A stretch of 64,000 nt of DNA from Solibacteraceae bacterium (GTDB lineage Bacteria; Acidobacteriota; Terriglobia; Bryobacterales; Bryobacteraceae), in NCBI GenBank assembly GCA_021324015.1, contig JAJPJX010000059.1, forward strand, positions 1-64,000, given 5' to 3'. The notes under the pieces are model-generated. The model did no database searches. It was not told the DNA's origin and was given only the letters and a program-made list of their open reading frames with translations. The translations under genes were made by a program, and so were the position numbers. This document shows, one piece after another, positions 1-64,000 of this stretch; within the stretch, counting starts at the first letter, position 1, and every line of letters begins with the position of its first letter.

Positions 1-99
1 ACCGGGGGCGGCTCTCTCAAAGTGCTCCCATTCGTCGCAGTCAAACAGCTTGTCAGCCAGGTAATTCAGTCGTCGCTCTGCCCACAGATTCTGCTATAG

Positions 100-1134
100 A
101 GCCGTGAATCCGAACTGAACACGTTGATCGCCACGGATGTTCTGGCGGAAGGTTTGAACCTTCAGGATTGCGACAAGATCGTCAACTACGATCTCCATTG
201 GAACCCGGTGCGCCTGATTCAGCGCTTCGGACGAATCGACCGCATCGGCAGCGATCACGATGTGGTCTACGGTTTCAATTTCCTTCCCGAAGTTGGGATC
301 GAAAGCAACTTGGGTCTGCGGCAGCGGCTCCACAATCGCATCCAGGAAATCCACGACACCATTGGTGAGGATTCGGCCATACTGGATCGCACCGAGCAAC
401 TGAACGAAGAGGCGATGTACGCCATCTACGACAAGAAATCGCTCGGGTCTGAATCGCTGGAGTACGAAGACGAAGAGGACATCCTGGATCTGAACGAAGC
501 GGAAGAAATCCTGCGCCAGTTGAAGAACGATGATCCCGCTGAATACGACCGAATCGCAAACCTTCGGGACGGCATTCGCACGGGAAAGGCGTCGGACCAG
601 AAGGGCGGATTCGTTTTCTGCCAAGCGGGGCGATACCAACAGTTGTTCCTGGTGAACGAAACGGGCGAAGTGGTTTCGAGGGACATCCCCAAGGTGTTGG
701 GAGCGATCAAGTGTAGCGCTGACGCTCCGGGGCACGCTCTGCCGAACGGCTACAACTCATCCGTGATGCGGGTGAAAAGGATCTTCGATGAAGAAGTGAA
801 ACAGCGCCAGTCGGAGCGCCAACACACACTTTCGTTGACGGTCGGACAGCGTTATGTGATGCGGGAATTGGGAGTGTTGTTCCGGGTGTCCGGGGACGAA
901 GATCAGAAGGGCCAGATCACGCTTTTGGAAAAGGCGTTCCGCAACCCGCTCACGAAGGCGCTCCAGCGGGAATTGAATCAGATTCGCCGAAACGGGATGA
1001 TCGGTGCCGCTCTGCTGAAGGCGCTCACCCGGCTTTACGACCAGCACAATCTTCGAGACTGGCTTGACCGGACCAGCGGCCAGCCGGATGACGAAGAGTA
1101 TCCGAGGGTCGTGTGCAGCGAGGCTTTGATGTGA
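100..1134 (+). pseudogene. SNF2/HepA-type helicase, C-terminal fragment
   Basis: Open frame that carries only the end of a superfamily 2 helicase. The first residues contain motif V ([13 protein letters not shown]) and motif VI ([10 protein letters not shown]), followed by an acidic stretch and an alpha-helical tail typical of large SNF2-like helicases found in defence islands. The ATPase half (Walker A, DEAH box) is missing: the frame is closed by a TAG at 97-99, directly before the residues that lead into motif V. The track start at the TTG of 124 lies inside motif V and cannot be a real start. GC is visibly lower than downstream (31 of 60 bases in 121-180 against 43 of 60 in 2041-2100), which suggests transfer. 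Its end overlaps the next gene by a GTGA junction. Likely inactive; a role in defence is inference only. Confidence 0.75.
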
Positions 1135-1505
1135 CTAAGATCGAGGTAGTTGATTTTCAGGCGACACAACCTGATGGGAAGGGTCATTTGTTGCTCGGGA
1201 ACGGTTTCAGCCGCGCGGTGCGGAATGATATTTTCTCGTATGAAGCTCTGTTTCAAAGCGCCGACTTCAGCAGCTTGGGTACTGCGAAAACGGCATTCGA
1301 CCCTTTACAAACAACCGACTTCGAATCAATTGATGGCGGCCCGAACACACTCCCCTGCGCTAGCGGTCGGCTTTTTCGACGCGAGTTCAGCGAATGTTTG
1401 GGGATAGCCGTTTTCCTGTGCCCCCCGTGCAGGAGACGACTTAACGAGACGGGCGGGAACAATACGGGAACATTGAAGGGGCGAAAACAGCCCATATTGG
1501 CCTAG
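1131..1505 (+). pseudogene. DUF4917-like protein, truncated
   Basis: Starts at a GTG that overlaps the helicase stop (GTGA), the usual sign of translational coupling. The first 70 residues resemble the N-terminus of DUF4917 proteins, with the segments HLLLGNGFSRA, IFSYEALFQSADF and FDPLQTTDFE. After about position 1337 the similarity stops and the frame runs through sequence that does not look coding (proline/arginine/cysteine rich, ending at 1505). Full-length family members are several times longer. I read it as a 5' fragment left by deletion or rearrangement. Function of the family is not known to me; its pairing with a helicase is compatible with a decayed defence operon. Confidence 0.6.
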
Positions 1506-1570
1506 GTAGTCCCAAACGGAATCACCGCAACCCTCTGGTACAACGCACCTTGCACTGACTGTAAAGAACT

Positions 1571-1636
1571 TGCTCTAGTCGATAAGCGGCCCTGAAAAGG
1601 CTGGCGTCGGCGGTTCGATTCCGTCCCTGGCCACCA
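1571..1636 (+). tRNA. degenerate tRNA-Phe (GAA), 5' acceptor strand missing
   Basis: A clear anticodon arm (stem 1587-1591 with 1599-1603, loop CTGAAAA, anticodon GAA at 1594-1596) is followed by a short variable loop, a T arm (1609-1613 with 1621-1625, loop TTCGATT), the 3' acceptor strand CCTGGCC (1626-1632) and encoded ACCA ending at 1636. A decayed D-arm sequence lies at 1572-1586, but the bases before it do not pair with the acceptor strand. It is therefore a tRNA-Phe pseudogene or the copy left at one edge of an integrated element, whose low-GC cargo lies just upstream. Confidence 0.7.
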
Positions 1637-1931
1637 ACTCAAAACAAAGCACTTAGAGGCAATCTCTCGCAGTTCGAAAGTGGCTCGAAATTTTGAACTG
1701 CGTCCAAGTGACGTCCGAAACGGAAATCACGCGCGGAAAGGTGTCTCCAAAGGAGCTTCTGGACACCTTGTGGCAGGCGTGGGGCGGCGAATTAATGTCG
1801 TCTTCTCTTCTCTGCGTGTTCCGGTTAGCCTCGACGAAGTCCGAGCTGCTTTTTCTAAACTTGCCTGACACTCGCGACCGGCCCGGGTTTTCGACACTGC
1901 CAATCTGAGCCTGGTGAGTCGCCGGATCATC
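1637..1931. other. no recognisable gene
   Basis: Low-GC stretch between the tRNA remnant and the glycyl-radical operon. Several overlapping frames of 60-80 codons are open on both strands, but none has a Shine-Dalgarno sequence, a family motif or a codon pattern like its neighbours. I see nothing convincing here. Confidence 0.5.
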
Positions 1932-1981
1932 CTTGAGGGCCTCGGTGGATTTCTGAGTGCCGGCACCGGAGGCCCCTCAAG
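1932..1981 (-). terminator. long hairpin at the end of the glycyl-radical operon
   Basis: Arms at 1932-1945 (CTTGAGGGCCTCGG) and 1966-1981 (CCGGAGGCCCCTCAAG) pair over their whole length with two single-base bulges; a second palindrome GTGCCGGCAC sits in the loop (1957-1966). The stop codon of the activase (1977-1979) lies inside the first transcribed arm. No T-tract follows, so it may be a terminator of the L-shaped kind or a 3'-end stabiliser. Confidence 0.55.
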
Positions 1982-2876
1982 CGGCCAGATATTCCAAAAA
2001 TGTCTCCCGCCACCGGCGCTGCTCTTCCACTCCCGGCAGCGCCTCGGGCAGTTCCTCGAGCCCCGGCATTCCAGCGGTTCGCCGCTTGGCGATCACGCCG
2101 GGATTGTAGGAAAGCAGTTGGCAGGCCGAATAGCCCGTCTCCCGCAGGAAGCGGGCCGCGGCGCGGAGGTTCCGGTCCGTAGTGGTGATCCCAGGAATCA
2201 AGGGCATTCGCGGCACGAGTTTGCTCCTGGCGGTGGCCGCCAGTTGCCGGAAGTTCCGGAGGATTGCCGCGTTCGGCCGGCCAGTGTACTTCCAGTGATC
2301 GGCCGGATCCAACAGCTTCACGTCGAAGTAAATCAAGTCCGCGTAGGGGAGCACCTGCTGCGTGAAGGCGGCCGCATCGTAGAGCCCGCAGGTCTGGACT
2401 GCCGTGTGAATCCCGACGCGTTTCAGCTCTTCGAGGACGCCGCTTAAGTACTCGATGTGCATCGCCGGTTCTCCTCCGGAAAAGGTGGCTCCTCCTCCGG
2501 AGACATCGAAAAACGGCCGGTCGCGCAGGATCAGCTCGACTAACTGGCCGGGCGGATAGTACGTGCCGATCATCCGCAGCGCCGCCGGCGGACACGCCTC
2601 CGCGCAGTCTCCGCACGCCGTGCAGGCCTCCCGGTTCACTCTCTGCGCGGCGTCCGGACAGATGGCGCCGGCGCCGCAAGCCCTGGCGCAACTTTCGCAA
2701 TGGATGCACAGTTCGGAGTGGAACCCGATTTCCGGGCCTTCGCTCTGGCACTCCGGGTTGTGGCACCAGATGCAGGCGAGCGGACAGCCCTTGAAAAAGA
2801 CGGTTGTGCGGATTCCCGGCCCGTCGTCCAGCGAAAAGCGCCGGATATTGGCGATGAGCGGGCGGCCGGCACTCAT
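1977..2876 (-). CDS. glycyl-radical enzyme activating enzyme (radical SAM, PflA-like)
   Basis: 299-residue radical S-adenosylmethionine enzyme that would abstract a hydrogen from the glycine of the partner encoded at 3344-5839. The SAM cluster motif is CPLACIWC (residues 31-38, C-x3-C-x2-C). A ferredoxin-like insert with two further 4Fe-4S cluster motifs follows (CIHCESCARAC at 57-67 and CTACGDCAEAC at 85-95), the arrangement of activases for dehydratase- and lyase-type glycyl radical enzymes and absent from the classical PflA of pyruvate formate-lyase. Length fits the family. The ATG overlaps the end of the SCP2-like gene by 4 bases, so it is the last gene of a coupled trio; a strong hairpin covers its stop codon. 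Cytoplasmic, anaerobic chemistry expected. Confidence 0.92.
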   Translation of the reverse strand: MSAGRPLIANIRRFSLDDGPGIRTTVFFKGCPLACIWCHNPECQSEGPEIGFHSELCIHCESCARACGAGAICPDAAQRVNREACTACGDCAEACPPAALRMIGTYYPPGQLVELILRDRPFFDVSGGGATFSGGEPAMHIEYLSGVLEELKRVGIHTAVQTCGLYDAAAFTQQVLPYADLIYFDVKLLDPADHWKYTGRPNAAILRNFRQLAATARSKLVPRMPLIPGITTTDRNLRAAARFLRETGYSACQLLSYNPGVIAKRRTAGMPGLEELPEALPGVEEQRRWRETFLEYLAA

Positions 2877-3331
2877 ACAGCCCTGGTTGCAATGAGTTGC
2901 AGGCGCCGCGCCATATACGCGAGCTTGTACAGGTAGTTGAGGTTGCCTTCGAGCCTCACCTCCTGCCGCAGCATGGAGCCCAGGATATCCGCCTTCGGGG
3001 CTAATAGAAGGTTCCGCAAGGCCTTCGGGTTCTGAAACGTGATGATGATGTTCGGCTGGGCATCTTTCCGGCGGTGGGGCCAGACTTCCAGCCGGTCGTG
3101 CCGGAAAATGGCCGTCACCACCATGCTGTCATCCGCGGTCCGGAACACGTAACAGGCGTCGAACCGTTTGATGTTTTCCCGGTATCGGGCGTTAAAGAAC
3201 AGCACCGCCGCCATCAGGTCGAGCAGCAAGGTCAGGAATCCTTCGGCCACTTCCGACTCGAGGCACTCGCGGAACTTCTCCACCAGTTTGTCGGCCACAA
3301 GGTTGGACCCAAGTTCGAGAGGATGCGTCAT
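2873..3331 (-). CDS. SCP2 sterol-binding-domain-like protein
   Basis: 152 residues without signal peptide or membrane segment. The C-terminal half (IITFQNPKALRNLLL, then a short linker and a GNLNYLYKLAYMARRL segment) resembles the SCP2 lipid-binding fold, in which a hydrophobic cleft holds an acyl chain or sterol. It lies between the glycyl radical enzyme (12 bases upstream) and its activase (4-base overlap), so it is very probably co-translated with them and serves the same pathway, perhaps as a carrier for a hydrophobic substrate or as an accessory protein. That role is inference; the family assignment is moderate and rests on the pattern of hydrophobic residues and the final helix. Confidence 0.65.
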   Translation of the reverse strand: MTHPLELGSNLVADKLVEKFRECLESEVAEGFLTLLLDLMAAVLFFNARYRENIKRFDACYVFRTADDSMVVTAIFRHDRLEVWPHRRKDAQPNIIITFQNPKALRNLLLAPKADILGSMLRQEVRLEGNLNYLYKLAYMARRLQLIATRAV

Positions 3332-3343
3332 AATCTTGATTCC

Positions 3344-5839
3344 TCAGTTGCCGGGGAGCATGGACTTCGCGCGCTCGGGAAATGCCACGGCTGAGCCGGT
3401 ACGCAGGTCGTACGCGGTCCGGGTGATGATCTCCTCCTTCATGGCATCGTTCAGGTCTTTGAAGTAGGCGGAATATCCCGAGACGCGCACCAGCAACTCC
3501 GGGTAGTTCTCCGGATGCGCTTTGGCGTCGAGCAGCATCTCGTAGGACATGATATTGAACTGGATCTGGATGCCGCCGCACTGGAAATAGGCCTCGATGG
3601 CCTGGCTGAACCGCTTCAGATCATCCTGGTCCTGGATGGCCGGATATTTCAGATTGAAGGCCTCCCCGCCGGGGATCTGGAGAGCGTCGAGCGAGGCCAC
3701 GCCCAGGAGGCAACCCGCCAGGTCCGCTGCCGCCTGCGAAACCGGCGTGATCCCGCTCGCAAAGACGCGCCCGGCTTTCCGGCCGTTTGGCAGCGCGCCG
3801 GCGAGCTTGCCTTGTCCGGCATGGTTGGTCATGGTCCAGTAAGCCGGCCGGTATCTTCCTCCGCGATAGTTCACATGCCGCTGGTAGGTCTCATACAGGA
3901 ACGCGACCAGGTTCCGGGAGTTTTTGACCGCCACCGGATCGTCTGTGCCGTACTTGGGCGTCCGGTAGAGCAGATACGCGTGCAATTCTTCCGCTCCTGC
4001 GAAGTCTTTCCCGAGGGCTTCGATGATCTGGGGTAGCGTGTACTTCCGCTCGAGAAAGACGGCCTTCTCGATGGCGCTGATCGAATCCACTGTGTCGGCG
4101 AAGCCTATGTGGGTGGCGCCCGAGGAATTGTAGAGAGCGCCGCCGAAGATCAGGTCTCTGCCCGCGTCCATGGGACCTTCGAAAAGCCCGGAAAGCAGTG
4201 GCGTGGGCAGGCACTCCTGGTGCGTCCTGCCCAGGCATTCGTTCAGTTCGATGGCCTGCTCGATCAGCCACCCGAGTTGGCCGGTGAACGCCTTCCAAAA
4301 GTCCTCAAATGAGCGGAAGGATGCCGGATCGCCTGTCTGCGGGCCGATTTGTTCCTCGCCGGTGACCGGGCGCTTGCCGTTATACAAGGTGAGTTCGAGT
4401 ACCGCGGGCAGGTTGAACAGGATGGAACTCGAAGAGTCGTAGCTGCGCCCGGAAGCCGACAGCTCCACGCAGCCGATCACGGAGTAGTCTCGGGCGTGGC
4501 GCGTGGGAATTCCTTGGTTCTCCAGGGTGGCGATAGCGGCTACGTCGTTATAAAAGGCCGGCACCGCCTTGGTATTCGCCACCACCTCCGCCACGCGGTC
4601 GCGGTACTCCCTCGGGTTGACCTGGTAGTGATAGCGGGCATTCAGGCTGGGGTCGCGGGTTTTCAGCAGTTCGGTCACGCGCAGCATGAGATACGTCAGG
4701 TCGTTCACCGCGTCCTGGCCGTTCTCGTCCACCCCGCCGACCGTCACGGCCGGCACGGTTCCGGCACCGCCAAACAGCTCCTCCGCCGTCTCCGGCACCA
4801 GGTTCGTGTTGTCGTTCAGCTTCAGCCACAGGCAACCCAGCAGTTCGAGGGCCTCCTGCACAGCCAAGGATCCGGAGTCGATGTCGCGCCGGTAGTAGGG
4901 ATACAGGATCTGATCCAGCCGCCCTGGGCTGACGGCCATGTTGATGTTCTCGGCGTGTACCGCAATATGCAGGATCCAGATGGCATTCAGCGCCTCCCGA
5001 AAACTGCTCGCCGGGTTGGCCGGCACGCGGCTGCACACCTCCGCCATCCGGACGAAGTTTGCCTTGCGGGCCGGGTTGGCTTCCTGTTCCGCCAGTTCCG
5101 CCGCCTTCCGGCTCAGATTGCCCGCATAGTTGACAATCCCCTGGAGCGCGATCCGGACCGCTTGCCAGAACTCGGCCTGCCGTGCCTCCTCGGCGGAGAG
5201 CGTCCCTTTTCCGCGGACCGCGGCTTCACGGGCCGCCGCCTCGGCCATGATGGCGTTCAGCCCCTTCTCGAGTCCCAGCCGGTAACACGGCACCGTGTGC
5301 GACACCGCTCCGGCTTTGCCGGCCAGGAAAAACACGATGCGCTCAAATAGCCGCATGGACGGGGGATTGTGGCACCGGGTTCGGGTCGTCTCCAGGACGT
5401 TGCGCTCCATCCAGTAGGGAAAGATGCGCAGATTCAGCTCCTCGGCGTCCTCGGGGGAGATGCGCTGCGGATTCTTCTCCCGTGTGCTCATGGTGTCCAG
5501 TTCCGGCCAGATCGTCAGGCCGGTCAGTTCCGGATAGACCGGAGCGCCGAATGGCTTGGACGTGGTGGTGCCGGCCAAAAGGCTGTCATCGAAGAAGAGG
5601 GGCGCCTTATTGGAGAGGAAATAATGCATCGCCCTCGCACGGCGCAGTTCGGCCGATTCTTCGGGCACGGAGAAATCCCGCAGGTATTCCGTGACGTACT
5701 TGGCCCGCTCGATGCAGACCTGTGCCCTGGCGCGCAGGCATTGCGTGCGCAGTTCTCCCAAAGACCCCAAGGTTTCTAAAGTATAGTCCACGAGCTGAAT
5801 ATCCGATAAAGTCACCGCCGGCGAAGCGACCGAGGCCAT
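3344..5839 (-). CDS. glycyl radical enzyme, PFL2/dehydratase type
   Basis: 831 residues. The start at 5839 is chosen because AGGGAGG lies seven bases before it; a longer frame reaches 5878 but has no such signal. The glycyl loop near the C-terminus is RVSGYSAYF, with the radical glycine at about residue 788. The catalytic cysteine loop is IGCVELSASG with Cys near residue 457 and a Glu two residues on. A single Cys followed by x-Glu is the pattern of glycerol/diol dehydratase, choline lyase and related enzymes; pyruvate formate-lyase has two adjacent cysteines. The segment SPGRLDQILYPYY is the usual core motif. The usual GCVEP is GCVEL here, so the substrate is open. Followed by an SCP2-like gene and the activase; preceded by two alpha-galactosidases on the same strand. 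Confidence 0.92.
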   Translation of the reverse strand: MASVASPAVTLSDIQLVDYTLETLGSLGELRTQCLRARAQVCIERAKYVTEYLRDFSVPEESAELRRARAMHYFLSNKAPLFFDDSLLAGTTTSKPFGAPVYPELTGLTIWPELDTMSTREKNPQRISPEDAEELNLRIFPYWMERNVLETTRTRCHNPPSMRLFERIVFFLAGKAGAVSHTVPCYRLGLEKGLNAIMAEAAAREAAVRGKGTLSAEEARQAEFWQAVRIALQGIVNYAGNLSRKAAELAEQEANPARKANFVRMAEVCSRVPANPASSFREALNAIWILHIAVHAENINMAVSPGRLDQILYPYYRRDIDSGSLAVQEALELLGCLWLKLNDNTNLVPETAEELFGGAGTVPAVTVGGVDENGQDAVNDLTYLMLRVTELLKTRDPSLNARYHYQVNPREYRDRVAEVVANTKAVPAFYNDVAAIATLENQGIPTRHARDYSVIGCVELSASGRSYDSSSSILFNLPAVLELTLYNGKRPVTGEEQIGPQTGDPASFRSFEDFWKAFTGQLGWLIEQAIELNECLGRTHQECLPTPLLSGLFEGPMDAGRDLIFGGALYNSSGATHIGFADTVDSISAIEKAVFLERKYTLPQIIEALGKDFAGAEELHAYLLYRTPKYGTDDPVAVKNSRNLVAFLYETYQRHVNYRGGRYRPAYWTMTNHAGQGKLAGALPNGRKAGRVFASGITPVSQAAADLAGCLLGVASLDALQIPGGEAFNLKYPAIQDQDDLKRFSQAIEAYFQCGGIQIQFNIMSYEMLLDAKAHPENYPELLVRVSGYSAYFKDLNDAMKEEIITRTAYDLRTGSAVAFPERAKSMLPGN

Positions 5840-5863
5840 CACACACCTCCCTTGCTGGCAAGG

Positions 5864-5893
5864 ATCATACTCTTGCACGAATTATGATGCAAG
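5864..5893 (-). promoter_or_regulatory. candidate promoter and operator of the glycyl-radical trio
   Basis: On the minus strand TTGCAT (5887-5892) and TATGAT (5864-5869) are 17 bases apart and lie just upstream of the start at 5839. A perfect inverted repeat CTTGCA, 10 bases, TGCAAG (5872-5877 and 5888-5893) overlaps this promoter, as an operator would. The -10 is good (5 of 6), the -35 weak (3 of 6), as in regulated promoters. Confidence 0.45.
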
Positions 5894-5902
5894 CAGATCT
5901 TT

Positions 5903-7378
5903 TTAGCGGTTTAATCCGCGAAGCCGTAGCATCCTGGAGCCATGTTTCGGCAGCCTGGCACGAAATTCCCCGTCATATTCCCCCAGGTCCGTGTGACTCC
6001 AGACGTCCCGCACGGCCTGTTTTCCCCGGATACTCAGGTCCCGCCAGCGGGCCGCGACATCGGCTTCGCTCTCGCCGCGGTTGAACAGGGCGGCCGCTTT
6101 GCTGCCGTCCGCCAGGTCCTTCGCCCAGACCTCCGTGTCGCCTGATTTCCATACCGGAGCGCCCTGCCTGCCCAGCACGTCCTGGTTGATGTCGATGACC
6201 TCGTCGTTCGTCAGCAGGTCTAGGGTGAAATCGTCGAGCTTGGTCATGTCGCCGCCGAAAACCAGCGGGGCCGCCAGGATGCTCCACAGTGTGACATAGC
6301 TGTACTGCTCGTCCGCGGTGAGTGGCGTGGGTTGCAGTTTCCTGTGCCAGAGGATCTGGCCAATCAGCAGGTTGTCCGGATCATTCCATCCGCCGGGCCC
6401 CGCCCACTTCTCCTTGCCGGCCTGCGAGAAGCCGACTTCGGACACGCGTTCCCAGAGCCCCGCTTTCGCGCTCCCTACGTCGCCCGTGGTCCGCCAGAAA
6501 TTCCCGCCGGCCCGGCGCCCCCACTCCCAAACGTTGGCCAGTCCGTACTGGCATAGGTTATACACGAAATCCCGGTCGAGTTTCTCCAGCGCCGCGTGCA
6601 TCGCCAGGTAGGGCTTTTCATTCTCTTCCACGCTGTTCCGGTCTTTGATCAGTTTCCGGTAGGAACAGAGGTCGTACTTCAGAAAATCGAATCCCCACCT
6701 GGCGAACTGCCGGGCATCCTGCTCTTCGTGGCCGTAGCTGGCCTCATAGCCCGCGCAGGTTAGCGGCCCCGGTCCGATATAGATGCCGATCTTGAGGCCC
6801 TTCGAGTGAACATAGTCGCACAGCGCCTTCATGTCTGGGAATTTTTTGTTCGGGAGCAGATTGCCCTCCCCGTCGCGGGCTGCTCCGCCGACCTCCGGGT
6901 CCGGGGAGCCCGGTTTTACGTTCCACCCGTCATCGATGTTGATGTAGCTGTAGCCGTGCTGGATGAGGCCGCTCGAGACCATGGCGTCGGCCTGGGCGCG
7001 CACCAGTTGGTCGCTGATCTGCGCGTACGCCATGTACCAGGTGCTCCAGCCCATCGGAGGCGTGAGCGCCAGTGTGTCGCCCGAGACAATCCGGAACGCA
7101 CGCTCGGCCGTTCCGTGCGAATTCCTGGCGCGCAGCGTGACGGTGTACTCACCCCGCTCGGGGCTCGTACCCGTGATCCGCCCGGTATTCGAATCCAGTT
7201 TCAGGCTCCGCGGCAGGCCCCTGGCGGAGAACTTCATCGGGCGCGGTCCCGTGGCGGGAATGGTGTAGAGAAACGGCCTCGCGGGGTGAACCCCATAGAC
7301 TTTTGGCCCGTTGATGCGCGGCGCATCCGCCGCGGGCGCCACGGTGGCAAATATCAGAAGACACCAGATCCGTTTCAT
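5903..7378 (-). CDS. GH27 alpha-galactosidase, exported
   Basis: 491 residues; ATG at 7378 with AGGAG in front (the open frame continues upstream but has no other signal). A Sec signal peptide ends near residue 17. An Ig-like putative domain (residues 20-100, ending before DTLALTPPMGWSTW) precedes the GH27 barrel. Catalytic residues expected from the family are visible: nucleophile Asp236 in FLKYDLC and acid/base Asp300 in FWRTTGD; GWNDPDNLLIG (330-340) is the family signature. It would release terminal alpha-galactose from oligosaccharides or glycolipids in the periplasm or outside. It sits 50 bases after the GH36 gene and before the glycyl-radical trio on the same strand. The related alpha-N-acetylgalactosaminidase activity of GH27 cannot be excluded. 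Confidence 0.92.
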   Translation of the reverse strand: MKRIWCLLIFATVAPAADAPRINGPKVYGVHPARPFLYTIPATGPRPMKFSARGLPRSLKLDSNTGRITGTSPERGEYTVTLRARNSHGTAERAFRIVSGDTLALTPPMGWSTWYMAYAQISDQLVRAQADAMVSSGLIQHGYSYINIDDGWNVKPGSPDPEVGGAARDGEGNLLPNKKFPDMKALCDYVHSKGLKIGIYIGPGPLTCAGYEASYGHEEQDARQFARWGFDFLKYDLCSYRKLIKDRNSVEENEKPYLAMHAALEKLDRDFVYNLCQYGLANVWEWGRRAGGNFWRTTGDVGSAKAGLWERVSEVGFSQAGKEKWAGPGGWNDPDNLLIGQILWHRKLQPTPLTADEQYSYVTLWSILAAPLVFGGDMTKLDDFTLDLLTNDEVIDINQDVLGRQGAPVWKSGDTEVWAKDLADGSKAAALFNRGESEADVAARWRDLSIRGKQAVRDVWSHTDLGEYDGEFRARLPKHGSRMLRLRGLNR

Positions 7379-7402
7379 ATTGCTCCTGTTTGCGGTATGC
7401 TG

Positions 7403-7428
7403 CCGAGTTGCGACCGCTGGCAAGCGGG
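7403..7428. repeat. dispersed intergenic repeat, copy 1 (diverged)
   Basis: CCGAGTTGCGACC followed by a degenerate AAGCGGG end, between the GH27 start and the GH36 stop. It is the most diverged of eight copies of a 26-base element seen in this window (others near 21437, 32508, 36225, 38660, 48877, 58947). Confidence 0.5.
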
Positions 7429-9600
7429 CTATTGCTCGGCCTGCAGTTCGATCGCGGCGGCGCGCCACGGTTCGGCTAGCGTTACCCGGAGGCCCTGTGC
7501 CGCCAGTTCCTGCTGCTGCATGACCGGGCCCGGTTTGCCGTCGATGCTCACGCGATACGCAGCGCCGGGTTCGAGCCCGTGCAGCCGCAAGAGCTCCTCC
7601 GCCCCGCTCTCGCCGAGGCGGTAAGCCATCACCACGCTGCGCTTGCGGTCCGGCGCCACGTACTGCAGCACCATCCACCCGGCGGGGTCCTGGTTGGCCG
7701 GCGGTGGCGTCAGGTGATACACATCCGCGCCCATGATGATCGGGCGCAGGCGCTTGTAGAGCGCGACGTTTTCCGCCGCACGCGTTTTCATCCCGGCATT
7801 CCAGTCGAAGACCCGGCTGGAGATGCCGTACTGGCCGTTCATCGGCACCCGGAACATAAAATCCCACCAGCCGGCCGGCTTCGACAGATCCACCTGACCC
7901 CGAGAGGTATCGCCCACCATCCAGTGATTGCAGACTTCCGGCGCGAACTCCATGGTGCAGCCGTATGCCAGTTGCACGGAAGGGAGCGGCTCCACCACGT
8001 CGGAGAGCCAGTTGGTGTGCGTGTGGCCCATGATCCCCAGATCGAAGCGCAGACCGCCGCTCGAGCAGTTCTCGATGAAAAGCTGCGGGTGGGCGGCGCG
8101 CACCTCGTCCAGCCACGCGTAGTAGTTCGCGATGTGGTCCGCCAGCACGTTGCCTGTGCGCGCGCGCCCGGGTGGATCGAACTCATCGCCAATATCGATG
8201 TTGTAGTCGATCTTCATCCACTCGAGTTGGTAGTCCCGCACCAGCCGGTCCACCACCGCGTGGGCCCATTGGCGCACCTCGGGCTTGGCGAAGTTGAGCA
8301 TGTATCGCACTCCGCGCCGGATCGGCTGGCCGTTGTAGCTCAGACACCAGCCGGGATGCTCGCGGAACATCTGAGACTCGGCGCCCAGGTTTTCGATCTC
8401 CACCCAGATGCCGAACTTCATACCCCGGCTGCGCACATGTCTGGCCAGCTCTTCGAGACCGTTCGGAAACGCGACCGGGTCGGCCTGGTAATCGCCCAGT
8501 TCGCTGGACCAGTTCTTCTTGTTGTACCAGCCGGAGTCGAGGACGAACACTTCCGCGCCGATCTCGGACGCCATATCGGCGCATTTCTTCATGTCTTCGA
8601 CACTCATCTTTCCGGGGAACGGATACCACGAGTTGAACTGCACCAGCCGCGGCTCGTTGTTCGGCGTCCGCGGGAAGACGTAGGCGCGCTGATACCGGTG
8701 CATCTGGTTTGCGGCGTCGTCCAGATCGCCGGCCGAAGCCGTGAAGGCCACTTCGGGCAATTGCCGCGACGCGCCGGCGGGCAGCGCCAGCGCGCCTTCA
8801 AAGTCGTTCAGGGTTCCCAACGAGGCGTCCAGTTCCACCTCTCCCAGGCGCGTCTGGGCGGAACCGGGCGTCTTCTCGAAACGCATCTGCCAGTTCCCGG
8901 AGTAGGCCAGTTGTGCCAGGTAACGCACGCCGAGAGTGTTGTTGCGCAGGGCGAACCAGGGCGAATACAGGCTGGTGGACCGCCCTCGACTGGAGACGAT
9001 GGACCGTCTCCCGGCGCCCAGTTTCTCGGTGGCGAGTTGTCGCTCCTGTCCCCACCCGCCCCACAGATAGGTGAGTTCGTAGTCGCCCGGCGGCAACAGC
9101 AGCGCCAGTTCCGGCAGCGATTCCACGTACATCGTTTCGGAACCGGCGTTGGAGAGCGTCAGCCGCCGGGTAATGACGCCGGTCTCCCCCCACGTTACAT
9201 AGCGCGCCTCGATTCGCAGCGGAATCCGGCGATGCCGGTACACCAGCGCCAGCGCGCTGGTCCCTGGTTTCCAGGTGCCGGTCTCATGCGCGACGAGTTC
9301 GAGTTCCTCCGGGGCGATCGCCTGCCCGTCCACCCGGCCCGCAATGTCGGACGGAGTGTAGGCGGCTCCGCGGCGGGGAGCCTCCCGTTTCCAGTCCGCC
9401 ATCCCGGCGGGTCCGAAATATTCCAGGCGAACCGATTGTTTCTCCTGCCGGAGGCGATATTCTACCGGTCCGGTGGTGAGTTTCCAGGTCTGCTGTGAGT
9501 TGTCGTATTGGATCTCCGCGGTCAGCGCCGCCGGTCCCGCGAGCGTGGCCGCCATGCCTGCCAGCACGGCCAGCCGCCGGGAACAAAGTCGGTGTCTCAT
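7429..9600 (-). CDS. GH36 alpha-galactosidase, exported
   Basis: 723 residues with a signal peptide ending near Ala28. N-terminal beta-sandwich domain (about 30-300), then the TIM barrel. The nucleophile is Asp465 in WMKIDYN, the substrate-binding signature ENCSSGGLRFD lies at 510-520, and the acid/base is Asp534 in NWLSDVVE. Length agrees with bacterial GH36 enzymes. It releases alpha-1,6-galactose from raffinose-type sugars, galactomannan or galactosyl glycerides. The gene follows the TonB receptor by 27 bases and is followed by a second, unrelated alpha-galactosidase (GH27), so the two probably share one substrate class with complementary linkage or size preference. No clear Shine-Dalgarno; a hairpin stands directly in front of the start. 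Confidence 0.93.
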   Translation of the reverse strand: MRHRLCSRRLAVLAGMAATLAGPAALTAEIQYDNSQQTWKLTTGPVEYRLRQEKQSVRLEYFGPAGMADWKREAPRRGAAYTPSDIAGRVDGQAIAPEELELVAHETGTWKPGTSALALVYRHRRIPLRIEARYVTWGETGVITRRLTLSNAGSETMYVESLPELALLLPPGDYELTYLWGGWGQERQLATEKLGAGRRSIVSSRGRSTSLYSPWFALRNNTLGVRYLAQLAYSGNWQMRFEKTPGSAQTRLGEVELDASLGTLNDFEGALALPAGASRQLPEVAFTASAGDLDDAANQMHRYQRAYVFPRTPNNEPRLVQFNSWYPFPGKMSVEDMKKCADMASEIGAEVFVLDSGWYNKKNWSSELGDYQADPVAFPNGLEELARHVRSRGMKFGIWVEIENLGAESQMFREHPGWCLSYNGQPIRRGVRYMLNFAKPEVRQWAHAVVDRLVRDYQLEWMKIDYNIDIGDEFDPPGRARTGNVLADHIANYYAWLDEVRAAHPQLFIENCSSGGLRFDLGIMGHTHTNWLSDVVEPLPSVQLAYGCTMEFAPEVCNHWMVGDTSRGQVDLSKPAGWWDFMFRVPMNGQYGISSRVFDWNAGMKTRAAENVALYKRLRPIIMGADVYHLTPPPANQDPAGWMVLQYVAPDRKRSVVMAYRLGESGAEELLRLHGLEPGAAYRVSIDGKPGPVMQQQELAAQGLRVTLAEPWRAAAIELQAEQ

Positions 9601-9609
9601 GTCGCGTGA

Positions 9610-9625
9610 CCGCCTTGTGAGGCGG
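9610..9625 (-). other. hairpin between TonB receptor and GH36
   Basis: CCGCC, six bases, GGCGG fills most of the 27-base gap between the receptor stop (9628) and the GH36 ATG (9600). It could attenuate or stabilise the message at the junction and lower expression of the enzymes relative to the receptor or the reverse. Too short and without a T-tract to be called a terminator. Confidence 0.4.
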
Positions 9626-9627
9626 CT

Positions 9628-12600
9628 TCAGAATGCGAACTTCAGTCCGAACTCGATCACCCGCGGCGAGTTGCTCATGCTGGTGATCCTGCCGAAGGTC
9701 GAGTTCAGCACGGTGGTGTTCGGGTTTCCCAGGTTGGGATGATTCAGCAGATTGTAGAAAGAGGAGCGGAACTCCACCCGCTTGCTCTCCATAATGTAGA
9801 AATTCTTCACGGCGGCCATATCGATGTTCCAGCTTCCCGGCCCGTAGAGCCAGTCGATCCCGGTCTGCCCGAACGTGCCGACGGCATTCTGCACGAACGC
9901 GGCAGTGTTGAACCACTGCGCCATGCGGTCCTGCTTGCTGCGGCCGCCCGGCAGGCGCCAGTCGGCCACCATGTCCGCCGTGTCCGCGCCGATGCCGGTC
10001 AGCGAGTTGTCGCGCCCCGACCGCACGGTCAGCGGCGCCCCCGTGACGGCGTTGACGATCCCACTCAACTGCCACCCGCCCACGAGCAGTCGCTGCCAGC
10101 CGGGCGAACCCTGCTTGCCCCAAGGCATATCCCACAACGCGGAAGTGATGAAGTTGTGGCGGCGGTCGAGGCCCAGCGGGCCGTAGTCCAGCCGGTAGTT
10201 AAACGGATCGCGCGGGCCGTTGCTGCCTTCGCCGCCGGCGGAGGCGCCCGCGATCCCCAGCGCCTTCGAGAATGTGTACGAGCCCAGAATGGTGAAGCCC
10301 TGCGAATAGCGCTTGTTGAACACGATCTGCGCGCTGTTGTAGTTGGCGCTCAGGTTGCTCAGGAAGTTGTTGATCAAACCGATCTGCGGATACAGCCGCC
10401 GCGACTGCGTATTGCCGATGGTGGACTGCCCCGGGATGTACCGCGCCGGGTTGGCCTCTGCCGAAGTGCTCATGTGCGAGCTCGAGCTGCCCACATAGTT
10501 CAGTTCCACTGCCGCGTCGGTTCCCACGGCGCGCTGGATGGAGAGGCTCCACTGGTAGTCGGATTGCGTTTTGAACGGCAGGCCGAAAGTAGTTTCATTG
10601 GCGGTGGGCACGAAATCCGCCTGCTTGAGGGCATTCAGGTCGCCGGCATTCGGACGCGGGAACGGGCTCACGCCATTGAACGGAGCGCCCGCGAAGATGT
10701 TGTAGGCGTCCGCCCCGTACACCGTTAGATCCGTGGTGAACGGCTGGATCAGGGTGAAGCGGTTCAGGCTGATGCCCCGGGTGAGCGGCACATAGAACAC
10801 CCCGAAACCGGCGCGCACTGAGGTCTTGCCATCCCCCTGCACGTCCCAGGCCAGCCCCACGCGCGGCGCGAAGTTGTTCTTCCGGCTGCCCACGATGCTG
10901 GAGGCCACGCCAGCGTCGCCCGGAAACAGCAGCCCCGGCGCCGCCTTGGGCATGAACGTCGACTGTTTTCCCGGCGCCAGCAGCATCAACTGGCTGTTCT
11001 CGGACACATAGCCGAAATACGGCTCCCAGCGCAGCCCCAGGTTTACCGTCAGTCTGCGGCTGACCTTCAGATCGTCCTGCAAGAAGAAACTGGGCAGGTT
11101 CTGCCGCAACCGCGACGTCAGGCCGGTCACCTGGCGGTAATTGTCAAACTTCCCCAGCAGCATGTCGGCCGCGGCGTTCCCCGAGAAGGCCCCCGAAAAG
11201 ACCATGTTGCCGCCGGTCAGCCAGTTCTGCAGTTCGTTCACGCGGTTATGGTACACCTCGAAGCCAAAGGCCACGCTATGCCGCCCTTTGATCCAGGACA
11301 GGGTGTCGGTGACGTGGTGCGTGGGCATGATGTCGCGCGTCGGATACCCGGTGTCCGCGGAGACGAAACCCGAGATATTCAGGATGGATTGCGCCGTCAG
11401 TCCGTAGCCCGTGTTCATATTCGCCAGGCTGATTGGCAGGCCCAGTCCCGTCAGCGAGAAGTCCTTCCTGGCCAGCATTCCAAAGGTGCTCCGCACGTAC
11501 GTGAAGCGGAATGTGTTGATGAGCGTCGGCGAGAACAGGTGGTCCTCGCCCGCGGTCCAGTTCTGGAACCGGGTCGGCAGGTCGGTGAGCCAGTCCGGGC
11601 CCACGTTGCTGGCCTGACCCACCTGCGGGACGTCATTGTAGAAGTAGCGGAAGGTAATCTTGTCGCTGTCGCGCACCGAGTAGTCGATCTTCGCGATCAA
11701 CTGGTTCTGGTCCAGTTTCTGCCCCACCGGAGCGAATTGGAAAAAATCCCCGGCGTTCGGCGCCGGCAGATACTCATTCACGAACTTGCTGGCGTACGGC
11801 CGGATCCGCGAGGCGGGAATGATGTTGCCGGGAAAGGCCATGCCCGGATTGTCCGGATCGTTGAGCGGCTTGCTCTGTGCTGAAAAGTTGCCCGCGCGCT
11901 CGTTGGCGTTGAGCGTGCGGTAGCGCACGTCGCCCGGTGTTCCACGGGCCTTGGTTCCCTGGTAGCTGGCGAAGAAAAACAACTTGTTCCGGGCGATGGG
12001 TCCGCCGATGGTGCCCACGTACTGATTGCGCTTGAATTCCGAGCGTTTCGCCGAAAAGAACGGCCGCGAATCCAACTTCGTGTTCCGCAGGAACTCGAAC
12101 AGCGTGCCATGGAACTCGTTCGTGCCGGAACGTGTGACCGCCGTCACCGCTGAAGATCCGCGCCCGAACGCGGCGCTGTAATTGCGCGAGGTGGCGGAAA
12201 ATTCCTGCAGCGCGTCGGGATTTGGATATTCGTTGGCGATGGCGTAGAACGGATTCATATTGTTGCCGCCGTCCAGCGAAAAGTTCATGTCGATGTTTCG
12301 CCCCCCGGAGGTACTGAAGGTGGTTTGTGTCGCACCCATTTGCCCGGCCGTGCCCGCCGAAACCACGCCCGGCAGCAGCGCCACCAGTTGCAGCGCGTTG
12401 CGTCCGTTCAGCGGCAACTGTTCGATGCGCTTGCTGTCCACAAGCTGTGACACCGAACTCGTCGAAGTGGTCACCGGCGGCGGGCTGGCATGCACCTCGA
12501 TGCTTTCCGATACGCTGCCGATTTCGAGGGTGGGGTGGACCGTCATCTGCTGGCCCACGGTAAGCACAACGGGTCCGATTACCAGTTCGCGGAACCCCTG

Positions 12601-12852
12601 CGCCGTCACCTTGATGGTGTACTCCCCACGGGACAAGTCCGGAAAATTGAAATACCCTTGCTCGGAACTCTCCCCGTGCCGGGTACCCCCGGTCTGCGTG
12701 TTCGTGAGTACCAGCGATGCGCCCGGAATAGCCGCTTGAGTGGCATCCACCACAGTTCCGTTGATGGACCCGGTCACTTGTGCTTGGGCCTGCCGCGGGG
12801 CAAATGCCATCCCCGCCAGCGCCAGGCCCAGCAGTGAAACAGACCAACGCAT
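9628..12852 (-). CDS. TonB-dependent outer-membrane receptor, Oar-like
   Basis: 1074 residues. Signal peptide to about Ala24 (ending QAQA), a carboxypeptidase-regulatory-like beta-sandwich at about 26-110 (GTVVDATQAAIPGASLVL), a plug with the conserved RIEQLPLNGRN segment near 145, and a long beta-barrel closing with LKFAF, the aromatic end recognised by the barrel assembly machinery. The Acidobacteriota have many paralogues of this Oar/SusC-related type; they import large glycan fragments through the outer membrane with energy from TonB. ATG preceded by AAGGAGA. It heads a same-strand run with GH36 and GH27, so alpha-galactosides are the likely cargo (inference). A strong promoter lies about 130 bases upstream. 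No SusD partner is present. Confidence 0.93.
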   Translation of the reverse strand: MRWSVSLLGLALAGMAFAPRQAQAQVTGSINGTVVDATQAAIPGASLVLTNTQTGGTRHGESSEQGYFNFPDLSRGEYTIKVTAQGFRELVIGPVVLTVGQQMTVHPTLEIGSVSESIEVHASPPPVTTSTSSVSQLVDSKRIEQLPLNGRNALQLVALLPGVVSAGTAGQMGATQTTFSTSGGRNIDMNFSLDGGNNMNPFYAIANEYPNPDALQEFSATSRNYSAAFGRGSSAVTAVTRSGTNEFHGTLFEFLRNTKLDSRPFFSAKRSEFKRNQYVGTIGGPIARNKLFFFASYQGTKARGTPGDVRYRTLNANERAGNFSAQSKPLNDPDNPGMAFPGNIIPASRIRPYASKFVNEYLPAPNAGDFFQFAPVGQKLDQNQLIAKIDYSVRDSDKITFRYFYNDVPQVGQASNVGPDWLTDLPTRFQNWTAGEDHLFSPTLINTFRFTYVRSTFGMLARKDFSLTGLGLPISLANMNTGYGLTAQSILNISGFVSADTGYPTRDIMPTHHVTDTLSWIKGRHSVAFGFEVYHNRVNELQNWLTGGNMVFSGAFSGNAAADMLLGKFDNYRQVTGLTSRLRQNLPSFFLQDDLKVSRRLTVNLGLRWEPYFGYVSENSQLMLLAPGKQSTFMPKAAPGLLFPGDAGVASSIVGSRKNNFAPRVGLAWDVQGDGKTSVRAGFGVFYVPLTRGISLNRFTLIQPFTTDLTVYGADAYNIFAGAPFNGVSPFPRPNAGDLNALKQADFVPTANETTFGLPFKTQSDYQWSLSIQRAVGTDAAVELNYVGSSSSHMSTSAEANPARYIPGQSTIGNTQSRRLYPQIGLINNFLSNLSANYNSAQIVFNKRYSQGFTILGSYTFSKALGIAGASAGGEGSNGPRDPFNYRLDYGPLGLDRRHNFITSALWDMPWGKQGSPGWQRLLVGGWQLSGIVNAVTGAPLTVRSGRDNSLTGIGADTADMVADWRLPGGRSKQDRMAQWFNTAAFVQNAVGTFGQTGIDWLYGPGSWNIDMAAVKNFYIMESKRVEFRSSFYNLLNHPNLGNPNTTVLNSTFGRITSMSNSPRVIEFGLKFAF

Positions 12853-12985
12853 GGCAATCTCCTTTCAAGTGTCACGTGGTCTGGAGGAAAAAAGGAATGA
12901 AATGCCTCGCCTGCCCCCGGAGATTTCCCCATCCCCGCACCCGCGACATTCCTCAGTCCCGTTTGGAAATAGCTGGACGATTTTC

Positions 12986-13014
12986 AGTATGTTCCAGGGC
13001 ATTTCTGATGTCAA
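12986..13014 (-). promoter_or_regulatory. sigma-70-like promoter of the TonB receptor operon
   Basis: Minus strand: consensus TTGACA (13009-13014), 17 bases, CATACT (12986-12991). Predicted start near 12979, leaving a leader of about 125 bases before the receptor ATG. Confidence 0.6.
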
Positions 13015-13056
13015 GACTTAATGAATATCTTTGTCTGAAATGAAATTGTTGTGGAA

Positions 13057-13086
13057 TTGACACCGGCGGCGGGTTTGCCGCATAAT
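13057..13086 (+). promoter_or_regulatory. sigma-70-like promoter of the sugar-isomerase-like gene
   Basis: Plus strand: consensus TTGACA (13057-13062), 18 bases, CATAAT (13081-13086). It faces away from the receptor promoter; only 42 bases separate the two -35 boxes, room for a shared regulator site. Confidence 0.6.
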
Positions 13087-13141
13087 CGCCAGGGGAGCAG
13101 AAAGAGATATTGATATCTGAAATATGGCGTAAGGAGCGAAG

Positions 13142-14542
13142 ATGCCGAAAACCACGTGCCCGATGACACGGCGGCAGTTTGCGATTTCGCTGTGCGGCAT
13201 TCCCTTGTCGGTCCCGCTGGCGGCCGCGGAATGGGAGTCCATGCCCTGGAACGAACCGGCCACCGTGGCGAAGGTCTATCTGGCCGGCAAGCCCGTCTGG
13301 CCCAAGCCCACTCTCGACGTGGCGCGGGAGATCGCCGAGATCGAAGCCCGGCTCGGCGAGGTGGCGCGCAAGCACGCCAGCAACGTGCGCTTCGTGGGCG
13401 GCGAGACCATCGCCACCCCGGAAGAGGTGCGTCCCTGGCTCTCCAAAATCGGCGATATCGATGGCGTGCTCATGGTGCCTATCACCCAGCCGACACCTCC
13501 GCTGCGCGCGCTCGTGGACAACCTCACCGTGCCGGGGCTTTTCTTCTCTCGCCCCTACGCCACGCACGCCTGGTCGGGCATCGCCGAAATGCGGAAGAGC
13601 GGCCGCAAGCTCGACGTGGTGGCAAGCTCCAGCTACGGCGATCTGGACCCCTACCTGCGCGCTTTCCGCACCGTCCACCATCTGCGCGCCAGCAAGGTCC
13701 TGGTCGGCGCCGAGCCTCCTGGCGCCCGGCAGGCTACCGCGGACGCTTTCCACAAACACCTCGGAACCACCTTCCAATTCGTCAGCGCTCGCGAGTTCCA
13801 GGCGGCCTTCGACGCCATCGAGGAACGCCAGGCGCAAAAGGAGGCCGAAGAATTCGTGCACGGCGCCCTGCGGGTGGTGGAGCCCTCGCCTCAGGAGATC
13901 CGCAAGGGCCTGCGTTTTTACCTCGCTTTGCAGGACATGCTCAAGCGGGAGCGGGCCAATGCCGTCACCATCGACTGCTTCGGCAGCCTGGCCGCCAATA
14001 CGCTCCCCGGCTATCCCTGCATCGCCTGGTCCAAGTTCAACGATGCCGGCCTCTACGGCGTCTGCGAGGCGGATCTCGCTTCCACCATGACCCAGATGCT
14101 GGTCACCTCCTACTCGGAAATGCCCGGTTTCGTCTCGGACCCGGTTTTCGACGTCAGCCGGAACGAGGTCATCCATGCCCACTGTGTATCCGCCACCCGG
14201 ATGAAGGGGCTTCACTGGCCGTCCTCGCCTTACATCATCCGCAATCACCTGGAAACCAACGAGGGCGCCGTCCTTCAGGTGCTCATGCCGGCCGGGGAAA
14301 CGGTGACGGTGGCGCGTTTCAGCAGCCCCAACAGGTTTCTCGTGTCCACGGCGGAAGTCACCGGCCCGGTGGATAGCGACCGCGGCTGCCGCAGCCAGAT
14401 CCGCACCCGCGTGACCGACGCCGAAAAGTGGCTACAAAACTACACCGCCGGCCTGCACCGCGTGGTGTTCTATGGCGACCACGTGCGGTCCATCGAACGC
14501 ATGGGCCGCCTCATGGGCTTCGAAGTCGTCAAAGAGATCTGA
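13142..14542 (+). CDS. Tat-exported L-fucose/arabinose isomerase-like protein
   Basis: 466 residues. The N-terminus has a twin-arginine motif (TRRQF, residues 9-13) followed by a hydrophobic stretch and AAA, so export by Tat in folded form is likely. The C-terminal half resembles the L-fucose isomerase fold family: VTIDCFGSLAANTLPGYPC and a downstream CEADLASTMTQML segment with the conserved Glu and Asp expected to bind a divalent metal. Cytosolic fucose isomerase has no signal peptide and is longer. Substrate unknown; aldose-ketose isomerisation in the periplasm is inference. It is transcribed away from the alpha-galactosidase operon from a strong promoter. A paired repeat hairpin separates it from the convergent next gene. 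Confidence 0.7.
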   Translation: MPKTTCPMTRRQFAISLCGIPLSVPLAAAEWESMPWNEPATVAKVYLAGKPVWPKPTLDVAREIAEIEARLGEVARKHASNVRFVGGETIATPEEVRPWLSKIGDIDGVLMVPITQPTPPLRALVDNLTVPGLFFSRPYATHAWSGIAEMRKSGRKLDVVASSSYGDLDPYLRAFRTVHHLRASKVLVGAEPPGARQATADAFHKHLGTTFQFVSAREFQAAFDAIEERQAQKEAEEFVHGALRVVEPSPQEIRKGLRFYLALQDMLKRERANAVTIDCFGSLAANTLPGYPCIAWSKFNDAGLYGVCEADLASTMTQMLVTSYSEMPGFVSDPVFDVSRNEVIHAHCVSATRMKGLHWPSSPYIIRNHLETNEGAVLQVLMPAGETVTVARFSSPNRFLVSTAEVTGPVDSDRGCRSQIRTRVTDAEKWLQNYTAGLHRVVFYGDHVRSIERMGRLMGFEVVKEI

Positions 14543-14556
14543 CCAAGGGACATTGA

Positions 14557-14617
14557 GTCAGGAGCCAGAAGTCAGGAGAGCACCATCCATTCTGTCTCCT
14601 GCCTCCTGTCTCCTGTC
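14557..14617. terminator. imperfect hairpin of CAGGAG/CTCCTG repeats between convergent genes
   Basis: Left arm 14557-14579 (GTCAGGAG, CCAGAA, GTCAGGAGA) is nearly the reverse complement of right arm 14595-14617 (TCTCCTG, CCTCCTG, TCTCCTGTC). It fills the gap between two genes that end towards each other and would act as a bidirectional terminator. A single-arm relative (CCTAACTCCTGACTCCC) occupies the convergent gap at 18337-18358. Confidence 0.5.
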
Positions 14618-14620
14618 TGC

Positions 14621-15436
14621 TTACAAAAGGAACGAGCGCAAAAACCGGGCGCCGCGCGGGATGGCCGCCATCGCGTCCTCCTGGCCTTCATATACCAGGC
14701 TGATGAAGCCGTTGTAGTGCACGCCGTGCAGGATGTTGAAGACCCGCCGATAGTCGATCCACTTTTCGCGGCCGTTGGCGTCCAGATCGTACAGCTTCGC
14801 CCGCACAAACTGCGTCAACGGGGCTACCTGCTCGATGCTGTGATAGTAATCCGCGTACGTGAGTCCGGCAATGCGCGGGCCGTTGGGCCCGTCCCGGCCA
14901 GCGAAATGCCCGGTATCCAGCAGAAGCGTGAAGTTGGGATGGTGGACCTCCCGGTAGAAGCGCAGCATGTCGTCTCCGGTGCTCGTCAGGCCGCTGTGGT
15001 TTTGCAGGGCCACCGGCATGCCCAGTCCGGCGCCGATCTCGGCGGTCCGCCGCAGCGCGTCCACGCCGCGCCGGAAGGCTTCTTCGCGCTGTGCCTCCGA
15101 GGGCGCCGAGCCGACGAACACGCGCAGCAGCGGGGCGCCCAGAAACATCCCCACCTCCATGGCCTCCCGCGCCTTCTCGATCTCCCCGGGAATGGCCTCG
15201 GCCGAGCGCCCGAATTCCGTCGTCACGCAGGCCGAGGATATCGTCAGCCCCCGGTCCAGGCATTTCCGGCGAATTTCCTTCAGGTGACTCCGCTCCGTGC
15301 CGCCCAGGTTGCGCACGTGCAGATCGACGCCATCCAGGTTCAAGGCCCGGCAGGTGTCCAGAAAGCGGAAGATGTCCATCTGGCCCGAGTTGAACTGCTT
15401 ACCATAGCTCAATGTGAGGCAACTCAACCGCATCAT
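14621..15436 (-). CDS. sugar phosphate isomerase/epimerase family protein
   Basis: 271 residues, xylose-isomerase-like TIM barrel (AP endonuclease 2 family). Visible landmarks are the N-terminal strand LSCLTLSYG, LDGVDLHVRN near 35-45, VALQNHSG near 143, and LLLDTGHFAG near 170, where acidic and His residues bind the metal. No signal peptide, so cytoplasmic. These proteins isomerise or epimerise ketoses, inosose derivatives or related sugars; the substrate cannot be read from the sequence. It lies 36 bases after an SDR on the same strand, with which it may form a sugar-oxidising pair. ATG at 15436; an in-frame second ATG follows at once. Confidence 0.8.
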   Translation of the reverse strand: MMRLSCLTLSYGKQFNSGQMDIFRFLDTCRALNLDGVDLHVRNLGGTERSHLKEIRRKCLDRGLTISSACVTTEFGRSAEAIPGEIEKAREAMEVGMFLGAPLLRVFVGSAPSEAQREEAFRRGVDALRRTAEIGAGLGMPVALQNHSGLTSTGDDMLRFYREVHHPNFTLLLDTGHFAGRDGPNGPRIAGLTYADYYHSIEQVAPLTQFVRAKLYDLDANGREKWIDYRRVFNILHGVHYNGFISLVYEGQEDAMAAIPRGARFLRSFLL

Positions 15437-15472
15437 AGGCCCAAAGCATACTCCATTTCCGGGCTTACCGGC

Positions 15473-16201
15473 TTACAAATACGTCGGGACGATGGTCATC
15501 TCCGTGATCACCGCCCGGGGAGGCAGCTTGGCCGCCGCCACGATGGCCTCCGCCACGTCTTCCGGCCGCAAAGCCTTGGCCAGCGTGGCCGAGTCCGGCT
15601 TGACCGGTCGTTTATCCAGGATCTCGGTGTCCACGAGTCCCGGACAGACCACACAGGTGCGAATGCCGTTCTCCTTCTCCTCCACCCGGATGGCATGCGC
15701 CAGGCCCAGCATGCCTCGCTTGGACGCCTGGTAGGCCGCCCCGGAGACATCCGGCGTGTGGCCGGAGACCGAAGAGACGTACACCAGCAGGCCGTGTCCG
15801 GCGGCACGCATGGCCGGCAGCACGGCCTGCGTGATGTAGTAGGCGCCGTTGAGGTTGACCGCGATCAGTTCGTCCCAGATGGGGGGCCGCAGCCGCTTCA
15901 TGGCCCGGTCCGGCGTGTTCGTCCCGGTGGCGTAAACCAGGATGTCGATGGGGCCGAGTTCCGCCACGGTGGCCTGCGCCAGTTGCTCCATCTCGGATAG
16001 CACGCCGGCGTCCGCCGCATGGATGGCGATCGGATGCCCCTCGGCACTCAATGCCGCCCGGAGCTCTTCTAATCGCTCGTTCCGCCGCGCGGACGCCATG
16101 ACCCGCGCGCCCTCCCGCGCCAGCAGCTTTGCGGAGGCCCGCCCGATTCCGCTGGATGCGCCCACCACCAGCACGACCTGGTCTTGCAGGGAAACAGACA
16201 T
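15473..16201 (-). CDS. SDR-family NAD(P)-dependent oxidoreductase
   Basis: 242 residues; start at 16201 (MSVSLQDQ), because the frame upstream of it runs through the reverse of other sequence. Cofactor motif VGASSGIG near residue 13, a serine in VSSVSG, and the catalytic YQASK. Classical short-chain dehydrogenase length. The glycine motif followed by Arg residues (ASARR) hints at NADP preference. The substrate is unknown; its downstream neighbour, a sugar phosphate isomerase/epimerase, suggests a sugar or polyol. No clear Shine-Dalgarno sequence was found. Confidence 0.88.
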   Translation of the reverse strand: MSVSLQDQVVLVVGASSGIGRASAKLLAREGARVMASARRNERLEELRAALSAEGHPIAIHAADAGVLSEMEQLAQATVAELGPIDILVYATGTNTPDRAMKRLRPPIWDELIAVNLNGAYYITQAVLPAMRAAGHGLLVYVSSVSGHTPDVSGAAYQASKRGMLGLAHAIRVEEKENGIRTCVVCPGLVDTEILDKRPVKPDSATLAKALRPEDVAEAIVAAAKLPPRAVITEMTIVPTYL

Positions 16202-16256
16202 GCAGCCGGTAGTGTACTGGATTTGCGGCCGGCGCTTCCACACCCCGGCGCTGCGC

Positions 16257-17318
16257 TCAGGCGGCCAGCGCCGCGCGAATATCCGTCCAGTCGCCGGGAG
16301 GCACCCGCAGGAAGCCGCGCACCACGTTCGGATCGAAATGCGTGCCGGCGCACCGCTCGATCTCCTGCCGGGCGGCAGCAAAGGGCTGCGCCTCTCGGTA
16401 GAGGCGCCCGGAGGTCACCACGTCCAGGCAGTCCGCCACGGCGAACACGCGCGCGCCGAAGGGAATCTGCTCTCCCCGCAGGCCCAGCGGATAACCGGTG
16501 CCGTCGAAACGCTCGTGGTGCGCCAGCACGATCTCGGCGGCGGGCGCCAGCGCCTCGATGCGGCGCAGAATGGCGGCGCCGATTTCGGGGTGTTTCCGCA
16601 TCACGTCCCATTCCGCCTCCTCCAGCTTCCCTGGCTTCATCAGGATGGCGTCCGGGATGCCGATTTTCCCGATGTCGTGCAGCAGCGCCGCCTGGCGCAG
16701 GACCCGGAGCGCCCCGCTCTCCATCCCCAGGAGGTTTCCCAGGTGTACGGCATATTCGCTGACGCGCTTGGAGTGGCAATGCATGTCGTGGGCCCGCGCG
16801 TCCAGGGCCGCCCCCAGCGCCTCCAGGACCGCGTCCGTCGCGTCCCCCAGGCGCTCCAGCACAGCGTCGATCTCGCGGTCCTTGCGGTCCAGTTCGCTGC
16901 GCAGGGACGTCAGCTCGCGGCTTTCCTGGATGGTCGCCTTGTGCTTCTGAAACGCGTCGCGCAGGTGCCCGTCGAGCGATTTCAGGTTCACGGGCTTGGT
17001 CACGTAGTCCAGCGCGCCGATTTTCATGGCCCCGACCGCGGTCGGGAGGTCGTCGCAGCCGGTCAGCATCACGATGCCGGGCCCCCCCCGCGCGCAGACC
17101 TCCTGCGCCAGTTCCAGGCCCGTCATGCCGGGCATCATGACATCGGACAGAATCAGGTCAAACGCGCTGCTGTCGAGCAGCCGCAGCGCCTCTTGGGCAC
17201 TGGCCGCCTGACTGACTTCATAACCCTTCTGGGAGAGCACGTCGCACAAGACGTTCCGTATGGCTTCCTCGTCGTCCACCACCAGCACGCGGATCCTTCC
17301 GGACGGGTGGAGACTCAT
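16257..17318 (-). CDS. response regulator with HD-GYP phosphodiesterase domain
   Basis: 353 residues from the ATG at 17318, which has GAAGGGAG upstream. Receiver domain (about 8-125) with VDDEEA acidic pair, phosphoacceptor Asp in ILSDVMMPG and Lys in YVTKPV; a coiled-coil linker follows (ELDRKDREIDAV); then an HD-GYP domain with LLHDIGKIGIPD, HPEIGAAIL, AHHERFDGTGYP and the final VADCLDVV. HD-GYP domains hydrolyse cyclic di-GMP using two or three metals, so this protein should lower c-di-GMP in response to a sensor kinase. No kinase is adjacent (orphan regulator). Cytoplasmic. Confidence 0.93.
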   Translation of the reverse strand: MSLHPSGRIRVLVVDDEEAIRNVLCDVLSQKGYEVSQAASAQEALRLLDSSAFDLILSDVMMPGMTGLELAQEVCARGGPGIVMLTGCDDLPTAVGAMKIGALDYVTKPVNLKSLDGHLRDAFQKHKATIQESRELTSLRSELDRKDREIDAVLERLGDATDAVLEALGAALDARAHDMHCHSKRVSEYAVHLGNLLGMESGALRVLRQAALLHDIGKIGIPDAILMKPGKLEEAEWDVMRKHPEIGAAILRRIEALAPAAEIVLAHHERFDGTGYPLGLRGEQIPFGARVFAVADCLDVVTSGRLYREAQPFAAARQEIERCAGTHFDPNVVRGFLRVPPGDWTDIRAALAA

Positions 17319-17427
17319 TCCAGCGTTCTCCCTTCGGACATGGCCCCTCGCACTGCTTTGAAACACGCACTCTTAGAATACCACCTCCAATTTCGGTCAA
17401 TCTCGCAGGATAATTGGGGTTTATCCC

Positions 17428-18336
17428 ATGCGTTCCTGGATATTTCTGTTCAGTTGCAACCTGATGTGGGCGTTGCAATTCACTTGCATCAAGCTGGTGC
17501 AGGACCAGGTTGGTCCGATGTTCACGGTGTGGGGCCCCATGCTGCTGGCCACGCTGCTGCTGATCCCCATCCTGCGCGCGGAACGGCGCGCCGGTCCGCC
17601 CGCCCGCCGTGCCGGCAGGAAGGATGTCTGGATGTTCCTGGCCCTGGGCGCCCTGGGGGTGTTTCCAGGGCAGGTCCTGATCACCTGGGGCACGCGAAGG
17701 TCGCTGGCCAGCAACGGAGCGCTGATCCAGCTCACCTTGCCGGTGACCACCGCGGTGCTGGCTTACCTCTTCCTCGGCGAGCGCATGACGCGCGTCCGCT
17801 GGCTCAGCTTTGCGGTGGCCATCGGCGGCGTGGTCATGTGCTCCGGCCTGGATTTCCACTCCATGGACTTCGGCGCCAGTTACCTGGTGGGCAACACGCT
17901 GATCTTCTGCGCGGCCCTGGGCAGTTCCTTTTACAACTCCTATGGGAAGAAAGCCCTGGAGCGGTATTCCCCCATGGAGATGCTGTTCTACAGCTACGTG
18001 GTCACCCTGGCGCTGATGACGCCCGTGGTCCTCCTGGAGGAGCGGGACGTCTTCGCGCGCATCCCGCACTTCACGGCCAACACCTGGATCGGCATGGCAC
18101 TGCTGACCGTGTTCCACAACTTCCTCTCCATGGTGCTGTTCCTGAAAGCTCTGCAAAAGCTGGACGCCATGCAGGCCGCACTGTCGAACTACCTGATCAC
18201 GTTTTTCGGAGTGCCCATCGCGGCCATCTGGCTGGGAGAGCGGCTCAACTCGCAAATGGTGCTGGGCGGGGTGCTGGTGCTGGCCAGCACCCTGCTGATC
18301 ACGCTGTGGGACGAGCGCCGCGCGGCCCCCGCTTGA
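17428..18336 (+). CDS. EamA-family (DMT) transporter
   Basis: 302 residues with about ten hydrophobic helices in two repeated halves, each ending with the EamA signature (first half: LPVTTAVLAYLFLGERM near 110-125; second half: LSNYLITFFGVPIAAIWLGERL near 255-275). Such proteins export or import small metabolites, for example amino acids, sugars or nucleosides, across the inner membrane; the substrate cannot be told. ATG 17428 with a weak GGGGTTT region upstream. Convergent with the PhyH gene, with a short CTGACTCC repeat between them. Confidence 0.9.
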   Translation: MRSWIFLFSCNLMWALQFTCIKLVQDQVGPMFTVWGPMLLATLLLIPILRAERRAGPPARRAGRKDVWMFLALGALGVFPGQVLITWGTRRSLASNGALIQLTLPVTTAVLAYLFLGERMTRVRWLSFAVAIGGVVMCSGLDFHSMDFGASYLVGNTLIFCAALGSSFYNSYGKKALERYSPMEMLFYSYVVTLALMTPVVLLEERDVFARIPHFTANTWIGMALLTVFHNFLSMVLFLKALQKLDAMQAALSNYLITFFGVPIAAIWLGERLNSQMVLGGVLVLASTLLITLWDERRAAPA

Positions 18337-18358
18337 TTCCTAACTCCTGACTCCCTGG
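18337..18358. repeat. CTCCTGACTCC intergenic repeat
   Basis: TTCCTAACTCCTGACTCCC lies between two convergent genes. It shares the tandem CTCCTG unit with the hairpin at 14557-14617. Confidence 0.4.
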
Positions 18359-18363
18359 CCCGC

Positions 18364-19206
18364 CTAGCGCGCGCCCGCCTGCCCGCCGCGCGAGAGTTCC
18401 TGCAGTTCGTACAGCGACTTGGTCTCCCGCGGGTAGCGCGGGATGGGGATGCGCCCCGGCGAACAGCGTGCGCAGGCGGCCGGCTCCCCGCGCGCCTGGC
18501 GCACGTGCGCCTCCGCCCGCGGCGTCATGTCCCCCAGGTAGATGGGGAACGCGTCCGCCGCGCGATAGCTCAGGATCAGCGTGCGGCGCGCCCGCGAAGA
18601 GCGGTTGGGCGCCGAGGCGTGCGGCATCGTGCAGTGCATGAAGATCACGCTCCCGGCGGCCGCCTCCAGGGGCACCGCCCGGCTCTCGTCCACCGGCGCA
18701 GTAATTCTGCCCTGGAACCAGCCGTCGCGCGTGTGATCCAGCATGCCCTCCCGGTGCGCGCCTGGGATGACTTGCAGGCAACCGTTCGCGCGGTCGGCGT
18801 CATCCAGGTAGAAGAGAATCGAGACGGAATCCGTATTGGTCAGCGGATAGTAGGAGAGATCCTGGTGCCAGTCCACCACCGAACCGATGGTGGGCGGTTT
18901 CATGTTGATCTTGCTGTAGTGGAAGGTCAGGTTCGGCCCCAGCAGTTCCTCCACCGCGTCCAGCAGCCGGGAAGAGTCGGAAAGGCGGCGAAAGCGCTCG
19001 TAATACGTGCAGGGCTCATAAATGCGGCGCACCTTCGTGCCGCCGGGTTCCTGGTCCGGCTCCATCTCCAGGCGCGCGGCATCGTGCCTGGCGAGCGTCG
19101 CACCTTCACAAATGCGTTCGATCTCTTCCCGCAGCGCCGCCACCTCCGCGGGCGGCAGGAATCCCTCGCGGACGCAGTAACCTTGGCGTTCGTATTCTTC
19201 GCGCAC
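18364..19206 (-). CDS. phytanoyl-CoA dioxygenase (PhyH) family protein
   Basis: 280 residues from the GTG at 19206, preferred because GGAGAGGGAG stands seven bases before it and it matches the usual N-terminus (EEYERQGYCVREGFL). A GTG at 19284 would leave no room for a promoter to the divergent gene. Fe(II) and 2-oxoglutarate-dependent fold: HxD in VDWHQDLSYY, distal His in MPHASAPNRSS, and the following Arg (RRTLILSY) for 2-oxoglutarate. These enzymes hydroxylate acyl-CoAs, amino acids or secondary metabolites; in Acidobacteriota and Planctomycetes they form large groups of unknown substrate. Divergent from an SDR gene, with about 78 bases between starts. Confidence 0.88.
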   Translation of the reverse strand: MREEYERQGYCVREGFLPPAEVAALREEIERICEGATLARHDAARLEMEPDQEPGGTKVRRIYEPCTYYERFRRLSDSSRLLDAVEELLGPNLTFHYSKINMKPPTIGSVVDWHQDLSYYPLTNTDSVSILFYLDDADRANGCLQVIPGAHREGMLDHTRDGWFQGRITAPVDESRAVPLEAAAGSVIFMHCTMPHASAPNRSSRARRTLILSYRAADAFPIYLGDMTPRAEAHVRQARGEPAACARCSPGRIPIPRYPRETKSLYELQELSRGGQAGAR

Positions 19207-19284
19207 CGGGTTGTCTCCCTCTCCACGAGCATACACCGCGCCGCTGGACCTGCGTGCCGCCGCGAAAAGGATATCCTGAGACAC

Positions 19285-20082
19285 ATGGCTCTACGACTCG
19301 AAGGTAAATCCGCGCTGGTGACCGGCGCGGGCAACGGCATTGGCCGGGAGATTGCACGGCGCTTCGCGGCGGAGGGCGCCGGCGTGATCTCGGTGGATCT
19401 CGACGCCGCTGGCAACGCGCGCACCGCCGAACTGATCCGCGAGGCGGGAGGGCGGTGTGAGACCCTTCAAGGCGATGTCTCGGCAGCCGCCGACGTGCAG
19501 CGCGTCTTCCACGCCCGCCGCGTGGATATCCTGGTGAATAATGCCGCTGCCTGGCGCGGCGACGGCTTGCTGCACCAGGTCAGCGAAGAAGATTGGGACT
19601 ACGTGCTGGCCGGGACGCTCAAGAGCGTCTATCTCTGCACCCGCGCGGCGCTCGCCGGCATGATGGCGCAGCGCGGCGGCGTCATTGTGAACATCAGTTC
19701 CGTCAACGGAATCGCAGGCGTGCACCTGGCGGCTTACACGGCGGCCAAGGGCGGCGTCATTTCGCTCACGCGCTTGCTGGCGCTCCAGTACGGACGCTAC
19801 GGCATCCGGGTGAACGCGATCTGCCCGGGAACCATCATGACCGAAAGCTCCCGCCGCCACTACGATACCCGCCCCGAGCAGGAGGCCGAATTGCGGGCCC
19901 TCTATCCGGCGGGCGAGTTCGGCACGCCGGCGGATATCGCCGGGTGCGCGCTCTACTTGGCCTCTCAGGAGGCCCGCTTCGTGAATGGCGCGACCTTCGT
20001 GGTGGACGGCGGCATGACCGCCGGCTACCGCATTGCGTCGCTGCTGGGCCCCATGGAAACACCACCAGAGGAGGAAGCATGA
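19285..20082 (+). CDS. SDR-family oxidoreductase
   Basis: 265 residues. Cofactor motif TGAGNGIG near residue 13 with VDLD at the end of strand 2, whose Asp favours NAD(H); NNAA at about 87, ISSVNG, catalytic YTAAK, and the C-terminal VNGATFVVDGGMTAGY typical of classical 3-oxoacyl reductase/sugar dehydrogenase-like members. AAAAGGA lies 12 bases before the ATG. Its stop overlaps the next start (ATGA), so it is co-translated with a histidine-phosphatase-like protein. Divergent from a PhyH dioxygenase. Substrate unknown. Confidence 0.9.
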   Translation: MALRLEGKSALVTGAGNGIGREIARRFAAEGAGVISVDLDAAGNARTAELIREAGGRCETLQGDVSAAADVQRVFHARRVDILVNNAAAWRGDGLLHQVSEEDWDYVLAGTLKSVYLCTRAALAGMMAQRGGVIVNISSVNGIAGVHLAAYTAAKGGVISLTRLLALQYGRYGIRVNAICPGTIMTESSRRHYDTRPEQEAELRALYPAGEFGTPADIAGCALYLASQEARFVNGATFVVDGGMTAGYRIASLLGPMETPPEEEA

Positions 20083-20678
20083 GTTACGATGCCGGACCCA
20101 AACAGGTCCTCATCATCCGTCACGGAGAGAAGACTGGCGATCCCGCCAGCGATCAGGAAGGCGGTCCGGACCTTTCCATTCGAGGCTCAGCGCGCGCCGC
20201 GGCGCTGCCGGCGCTCTTCGTGCCCGCCACCTCCGCGCTGAATTGCGCGCTCGCCACTAGCCACGCGAGTTTCACCGGCAGCTACAACGCGAGCGGTCTG
20301 CCTGGAATCGCCCCCCGATTCGCCACCCCCGATTTCCTGTTCGCCACCCAGGCCTCCAAGCAAAGCAACCGGCCGGCGGAGACCATTACGCCCCTTTCGA
20401 GAGCCCTCGGCCTGGACTACAACGACAAGCACGCCGACGACGACTACCAGAAAGTGGCGGAGGATATTCTGCAAAAGCCCAAGTATGCCGGCAAGACGGT
20501 GCTGGTTTGCTGGCATCACGGCAAGATTCCCAAACTTGCCGAGGCCCTGGGCATCCCCAGCCCGCCGGCGTGGCCGGGCACGGTGTTCGACCGCGTCTGG
20601 GTGATTGCCTACGCCAACGGCAAGGCCTCGCTCGCCAACGCCGCGCAGATGCTGTTGTACGGAGATGCGGCAAGCTGA
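20079..20678 (+). CDS. histidine phosphatase superfamily protein
   Basis: 199 residues. The N-terminal strand VLIIRHGEKTGDP (9-21) carries the RHG box whose His would be phosphorylated, and LVCWHHGKIPKL (about 142-153) supplies the second catalytic His in place of the usual GHG. It has the shape of the small branch seen beside dehydrogenases. ATG overlaps the SDR stop (ATGA) and is preceded by GAGGAAGC. No signal peptide. Substrate unknown; a phosphosugar or phospho-acid of the SDR pathway is a guess. Confidence 0.75.
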   Translation: MSYDAGPKQVLIIRHGEKTGDPASDQEGGPDLSIRGSARAAALPALFVPATSALNCALATSHASFTGSYNASGLPGIAPRFATPDFLFATQASKQSNRPAETITPLSRALGLDYNDKHADDDYQKVAEDILQKPKYAGKTVLVCWHHGKIPKLAEALGIPSPPAWPGTVFDRVWVIAYANGKASLANAAQMLLYGDAAS

Positions 20679-20724
20679 ACCCGCGGGGTTGTCCGGCTTC
20701 GCGGCATTCCATTACGCTAGGGGC

Positions 20725-21423
20725 ATGGATCGTGCCCCTGTTGCGACTTCCCGGCCGCCTGCCACCCCGGCGGACCTGGAGCTGTTCGCCCACATCGAGA
20801 AGAACCTGTACACGGCCGTCGTCGCCGATTCCCTGGACGAGCTGGGCTTCCGGCAGCAGGCCATGCGCGAGTACGTGCGGCCGCTGTTCCCAGACTGCTG
20901 CTTTGCCGGCTGGGCGCGCACGATCTCCTGCGTGGACGTGTTCCACGTTTCCGAGGACTCCTACACCAAGGAGATCGAGGCCCTGGACAGCCTGCTGCTG
21001 GGCGAAGTGGCCGTGGTCTCGACCGCGGATTCCATCCGCAATGCGCCCTGGGGAGAGCTGCTCTCCACCGCCGCCCGCGCCCGGGGCGCCCGCGGCGCGG
21101 TGGTCGATGGCCTGGTGCGCGACGTCCGCAAAATCGAGAAGCTGGGCTTCCCCGTGTTTGCCCGGGGCATTAAGCCGGTGGACTCGCGTGGACGCGGCCT
21201 GGTGATCGATTACAACGTTCCGGTGGACTGCGCCGGCGTGCTGGTGCGGCCCGGCGACTTGGTCTTCGCGGACTACGACGGCGTGGTCGTAGTCCCGGCG
21301 CAGGCGGTCGGGGAAGTGGTCCGCATGGCCACCGAGAAGGCTACTCGCGAAAATCATAGCCGCGCCGAGCTCATGGATGGCGCCTATCTGCGCGACGTCT
21401 ACCGCAAATACGGCGTGCTGTGA
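20725..21423 (+). CDS. RraA-family protein (4-hydroxy-4-methyl-2-oxoglutarate aldolase fold)
   Basis: 232 residues. The conserved block ARGARGAVVDGLVRDV continues to FPVFARGIKPVDSRGR; the Arg-Asp of GLVRD and the acidic residues of DLVFADYDGVVVVP are the substrate/metal site of HMG/CHA aldolases and oxaloacetate decarboxylases in this fold. RraA itself is shorter and lacks the C-terminal helix seen here. Located 46 bases after the phosphatase, so it can belong to the same transcription unit with the SDR. Aldol cleavage of a branched 2-oxo acid is a reasonable but unproved role. Confidence 0.85.
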   Translation: MDRAPVATSRPPATPADLELFAHIEKNLYTAVVADSLDELGFRQQAMREYVRPLFPDCCFAGWARTISCVDVFHVSEDSYTKEIEALDSLLLGEVAVVSTADSIRNAPWGELLSTAARARGARGAVVDGLVRDVRKIEKLGFPVFARGIKPVDSRGRGLVIDYNVPVDCAGVLVRPGDLVFADYDGVVVVPAQAVGEVVRMATEKATRENHSRAELMDGAYLRDVYRKYGVL

Positions 21424-21436
21424 TGCGGACGCCGTA

Positions 21437-21462
21437 CCGGGCCGCGGCCGTCAGGGAGCGGC
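21437..21462. repeat. dispersed intergenic repeat, copy 2
   Basis: CCGGGCCGCGG followed by CCGTCAGGGAGCGGC, between the RraA-like gene and the convergent AlgJ/AlgX-like gene. On the minus strand the element supplies the stop codon (TGA, 21453-21451) of that gene. Confidence 0.7.
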
Positions 21463-22566
21463 CGGCAGCCGCACCTTCTGCCACCCCTCGGTGCCAAAGC
21501 GGATATCCCGCTCTACGAATTCCCAGATCACCAGCTTCTTGCCCTCCAACAGAGCCGGGCGGCGGCTGAGTTCCTGGCGCACCAGTGTGGAGGCGCCTCC
21601 GTCGTTGACTACCGACGCCAAAGGCCTGCCCAACTCGCGCGCGAGGTGGGCAATAAAGCCCGCCGCGCGCGGCTCGTCGGTCTCGTACATCCGCAGGAAG
21701 CTGTCGCCCAGCACCAGGACCGGAGAGTCCGCGGCATCGCGATACGGCTCGCCGGTGTCCTGCCGCATCACCTGCCGGCAGGACACTTCTTCGAGGGGAT
21801 AGTGCCGTTCGATCGCCGCCACGCGGATCATGCGCGCGATATCCCCGGTGCGACGCACCGTCACCGGCCGCTCGGTGTAACGCACAGGTCCGGGCCCGAT
21901 CCACCCCAGATCGCGGATGCGCCGGGCCACCGCGGCGGCTGCCCGGCGCGCTCCCTCTGCGGACCAGTGCGTATCCTGCGGCAGATACCAGGGGCTGGAA
22001 GCTGGCTCGCGGCGGAGTTTCGCGAAGAAATCGAACAGGTCTGGAGCCTCGATTCCCGAGTGCCGCAAAGCGGCCAGCAGGTCCAGCGTGGAGGAACGGA
22101 TGGTCCGGCCGGCGGCCACCCGGCTGGTCAGCCGGTCGGGGTAGACCGACGGTTTGCCGGGTATGGCCAGCACTATCAGGCGAATACCCTGGCGGGCCAA
22201 CTGGTCGCGGAAGTCCACGATCGCCTCGAACGGCTCCCCCGGTTCGCCGGGTTCCACCAGGTAGCGCAAATCAGGTTCGTAGAACAGCCAGTCCTCCCGC
22301 CCGGTCACGACCTTTTCCCCGGCGTCGCGAAACAGCGCGAACCAGGCATCCTGCATCCACGGGCGGACCGCCTGCGCGACCAGGGAGGCGTCCTCCACGC
22401 GGTGCTCGAAAGCGCGCAGGTTGGGGCGCGTGGGCGTGGTGGTGAAGACTTCCAAAAACTGCGGCGCGCGCCCGCGCAGGATCTCGGCAGCACTCTGATA
22501 CGCCGGCACGCCGTAAATCAGCGCCAGGAACCATCCCAGGAAGACCAGTTGTCGCGCGCGCCCCAT
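21451..22566 (-). CDS. AlgJ/AlgX-like SGNH-hydrolase-fold O-acetylation protein
   Basis: 371 residues. A membrane-anchoring hydrophobic segment near the N-terminus (LVFLGWFLALIYGVP) is followed by a periplasmic domain of the alginate acetyltransferase type. Landmarks are GREDWLFYEPD, DTHWSAEGA (the Asp-x-His of the catalytic dyad) and VLVLGDSFLRMYE (the GDS serine block). It would transfer acyl groups, supplied across the membrane by the MBOAT protein encoded 1 base upstream (TGATATG junction), to an exported polysaccharide. The stop codon lies inside a dispersed repeat. The polymer is unknown: no polymerase genes are in the window. Confidence 0.88.
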   Translation of the reverse strand: MGRARQLVFLGWFLALIYGVPAYQSAAEILRGRAPQFLEVFTTTPTRPNLRAFEHRVEDASLVAQAVRPWMQDAWFALFRDAGEKVVTGREDWLFYEPDLRYLVEPGEPGEPFEAIVDFRDQLARQGIRLIVLAIPGKPSVYPDRLTSRVAAGRTIRSSTLDLLAALRHSGIEAPDLFDFFAKLRREPASSPWYLPQDTHWSAEGARRAAAAVARRIRDLGWIGPGPVRYTERPVTVRRTGDIARMIRVAAIERHYPLEEVSCRQVMRQDTGEPYRDAADSPVLVLGDSFLRMYETDEPRAAGFIAHLARELGRPLASVVNDGGASTLVRQELSRRPALLEGKKLVIWEFVERDIRFGTEGWQKVRLPAAP

Positions 22567-22567
22567 A

Positions 22568-23968
22568 TCAGAACTGGAAGTACAGGAACGGATTGAAGGT
22601 CTGGGTAAACATGGCGCCGGCGGCTGCCAGGAACAGCGGGGCCAGGGCCACCGCTTTCTGCCAGGTGAGCCGCTCCACCCAGTCGTAGACCTCCATGGGC
22701 TGGAAGCATGCGGCCACGCACGCTGCCAGCACAGCCAGCCGATGCGGCGTATACATCTCGGATGCCAGCAGCGCGGCTGCATCCCCCGCGGGCCGCGCGC
22801 CGAACATGGCGCCCAGGTAGGCCGCCGCCTGGTGGAACGAAGCCGCGCGGAACAGTACCCAGGAAAACAGCACTAACACGAAGGTGGCGGCCACCTGCGC
22901 CCGCCGCGGCAGCCACTCGTAGGCGGTCTTCTTGCCCAGCCAGCGCTCGAAAGCCAGCAGGACGCCGTGATAGCCGCCCCAGGCCACAAACGTCCAGTTG
23001 GCGCCGTGCCACAGTCCGCCCAGCAGCATCACCAGCGCCAGGTTGACGTACGTACGGCGCAGCCCCCGGCGGTTGCCGCCCAGCGGCACGTAGAGATAAT
23101 CGCGCAGCCACGTCGACAGCGAAATGTGCCAGCGCCGCCAGAAATCCGTGATGCTGGCGGCCAGGTACGGCGAGGCGAAATTCTTCGGAATGACGAAACC
23201 GAACATGCGCCCCAGCCCGATGGCCATATCGGAGTAGCCCGAGAAATCGAAGTAGATCTGAAAGGCGTAGGCCACCACCCCCACCCAGGCGTCCAGGGGC
23301 AGCGGCGCGGCGGCGGAAAAGGCGGCGTCCGCCACGCTGCCCATCGGGTTGGCCAGCAGGATTTTTTTGGCGAAGCCCAGAATAAACAGCGCAATCCCGC
23401 AGGTGAATTTCTCCAGCGTGTGCTCCCGGTAGGCGATCTGCTCGGCCAGCACGTTGTAGCGCACGATGGGCCCGGCTACCAGGTGCGGAAACAGGCTCAC
23501 GAAGCAGGAAAGATCCGAGAAGTTCCGCGCCGGCTTGACGATGCCGCGATACACGTCGATGGTGTAGCTCATGCTCTCGAAGGTGTAAAACGAGATGCCG
23601 ATGGGCAGCACCACGTGCAGCAGCGGCAGCGATCCCGCGCCGAAGACCGCCGCCAGCCGGTTCCAGTTCTCCGCCGCGAAGCTGTAGTACTTGAAGAAGG
23701 CCAGCAGCCCCAGGTCGCCGCAGATGGCCGCCAGCAGGGCGGCCCGCCGCCGAGCGCGGGAAGCGCCGGGCGCCCCGATGATGCCGCCGCACACATAGTC
23801 CAGCACGGTCGAAAACATCATCAAGACCACGAACCAGGGCTCCCACCAGCCGTAGAACACGTAGCTCGCCAGCGTCAGAAAGGCGTTGCGGTGGCGCGGT
23901 AGCAGGTAGTAGAGCAGCAGCACCACCGGCAGAAAGTAGAACAGGAAAATATGCGTGGTGAAGACCAA
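22568..23968 (-). CDS. MBOAT family O-acyltransferase (AlgI-like)
   Basis: 466 residues, polytopic membrane protein. The family core is visible: FYTFESMSYTIDVYRG, FPHLVAGPIVRY, YFDFSGYSDMAIG, FWRRWHISLSTWLRDYLY and the catalytic His in GGLWHGANWTF. It passes acyl groups from a cytoplasmic donor across the membrane to a periplasmic partner, here the AlgJ/AlgX-like protein downstream. The start is a TTG at 23968, one base after the TAG of the lipoprotein gene; no ATG or GTG suits the conserved N-terminus. CAGGTAG in the preceding stop region may serve as the ribosome site. Confidence 0.93.
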   Translation of the reverse strand: MVFTTHIFLFYFLPVVLLLYYLLPRHRNAFLTLASYVFYGWWEPWFVVLMMFSTVLDYVCGGIIGAPGASRARRRAALLAAICGDLGLLAFFKYYSFAAENWNRLAAVFGAGSLPLLHVVLPIGISFYTFESMSYTIDVYRGIVKPARNFSDLSCFVSLFPHLVAGPIVRYNVLAEQIAYREHTLEKFTCGIALFILGFAKKILLANPMGSVADAAFSAAAPLPLDAWVGVVAYAFQIYFDFSGYSDMAIGLGRMFGFVIPKNFASPYLAASITDFWRRWHISLSTWLRDYLYVPLGGNRRGLRRTYVNLALVMLLGGLWHGANWTFVAWGGYHGVLLAFERWLGKKTAYEWLPRRAQVAATFVLVLFSWVLFRAASFHQAAAYLGAMFGARPAGDAAALLASEMYTPHRLAVLAACVAACFQPMEVYDWVERLTWQKAVALAPLFLAAAGAMFTQTFNPFLYFQF

Positions 23969-23969
23969 G

Positions 23970-24431
23970 CTACCTGGACCCCGGATTTGTCCAAATCGCC
24001 CAGTAGCGCACGCCCGGCTGCTGGAAATACTTGTCGATGATGCCGCCCATCCAGAACTGGTCCACCGGCGCGGCCAGCGCCATGCGGTGAATATCGCCCG
24101 CTCGGAAGGCTTCCACGTGCCCGCCCACCTTGCCGGAAACGTCGTCCGCCACGGTGGTGCGCGGCTTGAGGGGATTATACTGGGCCACCAGAATTTCCTG
24201 GCCCGGCAACTGCCCGCGATGCACTTTGAGCACCCGGTATTTCAGCACGTAGGCGTAGTTGTAGAGATCGTTGGGCGGAAACGCGCCGGGGATCTCTTCC
24301 ACTTGGGCCGTCACCTCGACCGTGCCCAACGAAGTCACTTCGGCATCCACTTCGGCGGAATTTTTCCTCCCGCAGGAAACCGCCACCACGACGAGCAGCA
24401 AGGCGCACCAGAGCCACCCGGCGCGGCTCAC
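23970..24431 (-). CDS. putative lipoprotein of the O-acylation operon
   Basis: 153 residues from a GTG (24431) that overlaps the upstream stop as GTGA; the longer ATG frame (24473) would overlap the neighbour by 46 bases. The N-terminus is a signal peptide ending in VVVAVSC, a plausible lipobox, followed by a soluble domain with a YVLKYRVLKVHRG strand pair and DQFWMGGIID. No family recognised. Its position directly before the MBOAT gene suggests a periplasmic helper of polysaccharide acylation; this is inference from context. Confidence 0.6.
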   Translation of the reverse strand: MSRAGWLWCALLLVVVAVSCGRKNSAEVDAEVTSLGTVEVTAQVEEIPGAFPPNDLYNYAYVLKYRVLKVHRGQLPGQEILVAQYNPLKPRTTVADDVSGKVGGHVEAFRAGDIHRMALAAPVDQFWMGGIIDKYFQQPGVRYWAIWTNPGSR

Positions 24432-25501
24432 CGCCCGCCTCCGATATTGGCGTAGGTCCAGTGCGGCTCCCATCCGGGCGAAAGTTGCAGGATGGGTCCG
24501 TTTTTAGCGTCCGGATGCAGCTTGCGCAGCGCGATGCTCTCCCCGCCGATCGTGGGCGCGTCGCTCAGGCGCATCAGGAAGATGATGCCCGTGTCGATGC
24601 CGCCGTCGGTCATCGACTTGGTGAACAGCACATATTTGCCGTCCGGCGAGATGTCGCCCCCGTAGATGTGCCGCCCGTCCTCGCCGTAAACCAGGGAGCG
24701 GTTGTTTCCGTCGCCGTCGGCCATCCAAAGCTGCGTCCAGCCATAACCCGGCTTCTGCTTCACCGCCTGCGCCAGTTTCCCCCCGTCCGGCTCCTCCTGA
24801 TTGGCGGGGCGCGAAGAGTAGATCAGCCGCTGCGAGTTCGGGAACCAGTCGGCCGTGCAGTTCTGGAATTTGGCCACCACGTTGACCTCGCTCGTGTCGG
24901 CGCTCAGGCGCACCACCGTCCAGCTTTCGCCGTAATGGTTGGCCGGCCCGCAGAACCAGTGCCCGTCCGGCGACCAGAAAAGCTGCTGGTAAATTCCATG
25001 CCGGTCCACCGTGCGCACCACCTGCTTGGTCGCCAGCTCGCGGATCTCGATGCCGGTCTTGGTCAGACAGGCCACCTGCTTGCCGTCCGGACTCCAGGAG
25101 GCCCACGGAAAGTCGCCGGGCGGGCCATACACCTGCGGGTTTGTGCCGTCGGCGTTGGCGATGACCAGTTCGCCCGTGGCGCCCCATCCATCGTGGCGGA
25201 TCTTGACGTCCTTCGCGATGCGCCGGTACAGGATCCTTTTGCCGTCGGGCGAGAAGCGCCCGCCCATCTCGTTGTAGTCCGGTGTATTCGTGATGTCGCG
25301 CCGGTGCGTGCCGTCCGGCCGCATCAGGAACAGGTCCCAGTCGCCCTTCTGGGTGCGGGAAGCCGTCACGATCCAGCCTTTGCCGGCCACCTCCCTGGCC
25401 AGGCGGGCCTCCCGGGGATCGCGCGGAGGGGCGCCCTGTCCCGGCGCGAGCGGCGGGCAGGCCGCCAGCAGCAGCAGCCACAAACAGAAACGGTCGGTCA
25501 T
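24428..25501 (-). CDS. exported TolB-like beta-propeller protein
   Basis: 357 residues. Signal peptide to about residue 22, then repeated PD40/WD40-like blades with the motif SPDGK (GGRFSPDGKRILY, ASWSPDGKQVACL, FWSPDGHWF, ISPDGKYVLF). Such propellers bind protein or carbohydrate and are often part of envelope complexes. First gene of the four-gene acylation unit and divergent from an aminotransferase. A TolB role with TolA/Pal is unlikely, because no tol genes are near. The 99 bases between the two divergent starts hold no obvious promoter consensus. Confidence 0.8.
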   Translation of the reverse strand: MTDRFCLWLLLLAACPPLAPGQGAPPRDPREARLAREVAGKGWIVTASRTQKGDWDLFLMRPDGTHRRDITNTPDYNEMGGRFSPDGKRILYRRIAKDVKIRHDGWGATGELVIANADGTNPQVYGPPGDFPWASWSPDGKQVACLTKTGIEIRELATKQVVRTVDRHGIYQQLFWSPDGHWFCGPANHYGESWTVVRLSADTSEVNVVAKFQNCTADWFPNSQRLIYSSRPANQEEPDGGKLAQAVKQKPGYGWTQLWMADGDGNNRSLVYGEDGRHIYGGDISPDGKYVLFTKSMTDGGIDTGIIFLMRLSDAPTIGGESIALRKLHPDAKNGPILQLSPGWEPHWTYANIGGGR

Positions 25502-25600
25502 AAATAGATGGCGCAGAGCCGAAGTTCATCATGCCGCACACGAAGCCAACCTTCAAGCGCCTGCTTGACCGGACCTCCGGATGGGCGTACGTTTGTTCCG

Positions 25601-26992
25601 ATGAAACTGGATCTCCGCCGCGAAAACCTGCTGAAACACACCTTCGTCGATTTCCAGCAGATGTCCGACTTCGTTCAGCATCCCCTCATTCTCGAACGCG
25701 CCCAGGGCCTGTACTACTGGGATATCGAGGGACGGCGGTATTTCGATGCCATCGGCGGCATCTTCGTTGCCACCCTGGGGCACGGCCACCCGCGCCTGCT
25801 GGAAGCCATGCGGCGGCAGATGGAGAAAATGACCTTCGCTCCGCCGCTCCACGGGATCGCCGGCGTTACGCTGGATTTCGTCGAGAAACTCGGTTCGGTC
25901 GCCCCGGGCAATCTGCGGTACGTGAAGAGCTTCAGCGGAGGCTCCGAGGCCACCGAGGCGGCCATGAAGTTCGTGCGGCAGTATTTCAAGCAGACCGGGC
26001 ATCCGGGCAAATACAAGTTCATCAGCCGCTACCAGGGCTACCACGGCGGCACCGCGGGGGCCATGTCTGCCAGCGGCACCGGCGCGCGCAAGACCCCTTT
26101 CGAACCGCACATGGGCGGCTATCTGAAGGTGTTTCCCCCGACTTACTACCGCGGGCGCTTCTCTTCCTGGGAGGAATGCAACCGGTTCGCCGCACAGGCG
26201 GTCGAGGACGTCATTCTGCACGAAGATCCGGAGACCGTGGCGGGCGTGATCCTCGAGCCGGTCGGCAACACCGGAGGCATCATCACGCCCACGCCCGAAT
26301 ACTTCCGGATGCTGCGCGAGATCTGCACGCGTCATAACGTGATGCTGATTTTCGACGAGGTCATTACCGGGTTCGGCAAGACCGGCGCCATGTTCGCGGC
26401 CCAGACCTTTGGCGTGACCCCGGATATCATCTGCTGCGGCAAGGGGCTTTCAAGCGGAGTTGTCCCCATCGGCGCGATGATCGCGCGCGAGGATATGGCG
26501 GACGCTTTCTGGGGGCGCCCCGAGGACCAGGTGCAGTTCGCGCACGGCCATACCTTTGCCGGCAACCCGCTGGCCTCCGCCGTGGGCATGGCTGTCATCG
26601 ACGAGATTACCGAAAACGCTCTCGACCGCCAGGCCAACGGCCTGGGCGAATACCTGGCGGCGCGCCTCGAGGGATTGAAGAAATACGGCGTGGTGCGCGA
26701 GGTCCGCGGCAAGGGCATTCTCCGCGGGGTCGAACTGGTGCGGGATACCGATAGCCTCGAGCCCTTCCCCGAGTTGGGCACGGCCATGCGCCGGACCGCC
26801 CTGCGCAACGGCCTGATTCTGCGCGTGGACCCCACCTGGTTCGCCGTCGCCCCGGCCCTCATCGCCACCGAAGCCGACCTCGACGAAATGTGCGCCCTCA
26901 TCGAAAAGAGCCTGGTGGAAGCGCTGGAGCAGGTCCGGGGCGAAGCCTGCCTCACCATAGATACGTGCCGATCGACAGCGGTGGAAGCGTGA
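25601..26992 (+). CDS. class III (omega) aminotransferase
   Basis: 463 residues. PLP-dependent fold type I: the glycine-rich SGGSEATEAAMK block, YQGYHGGT, IFDEVITGFGKTG with the Asp that contacts the pyridine nitrogen, and the Schiff-base Lys281 in CCGKGLSSG. Resembles alanine-glyoxylate, beta-alanine-pyruvate and related aminotransferases. ATG at 25601 opens the conserved N-terminus; frames further upstream are not supported. Its last 41 bases overlap the 3' end of the convergent GH30 gene. Amine substrate unknown. Confidence 0.9.
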   Translation: MKLDLRRENLLKHTFVDFQQMSDFVQHPLILERAQGLYYWDIEGRRYFDAIGGIFVATLGHGHPRLLEAMRRQMEKMTFAPPLHGIAGVTLDFVEKLGSVAPGNLRYVKSFSGGSEATEAAMKFVRQYFKQTGHPGKYKFISRYQGYHGGTAGAMSASGTGARKTPFEPHMGGYLKVFPPTYYRGRFSSWEECNRFAAQAVEDVILHEDPETVAGVILEPVGNTGGIITPTPEYFRMLREICTRHNVMLIFDEVITGFGKTGAMFAAQTFGVTPDIICCGKGLSSGVVPIGAMIAREDMADAFWGRPEDQVQFAHGHTFAGNPLASAVGMAVIDEITENALDRQANGLGEYLAARLEGLKKYGVVREVRGKGILRGVELVRDTDSLEPFPELGTAMRRTALRNGLILRVDPTWFAVAPALIATEADLDEMCALIEKSLVEALEQVRGEACLTIDTCRSTAVEA

Positions 26993-28373
26993 CCGCCAGC
27001 GTCTTCCCCTGCCACACCAGCGAGATCTGCGCCGGCTCGCGGCGGCTGTTCATCACCTCCGCCACGCGCTTGCCGTCCGGCGCGCGAAAGGTCATTGCGC
27101 GAACCTGCGGCGCTGAACCCGTGGTCTCCACGCGCACCGCCCCCGGACGCACGAACTTGCTGAAGTGGCTCAGGTAGTAGAAAAGCCCCGTATAGATCAC
27201 CTGCCTGGTCCCGCGATTCACGATCACCACGGGGTGCTGCTCGTTCGGATCCGGGTTGCCGTGGATGGGTGAAACCAGCCACGGGCTGCCCTTCTCGTCC
27301 AGGATCAGGTTCCAGTAAATCCACGCGGAAGCCCCGGCCTCCAGGTCGGAAAAGATCTGGTTTCCCCAAAAATCGCCGTCCTCGTAGTCCACCCGCGGCA
27401 GCCTGGGCTGGGTATGCTTGTAGCCGGCCTCGTACGCATAGCAGATCTCCGTCATCCAGAACGGTAGCCCGGGATAGCGCCGGCTCAACTGGGCGATCAG
27501 GTCGTAATCTTTGAAGCCGTAGCCGTGATACGGCGCCACGGCCACGTATTTGCGCGCCGCCGGATCGTCCAGCACGGTGGGATAGTTGCGCCAGGCGTTG
27601 CGCCGCTCCGGCGCCTCGCTCAACTGGATGCGCGTTTTGACCCCCTCGCGCGCAAACAGCGGCCCCACGTGGTTCTTCAGTAGGTCGCGGATCTTGGTGT
27701 AGGGGATTTTCGTGTACACGCCCGGCTCGTTGAACAGGCTGAGGTAGTCGATCAGGATGCCTTGTTCTTCGTAGGCCCGCAGATAGCGCAGGTAATAGTG
27801 CGCCAGCACTTCGAAGTAGCGCGGGTCGACGTCCTGGTTCTTGTGGACGTCGAACAGCATCCAGTCGGGCGGGTAATCCATGGGCGCCTGGAGCGCGAAC
27901 TGCCCGTACCGCCGCGCGCGCTTGATGAAAGTGACCTCTCCGTTGGGGCCGAGATCCCGCGCGATCGAGAAATGCTTCAATTCGACGTCGCCGGGAGTGT
28001 CGTCGTAGGTATACCAGGGACCCGCGGACATGAAGTCGGTGCCGGCCAGCACCGTCTTCATGGCCGAAAATCCGGAACCCGACCGCGCATCGAACAGGGT
28101 CCGCAACACCTTTTCCTGCTCCGGCGGGTCCAGGCTGTTCAAACAGATCAACCCGGCTTCCAGCAGGGAGGCGCCGAAGCCGTCGATCCTCTGGAACGCC
28201 GCCTCCTCATGGATCCGGAAGACGGCGCCTCCGCCCGGCGCGCGCGCGGCAAAGCGTAGCGCGGGCTTGGGCGCGATCCGGTCGCCGGCCTGCGAGGTCA
28301 GGTAAACCTGAACCTGCTGCGCGTCCAGCGGCTGCCAGGCCAGCAAAGCGAGAAGCACGAGGAAAGGCCGCAT
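26952..28373 (-). CDS. GH30-family glycoside hydrolase, exported
   Basis: 473 residues from the ATG at 28373, chosen because GGAGG stands eight bases before it; a GTG nine bases upstream abuts the ribosome site. Signal peptide to about residue 18. The TIM barrel has acid/base Glu216 in SLFNEPG and nucleophile Glu309 in FWMTEIC, and the C-terminal beta-sandwich closes with PPLSIGTYLW. GH30 covers glucosylceramidases, beta-glucanases, xylanases and fucosidases; the WMTEI type fits subfamilies of unclear specificity. Could act on glycolipids together with the ceramidase-like protein at 40658. Convergent 41-base overlap with the aminotransferase. Confidence 0.85.
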   Translation of the reverse strand: MRPFLVLLALLAWQPLDAQQVQVYLTSQAGDRIAPKPALRFAARAPGGGAVFRIHEEAAFQRIDGFGASLLEAGLICLNSLDPPEQEKVLRTLFDARSGSGFSAMKTVLAGTDFMSAGPWYTYDDTPGDVELKHFSIARDLGPNGEVTFIKRARRYGQFALQAPMDYPPDWMLFDVHKNQDVDPRYFEVLAHYYLRYLRAYEEQGILIDYLSLFNEPGVYTKIPYTKIRDLLKNHVGPLFAREGVKTRIQLSEAPERRNAWRNYPTVLDDPAARKYVAVAPYHGYGFKDYDLIAQLSRRYPGLPFWMTEICYAYEAGYKHTQPRLPRVDYEDGDFWGNQIFSDLEAGASAWIYWNLILDEKGSPWLVSPIHGNPDPNEQHPVVIVNRGTRQVIYTGLFYYLSHFSKFVRPGAVRVETTGSAPQVRAMTFRAPDGKRVAEVMNSRREPAQISLVWQGKTLAVTLPPLSIGTYLW

Positions 28374-28444
28374 CCAATGCACCTCCGGTGGAGCCCGTGT
28401 CTCCGCCGCTTAGCGTAGCACGCGGCGCCTGCTACCCTACGGGA

Positions 28445-29230
28445 ATGGCGCAAGAGCCCAGAACCATCGTGATCACCGGGGGCGGCTCCGGCATCGGCCG
28501 CGCGGTCGCCATGCAGTGCGCCGCCCGGGGCGACCGCGTCGCCGTGCTGGATATCGCCGGAGACACGGCGGTCGAGGCTGCCGCCGCGGCCCGCGCCGCT
28601 GGAGCCGCCGCGGCCATCGGCCTGGCCTGCGACGTCTCCCGCGAAGAAAGTGTGGCCGGCGCGCTCTCCGAATCCGAGCGCGTCCTGGGTCCCGCCTGGG
28701 GTGTGTTCGCCAACGCCGGCATGGATGCCGGCGGCTTCGCACACGAACTCCCCTTCGAGACCTGGAAGCGCGTCCTGGAGGTCAACCTCACCGGTGTTTA
28801 CCTCACCTGCAAATACGCCCTCCAGCAGTGCCTGAAAGCCTCCCGGGGCGGGTCGATCGTGTGCACCTCGTCGCCGGGGGCCTTCGTCTCCTTCGCCGCC
28901 GGCGCCGCTGGGGCCTACAGCGCCTCCAAGGGCGGCATCTCTGCCCTGGTGCGCTGCTTGGCGGTGGACTACGCGCGTCATGGCATCCGGGTCAACGCCG
29001 TTGTGCCGGGCGCCACCGAGACTCGCCTGATGTGGGCCAACGTCGCCCCCGAAGAGATCCCTCGTATGCGCCGCCAGATCTCCGCCGAAGTGCCCATCGG
29101 GCGCCTCGCCAGCCCCGACGAGCCCGCCCGCGCTGTCGTTTGGCTGCTCTCCGATGAGTCCTCGTACGTCACCGGCTCGCACCTCGTATGCGACGGCGGC
29201 ATCCTGGCCAAAGCCTGCATCAGCGTGTAG
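28445..29230 (+). CDS. SDR-family oxidoreductase
   Basis: 261 residues. TGGGSGIG near residue 12 and VLDIA for NAD; FANAGMD in place of the usual NNAG; CTSSPGAF, catalytic YSASK; VPGATETRLMW; the ending YVTGSHLVCDGG is that of classical SDRs. GC-rich with alanine runs. ATG at 28445 lies 71 bases from the divergent GH30 start. Substrate unknown. Confidence 0.9.
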   Translation: MAQEPRTIVITGGGSGIGRAVAMQCAARGDRVAVLDIAGDTAVEAAAAARAAGAAAAIGLACDVSREESVAGALSESERVLGPAWGVFANAGMDAGGFAHELPFETWKRVLEVNLTGVYLTCKYALQQCLKASRGGSIVCTSSPGAFVSFAAGAAGAYSASKGGISALVRCLAVDYARHGIRVNAVVPGATETRLMWANVAPEEIPRMRRQISAEVPIGRLASPDEPARAVVWLLSDESSYVTGSHLVCDGGILAKACISV

Positions 29231-29281
29231 CCGGCTTGACTCAAAACGCGCCGGAAATGCGCGTAATCTCCAGGAGGGCAT

Positions 29282-29368
29282 ATGTGGGTTCCCAACACCT
29301 GCGCGATCCTGGTCGTATTTGCGATGTTCCTGTCGATGGTCTCGTCGCCTCCCCCGCGCCGCCAGTGA
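29282..29368 (+). CDS. small membrane peptide, 28 residues
   Basis: A strong Shine-Dalgarno (CAGGAGGGCAT) stands before the ATG of a 28-codon frame. The peptide has a hydrophobic helix (CAILVVFAMFLSMV) and a basic, proline-rich end (PPPRRQ), as small single-span membrane peptides do. It ends 4 bases before the stop of the convergent gene. Not recognised; supported by ribosome site and composition only. Confidence 0.4.
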   Translation: MWVPNTCAILVVFAMFLSMVSSPPPRRQ

Positions 29369-29372
29369 AGCT

Positions 29373-31247
29373 CTATTGCGGCAACTGAATCTGGTACACG
29401 TTCAGCCCATTCAGATTCGGCACAATCAGGTATCCGTTAGAAGACTGCATTCCGCTTAAACCGAACTGCGTGACGAATGGATAGAGCGCCAGGTTCTTCG
29501 GATCCCGTGCATCCACCAGCAGCAGGCTGCCTGGCCCGCCGGGATCGCTGGCCGGTGGGTCCGTGGCCACGGCGAAAATGCTATTTCCTAGGGGTTGCAC
29601 GGCAAAAGTTCCGCCGCTCGGAATCTTGGTCACCAGCGTGGCGATGGGCACGGGGTTCTGCACGCTGGTGATGTCCATGGTCGTGAGCGTGAGGTTCCCC
29701 GCGATGTTGAAATCCGGTATCCCGGGGTTGCGGTGGTTCTGGGTGTTTCCGGCCATCAGCAGCAGTCTGTGGTCGTAGGCAAAGCCCAGAAAAATCGCCA
29801 CGTTGGCCACCGTGACCTGCCGCACGCCCAGCATGTTGGAGGGGTTGCTGACGTCCACCACGTCCAGCGCCGCGCTTCCCGAGGTGTTGTTGCCGGTAGC
29901 CGTGGTGCTGGCCACGTACACCGTATTGGGATAGTTCGCGTTCTGGATGAGCGCCAGCGCATTGGGCTTCAGGTTGAGATTGTTGGAAGCCGGCTGCGCC
30001 GGGTTGGGCACCAATGCGGAGACGAACAGCGGCAGCGTGGGGGTCGAAAAATCGTAGGCCAGCACGTCGCCGTGCTGTGCTGTGATGTTGCTGGCTCCGT
30101 CGAATTCATACCAACTGGTACTCGAAAATCCCGTCGTGCCGATGAAGCTCAAGTCCGCCAGGTACGTGTACTGAAGCGGTAATTGACCTACTTTGAATGG
30201 GCTTGCGGGAGTGCTCACGTTGTAGACCACGAAGGAGGGAGTATTGCCAGGTCCCACGATGTCCACCAGGATCGGCTGCAGCCCCAGGGGTGTCGCGAGT
30301 GCGCATCGCCCGCCGTTGCCGTTCAGGTCCGCATCGCCGAACTCGCCGACGTAGGCTGGCTGGCTGGCGTTGCTGGTATCCACTACCTGAATCTGGTTGG
30401 CCCCGCAAACATAGGTGATGTTGCCCAGCACCGCCGGCATGCTGTCCGCGGAGTTAACGAAGCTGGTCTGCCCCACCAGTTTCAGGATTTGGGGCGGCGG
30501 CGTGCCCGTGCCGGAAACCGAGATCGTCGCCGAGGCGCTCACGTAGCCTCCCACCGTGAGCACCAGGGGGTAATCTCCGGTCGGCAGGCTGGGTACCTGG
30601 AGGTTGGCCTGCGCCAGGCCGGCGAACCCCGGGGTCAATCCCAGGAATTGCACGGGCGCGTCGGCGCCGCCGATCGTCGCCGATGCGCTGGCCGTGGCGG
30701 TCGATAGCGGCGCGTTCGGTGTGGCGCTTCCGTCAGCCACAGCATTGTCCACCGGCCCCTGCCCGGTCAGGTAGACGATCACCACCGAGCCGGACGCCGC
30801 GGGATTGCCCGTGGAATTCGTCGAGTAGTCCGTGTTCTGCGCGACAGCATGGTTGCTGCTGTCTTGGAAAATCCCGGGCGCGGCGCTGGCCACAGTAAAC
30901 GAAAACCGCTTGCTTTGGATGCCGCTGCCCACCGATACATAAAGGTTGGCCGTCCCCGCTTGCAAACCGGAAGGAACCTGGAAATTGATCTGTGACCCAC
31001 TGACATAAACCAGCGGCGCTGGAGAATCATTCACAAGCACTGTGGTTCCACCTAGCTTCGTCGGTAACGGGAATCCGCTCGCCTGGGCTGTGGTGGCCGC
31101 GAGGCCATTGCCGAAAATCGTGGCTAGCGATCCGGGCGAAACACGCGGGCCGAAACTCGCCGCATCCGTGACCGCGGTTACCGCGATCTGTGCGCGCGCC
31201 GCCACCCCCGCCGTCCATAGCAAAAAAATGATTCGTGCGGTTCTCAT
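29373..31247 (-). CDS. exported protein with N-terminal Solibacter Ig-like domain and LVIVD-type repeats
   Basis: 624 residues. Signal peptide (ending ARAQ, residue 20), then the domain known from Solibacter proteins (about 25-245: VTDAASFGPRVSPGSLATIFG, SQINFQVP, YLTGQGP, FLGLTPGFAGLAQANLQVP). It is normally C-terminal but stands first here. The remainder is a beta-propeller of LVIVD-like repeats (IQVVDTSNASQPAYVG, LDVVDVSNPSNMLGV). Cell-surface binding or adhesion is likely; no enzyme motif seen. Composition is rich in Ser, Thr, Asn and Gly, as in secreted proteins. Divergent from a lipoprotein gene 71 bases away. Confidence 0.8.
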   Translation of the reverse strand: MRTARIIFLLWTAGVAARAQIAVTAVTDAASFGPRVSPGSLATIFGNGLAATTAQASGFPLPTKLGGTTVLVNDSPAPLVYVSGSQINFQVPSGLQAGTANLYVSVGSGIQSKRFSFTVASAAPGIFQDSSNHAVAQNTDYSTNSTGNPAASGSVVIVYLTGQGPVDNAVADGSATPNAPLSTATASASATIGGADAPVQFLGLTPGFAGLAQANLQVPSLPTGDYPLVLTVGGYVSASATISVSGTGTPPPQILKLVGQTSFVNSADSMPAVLGNITYVCGANQIQVVDTSNASQPAYVGEFGDADLNGNGGRCALATPLGLQPILVDIVGPGNTPSFVVYNVSTPASPFKVGQLPLQYTYLADLSFIGTTGFSSTSWYEFDGASNITAQHGDVLAYDFSTPTLPLFVSALVPNPAQPASNNLNLKPNALALIQNANYPNTVYVASTTATGNNTSGSAALDVVDVSNPSNMLGVRQVTVANVAIFLGFAYDHRLLLMAGNTQNHRNPGIPDFNIAGNLTLTTMDITSVQNPVPIATLVTKIPSGGTFAVQPLGNSIFAVATDPPASDPGGPGSLLLVDARDPKNLALYPFVTQFGLSGMQSSNGYLIVPNLNGLNVYQIQLPQ

Positions 31248-31318
31248 CGCCTTTTCTTCATACCTAACACAATGCTCTGCTCGGGCGGCTAAAATAAAAA
31301 CAGGCCTGATAATCTACT

Positions 31319-32524
31319 ATGAGCCATCATAGTCAAGCTGGGTCCCGAAGGGCGCGCGTTGTGCTGCTGCTGGCAGCAGCGTCGAGCTTGTTCCTACTCT
31401 CCTGCTCGCGGCAGGTCCAAACCGCTGCGCCGCGCCATCCCGATCCCCGCTTCCTGCCGCTGCCTCCCGCCTCGCGCGACGCGGACGACGTGGGCCGTTT
31501 CCTGGCCGGCCTCCCGGGCACACCCGGCAGCCCCTTCACAGACCTGGAACAGGAAGAAGCCTGGCGGGTGCATCGCGCCGAATTGGATCGAGCCTGGAGC
31601 CGGGTCGCCGCCGGCATGCTGCCGGGTATGCGCCAGTTCCAGGCTCGGGAGTTGGGCCGTGCGGGCATCGGCCGGTCACTGGTTTTCTATCCCTTCAGCG
31701 GGCCGGACGCGCTGATGATCACGGTCTTCTTCCCGGATAGCCCCGTCTACGTGATGGTGGGACTGGAACCCGCCGGGACCTTGCCCACCCGCCGGCAGTT
31801 CCGCGGCAAGGAGCTGGCGGCCCAACTTGCCAAAGAGCGCGAGACCGTGGATTCGGAGTTGCAGCGCAGCTTTTTCATCACCCGGCAGATGGACCGCCAG
31901 TTCCGCGGTCAGGTCACCGACGGGCTCTTTGTACCCATCCTGCACCTGCTGCTGCGCTCCGGCCACACCGTCACGCGCTACCGCTACGTGCGCCTCAACG
32001 AGCAGGGAGAGGTCATCGAGCGCGCGGCGAGTTATCACGCTCCGGGCAAGATCGGGAACAAAGGCGTGGAGATAGACTTCCGCGCGGACAACGGAGGACC
32101 CGAGCACCGGCTGTTCTATTTCTCCGTGAACCTCTCCAACGAACGCCTGAGGCAGGATCCCGCCTTTCTAGCCTTTCTGGAAAGCTTCGCCGGCTGTACC
32201 ACGTTCTTCAAAGCCACTTCCTACATGACCCACCAGCCGGAATTCTCCATCATCCGCGAGCAGGTGCTGGCGCACAGCGCCGCGGTTTTACAGGATGACT
32301 CGGGCATCCCCTTCCGCTTCCTGGATACGCCCTCCTGGCAAGTTCAGCTCTTCGGCGACTATACACGGCCCTACGGCAGCTTCCGGTGGCTGGAACAGCC
32401 GGACCTGCGGAAGGCGTATGGCCGTCCGGATGTAAAGCCCCTGAGCTTCCGCATCGGCTACGGATTCTCGCGCGTCCCCTCGAACCTCCTCCTGGCCACG
32501 GCCGAATCCGAGCCGCGACCATAG
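31319..32524 (+). CDS. putative lipoprotein, unknown function
   Basis: 401 residues. Signal peptide with lipobox LFLLSC (Cys29), then a single soluble domain without recognisable catalytic motif; notable segments are RSLVFYPFSGPDAL, VFFPDSPVYVMVGLEP and LKATSYM-like FFKATSYMTH. The domain looks like a conserved, periplasmic family with an aromatic core; a surface-associated role is all I can infer. The final codons (ESEPRP and TAG) lie inside a dispersed repeat, so the C-terminus has probably been reset by repeat insertion. Confidence 0.7.
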   Translation: MSHHSQAGSRRARVVLLLAAASSLFLLSCSRQVQTAAPRHPDPRFLPLPPASRDADDVGRFLAGLPGTPGSPFTDLEQEEAWRVHRAELDRAWSRVAAGMLPGMRQFQARELGRAGIGRSLVFYPFSGPDALMITVFFPDSPVYVMVGLEPAGTLPTRRQFRGKELAAQLAKERETVDSELQRSFFITRQMDRQFRGQVTDGLFVPILHLLLRSGHTVTRYRYVRLNEQGEVIERAASYHAPGKIGNKGVEIDFRADNGGPEHRLFYFSVNLSNERLRQDPAFLAFLESFAGCTTFFKATSYMTHQPEFSIIREQVLAHSAAVLQDDSGIPFRFLDTPSWQVQLFGDYTRPYGSFRWLEQPDLRKAYGRPDVKPLSFRIGYGFSRVPSNLLLATAESEPRP

Positions 32525-32532
32525 GGAGCGGT
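32508..32532. repeat. dispersed intergenic repeat, copy 3
   Basis: CCGAGCCGCGACC followed by ATAGGGAGCGGT. The ATAG variant creates the stop codon (32522-32524) of the lipoprotein gene that runs into it. Confidence 0.7.
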
Positions 32533-32581
32533 CCTGAATCGTGCCGGCCAGGCCTCGGCCGCCCCTTGCTAAGATGGGGCT

Positions 32582-32983
32582 ATGGCGCGCCGCGCTTTCC
32601 TGGTCTCCTCTCTGGTGCTGCTGGTGGCCTCGCTCGTCCTGGCGCAGGAGGGCCGCTCCCGCAGCCGGCGCTCGGCCCCCAACCCTACTCTCAACTCCGG
32701 CGCGTACGGCGGTCCTGCGGTCACCTTTCGCGGCACGCTCAAGCAAGTGACCAACAAGGAAATCGTCATGCAGTCGGACGAGGATCAGACGATCGTTCTC
32801 CGGCGCACCCACAAGACCAAGTTCTTCAAGGCCGGCAAGGAGATCAAGCCTTCCCTGATCGCTCAAGGCGCACCCTTGGCCGTGGATGTCACCGACGATC
32901 CGGAAATGAAACCGGTCGCGCTGAACGTGTTCGTCGATCCGCCCAAGCCCAAGAACGCGGAACCGCCCGACACCCCCAAGTAA
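32582..32983 (+). CDS. small exported protein, unknown
   Basis: 133 residues with a signal peptide (LVLLVASLVLA, cleavage before QEGR), a basic arginine/serine linker, and a compact beta-rich domain (VTFRGTLKQVTNKEIVMQSDEDQ and a TIVLRRTHKTKFF strand) that resembles DUF5666-like OB folds. Proline-rich C-terminus. Possibly an envelope binding protein. It precedes an exported amidohydrolase by 34 bases and may be co-transcribed. Confidence 0.65.
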   Translation: MARRAFLVSSLVLLVASLVLAQEGRSRSRRSAPNPTLNSGAYGGPAVTFRGTLKQVTNKEIVMQSDEDQTIVLRRTHKTKFFKAGKEIKPSLIAQGAPLAVDVTDDPEMKPVALNVFVDPPKPKNAEPPDTPK

Positions 32984-33017
32984 GTGGGTCGTCAGGCGCT
33001 TTGAGTATAATCCTGGT

Positions 33018-34313
33018 GTGAGAAATTACGGGCTCTCTCTGCTTCTGGCAACGTGTGCCTTCGCCCAGGCGGATTACGATCTGCTGCTCAAGGGCGGGCA
33101 CGTCATCGATGGCAAGAATCATCTCAGCGCCGTCCGCGATGTCGCCATCAAGGATGGCCGCATCGCTGCGGTCGCCGCGGATATCCCCGCCTCGCAGGCC
33201 TTCAAGGTGGTGAATGTCGGCGGCCTCTACGTCACGCCCGGCCTGGTGGACATTCACGTGCACGTCTACGCCGGCACCGGCGAGCGGCGCTCCTACGCGG
33301 GAGATCTGAGCGTCTACCCGGACGGCTTCACGTTCCGCAACGGCGTCACCAGCGTGGCGGACGCCGGCAGTTCCGGGTGGCGCAACTTCGAAGACTTTAA
33401 GGACCGCGTCATCGACCGCTCGCGGACCCGTGTGCTGGCCTTCATCAATATCGTCGGCGCCGGCATGCGCGGCGGCAAATTCGAGCAGAACATCGAGGAC
33501 ATGCAGGCGAAACCCACCGCCGAGATGGCCCTCAAGTACAAGGGTCTGATCGTGGGCGTCAAGTCCGCCCATTTCGCGGGTCCGGAATGGACCCCCTACG
33601 AGCAGGCCGTGGAGGCGGGCAAGATCGCCGACATCCCCGTAATGATCGATTACGGCGCCAAGCGGGTCGAGCGCCCGCTGTACGACCTGCTGACCCGCGT
33701 CTTGCGGCCCGGCGACATCTACACCCACTGCTACTCCGGCCTGCGCGGCGAGCAGGACGATACTAAGGGCCCCAGCAAGGCCATGATCGAAGGCCGAAAG
33801 CGCGGCATCATCTTCGACGTGGGCCACGGCGGCGGCAGCTTCCTCTGGCGCGTGGCCGTGCCTTTGATGCAGGCCGGCTTTACCCCGGACTCCATCTCCA
33901 CCGACCTGCACGTGGGCAGCATGAACGCCGGTATGAAAGACATGCTGAACGTCATGGATAAGTTCCTGGCCATGGGCATGTCTCTGGACGACGTGATCGT
34001 ACGTTCCACCTGGAACCCGGCGCGCGAGATCAAGCACGAAGAACTCGGCAACCTCTCTGTGGGTGCTCCGGCCGACGTGGCCGTGCTGCGTGTTGAAAAC
34101 GGCCGCTTCGGCTTCGTGGACATGTACGGCGCGCGCATGGACGGCACCCAGAAGCTGATCTGCGAGCTCACCGTCCGCAACGGGAAGGTGGTCTACGACC
34201 TGAACGGCATCTCGCGCCAGCGCTGGGACCAACTCCCGCCGGATTACGGCCGCCAGGGCAATGCTCGCTGGGACGGCTACGCCGGCTATCCGGCGCGCCG
34301 GCAGCAACACTAG
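33018..34313 (+). CDS. exported amidohydrolase/deacetylase-family metallohydrolase
   Basis: 431 residues from a GTG. A short signal peptide (LLLATCAFAQ) precedes a dihydroorotase-like amidohydrolase: LLLKGGHVIDGKN, metal ligands in VDIHVHVY, the lysine likely to be carbamylated in GVKSAHF, His in YTHCYSG, GHGGGSF, and the catalytic Asp in STDLHVGSM; STWNPAREI and GAPADVAVLRV close the small domain. The COG3964 branch hydrolyses N-acetylated amino acids or cyclic amides. Export makes it unusual for this family. Preceded by a small exported protein. Confidence 0.88.
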   Translation: MRNYGLSLLLATCAFAQADYDLLLKGGHVIDGKNHLSAVRDVAIKDGRIAAVAADIPASQAFKVVNVGGLYVTPGLVDIHVHVYAGTGERRSYAGDLSVYPDGFTFRNGVTSVADAGSSGWRNFEDFKDRVIDRSRTRVLAFINIVGAGMRGGKFEQNIEDMQAKPTAEMALKYKGLIVGVKSAHFAGPEWTPYEQAVEAGKIADIPVMIDYGAKRVERPLYDLLTRVLRPGDIYTHCYSGLRGEQDDTKGPSKAMIEGRKRGIIFDVGHGGGSFLWRVAVPLMQAGFTPDSISTDLHVGSMNAGMKDMLNVMDKFLAMGMSLDDVIVRSTWNPAREIKHEELGNLSVGAPADVAVLRVENGRFGFVDMYGARMDGTQKLICELTVRNGKVVYDLNGISRQRWDQLPPDYGRQGNARWDGYAGYPARRQQH

Positions 34314-34353
34314 GCGCCGCTCGTCTCTCCGCGCCGGGTGCTACCCTGTGGGC

Positions 34354-34665
34354 ATGGAGAGACCGCCGCCAAGCGATTCATCCTTTTCGGATCGCCATGA
34401 TGTGGTGAAGGTCGTCTGCCTCTGGCGCAACGGTGCGTGCCACCGTATCGAAATCGTAGAGCGCGCTGCGAATCCCGGCGATCCGGTGACCTACGCCGCA
34501 CTCCTGTGGATGGAGCAGGAACATGGACCGGGCCGCCGGGTTCTCGTGCGGGACGTGACCTTTCCCTGGGTGCACCACGGCAGCGCCGACTCGGCCCTGG
34601 AGCACGCCATCGGGTTTCTGGAGGCGCGCTGGAAGCCGCCCGCCGGCCTGGAAGCGGAGCCCTGA
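34354..34665 (+). CDS. hypothetical protein
   Basis: 103 residues, no signal or membrane segment. The strands VVKVVCLWRNGACHRIEIVER and the helix ALEHAIGFLEARWKPP look like a small alpha/beta fold, and third-position GC is as high as in neighbours. No family recognised and no clear ribosome site (GTGGGC). It stands alone between the amidohydrolase and the promoter of the enolase-family gene. Confidence 0.45.
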   Translation: MERPPPSDSSFSDRHDVVKVVCLWRNGACHRIEIVERAANPGDPVTYAALLWMEQEHGPGRRVLVRDVTFPWVHHGSADSALEHAIGFLEARWKPPAGLEAEP

Positions 34666-34761
34666 TCCGCCCGCTGGGCCGCGCCGCTGGAACAGCGGCT
34701 TGCAATGCGATGCACAGGCCCTGGGGCCAAGCGCCATCTGAGCGCTGGATCGATCCCGGAA

Positions 34762-34789
34762 TTGACAACCCGGTTCGGGCCGCTATAGC
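34762..34789 (+). promoter_or_regulatory. sigma-70-like promoter of the enolase-superfamily gene
   Basis: Consensus TTGACA (34762-34767), 16 bases, TATAGC (34784-34789); an AGGGAGAA ribosome site and ATG (34815) follow. Confidence 0.55.
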
Positions 34790-34814
34790 GTAAGCAACCA
34801 GGGAGAACAACCTC

Positions 34815-36200
34815 ATGTCGGACTCTAAGCTGGGAATAGGACGCCGCCGCCTCTTGGGAGCGGCAGGCACGGCCGCTTTTGCGTCTATGCTCGAGGCCGG
34901 AAACGCCGCGGGCGAGCCGCTGCAAGCCGGCGGCGTCAACCGCAATTCCGCGCCCAGCCAGTTGCGCATTACGGACATGCGCGCCATCCGCATCGCGTCC
35001 AATTACGACTACCCCATCATCCGCATCGATACCAACCAGGGCGTTTACGGGCTCGGTGAAGTCCGCGACGCCGGCAACGAAGGCATGGCCCTGGTGCTCA
35101 AGCCGCACATCATGGGCCGCAACCCGCTGCAGATCGAGCCGATCCTGGACAGAGTGCGTAACTTTACCAACCAGCGCCGCTTCGGGGGCGGCTACAGCGC
35201 GTTGGACATGGCTCTGCACGATATCGCCGGCAAGGTCTACAACGTGCCCGCCTGGCGGCTGATCGGTTCCCAGTACCGCGACCGCGTCCGCTGCTACTGC
35301 GACACCACCGAGAGCACTAGCCCTGAGATCTACGCCAAGCGCATGGCCGCCCGCAAAAAGATGGGGTTCACCTTCTTCAAGATGGACATCATGCCCTCGA
35401 TGATCCGCCATCGCCCCGGCGGCTTGAACACGCGCGGCGTGGCCACCGCCAAGGGCCTGGAAATGTACGGCGAATTCATCCAGGCCGTGCGGGACGCCAT
35501 TGGCTGGGACCAGCCCCTGGCCGCCGACCATTTCGGCCCGCTGAACGTGAACGACGCCATCCGCCACGCCCGCTATTTCGAAAAGTTCGAGCTCGCCTGG
35601 GCCGAGGACCTGCTCCAGGTGGGCACGCTGGGCAGCGGCGATGCTCCCAAAAACTGGCGCGCCTATAAGGAAATCAAGGAATCCACCATCACCCCCATCA
35701 ACACGGGCGAGAGCCTGTTCGGTCTGGAGGAGGGCTTCCGCCCGCTCATCGAGAACAACGCGGTAGACCTCATCCACCCCGACCCGCTCACCTCGGGCGG
35801 CATCCGCGAGACCAAGCGGATCAGCGACTTCGCCTCCATGTTCGGCATTCCTACGGCGGTCCACTTTGCGGGCTCGCCGGTGGGCTGCATGGCTTCAGTC
35901 CACATGATCTCGACGCTGAAAGACTTCCTGGTGATGGAGAATCACGCCGTGGATATCCCCTGGTGGGGCGATCTGGTCACCGGCCCATCCAAGCCGATTA
36001 TCCAGAATGGCTACATCCCGGTGCCTACCTCGCCGGGGTTGGGCGTGGAATTGAACGAGGAGGCCTGCCGCGCCCACCTGCGTGTCCCCGGCTACTTCGA
36101 GCCGACGCCGCAGTTCGACCGCTACATCCTGGATGAATTCCGCACCGGAGGCCCCTACCCGCACCTGGATGAAAACGGAAACCTCGTAAACACCCGATAA
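34815..36200 (+). CDS. Tat-exported mandelate racemase/muconate lactonizing enzyme family protein
   Basis: 461 residues. The N-terminus has a Tat signal (GRRRLLGAAGTAAF, then a cleavage region near residue 32). Capping domain followed by the enolase-superfamily barrel: Lys in FFKMDI, metal ligands Asp in LAADHFG, Glu in AWAEDLL and Glu in NTGESLFG, and a His in VHFAGSPVG. Members dehydrate or racemise acid sugars or related acids. A folded, exported version is unusual and implies work in the periplasm on extracellular acid sugars. The gene has its own promoter and a dispersed repeat after its stop. Confidence 0.88.
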   Translation: MSDSKLGIGRRRLLGAAGTAAFASMLEAGNAAGEPLQAGGVNRNSAPSQLRITDMRAIRIASNYDYPIIRIDTNQGVYGLGEVRDAGNEGMALVLKPHIMGRNPLQIEPILDRVRNFTNQRRFGGGYSALDMALHDIAGKVYNVPAWRLIGSQYRDRVRCYCDTTESTSPEIYAKRMAARKKMGFTFFKMDIMPSMIRHRPGGLNTRGVATAKGLEMYGEFIQAVRDAIGWDQPLAADHFGPLNVNDAIRHARYFEKFELAWAEDLLQVGTLGSGDAPKNWRAYKEIKESTITPINTGESLFGLEEGFRPLIENNAVDLIHPDPLTSGGIRETKRISDFASMFGIPTAVHFAGSPVGCMASVHMISTLKDFLVMENHAVDIPWWGDLVTGPSKPIIQNGYIPVPTSPGLGVELNEEACRAHLRVPGYFEPTPQFDRYILDEFRTGGPYPHLDENGNLVNTR

Positions 36201-36224
36201 CCGGCCGGGCCTCCACAAGGGCTG

Positions 36225-36250
36225 CCGAGTCGCGACCGTCAGGGAGCGGT
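36225..36250. repeat. dispersed intergenic repeat, copy 4
   Basis: CCGAGTCGCGACC followed by GTCAGGGAGCGGT, in the gap between two convergent genes (36200 and 36268). Confidence 0.7.
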
Positions 36251-36267
36251 GTGCTCTCCGCGCCCAG

Positions 36268-37725
36268 CTACCGCCCATCCCCCGGCTTCCGCCCGCCGTT
36301 GAACATGTCCGGCTTGGGCGTGTCCGAAGGCCAATAGCCGCGCGGATCCTCCTTCCACGGCTTGCCGCACAGCCGCGAAAGAACGCTCCACTCCGGCGCG
36401 CCCAGGTCCGGATCCGGGTGGTAGACAAAGCGCCTCAGTCCCGCGCGCTGCGAGGCTGCCAGGATCCGCTCCAGATCCCGCGCGGGCATGGGATCCCCGG
36501 CGTGCGGGCTGCGCCCGGTGGACACCCATGCCAGCACCTTCCGGTCGTCTCCCACGGCTTCCAGCGCGCGCCGCGTTTCCTGGTAGACCACTTTGTCAAA
36601 GAACTCATCCGGAAATCCCATCTCCATGTCCGCTACCGAATGAATGCCGGGAAGCTCGATCCCGAACCACGCCTTCACCACCGCGAACGCGTCTGCTTCG
36701 CTCAGGCGCGGATTCCACTCCAGGATCCGCCGGACCCAGCGCGCCAGGGTGCCGTACATCCCGTCGAATCCGCGATTCCAGAAATAGTGCTTGGGAAACA
36801 GGTAGTCGAAGTACGGGTGCATGCGCTGGTAGTCCTGCGTGGTGAGCATCGAGAAGGTCGGCGCGCGCGGGATGGCCCCCAGCCTGACTTTGCGGTTCAG
36901 CTTGTCGATCTGCTCGCGCACGGCCGCGAAATACCGCAGGGAGGTTTCCTGCCGCGCCCGCAGCCAGTAGAGTGCGTCCTCGTTGATATCGAACAGGGTC
37001 AGTCCGTTGAGCACGCCCGCCGGCGAGTGGTAGCGCACCTGCGCCGGCGTGAAGCGGTGAAATTGCTCGCGCAGGTGCAGCATGCCGCGCTCGTAGCGCG
37101 CTGCGTCCATGCCCAGCGCCGCCAGCCGCTGCTTCTCCCACGCGCGCACTTCGAAGACTTCCCCGCCGTGGTGGAACGCCAGTTCGTAATGATGCTCGCC
37201 GGCGCCGTCGATGATCACGCCGCGCGCCTGCGGATAGGCGTTCATGGTGTCCTGCACCCCGGCGGCAAATCCTACCGCGCCGAACGGGTCCCGCGCGGGC
37301 GGCAGCGCGCCGCCGCCGCGGCCCGCCCCGAAGATCAGGATCTCCCAGCCGCGCCGCGCCGCGTCGTCCAGCAGGGCGTGGAAGCGCTTTTCCTTGGCCG
37401 GGTCCCGCGGCGATTCCGCGGGCGGCGTCACGCCGAAGGACCGGTACACTTTCGGATCCGCCGGAAAGCAGGGGTAGGGCTTGCCGTCCGCCCCCACGAA
37501 CTGCATGTATCCCACGATGATGCCGCGTACGCCGCCTTCCGCCCAGGCGTCGAAGATGCGCTGGTAATCCTCCATCCAGCGCTCCAGCGGGCTGTGGCAG
37601 AAGATCCACGCGGTCATCGGGTGCGCCGGCGCGGTTTGGGCCGAAACCGCCGCGGCGGCCGGGAGCGCGCCGCCGAGAAATATCCGTCGCGTGAGGGCCA
37701 GGCCTCCAATCGCCGTTGGCTGCAT
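36268..37725 (-). CDS. Tat-exported protein, probable TIM-barrel glycosidase-like, unknown
   Basis: 485 residues. Twin-arginine signal (TRRIFLGGALPAAAAVSAQ). The body looks like a TIM barrel of the glycoside-hydrolase kind: strand-like GIIVGYMQF, GWEILIFGAG, ARGVIIDGAGEHHYEL, VRLGAIPRAPTFSM, FDYLFPKHYFWNRGFDGMYGT and KVLAWVSTGR. A His/Glu pair (GEHHYE) could be catalytic. I do not recognise the family and give no substrate. Divergent from the SatP-like permease gene; 17 bases downstream of its stop lies a dispersed repeat. Confidence 0.65.
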   Translation of the reverse strand: MQPTAIGGLALTRRIFLGGALPAAAAVSAQTAPAHPMTAWIFCHSPLERWMEDYQRIFDAWAEGGVRGIIVGYMQFVGADGKPYPCFPADPKVYRSFGVTPPAESPRDPAKEKRFHALLDDAARRGWEILIFGAGRGGGALPPARDPFGAVGFAAGVQDTMNAYPQARGVIIDGAGEHHYELAFHHGGEVFEVRAWEKQRLAALGMDAARYERGMLHLREQFHRFTPAQVRYHSPAGVLNGLTLFDINEDALYWLRARQETSLRYFAAVREQIDKLNRKVRLGAIPRAPTFSMLTTQDYQRMHPYFDYLFPKHYFWNRGFDGMYGTLARWVRRILEWNPRLSEADAFAVVKAWFGIELPGIHSVADMEMGFPDEFFDKVVYQETRRALEAVGDDRKVLAWVSTGRSPHAGDPMPARDLERILAASQRAGLRRFVYHPDPDLGAPEWSVLSRLCGKPWKEDPRGYWPSDTPKPDMFNGGRKPGDGR

Positions 37726-37834
37726 ACCTGGTACGGTAGCACGCGGTATGCTCGGCTATTCCGCAAAATCACGAGCGTGCATCCGGGAGAGTGTTATATA
37801 CTCGCTCGCGATCCACGAGATTAGGAGGAATGGA

Positions 37835-38440
37835 ATGTCGAACACTGCGCCCATGGCTAACCCCGCGCCGCTGGGGTTGGCCGGGTTCGGACTGACCACG
37901 GTAGTGCTGAGTGCCATCAATGCGGGGTTGTTGCAGGGAGATGCGCCTACCCTGACCGCCGTGGTCGTCCCGCTGGCGTTTGCCTATGGGGGCCTGGGGC
38001 AGATCATTGCCGGGGTCCTGGAGTTCAAAAACGGCAACACCTTCGGCACCGTGGCCTTCACCTCCTATGGGCTGTTCTGGTGGTGGTACGCCTTCCTGCT
38101 GTGGACCGTGGGCGCCGGGTGGATCAAACCGCCGGCGGCGAACGCCGTGGGCCTCACGCTGCTGGTCTGGGGCGTCTTCACGCTCTACATGTGGATTGCC
38201 ACCTTCCGCGCCAATCGGGCTGTCTGGAGCGTCTTTCTGCTGCTGTGGCTTACCTTCTTCTTCCTGGCGGCGGGCGACCTGGGGATGGGCGCGGCATGCC
38301 ACACCGCCGGAGGCTGGCTCGGGCTGCTCACCGGCATCGACGCGCTGTTTGTCTCCTTTGCCGAAGTGGTCAACGCTACATTCGGCAGGACCGTCATCCC
38401 CCTGGGATCTCCGATCCTGGCCGCGCAGTCCGGAAAATAG
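37835..38440 (+). CDS. satP: GPR1/FUN34/YaaH (SatP) family acetate/succinate permease
   Basis: 201 residues, six membrane helices, with the family signature NPAPLGLAGFGLTT close to the N-terminus. SatP-type permeases take up acetate and succinate with protons across the inner membrane. TTAGGAGGAATGGAATG is an ideal ribosome site; TATACT at 37797-37802 could be its -10. Likely serves carbon supply from short-chain acids. Neighbours give no further hint. Confidence 0.9.
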   Translation: MSNTAPMANPAPLGLAGFGLTTVVLSAINAGLLQGDAPTLTAVVVPLAFAYGGLGQIIAGVLEFKNGNTFGTVAFTSYGLFWWWYAFLLWTVGAGWIKPPAANAVGLTLLVWGVFTLYMWIATFRANRAVWSVFLLLWLTFFFLAAGDLGMGAACHTAGGWLGLLTGIDALFVSFAEVVNATFGRTVIPLGSPILAAQSGK

Positions 38441-38729
38441 ACTGGCTATGCGTGCGGCTTCGCCGCTGAGATGTTGAGCAGACCGAAAAGCTCTGTGGGC
38501 GACGACGTGGCGGCGGTTGCCCCGAGTCTCAGCGCCCCTGCACCGTATTCTTTGACCGCCTGCCGATCTTCAATGGGAATCTTCTAAATTGACAGCCGTC
38601 AAATCGCCGCAAGGTAGTCGGCTGGAGTCGCAAATAGCCTCCAACGTTCGCCCATGGGACCGAGCCGCGACCGTCAGGGAGCGGTCGCACTCGCGAAAAG
38701 CGCATTGCCTCCGCTCCGGCTCGTCCGGA
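38441..38729. other. gap with dispersed repeat copy 5 and a small inverted repeat
   Basis: No convincing gene. Holds a full copy of the dispersed repeat at 38660-38685 (CCGAGCCGCGACC, then GTCAGGGAGCGGT), and the inverted repeat TTGAC, 4 bases, GTCAA at 38589-38602. Confidence 0.55.
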
Positions 38730-40658
38730 TCACGGCTGAACCCGTGCCCCCACCATCTCCAATCGTTCGATGTCGAACTCCCGGTACAAATCCAGGCAAA
38801 AAATCTCCGGCGCCTTCAGATAATCCACCGGCTCGTCGAACACCTGCCGCCAGGAGCGCAGGCCGTCGCGCACGGTGACGGCGCGGAACAGGCCCGGCTC
38901 GAGCGCCGCTGCCACCAGCGCCACCGCCTGCTGGCGCCGCCCGCGCGCCTCCAGCCGCCCCGCCGCGTGGCCCGAGCTTGTCCCTATCCACCGCGCCAGG
39001 GCGATCAACTGCGCCGCCTCCAGCCCCAGCGAGCGGTCCCCCATGGTGGCCAGCATGCGGTCGTAGACCGGGTAGTAGTATGTGGGCGGCGCCGCGTCGC
39101 CGGTGAACAGCAGGTCCGCGGCCAGCACCTGCTCGCCGCGGTTCACTCGCTCGGAAATCGCCGCGCCCGCCGCCTTCCTGCCTTCATCGTCCAGCACGAT
39201 GGTCCAGGGCGCATTGTCGCGCGTGGCGGTGGCCTTGAGCCAGGTGCCGCTCGCGCTCAGCGCATTGTCGAAGTCGAAGCGGTAACCGATGGTCTTCAAC
39301 CCGCCGCCCCAGGAATTGGCCACCGGCCACGCGGATTCCACGTCCACCCGGCGATACTTCACCAGGCCCTCCAGCTTGTGCCGCTCCCCGGCCGCCCATG
39401 TGCTTCGCGCCGTGGGTTCCGGCGGTACGGCCGGGCGGCGGATCTCCCCCGCCAGCCGGCGCGCCAGCCCCAGAATCGTCAGGTTGTCCACCGGCAGCCC
39501 CACCGCGAGCTGCTCCGAGGTGCGCAACTCCGCCTCCGCCGGAATCTCCGCCGGCGCGGCCCCCAGTTGGAAATACCGGGCGAAGAACGCGTAAGAGTGC
39601 AGGCGATTATCCAACTGGTAGTTGTGATCTCCGGGGTCGGTGTTCGCGTACCACGAGAAACGGTCCTCCGCGCCGAAAAGCCGGAAAATCGGGCGCACCT
39701 GGTCGTACAGAAACGGTTTCATGCGCGGCGCCCGGAAGCAGCAACTGTCCGTCTCGTTGTAGATCAGCAGCGTAGGCCGCGGCGCCCGCATGGCGGTCAG
39801 GTGCATGTAGTCCAGCACCGCGTTGAAATCCGTGGCCGACTGTTCGTTGTCCCCCACCCATTCCGCCCCGCCCAGCGACATCCCCGAAAGGTAGCCCGCG
39901 TTGGGCAGCGCCGCCAGGATGCGCTCGTCCAGCGCGCCCAGCACGATCGCCTGCCAGCCGCCTCCCGAAAGCCCCGTGATGCCGATGCGCGCGCGGTCCA
40001 CCTGGGGGTGCTGCCAAAGATAATCCAGCCCCCGGCGCATGGCCAGGTAAAACAGCCCCAGCCCGTTGGCCCCCGCGAAATCCAGGTAGGCTTCGTTCCA
40101 ATGCACGTTCTCGGGGTGGGCCAGTTCGCCCATGCCGATCCATTCCAGGTTGAGCGCCAGGATGCCTTGCCGCGCCTGGTTGATCGAGCGCTTCTGGATG
40201 TACTCCATGGCCTTGCCGTCCGCCTCGTGGCCGTTCACATTGAGGATCGCCGGCATGCCCGCGCGCAGGTGTTCCGGTTCATAGAGCAGGGCCGCGGAGT
40301 GGAACCCCGGCACGATCTCGTAGCGCAACTTTCGCAGCCGGTAGCCCGGGCCCGCGCCGGCATTGCCCAGGTCCTCGAAGCGCGGCGGGGCCTCCACCCA
40401 CTCCCGGGGCCAGCCGTGGTACACCACCTCCCGCAAAACGCGCTCGCGCAGGCGCTGCGCCTCCGCCCTCCAGTCCTCCGCGCGGGCCGGCACTGCCAGT
40501 TTGGGGACCTCCTTCACCACGTAGCGCCGGATCTGCCAGGCCGTCACCTCGGCGCTTTGGAGCGGCTGCTCCATCGCCGCCCGCGCGGATTCCGCTGTGG
40601 TCTGCGCCAGCACCGCCTGCCCCAGCAGAAAGGCCGCCAGCGCGGCCCCGCACCGCAT
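38730..40658 (-). CDS. exported alpha/beta-hydrolase (acetyl-xylan-esterase/prolyl-oligopeptidase-like)
   Basis: 642 residues from the ATG at 40658, whose A shares the stop of the upstream gene (TGATG). Signal peptide to about residue 19 (VLAQ). Hydrolase core: NVNGHEADGK oxyanion region, nucleophile Ser in ITGLSGGGWQA, and a later Asp/His pair (ETDSCCF, DPGDHNYQL). A C-terminal domain of about 250 residues follows. Similar exported esterases of Acidobacteriota deacetylate glycans or release peptides. It is co-translated with the ceramidase-like protein, so an ester or amide of a lipid or sugar is plausible. Confidence 0.82.
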   Translation of the reverse strand: MRCGAALAAFLLGQAVLAQTTAESARAAMEQPLQSAEVTAWQIRRYVVKEVPKLAVPARAEDWRAEAQRLRERVLREVVYHGWPREWVEAPPRFEDLGNAGAGPGYRLRKLRYEIVPGFHSAALLYEPEHLRAGMPAILNVNGHEADGKAMEYIQKRSINQARQGILALNLEWIGMGELAHPENVHWNEAYLDFAGANGLGLFYLAMRRGLDYLWQHPQVDRARIGITGLSGGGWQAIVLGALDERILAALPNAGYLSGMSLGGAEWVGDNEQSATDFNAVLDYMHLTAMRAPRPTLLIYNETDSCCFRAPRMKPFLYDQVRPIFRLFGAEDRFSWYANTDPGDHNYQLDNRLHSYAFFARYFQLGAAPAEIPAEAELRTSEQLAVGLPVDNLTILGLARRLAGEIRRPAVPPEPTARSTWAAGERHKLEGLVKYRRVDVESAWPVANSWGGGLKTIGYRFDFDNALSASGTWLKATATRDNAPWTIVLDDEGRKAAGAAISERVNRGEQVLAADLLFTGDAAPPTYYYPVYDRMLATMGDRSLGLEAAQLIALARWIGTSSGHAAGRLEARGRRQQAVALVAAALEPGLFRAVTVRDGLRSWRQVFDEPVDYLKAPEIFCLDLYREFDIERLEMVGARVQP

Positions 40659-42007
40659 CAGTGCGCCCCGCCAGTCCGGCGCATCAGGTCGTCCACCTTG
40701 CCCGCGATGATCCCTTCCACCCCCGCGGCGAACGGTGCGGGCTGGCCGTACGGGATCATGGCGCCGCCGCCCTCGTAGCCGCCCTCCTCCAACACCCGCT
40801 CGGAGGGGATATACGCGAACACATCGTTCGAATAGCCGGCCACCCACAGGTCATCCCAGCCGTACTGCTTCTTGAAGCGCAGCGAGTAGTCCACCACCAC
40901 CTCGCCGCCCAGGATGATCCAGCTCAAACCGCCCCCGAATCGCCACACCTGCACCGGGTACGGGTAGCGGTCCGGCAGTTTCCCGTCGCGGTCCAAAATG
41001 CTCAGCATGTACTTGGCGTGGCGCGCCACGCTGGCATCGTGGCCGTGCAACCGGCTCTCGAACTCCGCGCGCGAGGGCGGCTTCTGAAACGGCACGTCCA
41101 CCAGGGCGAAGGCGGCCCGCACAGGGCCGGATTGCGGCCGCATCTTCCCGCGCAGCACCTCGTCCACCGCGGCCGCCAGGATCTGGCCGTATTTCCGGGC
41201 CAGGTCTACCGAGCGGCGCGGCAGTGGATTGGCGTCCGCGCCGCAGTCTTCCACGAACAGGGCGATGGCGCCCGGGTGCGCCTGTTCCAAAGCCTCCTGG
41301 GCGAAGCCGGCGTAGTCCCCGTTGATCTCGTAATCGGCCAGCACCGTGTTGTGGCACGCATAGCCGAACGCCACCGCGCGCAGGCTGCCATCCGCGCCGC
41401 GCACGCTGAGAACCGGAACGTCCTGGTCCACCGGCCCGGGCAGGTTCCGCCGCAGGGTGACGCGGCGGCGGTTCACAGCAAACCCCGCCACTCCCTGGCC
41501 GAAGGCCACCTGCGCCGGCTGCAAATTCGCGATGGCGCTGCCGATCACCTCCACCACCTGGCCGATCAGGCGCTCCGTATAGCGCTGGATCACCGGCTCC
41601 TGGTCCGGCGTCAGGGGGTATGCCGGGTGCAGCATCCGGCCGATCACCGGACCGCTGTGCGTGTGGGAAGAGTTGAGTGCCAGCCGCGCCCGCGGGATAC
41701 CGTACTTCTGCTGCACCTGCGCGGCGATCGGGTCGGAGACTTCGCGCGGGAAGCCCAGCAGATCGGAGGTCACCAGAACCGTGCGCGTGCCGGTCTCATC
41801 TTCCAGCACCAGCGCCTTGGCGTAGATCTCCTGGCGCACACCTTCGGAAGGCTTGGTGCGCATGCCGTAACCCGCCATCCAAATGGATTCCCGCGGAGTG
41901 ATGTCGATCTTTGCCGCGCCCGCCTTCCAGCGGCTTTGCGCCAGGGCCGGGGACTCTACCGCCGCGAACGCGCCGAGCGCCAGGAGGACCAGGAACCGTT
42001 TCGCCAT
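40658..42007 (-). CDS. neutral/alkaline ceramidase-like protein, exported
   Basis: 449 residues. Signal peptide to about residue 23 (SPALAQ). Then the N-terminal domain of neutral ceramidases: AAKIDITPRESIWMAGYG, VTSDLLGFPREV, the zinc-binding LNSSHTHSGP, AFGYACHNTVL and LFVEDCGADANP. Full ceramidases also have a C-terminal Ig-like domain that is reduced here, so the class of truncated ceramidase-like proteins common in Planctomycetes/Acidobacteriota fits better than a proven ceramidase. It would hydrolyse N-acyl bonds. Co-translated with an esterase; a GH30 (possible glucosylceramidase family) is in the same window. Confidence 0.85.
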   Translation of the reverse strand: MAKRFLVLLALGAFAAVESPALAQSRWKAGAAKIDITPRESIWMAGYGMRTKPSEGVRQEIYAKALVLEDETGTRTVLVTSDLLGFPREVSDPIAAQVQQKYGIPRARLALNSSHTHSGPVIGRMLHPAYPLTPDQEPVIQRYTERLIGQVVEVIGSAIANLQPAQVAFGQGVAGFAVNRRRVTLRRNLPGPVDQDVPVLSVRGADGSLRAVAFGYACHNTVLADYEINGDYAGFAQEALEQAHPGAIALFVEDCGADANPLPRRSVDLARKYGQILAAAVDEVLRGKMRPQSGPVRAAFALVDVPFQKPPSRAEFESRLHGHDASVARHAKYMLSILDRDGKLPDRYPYPVQVWRFGGGLSWIILGGEVVVDYSLRFKKQYGWDDLWVAGYSNDVFAYIPSERVLEEGGYEGGGAMIPYGQPAPFAAGVEGIIAGKVDDLMRRTGGAH

Positions 42008-42063
42008 GTCACGGTCATGATATCCCGATTACTGGCCGGCCCGAAGCGGCTTTGGCCGGGCGC

Positions 42064-42912
42064 CTAATGCGTCATCGCGTAGACCACGTAGTTGATCCCC
42101 AGGCGGATGCCCAGCGCGGAGTATTTCTCCGGGTACCGCGGATCATCCGCCCACTCCCAGGAATCGCCTACATCCGAGTTAAACGACATGGCCACCATGA
42201 CCCGGCCCTTGTCGTCGTAAATGCCGCGCCAGTGCGGCACCTCGCCGTCGTTGCGGTAGGTGGTGCCGCGCCGCAACGCCCACTGCCCGGGAATCTGGTA
42301 GCGGTCGTCCAGGTCGTAGACCGTGTGAAAAATGGCGTCGCCGCTGTCAATCTCGACGATCGGCCGGTCCGGAAACACGCGCTGCATGCTTTCCTCGAAC
42401 CGCTCCCATTCCGAGGTCCCCCAATAGTCGTCCAGCATCAGAAAACCGCCCCGCAGCAGATACTCGCGCAGCTTAGCGGCCTGCGCATCGGTGAGCTTCC
42501 AGTCCCCCATCTCGCCGGCGCACAGCCAGGGCCAGTTGAACACGTCGTCCAGGTCGTCCAGGTTAATGGGCTGCTCCACCGAGCGGGCGTGGATGCGCGT
42601 CAGCCGCCGCACCGCCTGAGCGAAGTGGCGGTCCGCTCGCGGGTAATCCTGCGTCCAACTGGTGAATCCGTTGCGCCAGTCAAACAGCGACCCAAACGTG
42701 TGAGCATACCGGCCGAAGCGCGCGTTGGGGTGCTGCGGGTACATGAGCCGCCCGAATACCCATTCGGCCTGGTCCTGCCAGTCCGGCGGCAGGGGGATGT
42801 TGTCGTAAGGTTCCATGCCGGGGTATACCCGGAACGGCTTCTGAAAGGCGCACAGCGCGCTGATCAGGGCCAGGCCGCAGCCGTATCTCCGGAGTGCCCG
42901 CGGAACCCGCAT
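42064..42912 (-). CDS. DUF4159 domain-containing exported protein
   Basis: 282 residues from the ATG at 42912; signal peptide likely (ISALCAFQ). Contains the DUF4159 hallmarks WTQDYPRADRHFAQAVRRLT, LREYLLRGGFLMLDDYWG and GIYDDKGRVMVAMSFNSDVGDSWEW. The fold is related to glutamine-amidotransferase-like ThuA/trehalose-utilisation proteins; no activity is known. It is next to the ceramidase operon on the same strand (56 bases away) and divergent from a Nudix gene. Confidence 0.85.
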   Translation of the reverse strand: MRVPRALRRYGCGLALISALCAFQKPFRVYPGMEPYDNIPLPPDWQDQAEWVFGRLMYPQHPNARFGRYAHTFGSLFDWRNGFTSWTQDYPRADRHFAQAVRRLTRIHARSVEQPINLDDLDDVFNWPWLCAGEMGDWKLTDAQAAKLREYLLRGGFLMLDDYWGTSEWERFEESMQRVFPDRPIVEIDSGDAIFHTVYDLDDRYQIPGQWALRRGTTYRNDGEVPHWRGIYDDKGRVMVAMSFNSDVGDSWEWADDPRYPEKYSALGIRLGINYVVYAMTH

Positions 42913-42973
42913 GGTGCTTTGTTCTGAAGCATAGCACCTGGGGCGCGCCCGCCGCGTTCGATAATGGTTTCTC

Positions 42974-43750
42974 ATGACGGAAGCGGAAGCGGCGGTGGCC
43001 ATCGTGCGGGTGCGCCACCACCAGGAATCCATCCTGCTCATCCGGCGCGCCGAAAGGGAGGGCGACCCCTGGTCGGGACACTGGTCCTTCCCGGGCGGGC
43101 GGCGCGAACCGGAAGACCCCGATTTGCTGCGCACCGCTTTGCGCGAACTCCAGGAGGAGTGCGGCATCTCTCTCGCGGAGGGCCAGGTGGAAACCGCGCT
43201 GCCTCCCCGGCAGGCCCGCCGCAAGGCGCCGCCCTTCCTCTGGGTGGTCCCCTTCGTGTTTCGCGTGGATGCCCGCCAGCCCGTCACCCTGGATCCGGCC
43301 GAAGCGGTCGAAGCCGTCTGGGTGCCACTGGTCTTCCTGCGGGATCCGGCCCGCCACGTGCTGTCTCCGGTGCCGGGCCGCCCGCCGGAGATGCTCTTTC
43401 CCGCCATCGATCTGAACGGGGTGCCCTTGTGGGGTTTCACCTACCGCCTCATCACGGATTGGCTCGGCCTGGAGCCGGAAGGGCGGCTCCGTGAAGAGGC
43501 AGGCTTCCAGGCCGCCCGCCTGGTGCTCGATTTTCTGCTGTCCTGCGGGTTGACCCTGGCGCGCGATTGGACCTCCGGGCCTGTGCGGACCGCCGCCCTG
43601 CGGGGCGGCATCCCGGTGCAGCGGGTACTGGCCCGCTTCTCCGGCCGGGGGGAACACGTTGCGCTGGTAAACGCCCTGGAGGTCCGGCCGGATGGCGTGC
43701 GCCTGGCCGGTCTGGCGTTCGAGGAGTACCTCATCCAGGCCGGACCGTGA
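42974..43750 (+). CDS. Nudix hydrolase, CoA-diphosphatase-like
   Basis: 258 residues. Nudix fold with [19 protein letters not shown] and [11 protein letters not shown]; the FPGG...D...TALREL-EE-GI spacing is that of NUDT7/NUDT8 coenzyme A pyrophosphatases, slightly longer than the standard box. The C-terminal domain ([13 protein letters not shown] and beyond) is an extension of unknown role. Hydrolysis of CoA, acyl-CoA or other nucleoside diphosphates is expected. Ends with a 20-base convergent overlap with the HAD gene. ATG at 42974 preceded by no strong site. Confidence 0.83.
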
Positions 43751-44564
43751 GCACTTCTCCCGGCAGCGACTCGCGAAACGTCAGCCAGTCCGTCCTGGCC
43801 TTGTCCCACTCCTGCAACAGCAGCCCGTGCGCGTCGAACAGTTCCCGGATCTGCATCGGGCCCCAGCCCAGGATCTCTTCCAGCACCGGCACCAGCACGC
43901 TCAGCCCGTTGTCGCTCAGCACCGTCCGCTTGGCGATCCGGGTGATGAACTTGGCCTCCGAGACCGCGATGGTGAAGCCGCCGCCGTTGTTGACGTGAAG
44001 CATCACGTGGACGTCCGAGCTGCCGTCGCCCACATAGATCACCCGGTCGGGAGTGATGCCCAGCCGGGCCGCCAGTTCCTCCAGCACCGTCACCTTGCCG
44101 TAACCCGCCGGAACCCTGCGGATCGAGCGGATCTCGCCGGATTCCGGATCGTAGTCAAACTCCGTGCCGAAGATATGCTCCGGCGGCACGATGCCCTCCA
44201 GGGCCGACTGCACCACCTCGCGCGGCGCCGCCGACACCACGTAAAAGGAAAACTGGTAGCCTCCCACCCCGGACTCCAGAAGCTTGGCCAGCAGGCCGAT
44301 GTTCGGCTTCAGGCGAATGTGTTTTCCCACCTCGACCAGATGCTCCCTCCTCACAGCCCGGAACTCCGGATCATGGCGTAGCAGGTGTGCCAGCTCGCCG
44401 CCCTGCTGCACCAGGTTGGTGCGGGCCAGCCCGGCCACCTTTTCCTGGAACCGCGAAGCGCCGATCCGTTCGCTCAGCACGATGCCCGAGTCGTTGAAGC
44501 TCAACGTCTGGTCAAAGTCGCTGGCGAGTAAATACTGTCGCGTGACTTCAGCCCGGTCACTCAT
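43731..44564 (-). CDS. HAD-superfamily (phosphoserine phosphatase-like) hydrolase
   Basis: 277 residues. Motif I DFDQTLSF (nucleophile and acid Asp, residues 16-23), motif II Ser/Thr in FYVVSAAPR, motif III Lys (GKVTVLEEL), motif [14 protein letters not shown]. This is a class IB HAD as in SerB/MtnX. Substrate unknown. It overlaps the end of the Nudix gene by 20 bases and faces the GntR-type regulator across 68 bases with palindromes, one of which lies five bases before its ATG, so regulation by that protein is likely. Confidence 0.88.
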
Positions 44565-44568
44565 AAGG

Positions 44569-44622
44569 GGTATTATACCAACTATTATTACAGCTTGCGA
44601 TCGAATGGCATAAATTGTAATA
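44569..44622. promoter_or_regulatory. operator-like palindromes between HAD and GntR genes
   Basis: GGTATTATACC (44569-44579) is a perfect odd palindrome directly before the HAD start. TATTACA (44586-44592) and TGTAATA (44616-44622) are perfect inverted repeats 23 bases apart upstream of the regulator. The stretch is AT-rich, unlike its surroundings. Sites of this kind bind dimeric GntR or LacI-type proteins. Confidence 0.5.
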
Positions 44623-44632
44623 TCAATTATGG

Positions 44633-45712
44633 ATGCCGAAGTACCAGGATGTCTTCGAAGCGCTCCGTAGCCGCATCGTGGCCGGAGAGTTCCGGCGGGG
44701 TGAGCGCCTGCCGAGCGAGGCCAAGCTCGTCAAACAATTTGGGACCTCCCGCATCACGGTGGGGCGCGCCGTGCGGGAACTCCAGCAGGAGGGGCTCGTG
44801 GAACGGCGGGTGGGGTCGGGAACGTACGTCCGGGGAGGGCGGGCAGAGCCGGGCGGCCTGCTTTTCGGACTGCTGATTCCGGACCTGGGGCGGACCGAGA
44901 TCTTCGAGCCCATCTGCCAGGGAATGGCGCGCGCGCCGCGGGCGCGCCCGCATGCGCTGCTATGGGGCAACCTCCCGGAAGGTGCCGGTTCCGAGGAGGA
45001 GCAGGCCCTGGAACTCTGCCGCCAGTACATCGCGCGGGGGGTATCCGGGGTGTTCTTCGCGCCGTTTGAGCTGACCCCGGAGCGGGACGCGATTAATGCC
45101 CGCATCACCGAGGCGTTAGACCGGGCGGGCATTCCGATGGTGCTGCTGGACCGGTGTGTCGCACGCTACCCCCGGCGCAGCCGCTACGACCTGGTGGGCA
45201 TCGACAACCGCCGCGCGGGCTACCTGGTCACGGAGCATCTGCTGGAGCGGGGCTGCCGCCGCATCGCCTTCATCGGCCTGCCGGACTCGGCGTCGACGGT
45301 GGATGCACGCATCGCCGGCTACCGCGAGGCGCTTCAAGCCTATGGTGCTCCGGCCGATGCGACGCTGGTCGAGCGTATGGACCCCTCGGAGCCGGCGCGC
45401 GTACGGGAGTTGATGGAGCAGTGCTGGCCGCAGGGCTTTGTGTGCGCCAACGACCGGACCGCGGCGCACCTCATGCAGTCGCTGTTGGGGCTGGGCTACC
45501 GCATTCCGGACCATCTACGCCTGGCGGGCATCGACGACGTGGAGTACGCCCGCCTGCTGCCCGTTCCGCTCACCACCTTGCGGCAGCCCTGCCAGGAAAT
45601 GGGGGCTGCGGCCGTTTCGGCCATGCTGGACCGCATTGCTCATCCGGAAATGCCCGCGCGGGATATCCTGCTGGATTGTAAGCTGATCGTGCGGCAGTCT
45701 TCCGGCGGCTAA
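44633..45712 (+). CDS. GntR-type regulator with LacI-like sugar-binding domain (AraR architecture)
   Basis: 359 residues. The winged helix-turn-helix of the GntR family at 1-65 ([33 protein letters not shown] is split here as a 33-residue domain; key residues are the PSE, TSR-TVRAV-type recognition helix and GSGTYV wing). A periplasmic-binding-protein-like effector domain follows ([81 protein letters not shown]). This AraR-like fusion usually represses sugar operons and is released by a sugar. Likely targets are itself and the divergent HAD gene. Confidence 0.9.
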
Positions 45713-45866
45713 CCAATTTCCCGGATTGCGCACTCTGGGCCTTCGCTATACACTGAGGGGGAGAGAATCCAGACATGACCTCAAGTGGCGAGAATCTGCC
45801 CCCCTGAGGAAGCCGGCCACCTCCGCCGGTGAATCGTTCCGCCAAGTCCTTCAGCCTCACCGCGTA

Positions 45867-46268
45867 GTGACAGTCCTTTCGGTGAGTGCTTCAGAGGACG
45901 ACCACGCCGGTTTACGCCGCCTTTTCCACCGCACCAACTGGGTGCTGCTGGAGGCCGGCAGTTGCAGCGAGGCCGTTCAGGTGATGCGCCACGCGGCCAT
46001 CCCCGTGCTCATTGCGGACAGCAACCTTCCCGATGGAACCTGGAGAGATCTTCTACGGGAGACGGACACTATCCCAAGCAGGCCCCGCGTCATCATCGCG
46101 TCCCGTCTGGCCGACGAACGGATGTGGACCGAAGTACTCGACCAGGGCGGGTTCAATGTGCTGGAAAAGCCGTTCGTAGCGGAGGAACTGTTTCGCGTAG
46201 TCAGCCTGGCGTGGTTGAATTGGCGTGAGGAGGGCAAGCCCCTGGCCCGCGCCGCGACCGCAGGCTAA
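45867..46268 (+). CDS. receiver-domain protein (single-domain response regulator)
   Basis: About 134 residues. Receiver fold with acidic SASEDDH, likely phosphoacceptor Asp in IADSNLPDG, and Lys in VLEKPFV. No output domain. The start is unsure: a frame open from the TTG at 45726 adds 47 residues that do not look like a receiver, so the GTG at 45867 is used. Close relatives appear as single-domain regulators in Acidobacteriota. Located 25 bases before the phosphorylase gene; a role in carbon storage control is inference. Confidence 0.65.
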   Translation: MTVLSVSASEDDHAGLRRLFHRTNWVLLEAGSCSEAVQVMRHAAIPVLIADSNLPDGTWRDLLRETDTIPSRPRVIIASRLADERMWTEVLDQGGFNVLEKPFVAEELFRVVSLAWLNWREEGKPLARAATAG

Positions 46269-46293
46269 GGGACCGTCCCGCTAACAATCAGAC

Positions 46294-48870
46294 ATGAAGC
46301 CGGTACACACGTTTCGTGTGACCCCTTCCCTACCGCCTCCGCTGGAGGGTCTTCGGGAGCTGGCCTACAACGTCCGTTGGGCCTGGGATCACGACACTAT
46401 CGAGTTATTCCGCCGGCTGGACAGCCAGCTATGGGAGACCAGCGGCCATAATCCGGTGGCCATGCTGGGGTCCATCGGGCAGGATCGCCTGCGGGAAGCC
46501 GCCGCGGACGAAAGTTTTTTGGCGCACCTGGAGCGGGTTTCCCGGGACTTCGACGCGGGCAGCAAGCGCGGCTGCTGGTTTACGCGGTCGCTGCCGTCGG
46601 CCAAGGGACTCCTGGTGGCGTATTTTTCCGCGGAGTTCGGGCTGACCGAGTGCCTCTCGATCTTCGCCGGCGGCCTGGGCGTGTTGGCGGGGGACCACCT
46701 GAAAGCCGCGAGCGACCTGGGCTTACCCCTTGTGGGGGTAGGCCTGCTCTACCAACAGGGCTATTTCCAGCAACACCTCAACCAGGCGGGCTGGCAGCAG
46801 GAGGCATACAAGGACAACGATTTCTACAATCTACCGCTCACCCCGGTCAGCCGCGGGGACGGCGCTCCCCTGCTCGTGGAGGTGGAGTATCCTGGGCGCC
46901 GGGTGGCGGCGCAGGTCTGGCGAATACAGGTGGGGCGGGTACCTCTGTACCTGCTGGATACCAATTTGCCGCAGAACCGGCCGGAAGACCGCGACGTGAC
47001 CGACCAGCTTTACGGCGGTGACCTGGAGATGCGCATCCGGCAGGAGATCCTGCTGGGGATCGGGGGCTACCGTGCACTGGAGGCGCTGGGCATCCAGCCG
47101 ACGGTCTACCACATGAACGAGGGGCATTCGGCGTTTCTGGCGCTGGAGCGGGTGCGGCGTCTAATGGAGGAGCAGAAGCTGGCCTTTGCCGAGGCCCGCC
47201 AACTGGCCACCGCCAGCCTGGTGTTCACCGGGCACACGCCGGTGGAGGCGGGCCACGATTACTTTCCGCCGGAGCTGATGAACCGCTATTTCGACGGGTT
47301 TGCGCGTTCGCTGGGCCTTTCGCAGGCGGAGTTTCTGGGCCTGGGGCGCCGCGATCCGGCCAATGCGGGCGAAGCCTTCTGCATGACCGTCCTGGCGCTG
47401 CGCATGGCCGCATCCTCGAACGGCGTCAGCCGGCTGCACGGGCAGGTGAGCCGGCGCATGTGGCAGAGCCTGTGGCCGGGGGTGCCGGTTGACGAGGTGC
47501 CCATCGGGCACGTGACCAACGGGGTGCATTTCCGCTCCTGGATCTCCAACGAAATGAACCAGCTTTACGACCGGTACCTGGGGCCGCACTGGCGGGAAGA
47601 GCCCACCGACCGGAAGCTGTGGCAGCAAGTGGAGAAGATTCCGGCCGAGGAGCTATGGCGCACGCACGAGCGGCGCCGGGAGCGCCTGGTGGCCTTCGCC
47701 CGCCGGCGGCTGAAGGAGCAGATGCAGCGCCGGGGAGCGCCGCAGGCGGACATGGAAGCCGCCGGGGAGGTGCTGGATCCGGAAGCCCTCACCATCGGCT
47801 TCGCGCGGCGCTTCGCCACTTACAAGCGAGCCACCCTGCTGCTGCGCGATCCGGACCGGCTGGCGCGCATCCTGAACGACCCGCAGCGGCCGGTGCAGAT
47901 TATCTACGCGGGCAAAGCGCACCCCCGGGATGACGGCGGCAAAGACCTCATCCGGCAGATCGTGGCGCTGGCGGGAAGTAAGGAATTCCGCCGCCGGCTG
48001 GTGTTTCTGGAAGACTACGATATGGCCATCAGCCGCTACCTGGTGCAGGGCTGCGATGTGTGGCTGAACACGCCGCGGCCGCCGCTCGAGGCCAGCGGCA
48101 CGAGCGGCATGAAGGCTGCCACCAACGGCGCGCTGAACGTCAGCACGCTGGACGGCTGGTGGTACGAGGCCTGGAAGGCGTCGGAGTCCGGCGGAGACAT
48201 GATCGGCTGGGCCATCGGCAGCGAAGGCGCGTACGACAGCACGGAGACGCAGGACCGGGTGGAGGCCCAGGCGCTGTACGACATCCTGGAGCACGACGTG
48301 GTGCCGGCCTTTTTCGAACGCGGGGCCGACCGGCTGCCGCGGCGCTGGATCGCCCACATGCGCGCCTCCCTGGGGAAACTCTGCCATTTCTACAACACGC
48401 ATCGCATGGTGTGCGAGTACACGGAGCGCTTCTACCTGATCGCCGACGCGCGGTTTCGCGAGCTGGCAGCGGACTCCGCGGCGCGCGCGCGGGCTTTGGG
48501 GGCGTGGCTCGCCCGCGTGCAGCAGAACTGGAGGCAGGTGCGCGTGGAACTGGTGGAGGGCGTTCCGGCGGCGCCCCTGCGGCTGGGGGAAGCCGTGCAC
48601 GTGCGTGCGCGCGTCCACCTGGACCCGCTGCGCCCCGAGGATGTCACGGCGGAACTGTACCTGGGGCGCGTGGATGCCCGCGGCGAGATTATCGAGCCGA
48701 CTGCCAGCGCGATGCAGTGCACTGGACGGGAAGCCAGCGGCGCCTGGATCTTTGAAGCTTCGCCGCCGCCGAGCGTTCATAGCGGCTTGCACGGGTATAC
48801 GGTGCGTGTGCTACCCTACCATCCCGATCTAAGTGTTGCGCTCGTGCCCGGGTTGATCACCTGGGCGTAG
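46294..48870 (+). CDS. glgP: glycogen/alpha-glucan phosphorylase (GT35)
   Basis: 858 residues. Shorter phosphorylase branch (TIGR02094-like) with the N-terminal GLRELAYNVRWAWD segment, VAYFSAEFGL, GGLGVLAGDH, FTGHTPVEAGHDYF, VTNGVH, FARRFATYKRA and the PLP lysine in EASGTSGMKAATNGALN. It releases glucose 1-phosphate from glycogen or maltodextrin with inorganic phosphate, in the cytoplasm. A C-terminal extension of about 100 residues (LVEGVPAAPLRLGEAVHV) is a beta domain common in this branch. No other glg genes are in the window; a receiver protein stands just upstream and a dispersed repeat just downstream. Confidence 0.95.
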   Translation: MKPVHTFRVTPSLPPPLEGLRELAYNVRWAWDHDTIELFRRLDSQLWETSGHNPVAMLGSIGQDRLREAAADESFLAHLERVSRDFDAGSKRGCWFTRSLPSAKGLLVAYFSAEFGLTECLSIFAGGLGVLAGDHLKAASDLGLPLVGVGLLYQQGYFQQHLNQAGWQQEAYKDNDFYNLPLTPVSRGDGAPLLVEVEYPGRRVAAQVWRIQVGRVPLYLLDTNLPQNRPEDRDVTDQLYGGDLEMRIRQEILLGIGGYRALEALGIQPTVYHMNEGHSAFLALERVRRLMEEQKLAFAEARQLATASLVFTGHTPVEAGHDYFPPELMNRYFDGFARSLGLSQAEFLGLGRRDPANAGEAFCMTVLALRMAASSNGVSRLHGQVSRRMWQSLWPGVPVDEVPIGHVTNGVHFRSWISNEMNQLYDRYLGPHWREEPTDRKLWQQVEKIPAEELWRTHERRRERLVAFARRRLKEQMQRRGAPQADMEAAGEVLDPEALTIGFARRFATYKRATLLLRDPDRLARILNDPQRPVQIIYAGKAHPRDDGGKDLIRQIVALAGSKEFRRRLVFLEDYDMAISRYLVQGCDVWLNTPRPPLEASGTSGMKAATNGALNVSTLDGWWYEAWKASESGGDMIGWAIGSEGAYDSTETQDRVEAQALYDILEHDVVPAFFERGADRLPRRWIAHMRASLGKLCHFYNTHRMVCEYTERFYLIADARFRELAADSAARARALGAWLARVQQNWRQVRVELVEGVPAAPLRLGEAVHVRARVHLDPLRPEDVTAELYLGRVDARGEIIEPTASAMQCTGREASGAWIFEASPPPSVHSGLHGYTVRVLPYHPDLSVALVPGLITWA

Positions 48871-48876
48871 CAAAAC

Positions 48877-48901
48877 ACCGCTGCCTTTGGTCGCGGCTCG
48901 G
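48877..48901. repeat. dispersed intergenic repeat, copy 6 (minus orientation)
   Basis: Reverse complement reads CCGAGCCGCGACC then AAAGGCAGCGGT. It begins six bases after the stop of the phosphorylase gene. Confidence 0.7.
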
Positions 48902-49241
48902 TTAGCTGAGTGCTCACGTTTACAGTGTGGCGCGGGGCCTAGGGATGTGCCCCAGCATGGAACAATCGTTCCATTGAGGACGCCAAAATTGCACACTTCG
49001 GGCTCAGAGCTCGGAGTTATCCGCATGATTCGAAGAGCTTTCTTGTTTGGCCTGAGGATTGCAATATAGGATTGCGTGACGATAATCAACCAGGTCCAAA
49101 GAGAGCTGATTGCCCCTCAGACCGTCACCCGCCTAGTCACTCACTACGTAGCAAATCCCACTTAGTAACTCCTCTTTAACATCCCCACCAATCTGCTCTC
49201 TTTGGGCCTGCGGCTCGGGCCGGGGTGGTACCATAAGCGGT
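48902..49241. other. intergenic stretch with a perfect hairpin
   Basis: No gene supported. ATGGAAC (48957-48963), AATC, GTTCCAT (48968-48974) form a perfect seven-base stem, either an operator or an RNA hairpin. GC is lower than in the flanking genes. Confidence 0.45.
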
Positions 49242-49544
49242 ATGCCGAAAGGTTTATTTGAGGTCGCTTGTCCGTGCTGCCAGGCTGTGCTGAAAGTGGA
49301 TCCGGAGACGCGTGCGGTGATTTCCCACAAGGTACCCGAGAAGCCGCCGGTGGTGGAGGACCTGGCAGCGGCAGTAGCCCGGCTAAAAGGGGAGGCTGGG
49401 CGGCGAGAGGAAGTCTTCCGTAAGCAGGTAGAGACGGAGAAGTCCCACGGCAAGGTGCTGGAGAAGAAGTTCGACGAGTTGCTGCGGCAGGCCAAAGAGA
49501 ATCCGGACCTGACGCCTCCCCAGCGGGATATCGATCTGGATTAA
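49242..49544 (+). CDS. small zinc-ribbon-like protein
   Basis: 100 residues. An N-terminal CPCCQAVLKVDPETR segment could hold half of a zinc site (two or three Cys only), followed by a charged helical region (LAAAVARLKGEAGRREEVF), which looks like a coiled coil, and an acidic tail. No known function. ATG with weak ribosome site; convergent with the next gene, with only 7 bases between stops. Confidence 0.6.
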   Translation: MPKGLFEVACPCCQAVLKVDPETRAVISHKVPEKPPVVEDLAAAVARLKGEAGRREEVFRKQVETEKSHGKVLEKKFDELLRQAKENPDLTPPQRDIDLD

Positions 49545-49551
49545 GGGAGCA

Positions 49552-50424
49552 TCACTTCGGCAGGCCCGCCAGAAACTCCCGCGCCACCTCCGCCACCGGC
49601 CGGTGCTTGCCGTCCACCTCGTAATTGAGCCGGCGCATCTGCTGATCGGAGATCCTGCCCGATAGGCCGGCCAGCGCCGGGCGCACCGCGGGCCAGGCGC
49701 GCAGGGCGCCCAGGCGGACCACCAGCGCGGCCTGATAGGGCGGAAAGTAGTGCCGGTCGTCGGCCAGGATGCGGACGTCCAGCACGGAGAGCATGCCATC
49801 AGTGCCGTTGGCGGCCACCATATCCACCTGATTCTGCTCCAGAGCGCGGTAGAGCAGGCCCAGGTCCATGGTCTTGGGCGTTCCGGCGAGCGGCAGGTGG
49901 TAGGTGTTCTGCAAGCCCGGCAAGCCATCCGGGCGGGTGAGAAATTCGTAGCCCGCGCCCAGCAGCCAGCCCTTTTTGCGGCGGGCGGCGTCACTCAGCG
50001 TTCCCAAGTGTTCGGCGCGCGCGTCGGCGCCGCGTACCGCGAGGACGAAGGTGTTGTTAAAGCCCAGCGGATCCAGCCATTCCAGGTCCCAGCGGCGGCG
50101 GTATGCGCGGCGCACCTGCTCAAGGACCGCGGCCGGGCTGGAGGAAGGCGGGAGTTTGAGCACGGCGGTCAGAGCCGTTCCGGTATACTCCGGATACACA
50201 TCGATCTGTCCGTTGGCGAGCGCCTGCTGGGCCAGCAGGGTACCGCCCAGGTTGAGGCGGCGGTCAACCTTTTGACCCAGAGACCGCTCCAGGCGCTGCG
50301 CTACAATTTCGCCCAGGATGACCTGCTCCGTGAAATTCTTGGAGCCCACGGTGATCCGGTGTTTCCCGGAGCAGCCGGCGAACAGCAGGCCTGCCAGCAG
50401 GCAGGCGGAAAGCCGGGTCTTCAA
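49552..50424 (-). CDS. glycine betaine/choline-type ABC transporter substrate-binding lipoprotein
   Basis: 290 residues. Lipobox LLFAGC (Cys18), then an OpuAC/ProX-like domain: ITVGSKNFTEQVILGEIVAQ, the box that starts this family, GQIDVYPEYTGTALT, and VDMVAANGTDGML. The protein would present quaternary amines or related osmolytes to an inner-membrane ABC transporter. No permease or ATPase gene is adjacent on either side, so it is an orphan in this window. Its substrate-box aromatic residues cannot be judged without a structure model. Confidence 0.85.
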   Translation of the reverse strand: MKTRLSACLLAGLLFAGCSGKHRITVGSKNFTEQVILGEIVAQRLERSLGQKVDRRLNLGGTLLAQQALANGQIDVYPEYTGTALTAVLKLPPSSSPAAVLEQVRRAYRRRWDLEWLDPLGFNNTFVLAVRGADARAEHLGTLSDAARRKKGWLLGAGYEFLTRPDGLPGLQNTYHLPLAGTPKTMDLGLLYRALEQNQVDMVAANGTDGMLSVLDVRILADDRHYFPPYQAALVVRLGALRAWPAVRPALAGLSGRISDQQMRRLNYEVDGKHRPVAEVAREFLAGLPK

Positions 50425-50509
50425 GACGGATCACCAGCGCCGCGGATAGGGTACATTCCCCCATGCTACCGGGAAACTGAAGCCGGGGCCGGGGCGTCAG
50501 GAACATTTT

Positions 50510-53500
50510 ATGAGACACGGGAACACACCTTTCCGCGGATGGCGCGCCTGGCCGGTGTTGTTTTTTCTGGCAGCCGGACCAGTCTTCGCGCAAGTGGCCG
50601 CCAACCGGTACGCCCTGATTCTAGAAGATCCTCCGGTGTCGTCCCGAATTTCGTCCAAAGAAGCGATGCAGTCCACTACGGCGAAGAGCTACGCCCAGCA
50701 GATTGCGGCTAAACAAAGGCTCGTGCGCACGGAACTGGCCTCCCGGAATATTCGGGTCACCGGCTCGGCCGACACGCTGCTCAACGCCGTCTTCGTGGCG
50801 GCTCCGAAGGATCGCGTGGCGGAGTTAAGCGCTCTTCCCGGAGTGGTGGCGGTAATTCCCGTGCGGCGCTACCGCCGCAGTCTCGACCGGGCCACCCAGT
50901 TGATGGACGCACCTGCCGCGTGGAATGCTCTGGGAGGAGCGGGCAACGCGGGCAAAGGGATCAAGATTGGCATCCTGGACAGCGGCATCGACCAGACGCA
51001 TCCAGCGTTTCAGGACAGCTCCCTGCCTATGCCGGCGGGTTATCCGAAATGCAGCGGCAGCGATTGCGCATTCACCAGCAACAAAGTGATCGTGGCGCGC
51101 AGCTACGTGCGGCAGTTGGCGGCGGGCAGTTCGGCGTCCAATCCGGCGGCGGATTCGCGTCCGGACGATTATTCACCGCGGGACCGCGGAGGGCACGGGA
51201 CGGCCGTGGCTTCCTGCGCCGCGGGGGAAACCAATACCGGCGCGGTGACCATCACGGGCATGGCGCCCAAAGCCTATTTGGGCAATTACAAGATTTACGG
51301 ATCGCCGGAAGTGAACGACTTCACCACCGACGATGTGATTATTCAGGCGCTGGAAGACGCGATCAAGGACGGGATGGACATCGTGTCGTTCTCCTCCGGC
51401 GGACCGGCGTTGACGGGGCCTCTGGATGCAGGGACGGCTTGCGGCAACAGCGCCGGGGTGGCGTGCGATCTCAGCGCGCAGGCTTTTGAGACGGCGGCGA
51501 AGAACGGCCTGGTGATCGTTGCGGCGGCCGGGAATGACGGGCAGAGCGGCAGCCGATATCCTACTTTCAACTCGATCGAGTCGCCCGCCGATGCGCCCTC
51601 GGTGATCGCCGCGGGGGCGACGACCAACTCGCATGTTTTCAGTGAAGGGGTGAGCGTGCCGGGGGCGGACGCGCCGTCCACCCTACAAGGCCTGGCCGCG
51701 CAAGCGGGAGACGCCTTGGTTCCGCCGGGCGCGGTGACGGCGCCGCTGAGAGACGTGAGCCAGCTCGGCGACGACGGGCTGGCCTGCGCGAGCTTGCCGG
51801 CGGGATCGCTGGCAGGGGCCTTCGCGCTGATCGAGCGCGGCACCTGCACATTCGCCAGCAAGATGATCAACGCGCAGAACGCCGGTGCGGTGGGGGTGAT
51901 CTTCTACCTCGCGGATGCTTCGAGGACCACGCCCAGCGGGTTGTTCTCCTTCAACATTCCGGCGGTGATGATCTCGAACAGCGACGGGCTGGCGCTCAAG
52001 AGCTTCGTGAATGCTCATCCGGACCACCCGGTGACCATCGATCCGGCGGGGATCGAGTTGGACGCGGGCGGCTCCGACCGCCTGGCGGCTTTCTCCTCGA
52101 TGGGGCCGTCCACCGGAGACTCGCTGATTAAGCCCGACGTGTTGGCCACGGGCACGAACATGTACATAGCTGCGCAGAGCTACGATCCGCTGGGAGAGCT
52201 TTTCAGCACGAACGGGTACGCCGTGGCCAACGGCACCAGCTTCGCGACGCCGCTGGTTTCGGGCGCGGCCGCCCTGGTGAAGCAGAGCCACCCAAAATTC
52301 ACCGCCGCGCAGATCAAATCCGCGCTGGTGAATACAACAGCCAGCGACGTGAGCACCGACAACCGGAACCAGCCGGTCAGCGTGCAGTCCGCCGGGGCGG
52401 GGAAACTGGATGCCGGGGCGGCGGTCCAGGCCACGGTCACGGCCAACCCGGCCACAGTGTCGTTCGGCATATTGAACCCGGCCACGCTGCCGCTCACGAA
52501 GCAGATCCAGATGACCAACAGCGGAGGGAGCTCCGTGACACTGAGCGTGGCGGTGGCGCCTGGCCAATCCGGGGGCGGGACGGTGGCGGCGGAGCCGCAG
52601 AGCCTGACGCTGGCGGCGGGCGCTTCAGGCACGATCCAGGTGACGCTCTCGGGCGCGATGCCTCCGGCGGGATCGTACTCCGGCTTCGTGACGCTCACGG
52701 GCGGAGGAGTGGCGCTGCGCATTCCTTACCTGTACCTGGTGGGGGACGGCAACCCTGACGGCATCATTCCGCTGACGGGCGACAACTTCGACGGCACGGC
52801 GGGACAGCCGATCCCGGACGGTGTAATCTCTTTCAAGCTGGTGGACCAGTACGGCGTTCCGATCGTGGGGGCGCCGGTGACGTTCACGGCGCGCGGCGGC
52901 GCCATGCTGCAACAAATGGATAGCGCGACCAACGCCTACGGCATCGCGCAGGCTGAGCCGGTGCTGGGCTCGCAGCCGGGCAGCCAGTCGATTGTAGCGA
53001 CGGCGGGTGGCCTGAGGCACGTGTTCAGCGGGTCGGCGCGGGTGCAGCCCACCATCGCGGCCAACGGCGTGGTGAACGCCGCGAGCTTCGATGCATCGAG
53101 CCCGGTGGCGCCAGGCTCGTACATCAGCATTTTCGGCACAGGCCTGAGCGACACCACGGATTCCACTTCGAGCGCCACGCTGCCGCTGGCGATCGACTAT
53201 GTCAACGTGAGCTTCGACGTGCCCTCGGCCAATCTGAGCGTGCCCGGGCGCCTGATCTATGTCAGCCCAGGGCAAGTGAATGTGCAGGTTCCCTGGGAGC
53301 TGCAGGGGCAGAGCGCCGCGCAGGTGAAGGTGACCATTGATTATTCGGCCGGCACCGTGGTAACAACGCCGCTGGCGAATTACTCGCCCGCGCTGTTCGA
53401 GACGGCAAGCGGAGTGGCGGCGGCGCTGGACGCGCAGAACCAGGTGATCACGGCCAGTCATCCCGCACGGCGCGGGGAGACGGTCCAACTTTTCGCCAAC

Positions 53501-53758
53501 GGGTTGGGACCGGTAACGAATCAGCCGGCCAGCGGCGCTCCGGCACCGGCATCGCCCCTGGCGCAGACCACCACACTTCCCATGGTGACGATCGGCGGGC
53601 AGGCCGCCGCGGTGTCGTTTGCCGGGCTGGCCCCCGGATTCGCGGGCCTGTACCAAATCAACGTGACGGTGCCGGGAAATTTGAGCGCCGGCAACCAGCC
53701 GGTGACGGTGGCGATCGGCGGGAAGACGTCGAAAGCGTCGGGCATTGCGGTGCAATAG
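50510..53758 (+). CDS. subtilisin-like serine protease with PA and C-terminal Ig-like domains
   Basis: 1082 residues. Signal peptide (to about residue 27), inhibitor-like prodomain (to 125), S8 catalytic domain with Asp157 in GILDSGID, His229 in GGHGTAVAS and Ser577 in NGTSFATP; between His and Ser a PA domain (GTCTFASKMINAQNAGAVG) is inserted as in large subtilases. Next come two Ig-like domains and the Solibacter-type domain (from NGVVNAASFDASSPVAPGS to the end, with GQVNVQVPWEL and NGLGPV). The enzyme is secreted and degrades proteins; the last domain may attach it to the surface. Divergent from the betaine-binding protein gene. Confidence 0.95.
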   Translation: MRHGNTPFRGWRAWPVLFFLAAGPVFAQVAANRYALILEDPPVSSRISSKEAMQSTTAKSYAQQIAAKQRLVRTELASRNIRVTGSADTLLNAVFVAAPKDRVAELSALPGVVAVIPVRRYRRSLDRATQLMDAPAAWNALGGAGNAGKGIKIGILDSGIDQTHPAFQDSSLPMPAGYPKCSGSDCAFTSNKVIVARSYVRQLAAGSSASNPAADSRPDDYSPRDRGGHGTAVASCAAGETNTGAVTITGMAPKAYLGNYKIYGSPEVNDFTTDDVIIQALEDAIKDGMDIVSFSSGGPALTGPLDAGTACGNSAGVACDLSAQAFETAAKNGLVIVAAAGNDGQSGSRYPTFNSIESPADAPSVIAAGATTNSHVFSEGVSVPGADAPSTLQGLAAQAGDALVPPGAVTAPLRDVSQLGDDGLACASLPAGSLAGAFALIERGTCTFASKMINAQNAGAVGVIFYLADASRTTPSGLFSFNIPAVMISNSDGLALKSFVNAHPDHPVTIDPAGIELDAGGSDRLAAFSSMGPSTGDSLIKPDVLATGTNMYIAAQSYDPLGELFSTNGYAVANGTSFATPLVSGAAALVKQSHPKFTAAQIKSALVNTTASDVSTDNRNQPVSVQSAGAGKLDAGAAVQATVTANPATVSFGILNPATLPLTKQIQMTNSGGSSVTLSVAVAPGQSGGGTVAAEPQSLTLAAGASGTIQVTLSGAMPPAGSYSGFVTLTGGGVALRIPYLYLVGDGNPDGIIPLTGDNFDGTAGQPIPDGVISFKLVDQYGVPIVGAPVTFTARGGAMLQQMDSATNAYGIAQAEPVLGSQPGSQSIVATAGGLRHVFSGSARVQPTIAANGVVNAASFDASSPVAPGSYISIFGTGLSDTTDSTSSATLPLAIDYVNVSFDVPSANLSVPGRLIYVSPGQVNVQVPWELQGQSAAQVKVTIDYSAGTVVTTPLANYSPALFETASGVAAALDAQNQVITASHPARRGETVQLFANGLGPVTNQPASGAPAPASPLAQTTTLPMVTIGGQAAAVSFAGLAPGFAGLYQINVTVPGNLSAGNQPVTVAIGGKTSKASGIAVQ

Positions 53759-53780
53759 GCTGTCCGCAGCCAAAGAACCA

Positions 53781-54743
53781 TCAGGCGTAGGCCAGGGAAC
53801 CGATCTTGCGCGACACATCCAGAATGTCGGAGACGCGAATGAAACCCGCCAACCGGCGTCTGCCGACGGAAGTCATGGCGGCCGAGGCCAGGCAGCCGCA
53901 CTCGGAGCAAACCGGGCTGCCACCAAGCTGGCAGGGCGTGAGCACGGATTCCAAATCGGCGGAAACGCAGGTGGTCAACTGCGCGAAGATGCACTCTTCC
54001 GGCGAACGGGGAGGGCGGGCATAGCCCCGGAGCACCGCTTGGGGCGCCTCTACCTTTGGGAAAGAGCGCGTCAGCGCGGCTAAATCCCGAATCACCTGGT
54101 CGCGGTCCTCGGGGCGCAGCCGTTCCTCGGATATTTCGCCGTCCTGAGGCGTGTAGAGGCTGAACCAGATTTTGAGCACCTCAGGCCGCGCCGACCAATA
54201 GCGGGCGAACTCGGCGAGATAGCCGGCGCGGTGGGCCATCTGACGGGTGACGGTGCAGTGCACGCGGATGCGGTGCCCCGCGATGTGCTGGAGGATGCGC
54301 GGGTAGGTGGCCGGCGCGCGGCGGCGGTCGTGTTCCGGCTGGAGACCATCCACAGAGACGGCCAGGTGCAAGTTGGTCAAACGGGCCCAATCCGCGGGGA
54401 TGGGCCGGACCGCGCTGGTAACCAATTGCACTTCGATCCGCATTTCGGCCAGGCGCGGCAGGATTTCAGTTAGTTCGCGATAGCGAACCAGCGGCTCTCC
54501 GCCGACGATGGAAATGTGAACGGGCCGAAGCCGGCGGACTAGATCCAGGGTGCGGGACACCAGTTCGCGGCCGCGGAAATCGCTAAGCTGCCGCAGGACG
54601 GTCCCATCACCCAGGTGGCCGGGGCTGTACGCATAGCAGCCAGGGCAGTGCAGTGGGCACTCCTTGGTAAGTTCAAGGGAAAGAAACGGCCGGGTCCCCT
54701 GGAGAACGCGTCCCCACACGGGCAATAGATCTCGCTTGGTCAT
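53781..54743 (-). CDS. radical SAM protein with C-terminal cysteine cluster
   Basis: 320 residues. SAM cluster motif CPLHCPGC (residues 29-36), HISIVGGEPLVRY and VSVDG typical of the SPASM/Twitch and HpnH-like branches. The last third has a Cys-rich segment (CIFAQLTTC, then TPCQLGGSPVCSECGC) that probably binds one or two further clusters. It has no peptide or enzyme substrate gene beside it. Function unknown; peptide modification or lipid metabolism are possible. No export signal. ATG at 54743 follows the divergent gap to an exported protein gene. Confidence 0.8.
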   Translation of the reverse strand: MTKRDLLPVWGRVLQGTRPFLSLELTKECPLHCPGCYAYSPGHLGDGTVLRQLSDFRGRELVSRTLDLVRRLRPVHISIVGGEPLVRYRELTEILPRLAEMRIEVQLVTSAVRPIPADWARLTNLHLAVSVDGLQPEHDRRRAPATYPRILQHIAGHRIRVHCTVTRQMAHRAGYLAEFARYWSARPEVLKIWFSLYTPQDGEISEERLRPEDRDQVIRDLAALTRSFPKVEAPQAVLRGYARPPRSPEECIFAQLTTCVSADLESVLTPCQLGGSPVCSECGCLASAAMTSVGRRRLAGFIRVSDILDVSRKIGSLAYA

Positions 54744-54873
54744 GTCAGCCAGCGGGGCGAGAACAACATCCTATGCGCAATTTATCATCTCGGCGCGTGG
54801 TCTCGCTCCGGCGCACTGTTGATGAACACACATGGCGGCGCGGCGTTCGGGCCTATTCCGAACACTTCCGGGC

Positions 54874-55578
54874 TCAACCCAGGGGGTGCTTGTGGTGGAA
54901 GAAACGCTGGCGGAGATCCGGCCAGAACTCGGAGAGCAGGTTGCCGATGGCTCCACCCATCATGCTGGTGCCGAACCGCGATGCCACGACCGAGCCGTTG
55001 ATGGAATTGGCGGGATAGTAGAGATTGGAGGCCGCGATCCCCAGGCTCATTCCGAAGATGCCGGAGTAATTGAACGCCGTGCGCCCCGAATCCTGGCGGG
55101 CGATCACCACGCGGCTGACCGCGTATCCCACGCGCGACAGGATGCCGGCACGGGGTCCTCTGCGGAAATAGCGCGGGTCCTGGTGCAGGAGGGACGCGAA
55201 CAAGCCGGCGCTGAAGAAATTTTGGCTGCCGAAATCTCCAACCGCCGCGCCGAAGCGCTTGGCGAACGCCGCCGGGCCGCGTCCGTAGTTCGGCACATCA
55301 TCCGCCGACTGCGAAAATGCGGCTCCGAAACCCGCGCTGGCGATGTTGAATGGATCGAAGGTTTCCCGCGCGGCCAGCGCCCACTTTTGCTTGACCGTGA
55401 GGGGTGCGACTTTGGCATTCGGATCCGAGACTGCCTGATAGTTCGGGATCAGGCCCAGGATTCTTTGATCATTGAAAACGAATCCGGACGGCGGAGGGTT
55501 GCTTGCGGGGCGGGTCTGCGCGCGCGCCTGGCAGCTTGCCACCAGCAGGCACAACATCGCGGCAATGGGAACGCGCAT
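54874..55578 (-). CDS. exported protein of unknown function
   Basis: 234 residues from the ATG at 55578 (a TTG 12 bases upstream extends the frame). Signal peptide (AMLCLLVASCQARAQ), then a soluble domain with repeated aromatic segments: RETFDPFNIASAGFGAAF, FFSAGLFASLLHQDPRYFRRG, NYSGIFGMSLGIAASNLYYPA. Such glycine/phenylalanine-rich blocks suggest an outer-membrane or surface-associated protein found in Acidobacteriota. Not recognised further. Confidence 0.6.
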   Translation of the reverse strand: MRVPIAAMLCLLVASCQARAQTRPASNPPPSGFVFNDQRILGLIPNYQAVSDPNAKVAPLTVKQKWALAARETFDPFNIASAGFGAAFSQSADDVPNYGRGPAAFAKRFGAAVGDFGSQNFFSAGLFASLLHQDPRYFRRGPRAGILSRVGYAVSRVVIARQDSGRTAFNYSGIFGMSLGIAASNLYYPANSINGSVVASRFGTSMMGGAIGNLLSEFWPDLRQRFFHHKHPLG

Positions 55579-55671
55579 GCCAACCACCAAGGCGCTACCT
55601 CGGCACAGCGGTATGGCGACGGGACGAAGCTGGGAAGTTACGGAATAGCTCTTTAGGGCTATGGGTGCTGT

Positions 55672-56958
55672 TCAGACGGCGACGGGCTTGGCAGTCTTCC
55701 ATTTGCCCCGCGTGAAGTCCGGGAAGTTGATGGCGGCGCTGCGGGAGGCGACGGACTTCTCGCTGAGGGGCACGATGACGCTCCAGGTTGCGGAATCGTA
55801 CACATCGATGGGCGTCTGGCGCTGATGGCGGACGGCATCCATGAACTGCGCCAGGGTCATGTAATCTGCGCCGCCGTGGCCATAGCGGGTAGCGACTTGG
55901 CCCATCTCTTTCCACAAGTGGTGTTCGTACTGCTGGTAGTAAGCGGCCGGATCCTCCCAGGCGGGCTCTCCGGATTTCCTGGGACTGCGGCCATCGATGT
56001 AAATTTTGTCGAGCGTTCCGGAGTAGATCCCCTGGGTACCCTGCACACGGAAGATGAGGTCGTAGGGGCGCGGCGACTGTGTGCCGTAATACAGAGTCAC
56101 GGTCATGCCGTTGGCGGTCTGGATCAGGCTGGTATTGATATCGCCCTGCGCGAAGGTGCGCCGGGCGTTGGGGCTATCAGCGCCGAACGTGCGGGAAGCG
56201 TAGAGGCGGGGGCCGCGCGAGACGGTGCTCATGGACGTGAGGTAGGCGAAACGGTCGCCGCGGTTGATGTTCATCCACCAGGCCACGGGGCCAATGGGAT
56301 GGGTGGGATACTGGTTGCCGTTGCTTTGAAGAGCGTGTACGCCGCGCCAGGAAAGACCGCCGTCACCGGTGAACTGCATGCCGGCGATATAGTGCTGGTA
56401 GCCGGCTTCGCAGTGGACCACTTCGCCCAGGACTCCCTCACGCACCAGGTTGAGCACCATCAGCACGTTGCGGAAGTAGCAGACATTTTCGAGCATCATG
56501 CAGGGCTTGCCGGTCTGCTCGGAGGTATCGACAAGTTCCCAGCACTGCTCGACGGTGAGGCCGGCGGGCACTTCGACGCCGGCGTACTTGCCGGCCTTCA
56601 TGGCAGCCACGGCGACCGGAGTGTGCCACTCCCAGGGGGTAGCGGTGACGACGGCGTCCAGATCCTCGCGCGCGGCCAGCCTGCGGAAGTCCTCCATGCC
56701 GCGGGAGTAGCCTTGGGGACGCGGCCGGCCGGCTTTCTCGACCAGGCTGACGGCGCGCGCCAGGTTGGCTTCGTTGATGTCGCACAGGGCGGGCACCTCG
56801 ACGGCGGGCAGATCCAGCATGGTGCGCAGCAGGCTGGTGCCACGGTTGCCGACGCCCACAATGCCCACCTTGACGGCTTTGGCGGCCGGAGCCTGGGCCG
56901 CAGCCAAGCCGGCGGCGCCGAGGCTCAAAAATTCTCTGCGATGGATGCGCATGGACAT
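55672..56958 (-). CDS. Tat-exported Gfo/Idh/MocA oxidoreductase, GH109-like
   Basis: 428 residues from the ATG at 56958 (GGGGGAA before it). Twin-arginine signal HRREFLSLGAAGLAAAQ. Rossmann domain GIVGVGNRGTSLL, then TPWEWHTPVAVAAMKAGK and GVEVPA, CMMLENVCYFR and GEVVHCEAGYQHYI; the last two blocks match the GH109 alpha-N-acetylgalactosaminidase branch, which uses tightly bound NAD+ to cleave the glycosidic bond. Folded export with its cofactor explains the Tat signal. A neighbouring GH20 supports hexosaminide degradation. Simple sugar dehydrogenase activity is the alternative. Confidence 0.82.
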   Translation of the reverse strand: MSMRIHRREFLSLGAAGLAAAQAPAAKAVKVGIVGVGNRGTSLLRTMLDLPAVEVPALCDINEANLARAVSLVEKAGRPRPQGYSRGMEDFRRLAAREDLDAVVTATPWEWHTPVAVAAMKAGKYAGVEVPAGLTVEQCWELVDTSEQTGKPCMMLENVCYFRNVLMVLNLVREGVLGEVVHCEAGYQHYIAGMQFTGDGGLSWRGVHALQSNGNQYPTHPIGPVAWWMNINRGDRFAYLTSMSTVSRGPRLYASRTFGADSPNARRTFAQGDINTSLIQTANGMTVTLYYGTQSPRPYDLIFRVQGTQGIYSGTLDKIYIDGRSPRKSGEPAWEDPAAYYQQYEHHLWKEMGQVATRYGHGGADYMTLAQFMDAVRHQRQTPIDVYDSATWSVIVPLSEKSVASRSAAINFPDFTRGKWKTAKPVAV

Positions 56959-56986
56959 AGAGATTCCCCCGCCATTATAGGCAAGC

Positions 56987-58948
56987 TCACGGCCGGTCTG
57001 GCGCGCCCAAAAAGCCATCGCTGTAGAACACCGGCCGGTATCCGTGGCGGGTGACCCACTGGATGGCCCGCTCCACGCGCTGGCGGTAATCCGGTTCGTA
57101 TGCGCGGTAGTCGGGATAGAAGTACTGCTCGTGGATCATGAGTTCCAGGATCTCGGCCTGGTGGGGGTCGGCGGCCACCTGCTCGAGCCGCGGAACGATC
57201 TGTTCCAGCGGGAACAGGTTAACGACCATGTCGTGACGGAGGAAGAGCAGGTCTTCGCGGGTATCTTTCCAGTAGTCGCGGCCGCTAAGGTAGCGCCACT
57301 GGGCGAGCGGCAGGTAATAGCAGACCGAGGGCAGCCCGTCGCGCGCCTCGAAGTATCCCACCAGCCCCCGGACTCCTTCCGCCCGCAGCGCCCGCGCGGC
57401 CTCGCGGGTGAGCGCGCCCCAATGCACGGTGGTAATCGGGCTGAGCAGTTCTTTGCCGGCGAAGCGCTCGATTTCGCGGGTGACGAGGCGGTAATCCTCA
57501 CGCACCTGTTCGGGCGAGGCATGCAGGTAGGGCCGGTCCGGATCGTTGGCGCGCGCATGGATGGTCAAGTGAATCCAGTCCGCATTGGCCTGCCACTCCG
57601 GGCGGAACCTGGCGGGCATCTGCGAAAGGTTGAAGCCGGGGGTTTCGTAATAGATGTTGAAATGCACCTTGGCGCCGTACTTGCGGTGCATCTCGCGCCA
57701 AAAAGCCAGGTAGGGGTTGTCGAACAGAGAGTGGTAAGAGCCCGCGTGGAGGGCGAGGTCTTTGAAGAAGAGGATATTGTCGTCAGTGGAGACGCGGTAG
57801 CGGGGGAAAGAGTTGCGATCCCAGAGGACGGTGATCTCTTTTCGGGCGCCGTCCGCCGCCTCCGCCACGATGCGGGTCTCGCGCTCGCGCAGCACCAGCG
57901 TGGTTTGAAAGGCTCCGTTTTCGACCGGGACGCTCGCGCCGTTGACGCGCACCCCGGCGGCACGGCAAAACCCACGCAGGGAGATGCGTAAGCCGGCGGG
58001 AGTGGTTTCCCCGTCGTGCCGGTTGAGGATCGCGCCGTCCACGGGTTCGGAGATGGACAGCGACTCACGCGGCTCCCAGGGCAGGCGCTGAGAACGCGAG
58101 GGGGTGCGCAGCCGGAACAGCGAGCCGCTTTCGAGTTCCGCGGCGTAGAGGTTTCGCAGGTCCGCGCCGCCGAAGGCGAGGTCGCTGACGCGCCGGCCGG
58201 GCAGGGGATAGGCGGCGACCGCCTGGCCCTGGGAGTTGAGCACCGAAATTTCGCCCGCGCCGTCGCGCGCCGCATAGAGGTTGCCCTGGTGATCGAAGGC
58301 CAGGCCCGCGGCGGGGGCGTCGCCAGAGAATTGCGCGAACAGGGCGCGGCTGCCACCGTCCGGCGCGAAGCGCCAGATGCGCGGGCCATCCCCCACGAAC
58401 ACCTGGCCGGTATCCGCCGCGACGGCGATACCCAGGGGGCGCTTCAGCCCGGCGGCGAACACCGAGGCACCGCCCTGAGGATCTACTCGGCAGACGCGGG
58501 CGGCGCGCGCATCGGTAACGAAAAGATCGCCGTTTGCTCCCGCAGCGATGCGCTCGGGCTGCTGGAAGGGCGCGCCGCCGCAGCGGGCCGCGAACACGCG
58601 CGGGTCTCCCGAGGAATTCACCTGGAGTACGGCTTTCTGCATGCGGTCTGCGACGTAGAGGGTTCCGGCGGCATCGAAGGCCAAACCCGCCGGCTGGCCG
58701 CCCGGCGCGCCCAGCGGCACGGCAAGCCCGCGCGCCACGACCTGCAAAACCTGGTTGCCGGCCGAAACAAACGGCGAGCCCTGCGGATCCACAGCGATGC
58801 CGCGGGGGTACGCCAGGCCGCGCAATTGCACCACCGGACGCGCGGTAAGATCAGCAGGCCGGACCCAGGAGAGCAGCAGGGCCAGGCCGAACGCGGCGGT
58901 GAGGAGGGCGATTTGCCGGCGCAGCACGCGATTCACGTGGAGAAGCAC
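56987..58948 (-). CDS. NHL/SMP-30-like propeller fused to a polysaccharide deacetylase-like domain
   Basis: 653 residues. An N-terminal membrane anchor (LLTAAFGLALLLSWV) is followed by a six-bladed propeller of NHL-type repeats (RGIAVDPQGSPFV, AGLAFDAAGTLYVAD, PLGIAVAADTGQVFVGD, residues 40-285), an Ig-like linker (SISEPVDGAILNRHDGE), and a NodB-type barrel from about 385 (RVSTDDNILFFKDL, VHFNIYYETPGFNLSQMP, TIHARANDPDRPY, TTVHWGALTREA). The start is a GTG taken from a dispersed repeat whose AGGGAG may act as ribosome site; a GTG at 58936 is equally possible. Deacetylation of a surface glycan bound by the propeller is inference. Confidence 0.72.
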   Translation of the reverse strand: MLLHVNRVLRRQIALLTAAFGLALLLSWVRPADLTARPVVQLRGLAYPRGIAVDPQGSPFVSAGNQVLQVVARGLAVPLGAPGGQPAGLAFDAAGTLYVADRMQKAVLQVNSSGDPRVFAARCGGAPFQQPERIAAGANGDLFVTDARAARVCRVDPQGGASVFAAGLKRPLGIAVAADTGQVFVGDGPRIWRFAPDGGSRALFAQFSGDAPAAGLAFDHQGNLYAARDGAGEISVLNSQGQAVAAYPLPGRRVSDLAFGGADLRNLYAAELESGSLFRLRTPSRSQRLPWEPRESLSISEPVDGAILNRHDGETTPAGLRISLRGFCRAAGVRVNGASVPVENGAFQTTLVLRERETRIVAEAADGARKEITVLWDRNSFPRYRVSTDDNILFFKDLALHAGSYHSLFDNPYLAFWREMHRKYGAKVHFNIYYETPGFNLSQMPARFRPEWQANADWIHLTIHARANDPDRPYLHASPEQVREDYRLVTREIERFAGKELLSPITTVHWGALTREAARALRAEGVRGLVGYFEARDGLPSVCYYLPLAQWRYLSGRDYWKDTREDLLFLRHDMVVNLFPLEQIVPRLEQVAADPHQAEILELMIHEQYFYPDYRAYEPDYRQRVERAIQWVTRHGYRPVFYSDGFLGAPDRP

Positions 58949-58971
58949 CGCTCCCTGCGATCGCGGCTCGG
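58947..58971. repeat. dispersed intergenic repeat, copy 7 (minus orientation)
   Basis: Reverse complement reads CCGAGCCGCGATC then GCAGGGAGCGGT. It overlaps the start of the propeller/deacetylase gene and lies 20 bases after the stop of the dehydrogenase gene. Confidence 0.7.
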
Positions 58972-58991
58972 TAACACTGGCGGCATAGGGG

Positions 58992-59960
58992 CTAGAGCTT
59001 CACGCGACGCTCGTATTTTTCGACGAGCTTGCGGATGTCGTAGGTGAAATCCACCCAGGCCTTCTCCCAAGCCTTGGCGGCGCGGCGGCTGTAAGAATAG
59101 AAACCCTTGCCGTTGGCGATACCCAGGGCTCCGCTGCGAACGGTTTCCTGCATCAGGCGGGGAACGGCTTTCTGCTCGCAGAGCTCGGGCAGCAGGCCTT
59201 CCATGACGGCCGCGTAGGCCGGAATGCCGGTGAGGTCCATCCAGCGGAACGGTCCGGCCAGGGTGGCCCACCAGCCCATGTCGTTGCGGAAGGAGCGGTC
59301 CACGGTCTCCACGTCGGCCACGCCGGACTCGACCAAATAGAAGGCCTCGCGCAGCATGGCGTACATCATGCGGTTGGAAAGGAAGCCGCGGATATCGAAG
59401 TGCAGGACGGTGGGCTCCTTGCCGCAGCGCTTGCCCACGCTTTCGGTAAATTCGATGGTGCGCCGCGAGGTCTTGTCGCTGGGGATGATTTCGAGATAGC
59501 GCATGATATGCGCAGGCTCGCCCCAGTGCATGCCGATGAAGCGCTCCGGGCACCTGGCCTGGGCTTGCAGCAAGGTGATGGGGAAGCTGGAGCTGTTGGT
59601 GGCGACTACGGTTTCCGCGGGCGCGGCATCTTCCAGCTCGCGAAAGATGGCGCGCTTCAGGGCCAGGTCTTCGGCCACCGATTCGACGACCAGGGCGCAC
59701 TGGCCCAGTTCGGAGACGGACTTCACCAGATGGAAGCGCTCGCGCCAGCCCTTCAAGCGGGAGCGCGGCACGATCTTGCGGCGGGCGAGCTCCTCGAGCG
59801 ACTCCGCGATGTGCGCCACGGCGGCTTTGGCGCGCCTGGCCGTGCGGTTGTAGCCCACAACCTCGAACCCATAGGCCAGCAGGCAGGCGGCGATCCCCCG
59901 GCCCATCAGCCCCAGTCCGACCAGCCCGATACGGTCCTCCGCTTTCGCTTGCTTCGGCAT
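58992..59960 (-). CDS. 3-hydroxyacyl-CoA dehydrogenase family protein
   Basis: 322 residues from the ATG at 59960, which has GAGGAG before it. Rossmann motif GLVGLGLMGRGIA (residues 12-24), VVESVAEDLALKRAIF, VATNSSSFPITLL (the conserved Asn-Ser-Ser), MHWGEPAHIMRYLEI with the catalytic His, GFLSNRMMYAMLREA and the C-terminal HCDH domain. Oxidises a 3-hydroxyacyl-CoA (or a hydroxy acid, as in L-gulonate dehydrogenase-type relatives) with NAD+ in the cytoplasm. The MHWGEP motif with Glu for the usual Phe differs from fatty-acid HCDHs, so another 3-hydroxy acid is likely. Directly follows the GH20 gene. Confidence 0.87.
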   Translation of the reverse strand: MPKQAKAEDRIGLVGLGLMGRGIAACLLAYGFEVVGYNRTARRAKAAVAHIAESLEELARRKIVPRSRLKGWRERFHLVKSVSELGQCALVVESVAEDLALKRAIFRELEDAAPAETVVATNSSSFPITLLQAQARCPERFIGMHWGEPAHIMRYLEIIPSDKTSRRTIEFTESVGKRCGKEPTVLHFDIRGFLSNRMMYAMLREAFYLVESGVADVETVDRSFRNDMGWWATLAGPFRWMDLTGIPAYAAVMEGLLPELCEQKAVPRLMQETVRSGALGIANGKGFYSYSRRAAKAWEKAWVDFTYDIRKLVEKYERRVKL

Positions 59961-59973
59961 CGCGTTTCTCCTC

Positions 59974-62028
59974 TCAGCGTTGCGGACGCAGGGCATCCAC
60001 GGGCGGGAACGGCTCGCCCTTTTTGTGGCCGCGGCTGATACGGGGCACCTGGACCTGGATGGCCCGCCAGTATTCGGCCTCGGCGTCCCAGCGCGCCAGG
60101 GCGGTACCCAGACGATACGGCGTACTCTCCTCCAGCCAGGCTTGGCGGTATTGTTCGCGCAGCCCCGTGACGGCGTCCATCAGGTCGGCCAGCATGCCGT
60201 GGTCCTGGGCGGCGATTTGCGTATTGAGGTAGAAGTTCACCAGTTCCGGATCGGGATTCTCGCGCAACTGGCCGAAGTATCCGGCCCACTCGACGGCGTA
60301 GAGATTCTTCATCCCCAGGTAGTCGAACATGCGCGCGGCGATGAGGAGGCTTTCCAGGGTGCGCGGGTCGCCTCCCATGCGCAGGGCGCGCTGGAGGCGC
60401 TCCTGGGCGCTCTCGGCGAGCAGGCGGGCGCGGTGCAAATCTTCCCGGTGCGCTTCGAGCCGCGGCAGGCGGGCGGGATCGAGCGGGTCGGCCCAGAAGC
60501 GATGGATGCTGGCCCCCTGAAGCACCTTGGTGAAGGTTTCCTCGGCGCTCGAGAGTTCCTCGAGCGCGGGCGCCACTTCCGCGGCGACGGCGGCGGGATA
60601 GGTCTGCCCGCAGTAGTCGCGGAAGTAGGCGGCGGCGTCCACAGGCGCCGACTGCCACCCGGCCGCGGCTCCCAGGGCCAGGCCCGGGAGGGACATGCGG
60701 TAGAGCGTCTGCGCGCTATCGGTCCAGCCGGTGTTCAGGATGCCGAGCGTGTGATAGCGCTTTCCGGTGGCCAGCAGGCCGTTGATGTTCTTGAAGGTCT
60801 GGTGGTAATCCGGGAACACCTCGTTCCAGTTCCAGACCCCGGGGGCCACGACGGTGGGGACGTTCATTTTGGCGAGCGGCTCCACGTAGGGCGTGAAGTC
60901 CGGACGGTCGTTGTACACCCAGGGCACGGCGATGGAGCCTTTGGGCAGCCCGGCTATGAGTTCGGGATGCCGGGAAAAGATGCGCGCGCCACTCAGCATA
61001 TCCGCCCAGAACATGAGCCGCTTGTGGTATTTCTGAGCTTCGCCGGCCACGTGGCGGAGGGTATCAAGGTAGAGCTGAAAGGGGTCCGCACCGGGAGCCA
61101 CGCCGAGCTTGCCCAAGGCCCAGGGCTCGTCGAAACCCACGTGGTACCAGGGGCTGGGAAAGAGCTTCGCGGTCTGCTCCACCAGGCCGTCGAGCACCTC
61201 GCGGATGCGGGGATTGCGTGGATCGAACTCGCCGCCGTAGCGCGGCAGAGAAAGGTCCGCGAACTTCTCCACGCGGAACAGGTCGTGCATGTGGCCGTAG
61301 AGCTCCAGGCAGGGCACTACGTCCACATGGCGCTCCCGCGCGTAGGCGATGATGCGGCGCACCTGCTCGCGCGTGTAGCGCCCATCCGGATTTACCAGGG
61401 AGTAACCTTCCAGCTCGATGGCGGCTTCCGAATAGAAGAAGTACTGGTTGGCCTTGAAGCGCGCCAGCAGATCGATTTGCCGTTCAATCTCCTCGAGATG
61501 CAGCAATTGGCCGTGGCTCAAATCCATCATGAAGCCGCGGTAGGCGAGGGCCGGCCAGTCGCGAACCTCGGCGGCGGGCAGTACGGCCCGGCTGCCCGAG
61601 CCCTCGACCATTTGCAGAAGCGTCTGGACGCCATAGAACAGTCCGGCCGAGGCGCGCGCACGGATTTCGGCGCCAGAGGGCGAGACGCGCAGGGTATAGG
61701 CCTCGCGGGAATCCGGCCCGGCCTGCTCGTCGGCGGCGGGCAATGCAGCCACGTCGCCTGTGCGAACCAGCACGATGGCGGGCGTGGCATTGCCGGTCTC
61801 GTGAACCGGCACCAGGGTTTGGCCAGCGGCCGAGAGCCCCGCCGATAGTTGCCGCGCCGCAAACCGGTCCTCCGCGCCGGGCTCCGAGGCGAAGCGGATG
61901 GATAGCCCATCGAGCGCCAGCGTGCCGCCGGCGTAGCGGATTTCCTGAGGGCGCGGAACCAGCGCGCGGTGCTCCGCGGCCCAAGCGGGCAGCAGAGACA
62001 ACACCAGCAAACTATGAAGCAGCCGCAT
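59974..62028 (-). CDS. GH20-like beta-N-acetylhexosaminidase, exported
   Basis: 684 residues. Signal peptide to about residue 18 (LPAWA), a GH20b-like alpha/beta domain (20-155), then the GH20 barrel with RGFMMDLSHGQLL, VVPCLELYGH and the catalytic Asp300-Glu301 in YHVGFDEPW. The C-terminal 200 residues are helical and not part of the common domain. It removes terminal GlcNAc or GalNAc from oligosaccharides by substrate-assisted catalysis. Divergent from the MscS gene; 13 bases before the dehydrogenase gene, so co-transcribed. The fold is right but the Trp residues of the aglycone site could not be confirmed, so other substrates remain possible. Confidence 0.85.
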   Translation of the reverse strand: MRLLHSLLVLSLLPAWAAEHRALVPRPQEIRYAGGTLALDGLSIRFASEPGAEDRFAARQLSAGLSAAGQTLVPVHETGNATPAIVLVRTGDVAALPAADEQAGPDSREAYTLRVSPSGAEIRARASAGLFYGVQTLLQMVEGSGSRAVLPAAEVRDWPALAYRGFMMDLSHGQLLHLEEIERQIDLLARFKANQYFFYSEAAIELEGYSLVNPDGRYTREQVRRIIAYARERHVDVVPCLELYGHMHDLFRVEKFADLSLPRYGGEFDPRNPRIREVLDGLVEQTAKLFPSPWYHVGFDEPWALGKLGVAPGADPFQLYLDTLRHVAGEAQKYHKRLMFWADMLSGARIFSRHPELIAGLPKGSIAVPWVYNDRPDFTPYVEPLAKMNVPTVVAPGVWNWNEVFPDYHQTFKNINGLLATGKRYHTLGILNTGWTDSAQTLYRMSLPGLALGAAAGWQSAPVDAAAYFRDYCGQTYPAAVAAEVAPALEELSSAEETFTKVLQGASIHRFWADPLDPARLPRLEAHREDLHRARLLAESAQERLQRALRMGGDPRTLESLLIAARMFDYLGMKNLYAVEWAGYFGQLRENPDPELVNFYLNTQIAAQDHGMLADLMDAVTGLREQYRQAWLEESTPYRLGTALARWDAEAEYWRAIQVQVPRISRGHKKGEPFPPVDALRPQR

Positions 62029-62143
62029 CAGAAATTCAGGTTACTGCATCTCACTCGTCGGCGGGGTGGCACGTCACCTGTGCCCCAATCTGGCAACCGG
62101 CGTGCAGCGCGAAGCCTGGCGGGAGAGGCACCTAACAGCCATC

Positions 62144-63844
62144 ATGCACTTAGCGGCCGGCGCGGGCGGCAAAATCCGCCCGCTAGGAAAATTCTTCCGT
62201 GGCGCGGCCGGCGCACCGGGCGCCGCGGTGCTGCTGGCGCTGTGGGCCTACAGCGCCGTCGGCCACGCGGAATCCGCCGCCACCGCGCCGCCGGCGGCCC
62301 CATCCAAGTCCAGCGACCCTCTGAACCGGGATACTCCGCAGAGCGCTGTGTTTTCCTTTCTGGAGGCTTGCCACGCACGCAACTATGCGCGCGCCTGGCG
62401 CTACCTGGACCTGCGCAAACTGCCCGCCGGGCAACGCCTGAAGGAAGGTCCGGAACTGGCGCAGGAGCTGGTCCGGATTCTGGACCGGGATGTGCAATTC
62501 GATGTAGCCTCGCTCAGCCGGGAAGCGGCGGGGGACCAGGACGACGATCTGCCTGCCAACCGCGAGCGTGTGGACTCCTTCAACATGAACGGCAGGACGC
62601 TGGAACTCGATCTGGAGCGTGTCACGCTGCGTTCCGGTCTTTCCGTATGGCTGTTTTCTTCCGAGAGCGTGGCACTGATCCCGCAGATTGCGCAATTGGC
62701 CAGCGACTCTCCCATCGAGAAATTCCTGCCACAAGCGCTGGTGCGCAACCGGCTGCTGGACACCGCCTTGTGGCGTTGGATCGCGCTGACGTTGCTGGTC
62801 CTGGTAGCGGCCGCGTTCTCGCGCGGGCTGTCTCAAGGGCTGCTGCGGCTGGCTCAGATCGGTGTGGGGCGGCTGATCCCCCGCATGAGCGCCGGAGTGC
62901 TCGAAACTTTCGTGGGACCAATGCGCCTGCTGCTCTCGCTGGCCGCGTTCCGCGCCGGCATGGCCTGGATCGGTCCTTCCGCGCTGCCGCGCCTGTGGAT
63001 CGACCGGGTGCTGGCAGTGCTGTTCGTCCTAGGCGTGGCGTGGCTGGGCAGCGGTACCGTGGATCTCGGGCTGGAACGGTTGCGCCTGGCGCTGGCCACC
63101 ACGCGGCACCAGAGTTTTTCCTATTCGGTGCTGCCGCTGGCCTCGCGCGTACTAAAAATAACCATCCTGTTGCTGGCGATCGCCGCGGTGCTTAGCGACT
63201 GGGGATACAACACCACCACGATCCTGGCCGGGCTGGGCGTCGGCGGCGTGGCGGTGGCTCTGGCTTCCCAGAAAACCATTGAAAACCTTTTCGGCAGCGT
63301 CGCGGTGATCAGCGACCGCCCGGTCTCGGTGGGCGATTTTTGCCGCTTTGGGGACCGGATGGGCATGGTCGAGGACATAGGCTTGCGCTCCACGCGGATC
63401 CGCACGCCCGACCGCACTTTGGTCACCGTTCCCAACGGGCAGTTCTCCTCGATGGTGCTGGAAAACTTCTCCAAGCGCGACAAGATGTGGTTCCACATCA
63501 TGCTCAACCTGCGCCGGGACACCACCCCGGAGCAGGTGCGCGCACTGCTTGAAGCCATCGCGCGCATGCTGGCGGATCACCCCAAGGTCGAAACCGGCAC
63601 TTTCCCGGTGCGTTTCGTGGGCGTGGGCACCTACTCCCTGGATGTGGAGGTGGCCGTTTACATCCTGACGCGGGATGGCGACGAATTTCTCCGCCTCCAG
63701 CAAGACCTGCTGCTGTGGATCCTGGACGCGGTGGAGGCGGAAGGGACCGCTTTGGCCTTGCCCACACAAGCCAGCATTACCTATTCCTCCGGCAACTCGC
63801 CCAACCAGAATGGCGGCGCCACGGCGCGGTCGTGGTTCCGGTAG
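62144..63844 (+). CDS. mechanosensitive ion channel (MscS family) with exported N-terminal domain
   Basis: 566 residues. ATG at 62144 gives a good signal peptide (AAVLLALWAYSAVGHAESA); a GTG at 62066 extends the frame without better support. Residues about 35-190 form a soluble domain (PQSAVFSFLEACHARNYARAWRYLD) in the periplasm. Then four to five membrane helices and the MscS core: ILAGLGVGGVAVALASQKTIENLFGS, the gating helix, followed by DFCRFGDRMGMVEDIGLRSTRIR and the VPNGQF strand. Acts as a pressure-release or signalling channel. Divergent from GH20; the last gene starts 10 bases after it. Confidence 0.92.
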   Translation: MHLAAGAGGKIRPLGKFFRGAAGAPGAAVLLALWAYSAVGHAESAATAPPAAPSKSSDPLNRDTPQSAVFSFLEACHARNYARAWRYLDLRKLPAGQRLKEGPELAQELVRILDRDVQFDVASLSREAAGDQDDDLPANRERVDSFNMNGRTLELDLERVTLRSGLSVWLFSSESVALIPQIAQLASDSPIEKFLPQALVRNRLLDTALWRWIALTLLVLVAAAFSRGLSQGLLRLAQIGVGRLIPRMSAGVLETFVGPMRLLLSLAAFRAGMAWIGPSALPRLWIDRVLAVLFVLGVAWLGSGTVDLGLERLRLALATTRHQSFSYSVLPLASRVLKITILLLAIAAVLSDWGYNTTTILAGLGVGGVAVALASQKTIENLFGSVAVISDRPVSVGDFCRFGDRMGMVEDIGLRSTRIRTPDRTLVTVPNGQFSSMVLENFSKRDKMWFHIMLNLRRDTTPEQVRALLEAIARMLADHPKVETGTFPVRFVGVGTYSLDVEVAVYILTRDGDEFLRLQQDLLLWILDAVEAEGTALALPTQASITYSSGNSPNQNGGATARSWFR

Positions 63845-63854
63845 GGCTCATTTC

Positions 63855-64000
63855 ATGGACGTGGCGCTACATCGGCGATTGCGGGGCTTGGGACCGGTGA
63901 GGAGGGGACCATGCCGGGCGGGGCTTCTCCTGGTGGCCGCCGCGATGCTGACGGCGGGGATTCCGCCGCGGCGCGTGAGGCCCTTTTCTCCGCCCGTGGA
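63855..64000 (+). CDS. exported protein, partial at window end
   Basis: The frame from the ATG at 63855 is open to the last base. An inner GTG at 63897 is a possible start too. The N-terminus is basic, then hydrophobic (CRAGLLLVAAAMLTAG), as a signal peptide. Only 48 residues are visible, so the family cannot be named. The 10-base gap to the MscS gene suggests one transcript. Confidence 0.5.
   Translation, partial: MDVALHRRLRGLGPVRRGPCRAGLLLVAAAMLTAGIPPRRVRPFSPPV

Follow-up and report, generated by a model that had tools for sequence, protein, structure and literature searches.

A glycyl radical enzyme, an SCP2-like protein and an activase form a conserved trio downstream of an unrelated sugar locus in a Solibacteraceae bacterium

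The six-gene run

The window, namely the whole stretch of 64,000 nucleotides of Solibacteraceae bacterium DNA that was analysed (contig JAJPJX010000059.1), carries a run of six minus-strand genes, all of which were confirmed to be present. The original prediction had called these genes correctly, including their spacing, which from the outer-membrane barrel to the activase amounts to 27, 50, 63, 12 and -4 bases. The run comprises the following features:

9628..12852, minus strand: outer-membrane barrel of the OMP_b-brl_4 family with an N-terminal, carboxypeptidase-like CarboxypepD_reg domain (PF25183, E 1.8e-213); neighbour of the trio
7429..9600, minus strand: GH36 glycosidase (Glyco_hydro_36N, 86.1 bits, and Melibiase, 184.9 bits, above the Pfam cut-off); neighbour of the trio
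5903..7378, minus strand: GH27 protein with an N-terminal He_PIG domain (Melibiase_2, 162 bits, over the Pfam cut-off, and Melibiase_C); outside the conserved module
5840..5902, minus strand: 63-base gap with inverted repeats and GGAGG; possible control region of the trio's own
3344..5839, minus strand: glycyl radical enzyme (GRE) of 831 aa with PFL-like and Gly_radical domains; subclade A (GCVEL) of the SCP2-linked GRE clade
2873..3331, minus strand: SCP2-like protein of 152 aa (predicted fold), partner of the GRE and fused to it in five loci
1977..2876, minus strand: GRE activase with Radical_SAM and Fer4 (ferredoxin-type cluster) domains (TIGR02494, 273.4 bits against a cut-off of 174.35)

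The activase and SCP2-like genes share a 4-base overlap. The preferred start of the GRE is the ATG at 5839, which is shortly preceded by GGAGG, and an in-frame GTG at 5878 is less likely. This GRE was the sole match to PF02901 found in the genome to which the window belongs (8.2 Mb, 98.8% complete). The first gene of the run had been described as a TonB receptor; an outer-membrane barrel is indeed encoded, whereas a TonB plug domain was not matched by Pfam, and the family is OMP_b-brl_4. The alpha-galactosidase specificity of the GH27 and GH36 proteins is putative and deduced from family membership, and GH36 in addition partially matches the beta-L-arabinopyranosidase model NF053652 (135.6 bits against a cut-off of 1100). 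Signal-peptide-like N-termini, as judged by eye, are carried by GH27 and GH36 and by none of the GRE, the SCP2-like protein and the activase. A recent transfer of genes, as judged from base composition, was rejected because GC3 is similar in all six genes (0.79-0.84). A defence system was also considered and rejected, since the PADLOC scan of five proteins gave no match except a weak radical-SAM one for the activase (PDLC02903, E 8.8e-5).

Distribution of the trio and its separation from the sugar genes

When one genome per species (84,980 species) was scanned with the SCP2-like alignment as seed, 59 loci were obtained, represented by stretches of 3.7-20.4 kb from which distant genes could escape. 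A whole or partial GRE is present in 57 of the 59, an activase in 51 and the complete trio in 50, which bears out the proposed unity of these genes: the GRE, the SCP2-like protein and the activase constitute one conserved module of their own. According to the record titles, 33 loci belong to Deltaproteobacteria or their subgroups and five to Acidobacteriota, and the others to Nitrospirota, Nitrospinota, Planctomycetota, Armatimonadota, Lentisphaerota, an Actinomycetes bin and an ANME-2 archaeon. In L062, the SCP2-like gene was found and neither a GRE nor an activase was matched in the stretch covered, and L054 starts, and L058 stops, near its SCP2-like gene. An activase match is absent from L038, L039, L043, L063, L068 and L072 despite 1.5-10 kb of downstream sequence being covered, and L038 and L068 contain a GRE piece of only about 80 residues, away from the contig end. 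Two loci come from named strains, namely Desulfosarcina cetonica JCM 12296 (L077), in which the end of the GRE, the SCP2-like gene and the activase lie on a single contig, and Desulfosediminicola flagellatus IMCC35005 (L039, a complete genome), in which the GRE, the SCP2-like gene and a DUF6765 gene were found and no activase was matched in the stretch covered.

The trio is compact. In 41 of the 50 full-trio loci, the SCP2-like gene overlaps the activase gene or is at most 10 bases away from it, and the window's overlap of 4 bases is seen in 18 of the 50, as counted with script-chosen gene starts. Furthermore, the GRE and the SCP2-like protein are encoded as a single uninterrupted reading frame in five of the 57 GRE-bearing loci (L032, L044, L055, L056 and L070). 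These fusions lie on approximately three separate branches, because L055 and L056 are near-copies (L055 was omitted from the tree for this reason) and L032 and L044 are sisters in the tree. Frames of 996-1027 aa were also found at the SCP2 match in four genomes of one order, partly the same records as the fusion loci.

Within the phylum of the window, the trio is rare, because a four-row SCP2-like model matched the window's genome alone among 396 genomes. When the GRE was used as a query against 299 genomes of the class, 16 had a match at E <= 1e-30. Besides the window's genome, G017, G025 and G088 (of which G025 and G088 are the same records as loci L073 and L074) encode GREs of 46-47% identity with adjoining SCP2-like and activase genes in all three cases; the other full-length GREs matched in the class are at most 35% identical and have an activase and no nearby SCP2-like match. 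The window GRE is 71-73% identical to those of L025 and L027, and in the latter, a Bryobacterales locus that is the nearest relative (73%), the gene order is GRE, SCP2-like protein, activase, DUF6765 and an unnamed family.

No homolog of GH27, GH36 or the barrel of the window was found in any of the 59 loci (E 1e-3), and the 12 kb covered for L027 contain no glycosidase homolog. A conserved six-gene operon was therefore rejected. Of 150 genomes in the window's family, 76 contain a relative of GH27, and no GRE was found near the best 29 other GH27 loci, for which flanks of about 1.5 kb or less were available. The neighbours at these 29 loci include GH36 in two, the barrel in four and the gene located at 13142-14542 of the window (83% identity) in one, and in L099 a GH36 gene stands beside GH27 without a GRE. 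None of the trio genes was seen around the five of these loci that were viewed across 11-15 kb. In G043, approximately 4 kb separate a GH27 gene from a GRE, which, however, belongs to the HypD type (1297.6 bits against a cut-off of 1100). The sugar part, made up of the barrel, GH36 and GH27, is commonplace in genomes of this family, and GH27 and GH36 are most likely neighbours of the trio rather than its partners. The six-gene run joins two separate modules: an unrelated sugar locus and, immediately downstream of it, the trio.

The 63-base gap between GH27 and the GRE contains two inverted repeats, CTTGCA..TGCAAG and the short CTTGC-CA-GCAAG, as well as the ribosome-binding-like GGAGG. Of 47 upstream regions compared, only those of the window and L027 have the sequence CTTGCAT, located 51-54 bases upstream of the GRE start, and about one of the 47 would be expected to contain a given 6-mer by chance; TGCAAG is also present upstream of the GRE in both. 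The CTTGCAT common to the window and L027 hints that the trio may have a control element of its own, separate from that of the sugar genes. A pattern scan listed neither a sigma-70 promoter nor a terminator between GH27 and the GRE (totals of 4 promoter-like sites versus 2.4 in shuffles, and 16 terminator-like sites versus 9.9), and a four-way alignment of the GRE upstream regions had three invariant columns and no general conservation.

The radical enzyme, its SCP2-like partner and accessory families

Both domains of the GRE superfamily are above cut-off in the window GRE (PF02901, 557.1 bits, E 8.2e-167; PF01228, 61.8 bits, E 1e-16). With TIGR01774, which represents the PFL2/glycerol dehydratase subfamily, it scores 558.6 bits and its relatives L025 and L073 score 584.5 and 512.4 bits, all under the cut-off of 678.2, of which the genuine HypD-type GRE of L009 also falls just short (657.4). 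The scores also remain below the cut-offs for HypD (459.6 bits against 1100), CutC (439.2 against 1050), HpsG/HpfG (447.6 and 387 against 1000), PRK09983, which we take to be PflD (353.4 against 1109), indoleacetate decarboxylase (322.5 against 1100) and hydroxyphenylacetate decarboxylase (244.1 against 1150); L009, the positive control, passed the HypD cut-off of 1100 with 1297.6 bits. No listed NCBIfam cut-off for a whole GRE was reached by the GRE of the window, L025 or L073.

In an alignment of the window GRE with those of 45 of the 57 places (12 were dropped because of stops or length), every one of the 46 rows retains SH, GCVE and the glycyl loop RVSGY, and the glycyl radical would be formed by the adjacent activase. 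The His-Ser of YbiW and a Chloroflexota GRE is replaced by Met-Ala in the window's subclade, and the Asp of a PflD-like row is Ser in the window GRE. The His-Ser pair and the Asp are presumably substrate-pocket residues of B12-independent glycerol dehydratase. The positions compared lend no support to an active site of the glycerol dehydratase type, glycerol dehydratase itself being outside the alignment. In a quick tree, built without bootstrap and with long-branch warnings among the outgroups, all 45 SCP2-linked GREs are set apart by a branch with an SH-aLRT of 100, as a clade with a long stem. They are divided into two subclades, GCVEL (27 rows, including the window) and GCVEP (18 rows), and the occurrence of Acidobacteriota in both suggests that these GREs have spread horizontally.

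The SCP2-like protein was not matched by Pfam at E 0.001. Its PF02036 score is 14.7 bits (E 0.041), under the cut-off of 21.3, and 23 of 58 members of its family reach E <= 1 with this model, the best at 6.5e-4. In the AlphaFold2 model, made from 58 sequences (mean pLDDT 89.9, pTM 0.84), the protein is predicted to have the alpha/beta SCP2 fold of lipid carriers. Foldseek placed UbiJ-SCP2 on top (E 7.7e-5) and had SCP2-domain alkylsulfatases and sterol carrier proteins among its leading hits, and VIA-align gave Z 11.9 for the alkylsulfatase Pisa1, 11.0 for human SCP and 10.9 for UbiJ, with an rmsd of 2.4-3.1 across 105-112 residues. The top VIA-align rows, from Z 11.9 to 9.5, are all SCP2 proteins or else enzymes that contain an SCP2-like domain, and the first entry named neither SCP2 nor alkylsulfatase has Z 7.0. 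Across 58 rows of the family, 43 positions are hydrophobic in at least 90%, no Cys is conserved, and a stretch GNLNY-Y is nearly invariant. The hydrophobic positions would be suggestive of the binding of a hydrophobic ligand, and the early proposal that this protein may bind something hydrophobic draws its support from the predicted fold.

Two further families accompany the trio: DUF6765 is present in 29 of the 59 loci and the unnamed family, which has two forms of approximately 600 aa and 750-830 aa, in 23. In the order to which Desulfosediminicola belongs (242 genomes), 28 genomes have the SCP2-like protein and 26 the unnamed family, and 23 have both, against 3.0 expected (Fisher p 2.7e-24, p-values being inflated by relatedness); DUF6765 occurs in 35, in 24 of them with the SCP2-like protein (4.0 expected); five of the 28 SCP2-positive genomes are without the unnamed family. 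The unnamed family is kept even though it is not adjacent to the trio in G025, where it is on another contig, and in G745, where it is 1.7 Mb away. Six other genomes with a GRE and an SCP2-like gene that were searched contain the unnamed family in six of six cases, four of which were already known to have it beside the trio, leaving G025 and G745 as the open cases, and DUF6765 in three of six. Neither family was matched in the window's genome, and its module may thus be reduced or changed.

Pfam gave no match for two representatives of the unnamed family, and no convincing match to PDB chains was obtained by sequence for this family, DUF6765 or the SCP2-like proteins. The model of the unnamed family is of moderate confidence (mean pLDDT 69.9). 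The designation calycin-like is tentative, because the best VIA-align hit (4mve, among calycin barrels) has Z 9.2 and Foldseek returned nothing at E <= 0.001, the best being 0.66. Among wider neighbours, 97 of 175 non-core same-strand genes were scanned after known satellites (papain-like, GH13, amidase, LysM-M15 and others) had been left out; no lipid pathway or metabolic theme appeared in these 97, and only radical SAM (4) and metallophosphoesterase (3) genes recurred.

Possible function and comparison with known systems

The window GRE, as an oxygen-sensitive radical enzyme, is probably an eliminase, and we lean towards the view that it performs a 1,2-elimination on a hydrophobic or membrane-derived hydroxylated substrate presented by a docked SCP2 subunit. 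A feasible model may be that the activase places a glycyl radical on Gly788 of the GRE, from which the radical moves to Cys457, and that the Cys457 thiyl radical takes a hydrogen adjacent to a hydroxyl that Glu459 holds. A 1,2-elimination would come next, and a decarboxylation would be less likely; the Cys-x-Glu motif is also found in decarboxylases. For the GRE IseG, it has been proposed, from comparison with other C-O and C-N lyases among GREs, that a conserved glutamate deprotonates the hydroxyl group of the substrate (PMC6453916). The SCP2 subunit docked to the GRE would hand over the substrate, for which an alkylglycerol, a lysolipid, a polar lipid headgroup or an isoprenoid are candidates, and DUF6765 and the possibly calycin-like protein might, elsewhere, serve to release, bind or transport the substrate or the product. 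In alkylsulfatases, the SCP2-like domain has been proposed to present the substrate in this way, and SCP2 folds can also serve as mere scaffolds. UbiJ is described as presenting quinone intermediates, and the same role is proposed for UbiT (PMC6747719).

It is rather unlikely that the SCP2-like protein is instead a structural or radical-protecting small subunit and that the substrate of the GRE is small and soluble. Such subunits are possessed by other GREs and the GNLNY-Y stretch is polar enough for a docking motif, but the fold of a lipid carrier, the many hydrophobic positions and the absence of a conserved Cys speak for a different role, as does a partner family that may be calycin-like. 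A further possibility is that the trio of the window is a decaying or repurposed remnant, a reading that arises because DUF6765 and the unnamed family are missing from a genome that is 98.8% complete, the latter being present in all six of the other genomes (four of them known beforehand). We consider this improbable: the three genes are intact and retain the catalytic residues, the GRE is 71-73% identical to those of L025 and L027, and the unnamed family is also missing from some SCP2-positive genomes of a single order.

The least probable reading, to which we give very little credence, is that of the original prediction, in which an imported alpha-galactosyl glycerol or galactolipid loses galactose, after which the GRE dehydrates the polyol or lipid that is left. 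The single strand, the short gaps and the like GC3 of all six genes would fit such a pathway, and a lipid aglycone would suit an SCP2 partner. However, glycosidases are found in none of the 59 trio loci, including L027, and GH27 is common without an adjoining GRE, so the placing of the alpha-galactosidases and the GRE in one pathway is unsupported, and what the original prediction had named as its own refutation, a trio mostly lacking the glycosidases, is what the loci show; the active-site positions unlike those of YbiW and the PflD-like row, and the CTTGCAT before the GRE, also stand against it.

If the SCP2 subunit does present a hydrophobic substrate, it is tempting to speculate, although we would hold this view only tentatively, that these enzymes form a GRE class whose radical elimination acts on lipids, or on molecules anchored to lipids, that are delivered by a dedicated and in some cases fused SCP2 domain. 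A calycin-like carrier and DUF6765 would be the accessory parts of what would be an anaerobic lipid-modifying or lipid-cleaving system shared by sulfate reducers, Nitrospirota, Acidobacteriota and ANME archaea. To our knowledge, the substrates of characterised GREs are small soluble molecules or hydrocarbons; the pairing of such an enzyme with a subunit or fused domain of the lipid-carrier kind would, if true, extend this chemistry to lipids and could account for part of the anaerobic lipid turnover or remodelling in sediments. Since the gene set is compact and is found in named strains, the system is testable. In the open-licence PMC literature, no paper was found on an SCP2-linked GRE system, on a GRE together with Acidobacteria and galactosidase, or on DUF6765, and the trio is apparently a widespread bacterial system new to the literature. 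Many abundant gut GREs are of unknown function according to a review (PMC11574389).

The PFL2/glycerol dehydratase-type eliminases (CutC, HypD, glycerol dehydratase and HpsG) resemble the window GRE in the fold family, the Gly loop (RVSGY/RVAGY), the GCVE Cys loop and the adjoining radical SAM activase. By contrast, the window GRE remains below the listed NCBIfam cut-offs, belongs to a separate clade with a long stem and has an SCP2 partner, in some loci as a fusion. Benzylsuccinate synthase and 4-hydroxyphenylacetate decarboxylase are GREs that likewise have small extra subunits, unlike which the subunit described here has a predicted SCP2 fold and belongs to a family without a conserved Cys. 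Alkylsulfatases carry an SCP2-like domain (PMC5426288), and Pisa1, the best VIA-align match, is similar in that this domain is attached to an enzyme for alkyl-chain substrates, whereas its catalytic domain is a metallo-beta-lactamase hydrolase and not a radical enzyme. UbiT is an SCP2 protein that is required with UbiU and UbiV in the O2-independent ubiquinone pathway and for which a gene fusion is also reported (PMC6747719). Although the partner here is a GRE rather than the U32 hydroxylases of the UbiT/UbiJ systems, and no quinone link is known, the likeness to UbiT lies in an SCP2-fold protein that serves an O2-independent Fe-S enzyme and in the occasional gene fusion.

Genes that accompany the trio

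The gene for the SCP2-like protein, which forms a trio with those for the glycyl radical enzyme (GRE) and its activase, strongly co-occurs with an unnamed conserved family of 600-830 aa (C4/C6), two scanned representatives of which had no Pfam match. These proteins are composed of two similar halves, possibly calycin-like barrels, with the motifs PWxGKxF ... DELVxIAxGLxLGQL ... FGYFLLMD. DUF6765, another neighbour, has invariant His and Asp residues (H6, D35, D36, H79, H138, D142, H146, H193, and D201), a pattern suggestive of a metal-dependent hydrolase that may resemble zinc phospholipases C. Papain-like C1 peptidases, a LysM-M15 peptidase, amidases, and metallophosphoesterases are likewise recurrent neighbours of the trio at some loci (L025, L045, L050, L053, L057, L074, and L080).

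L052:7217-9673, C4/C6 protein
L042:11465-13324, C4/C6 protein
L052:5900-6973, DUF6765 (near the trio in 28 other loci also)

Upstream repeats and shortened GREs

CTTGCAT and TGCAAG repeats, a possible operator, lie a short distance upstream of the GRE start and, among 47 upstream regions compared, are common only to the window and its nearest relative (L027). In two loci, neither near a contig end, the GRE ahead of the SCP2-like gene is reduced to about 80 residues, reflecting either deletion or an assembly fault.

Window 5840-5902, repeats
L027 about 4291-4341, repeats
L038:3845-4087, GRE remnant
L068:3265-3519, GRE remnant

Likeness to known families

Window 13142-14542, plus strand, protein-coding gene without Pfam match

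The product of this gene weakly matches NF048012 (sulfoquinovose isomerase), and in L085, from a different genome, a gene 83% identical to it adjoins a GH27. HypD-type GREs with activases are present in several further members of the class within the Acidobacteriota (L006-L013); the GRE of L009 passes the HypD cut-off, and the remainder cluster with HypD in the tree.
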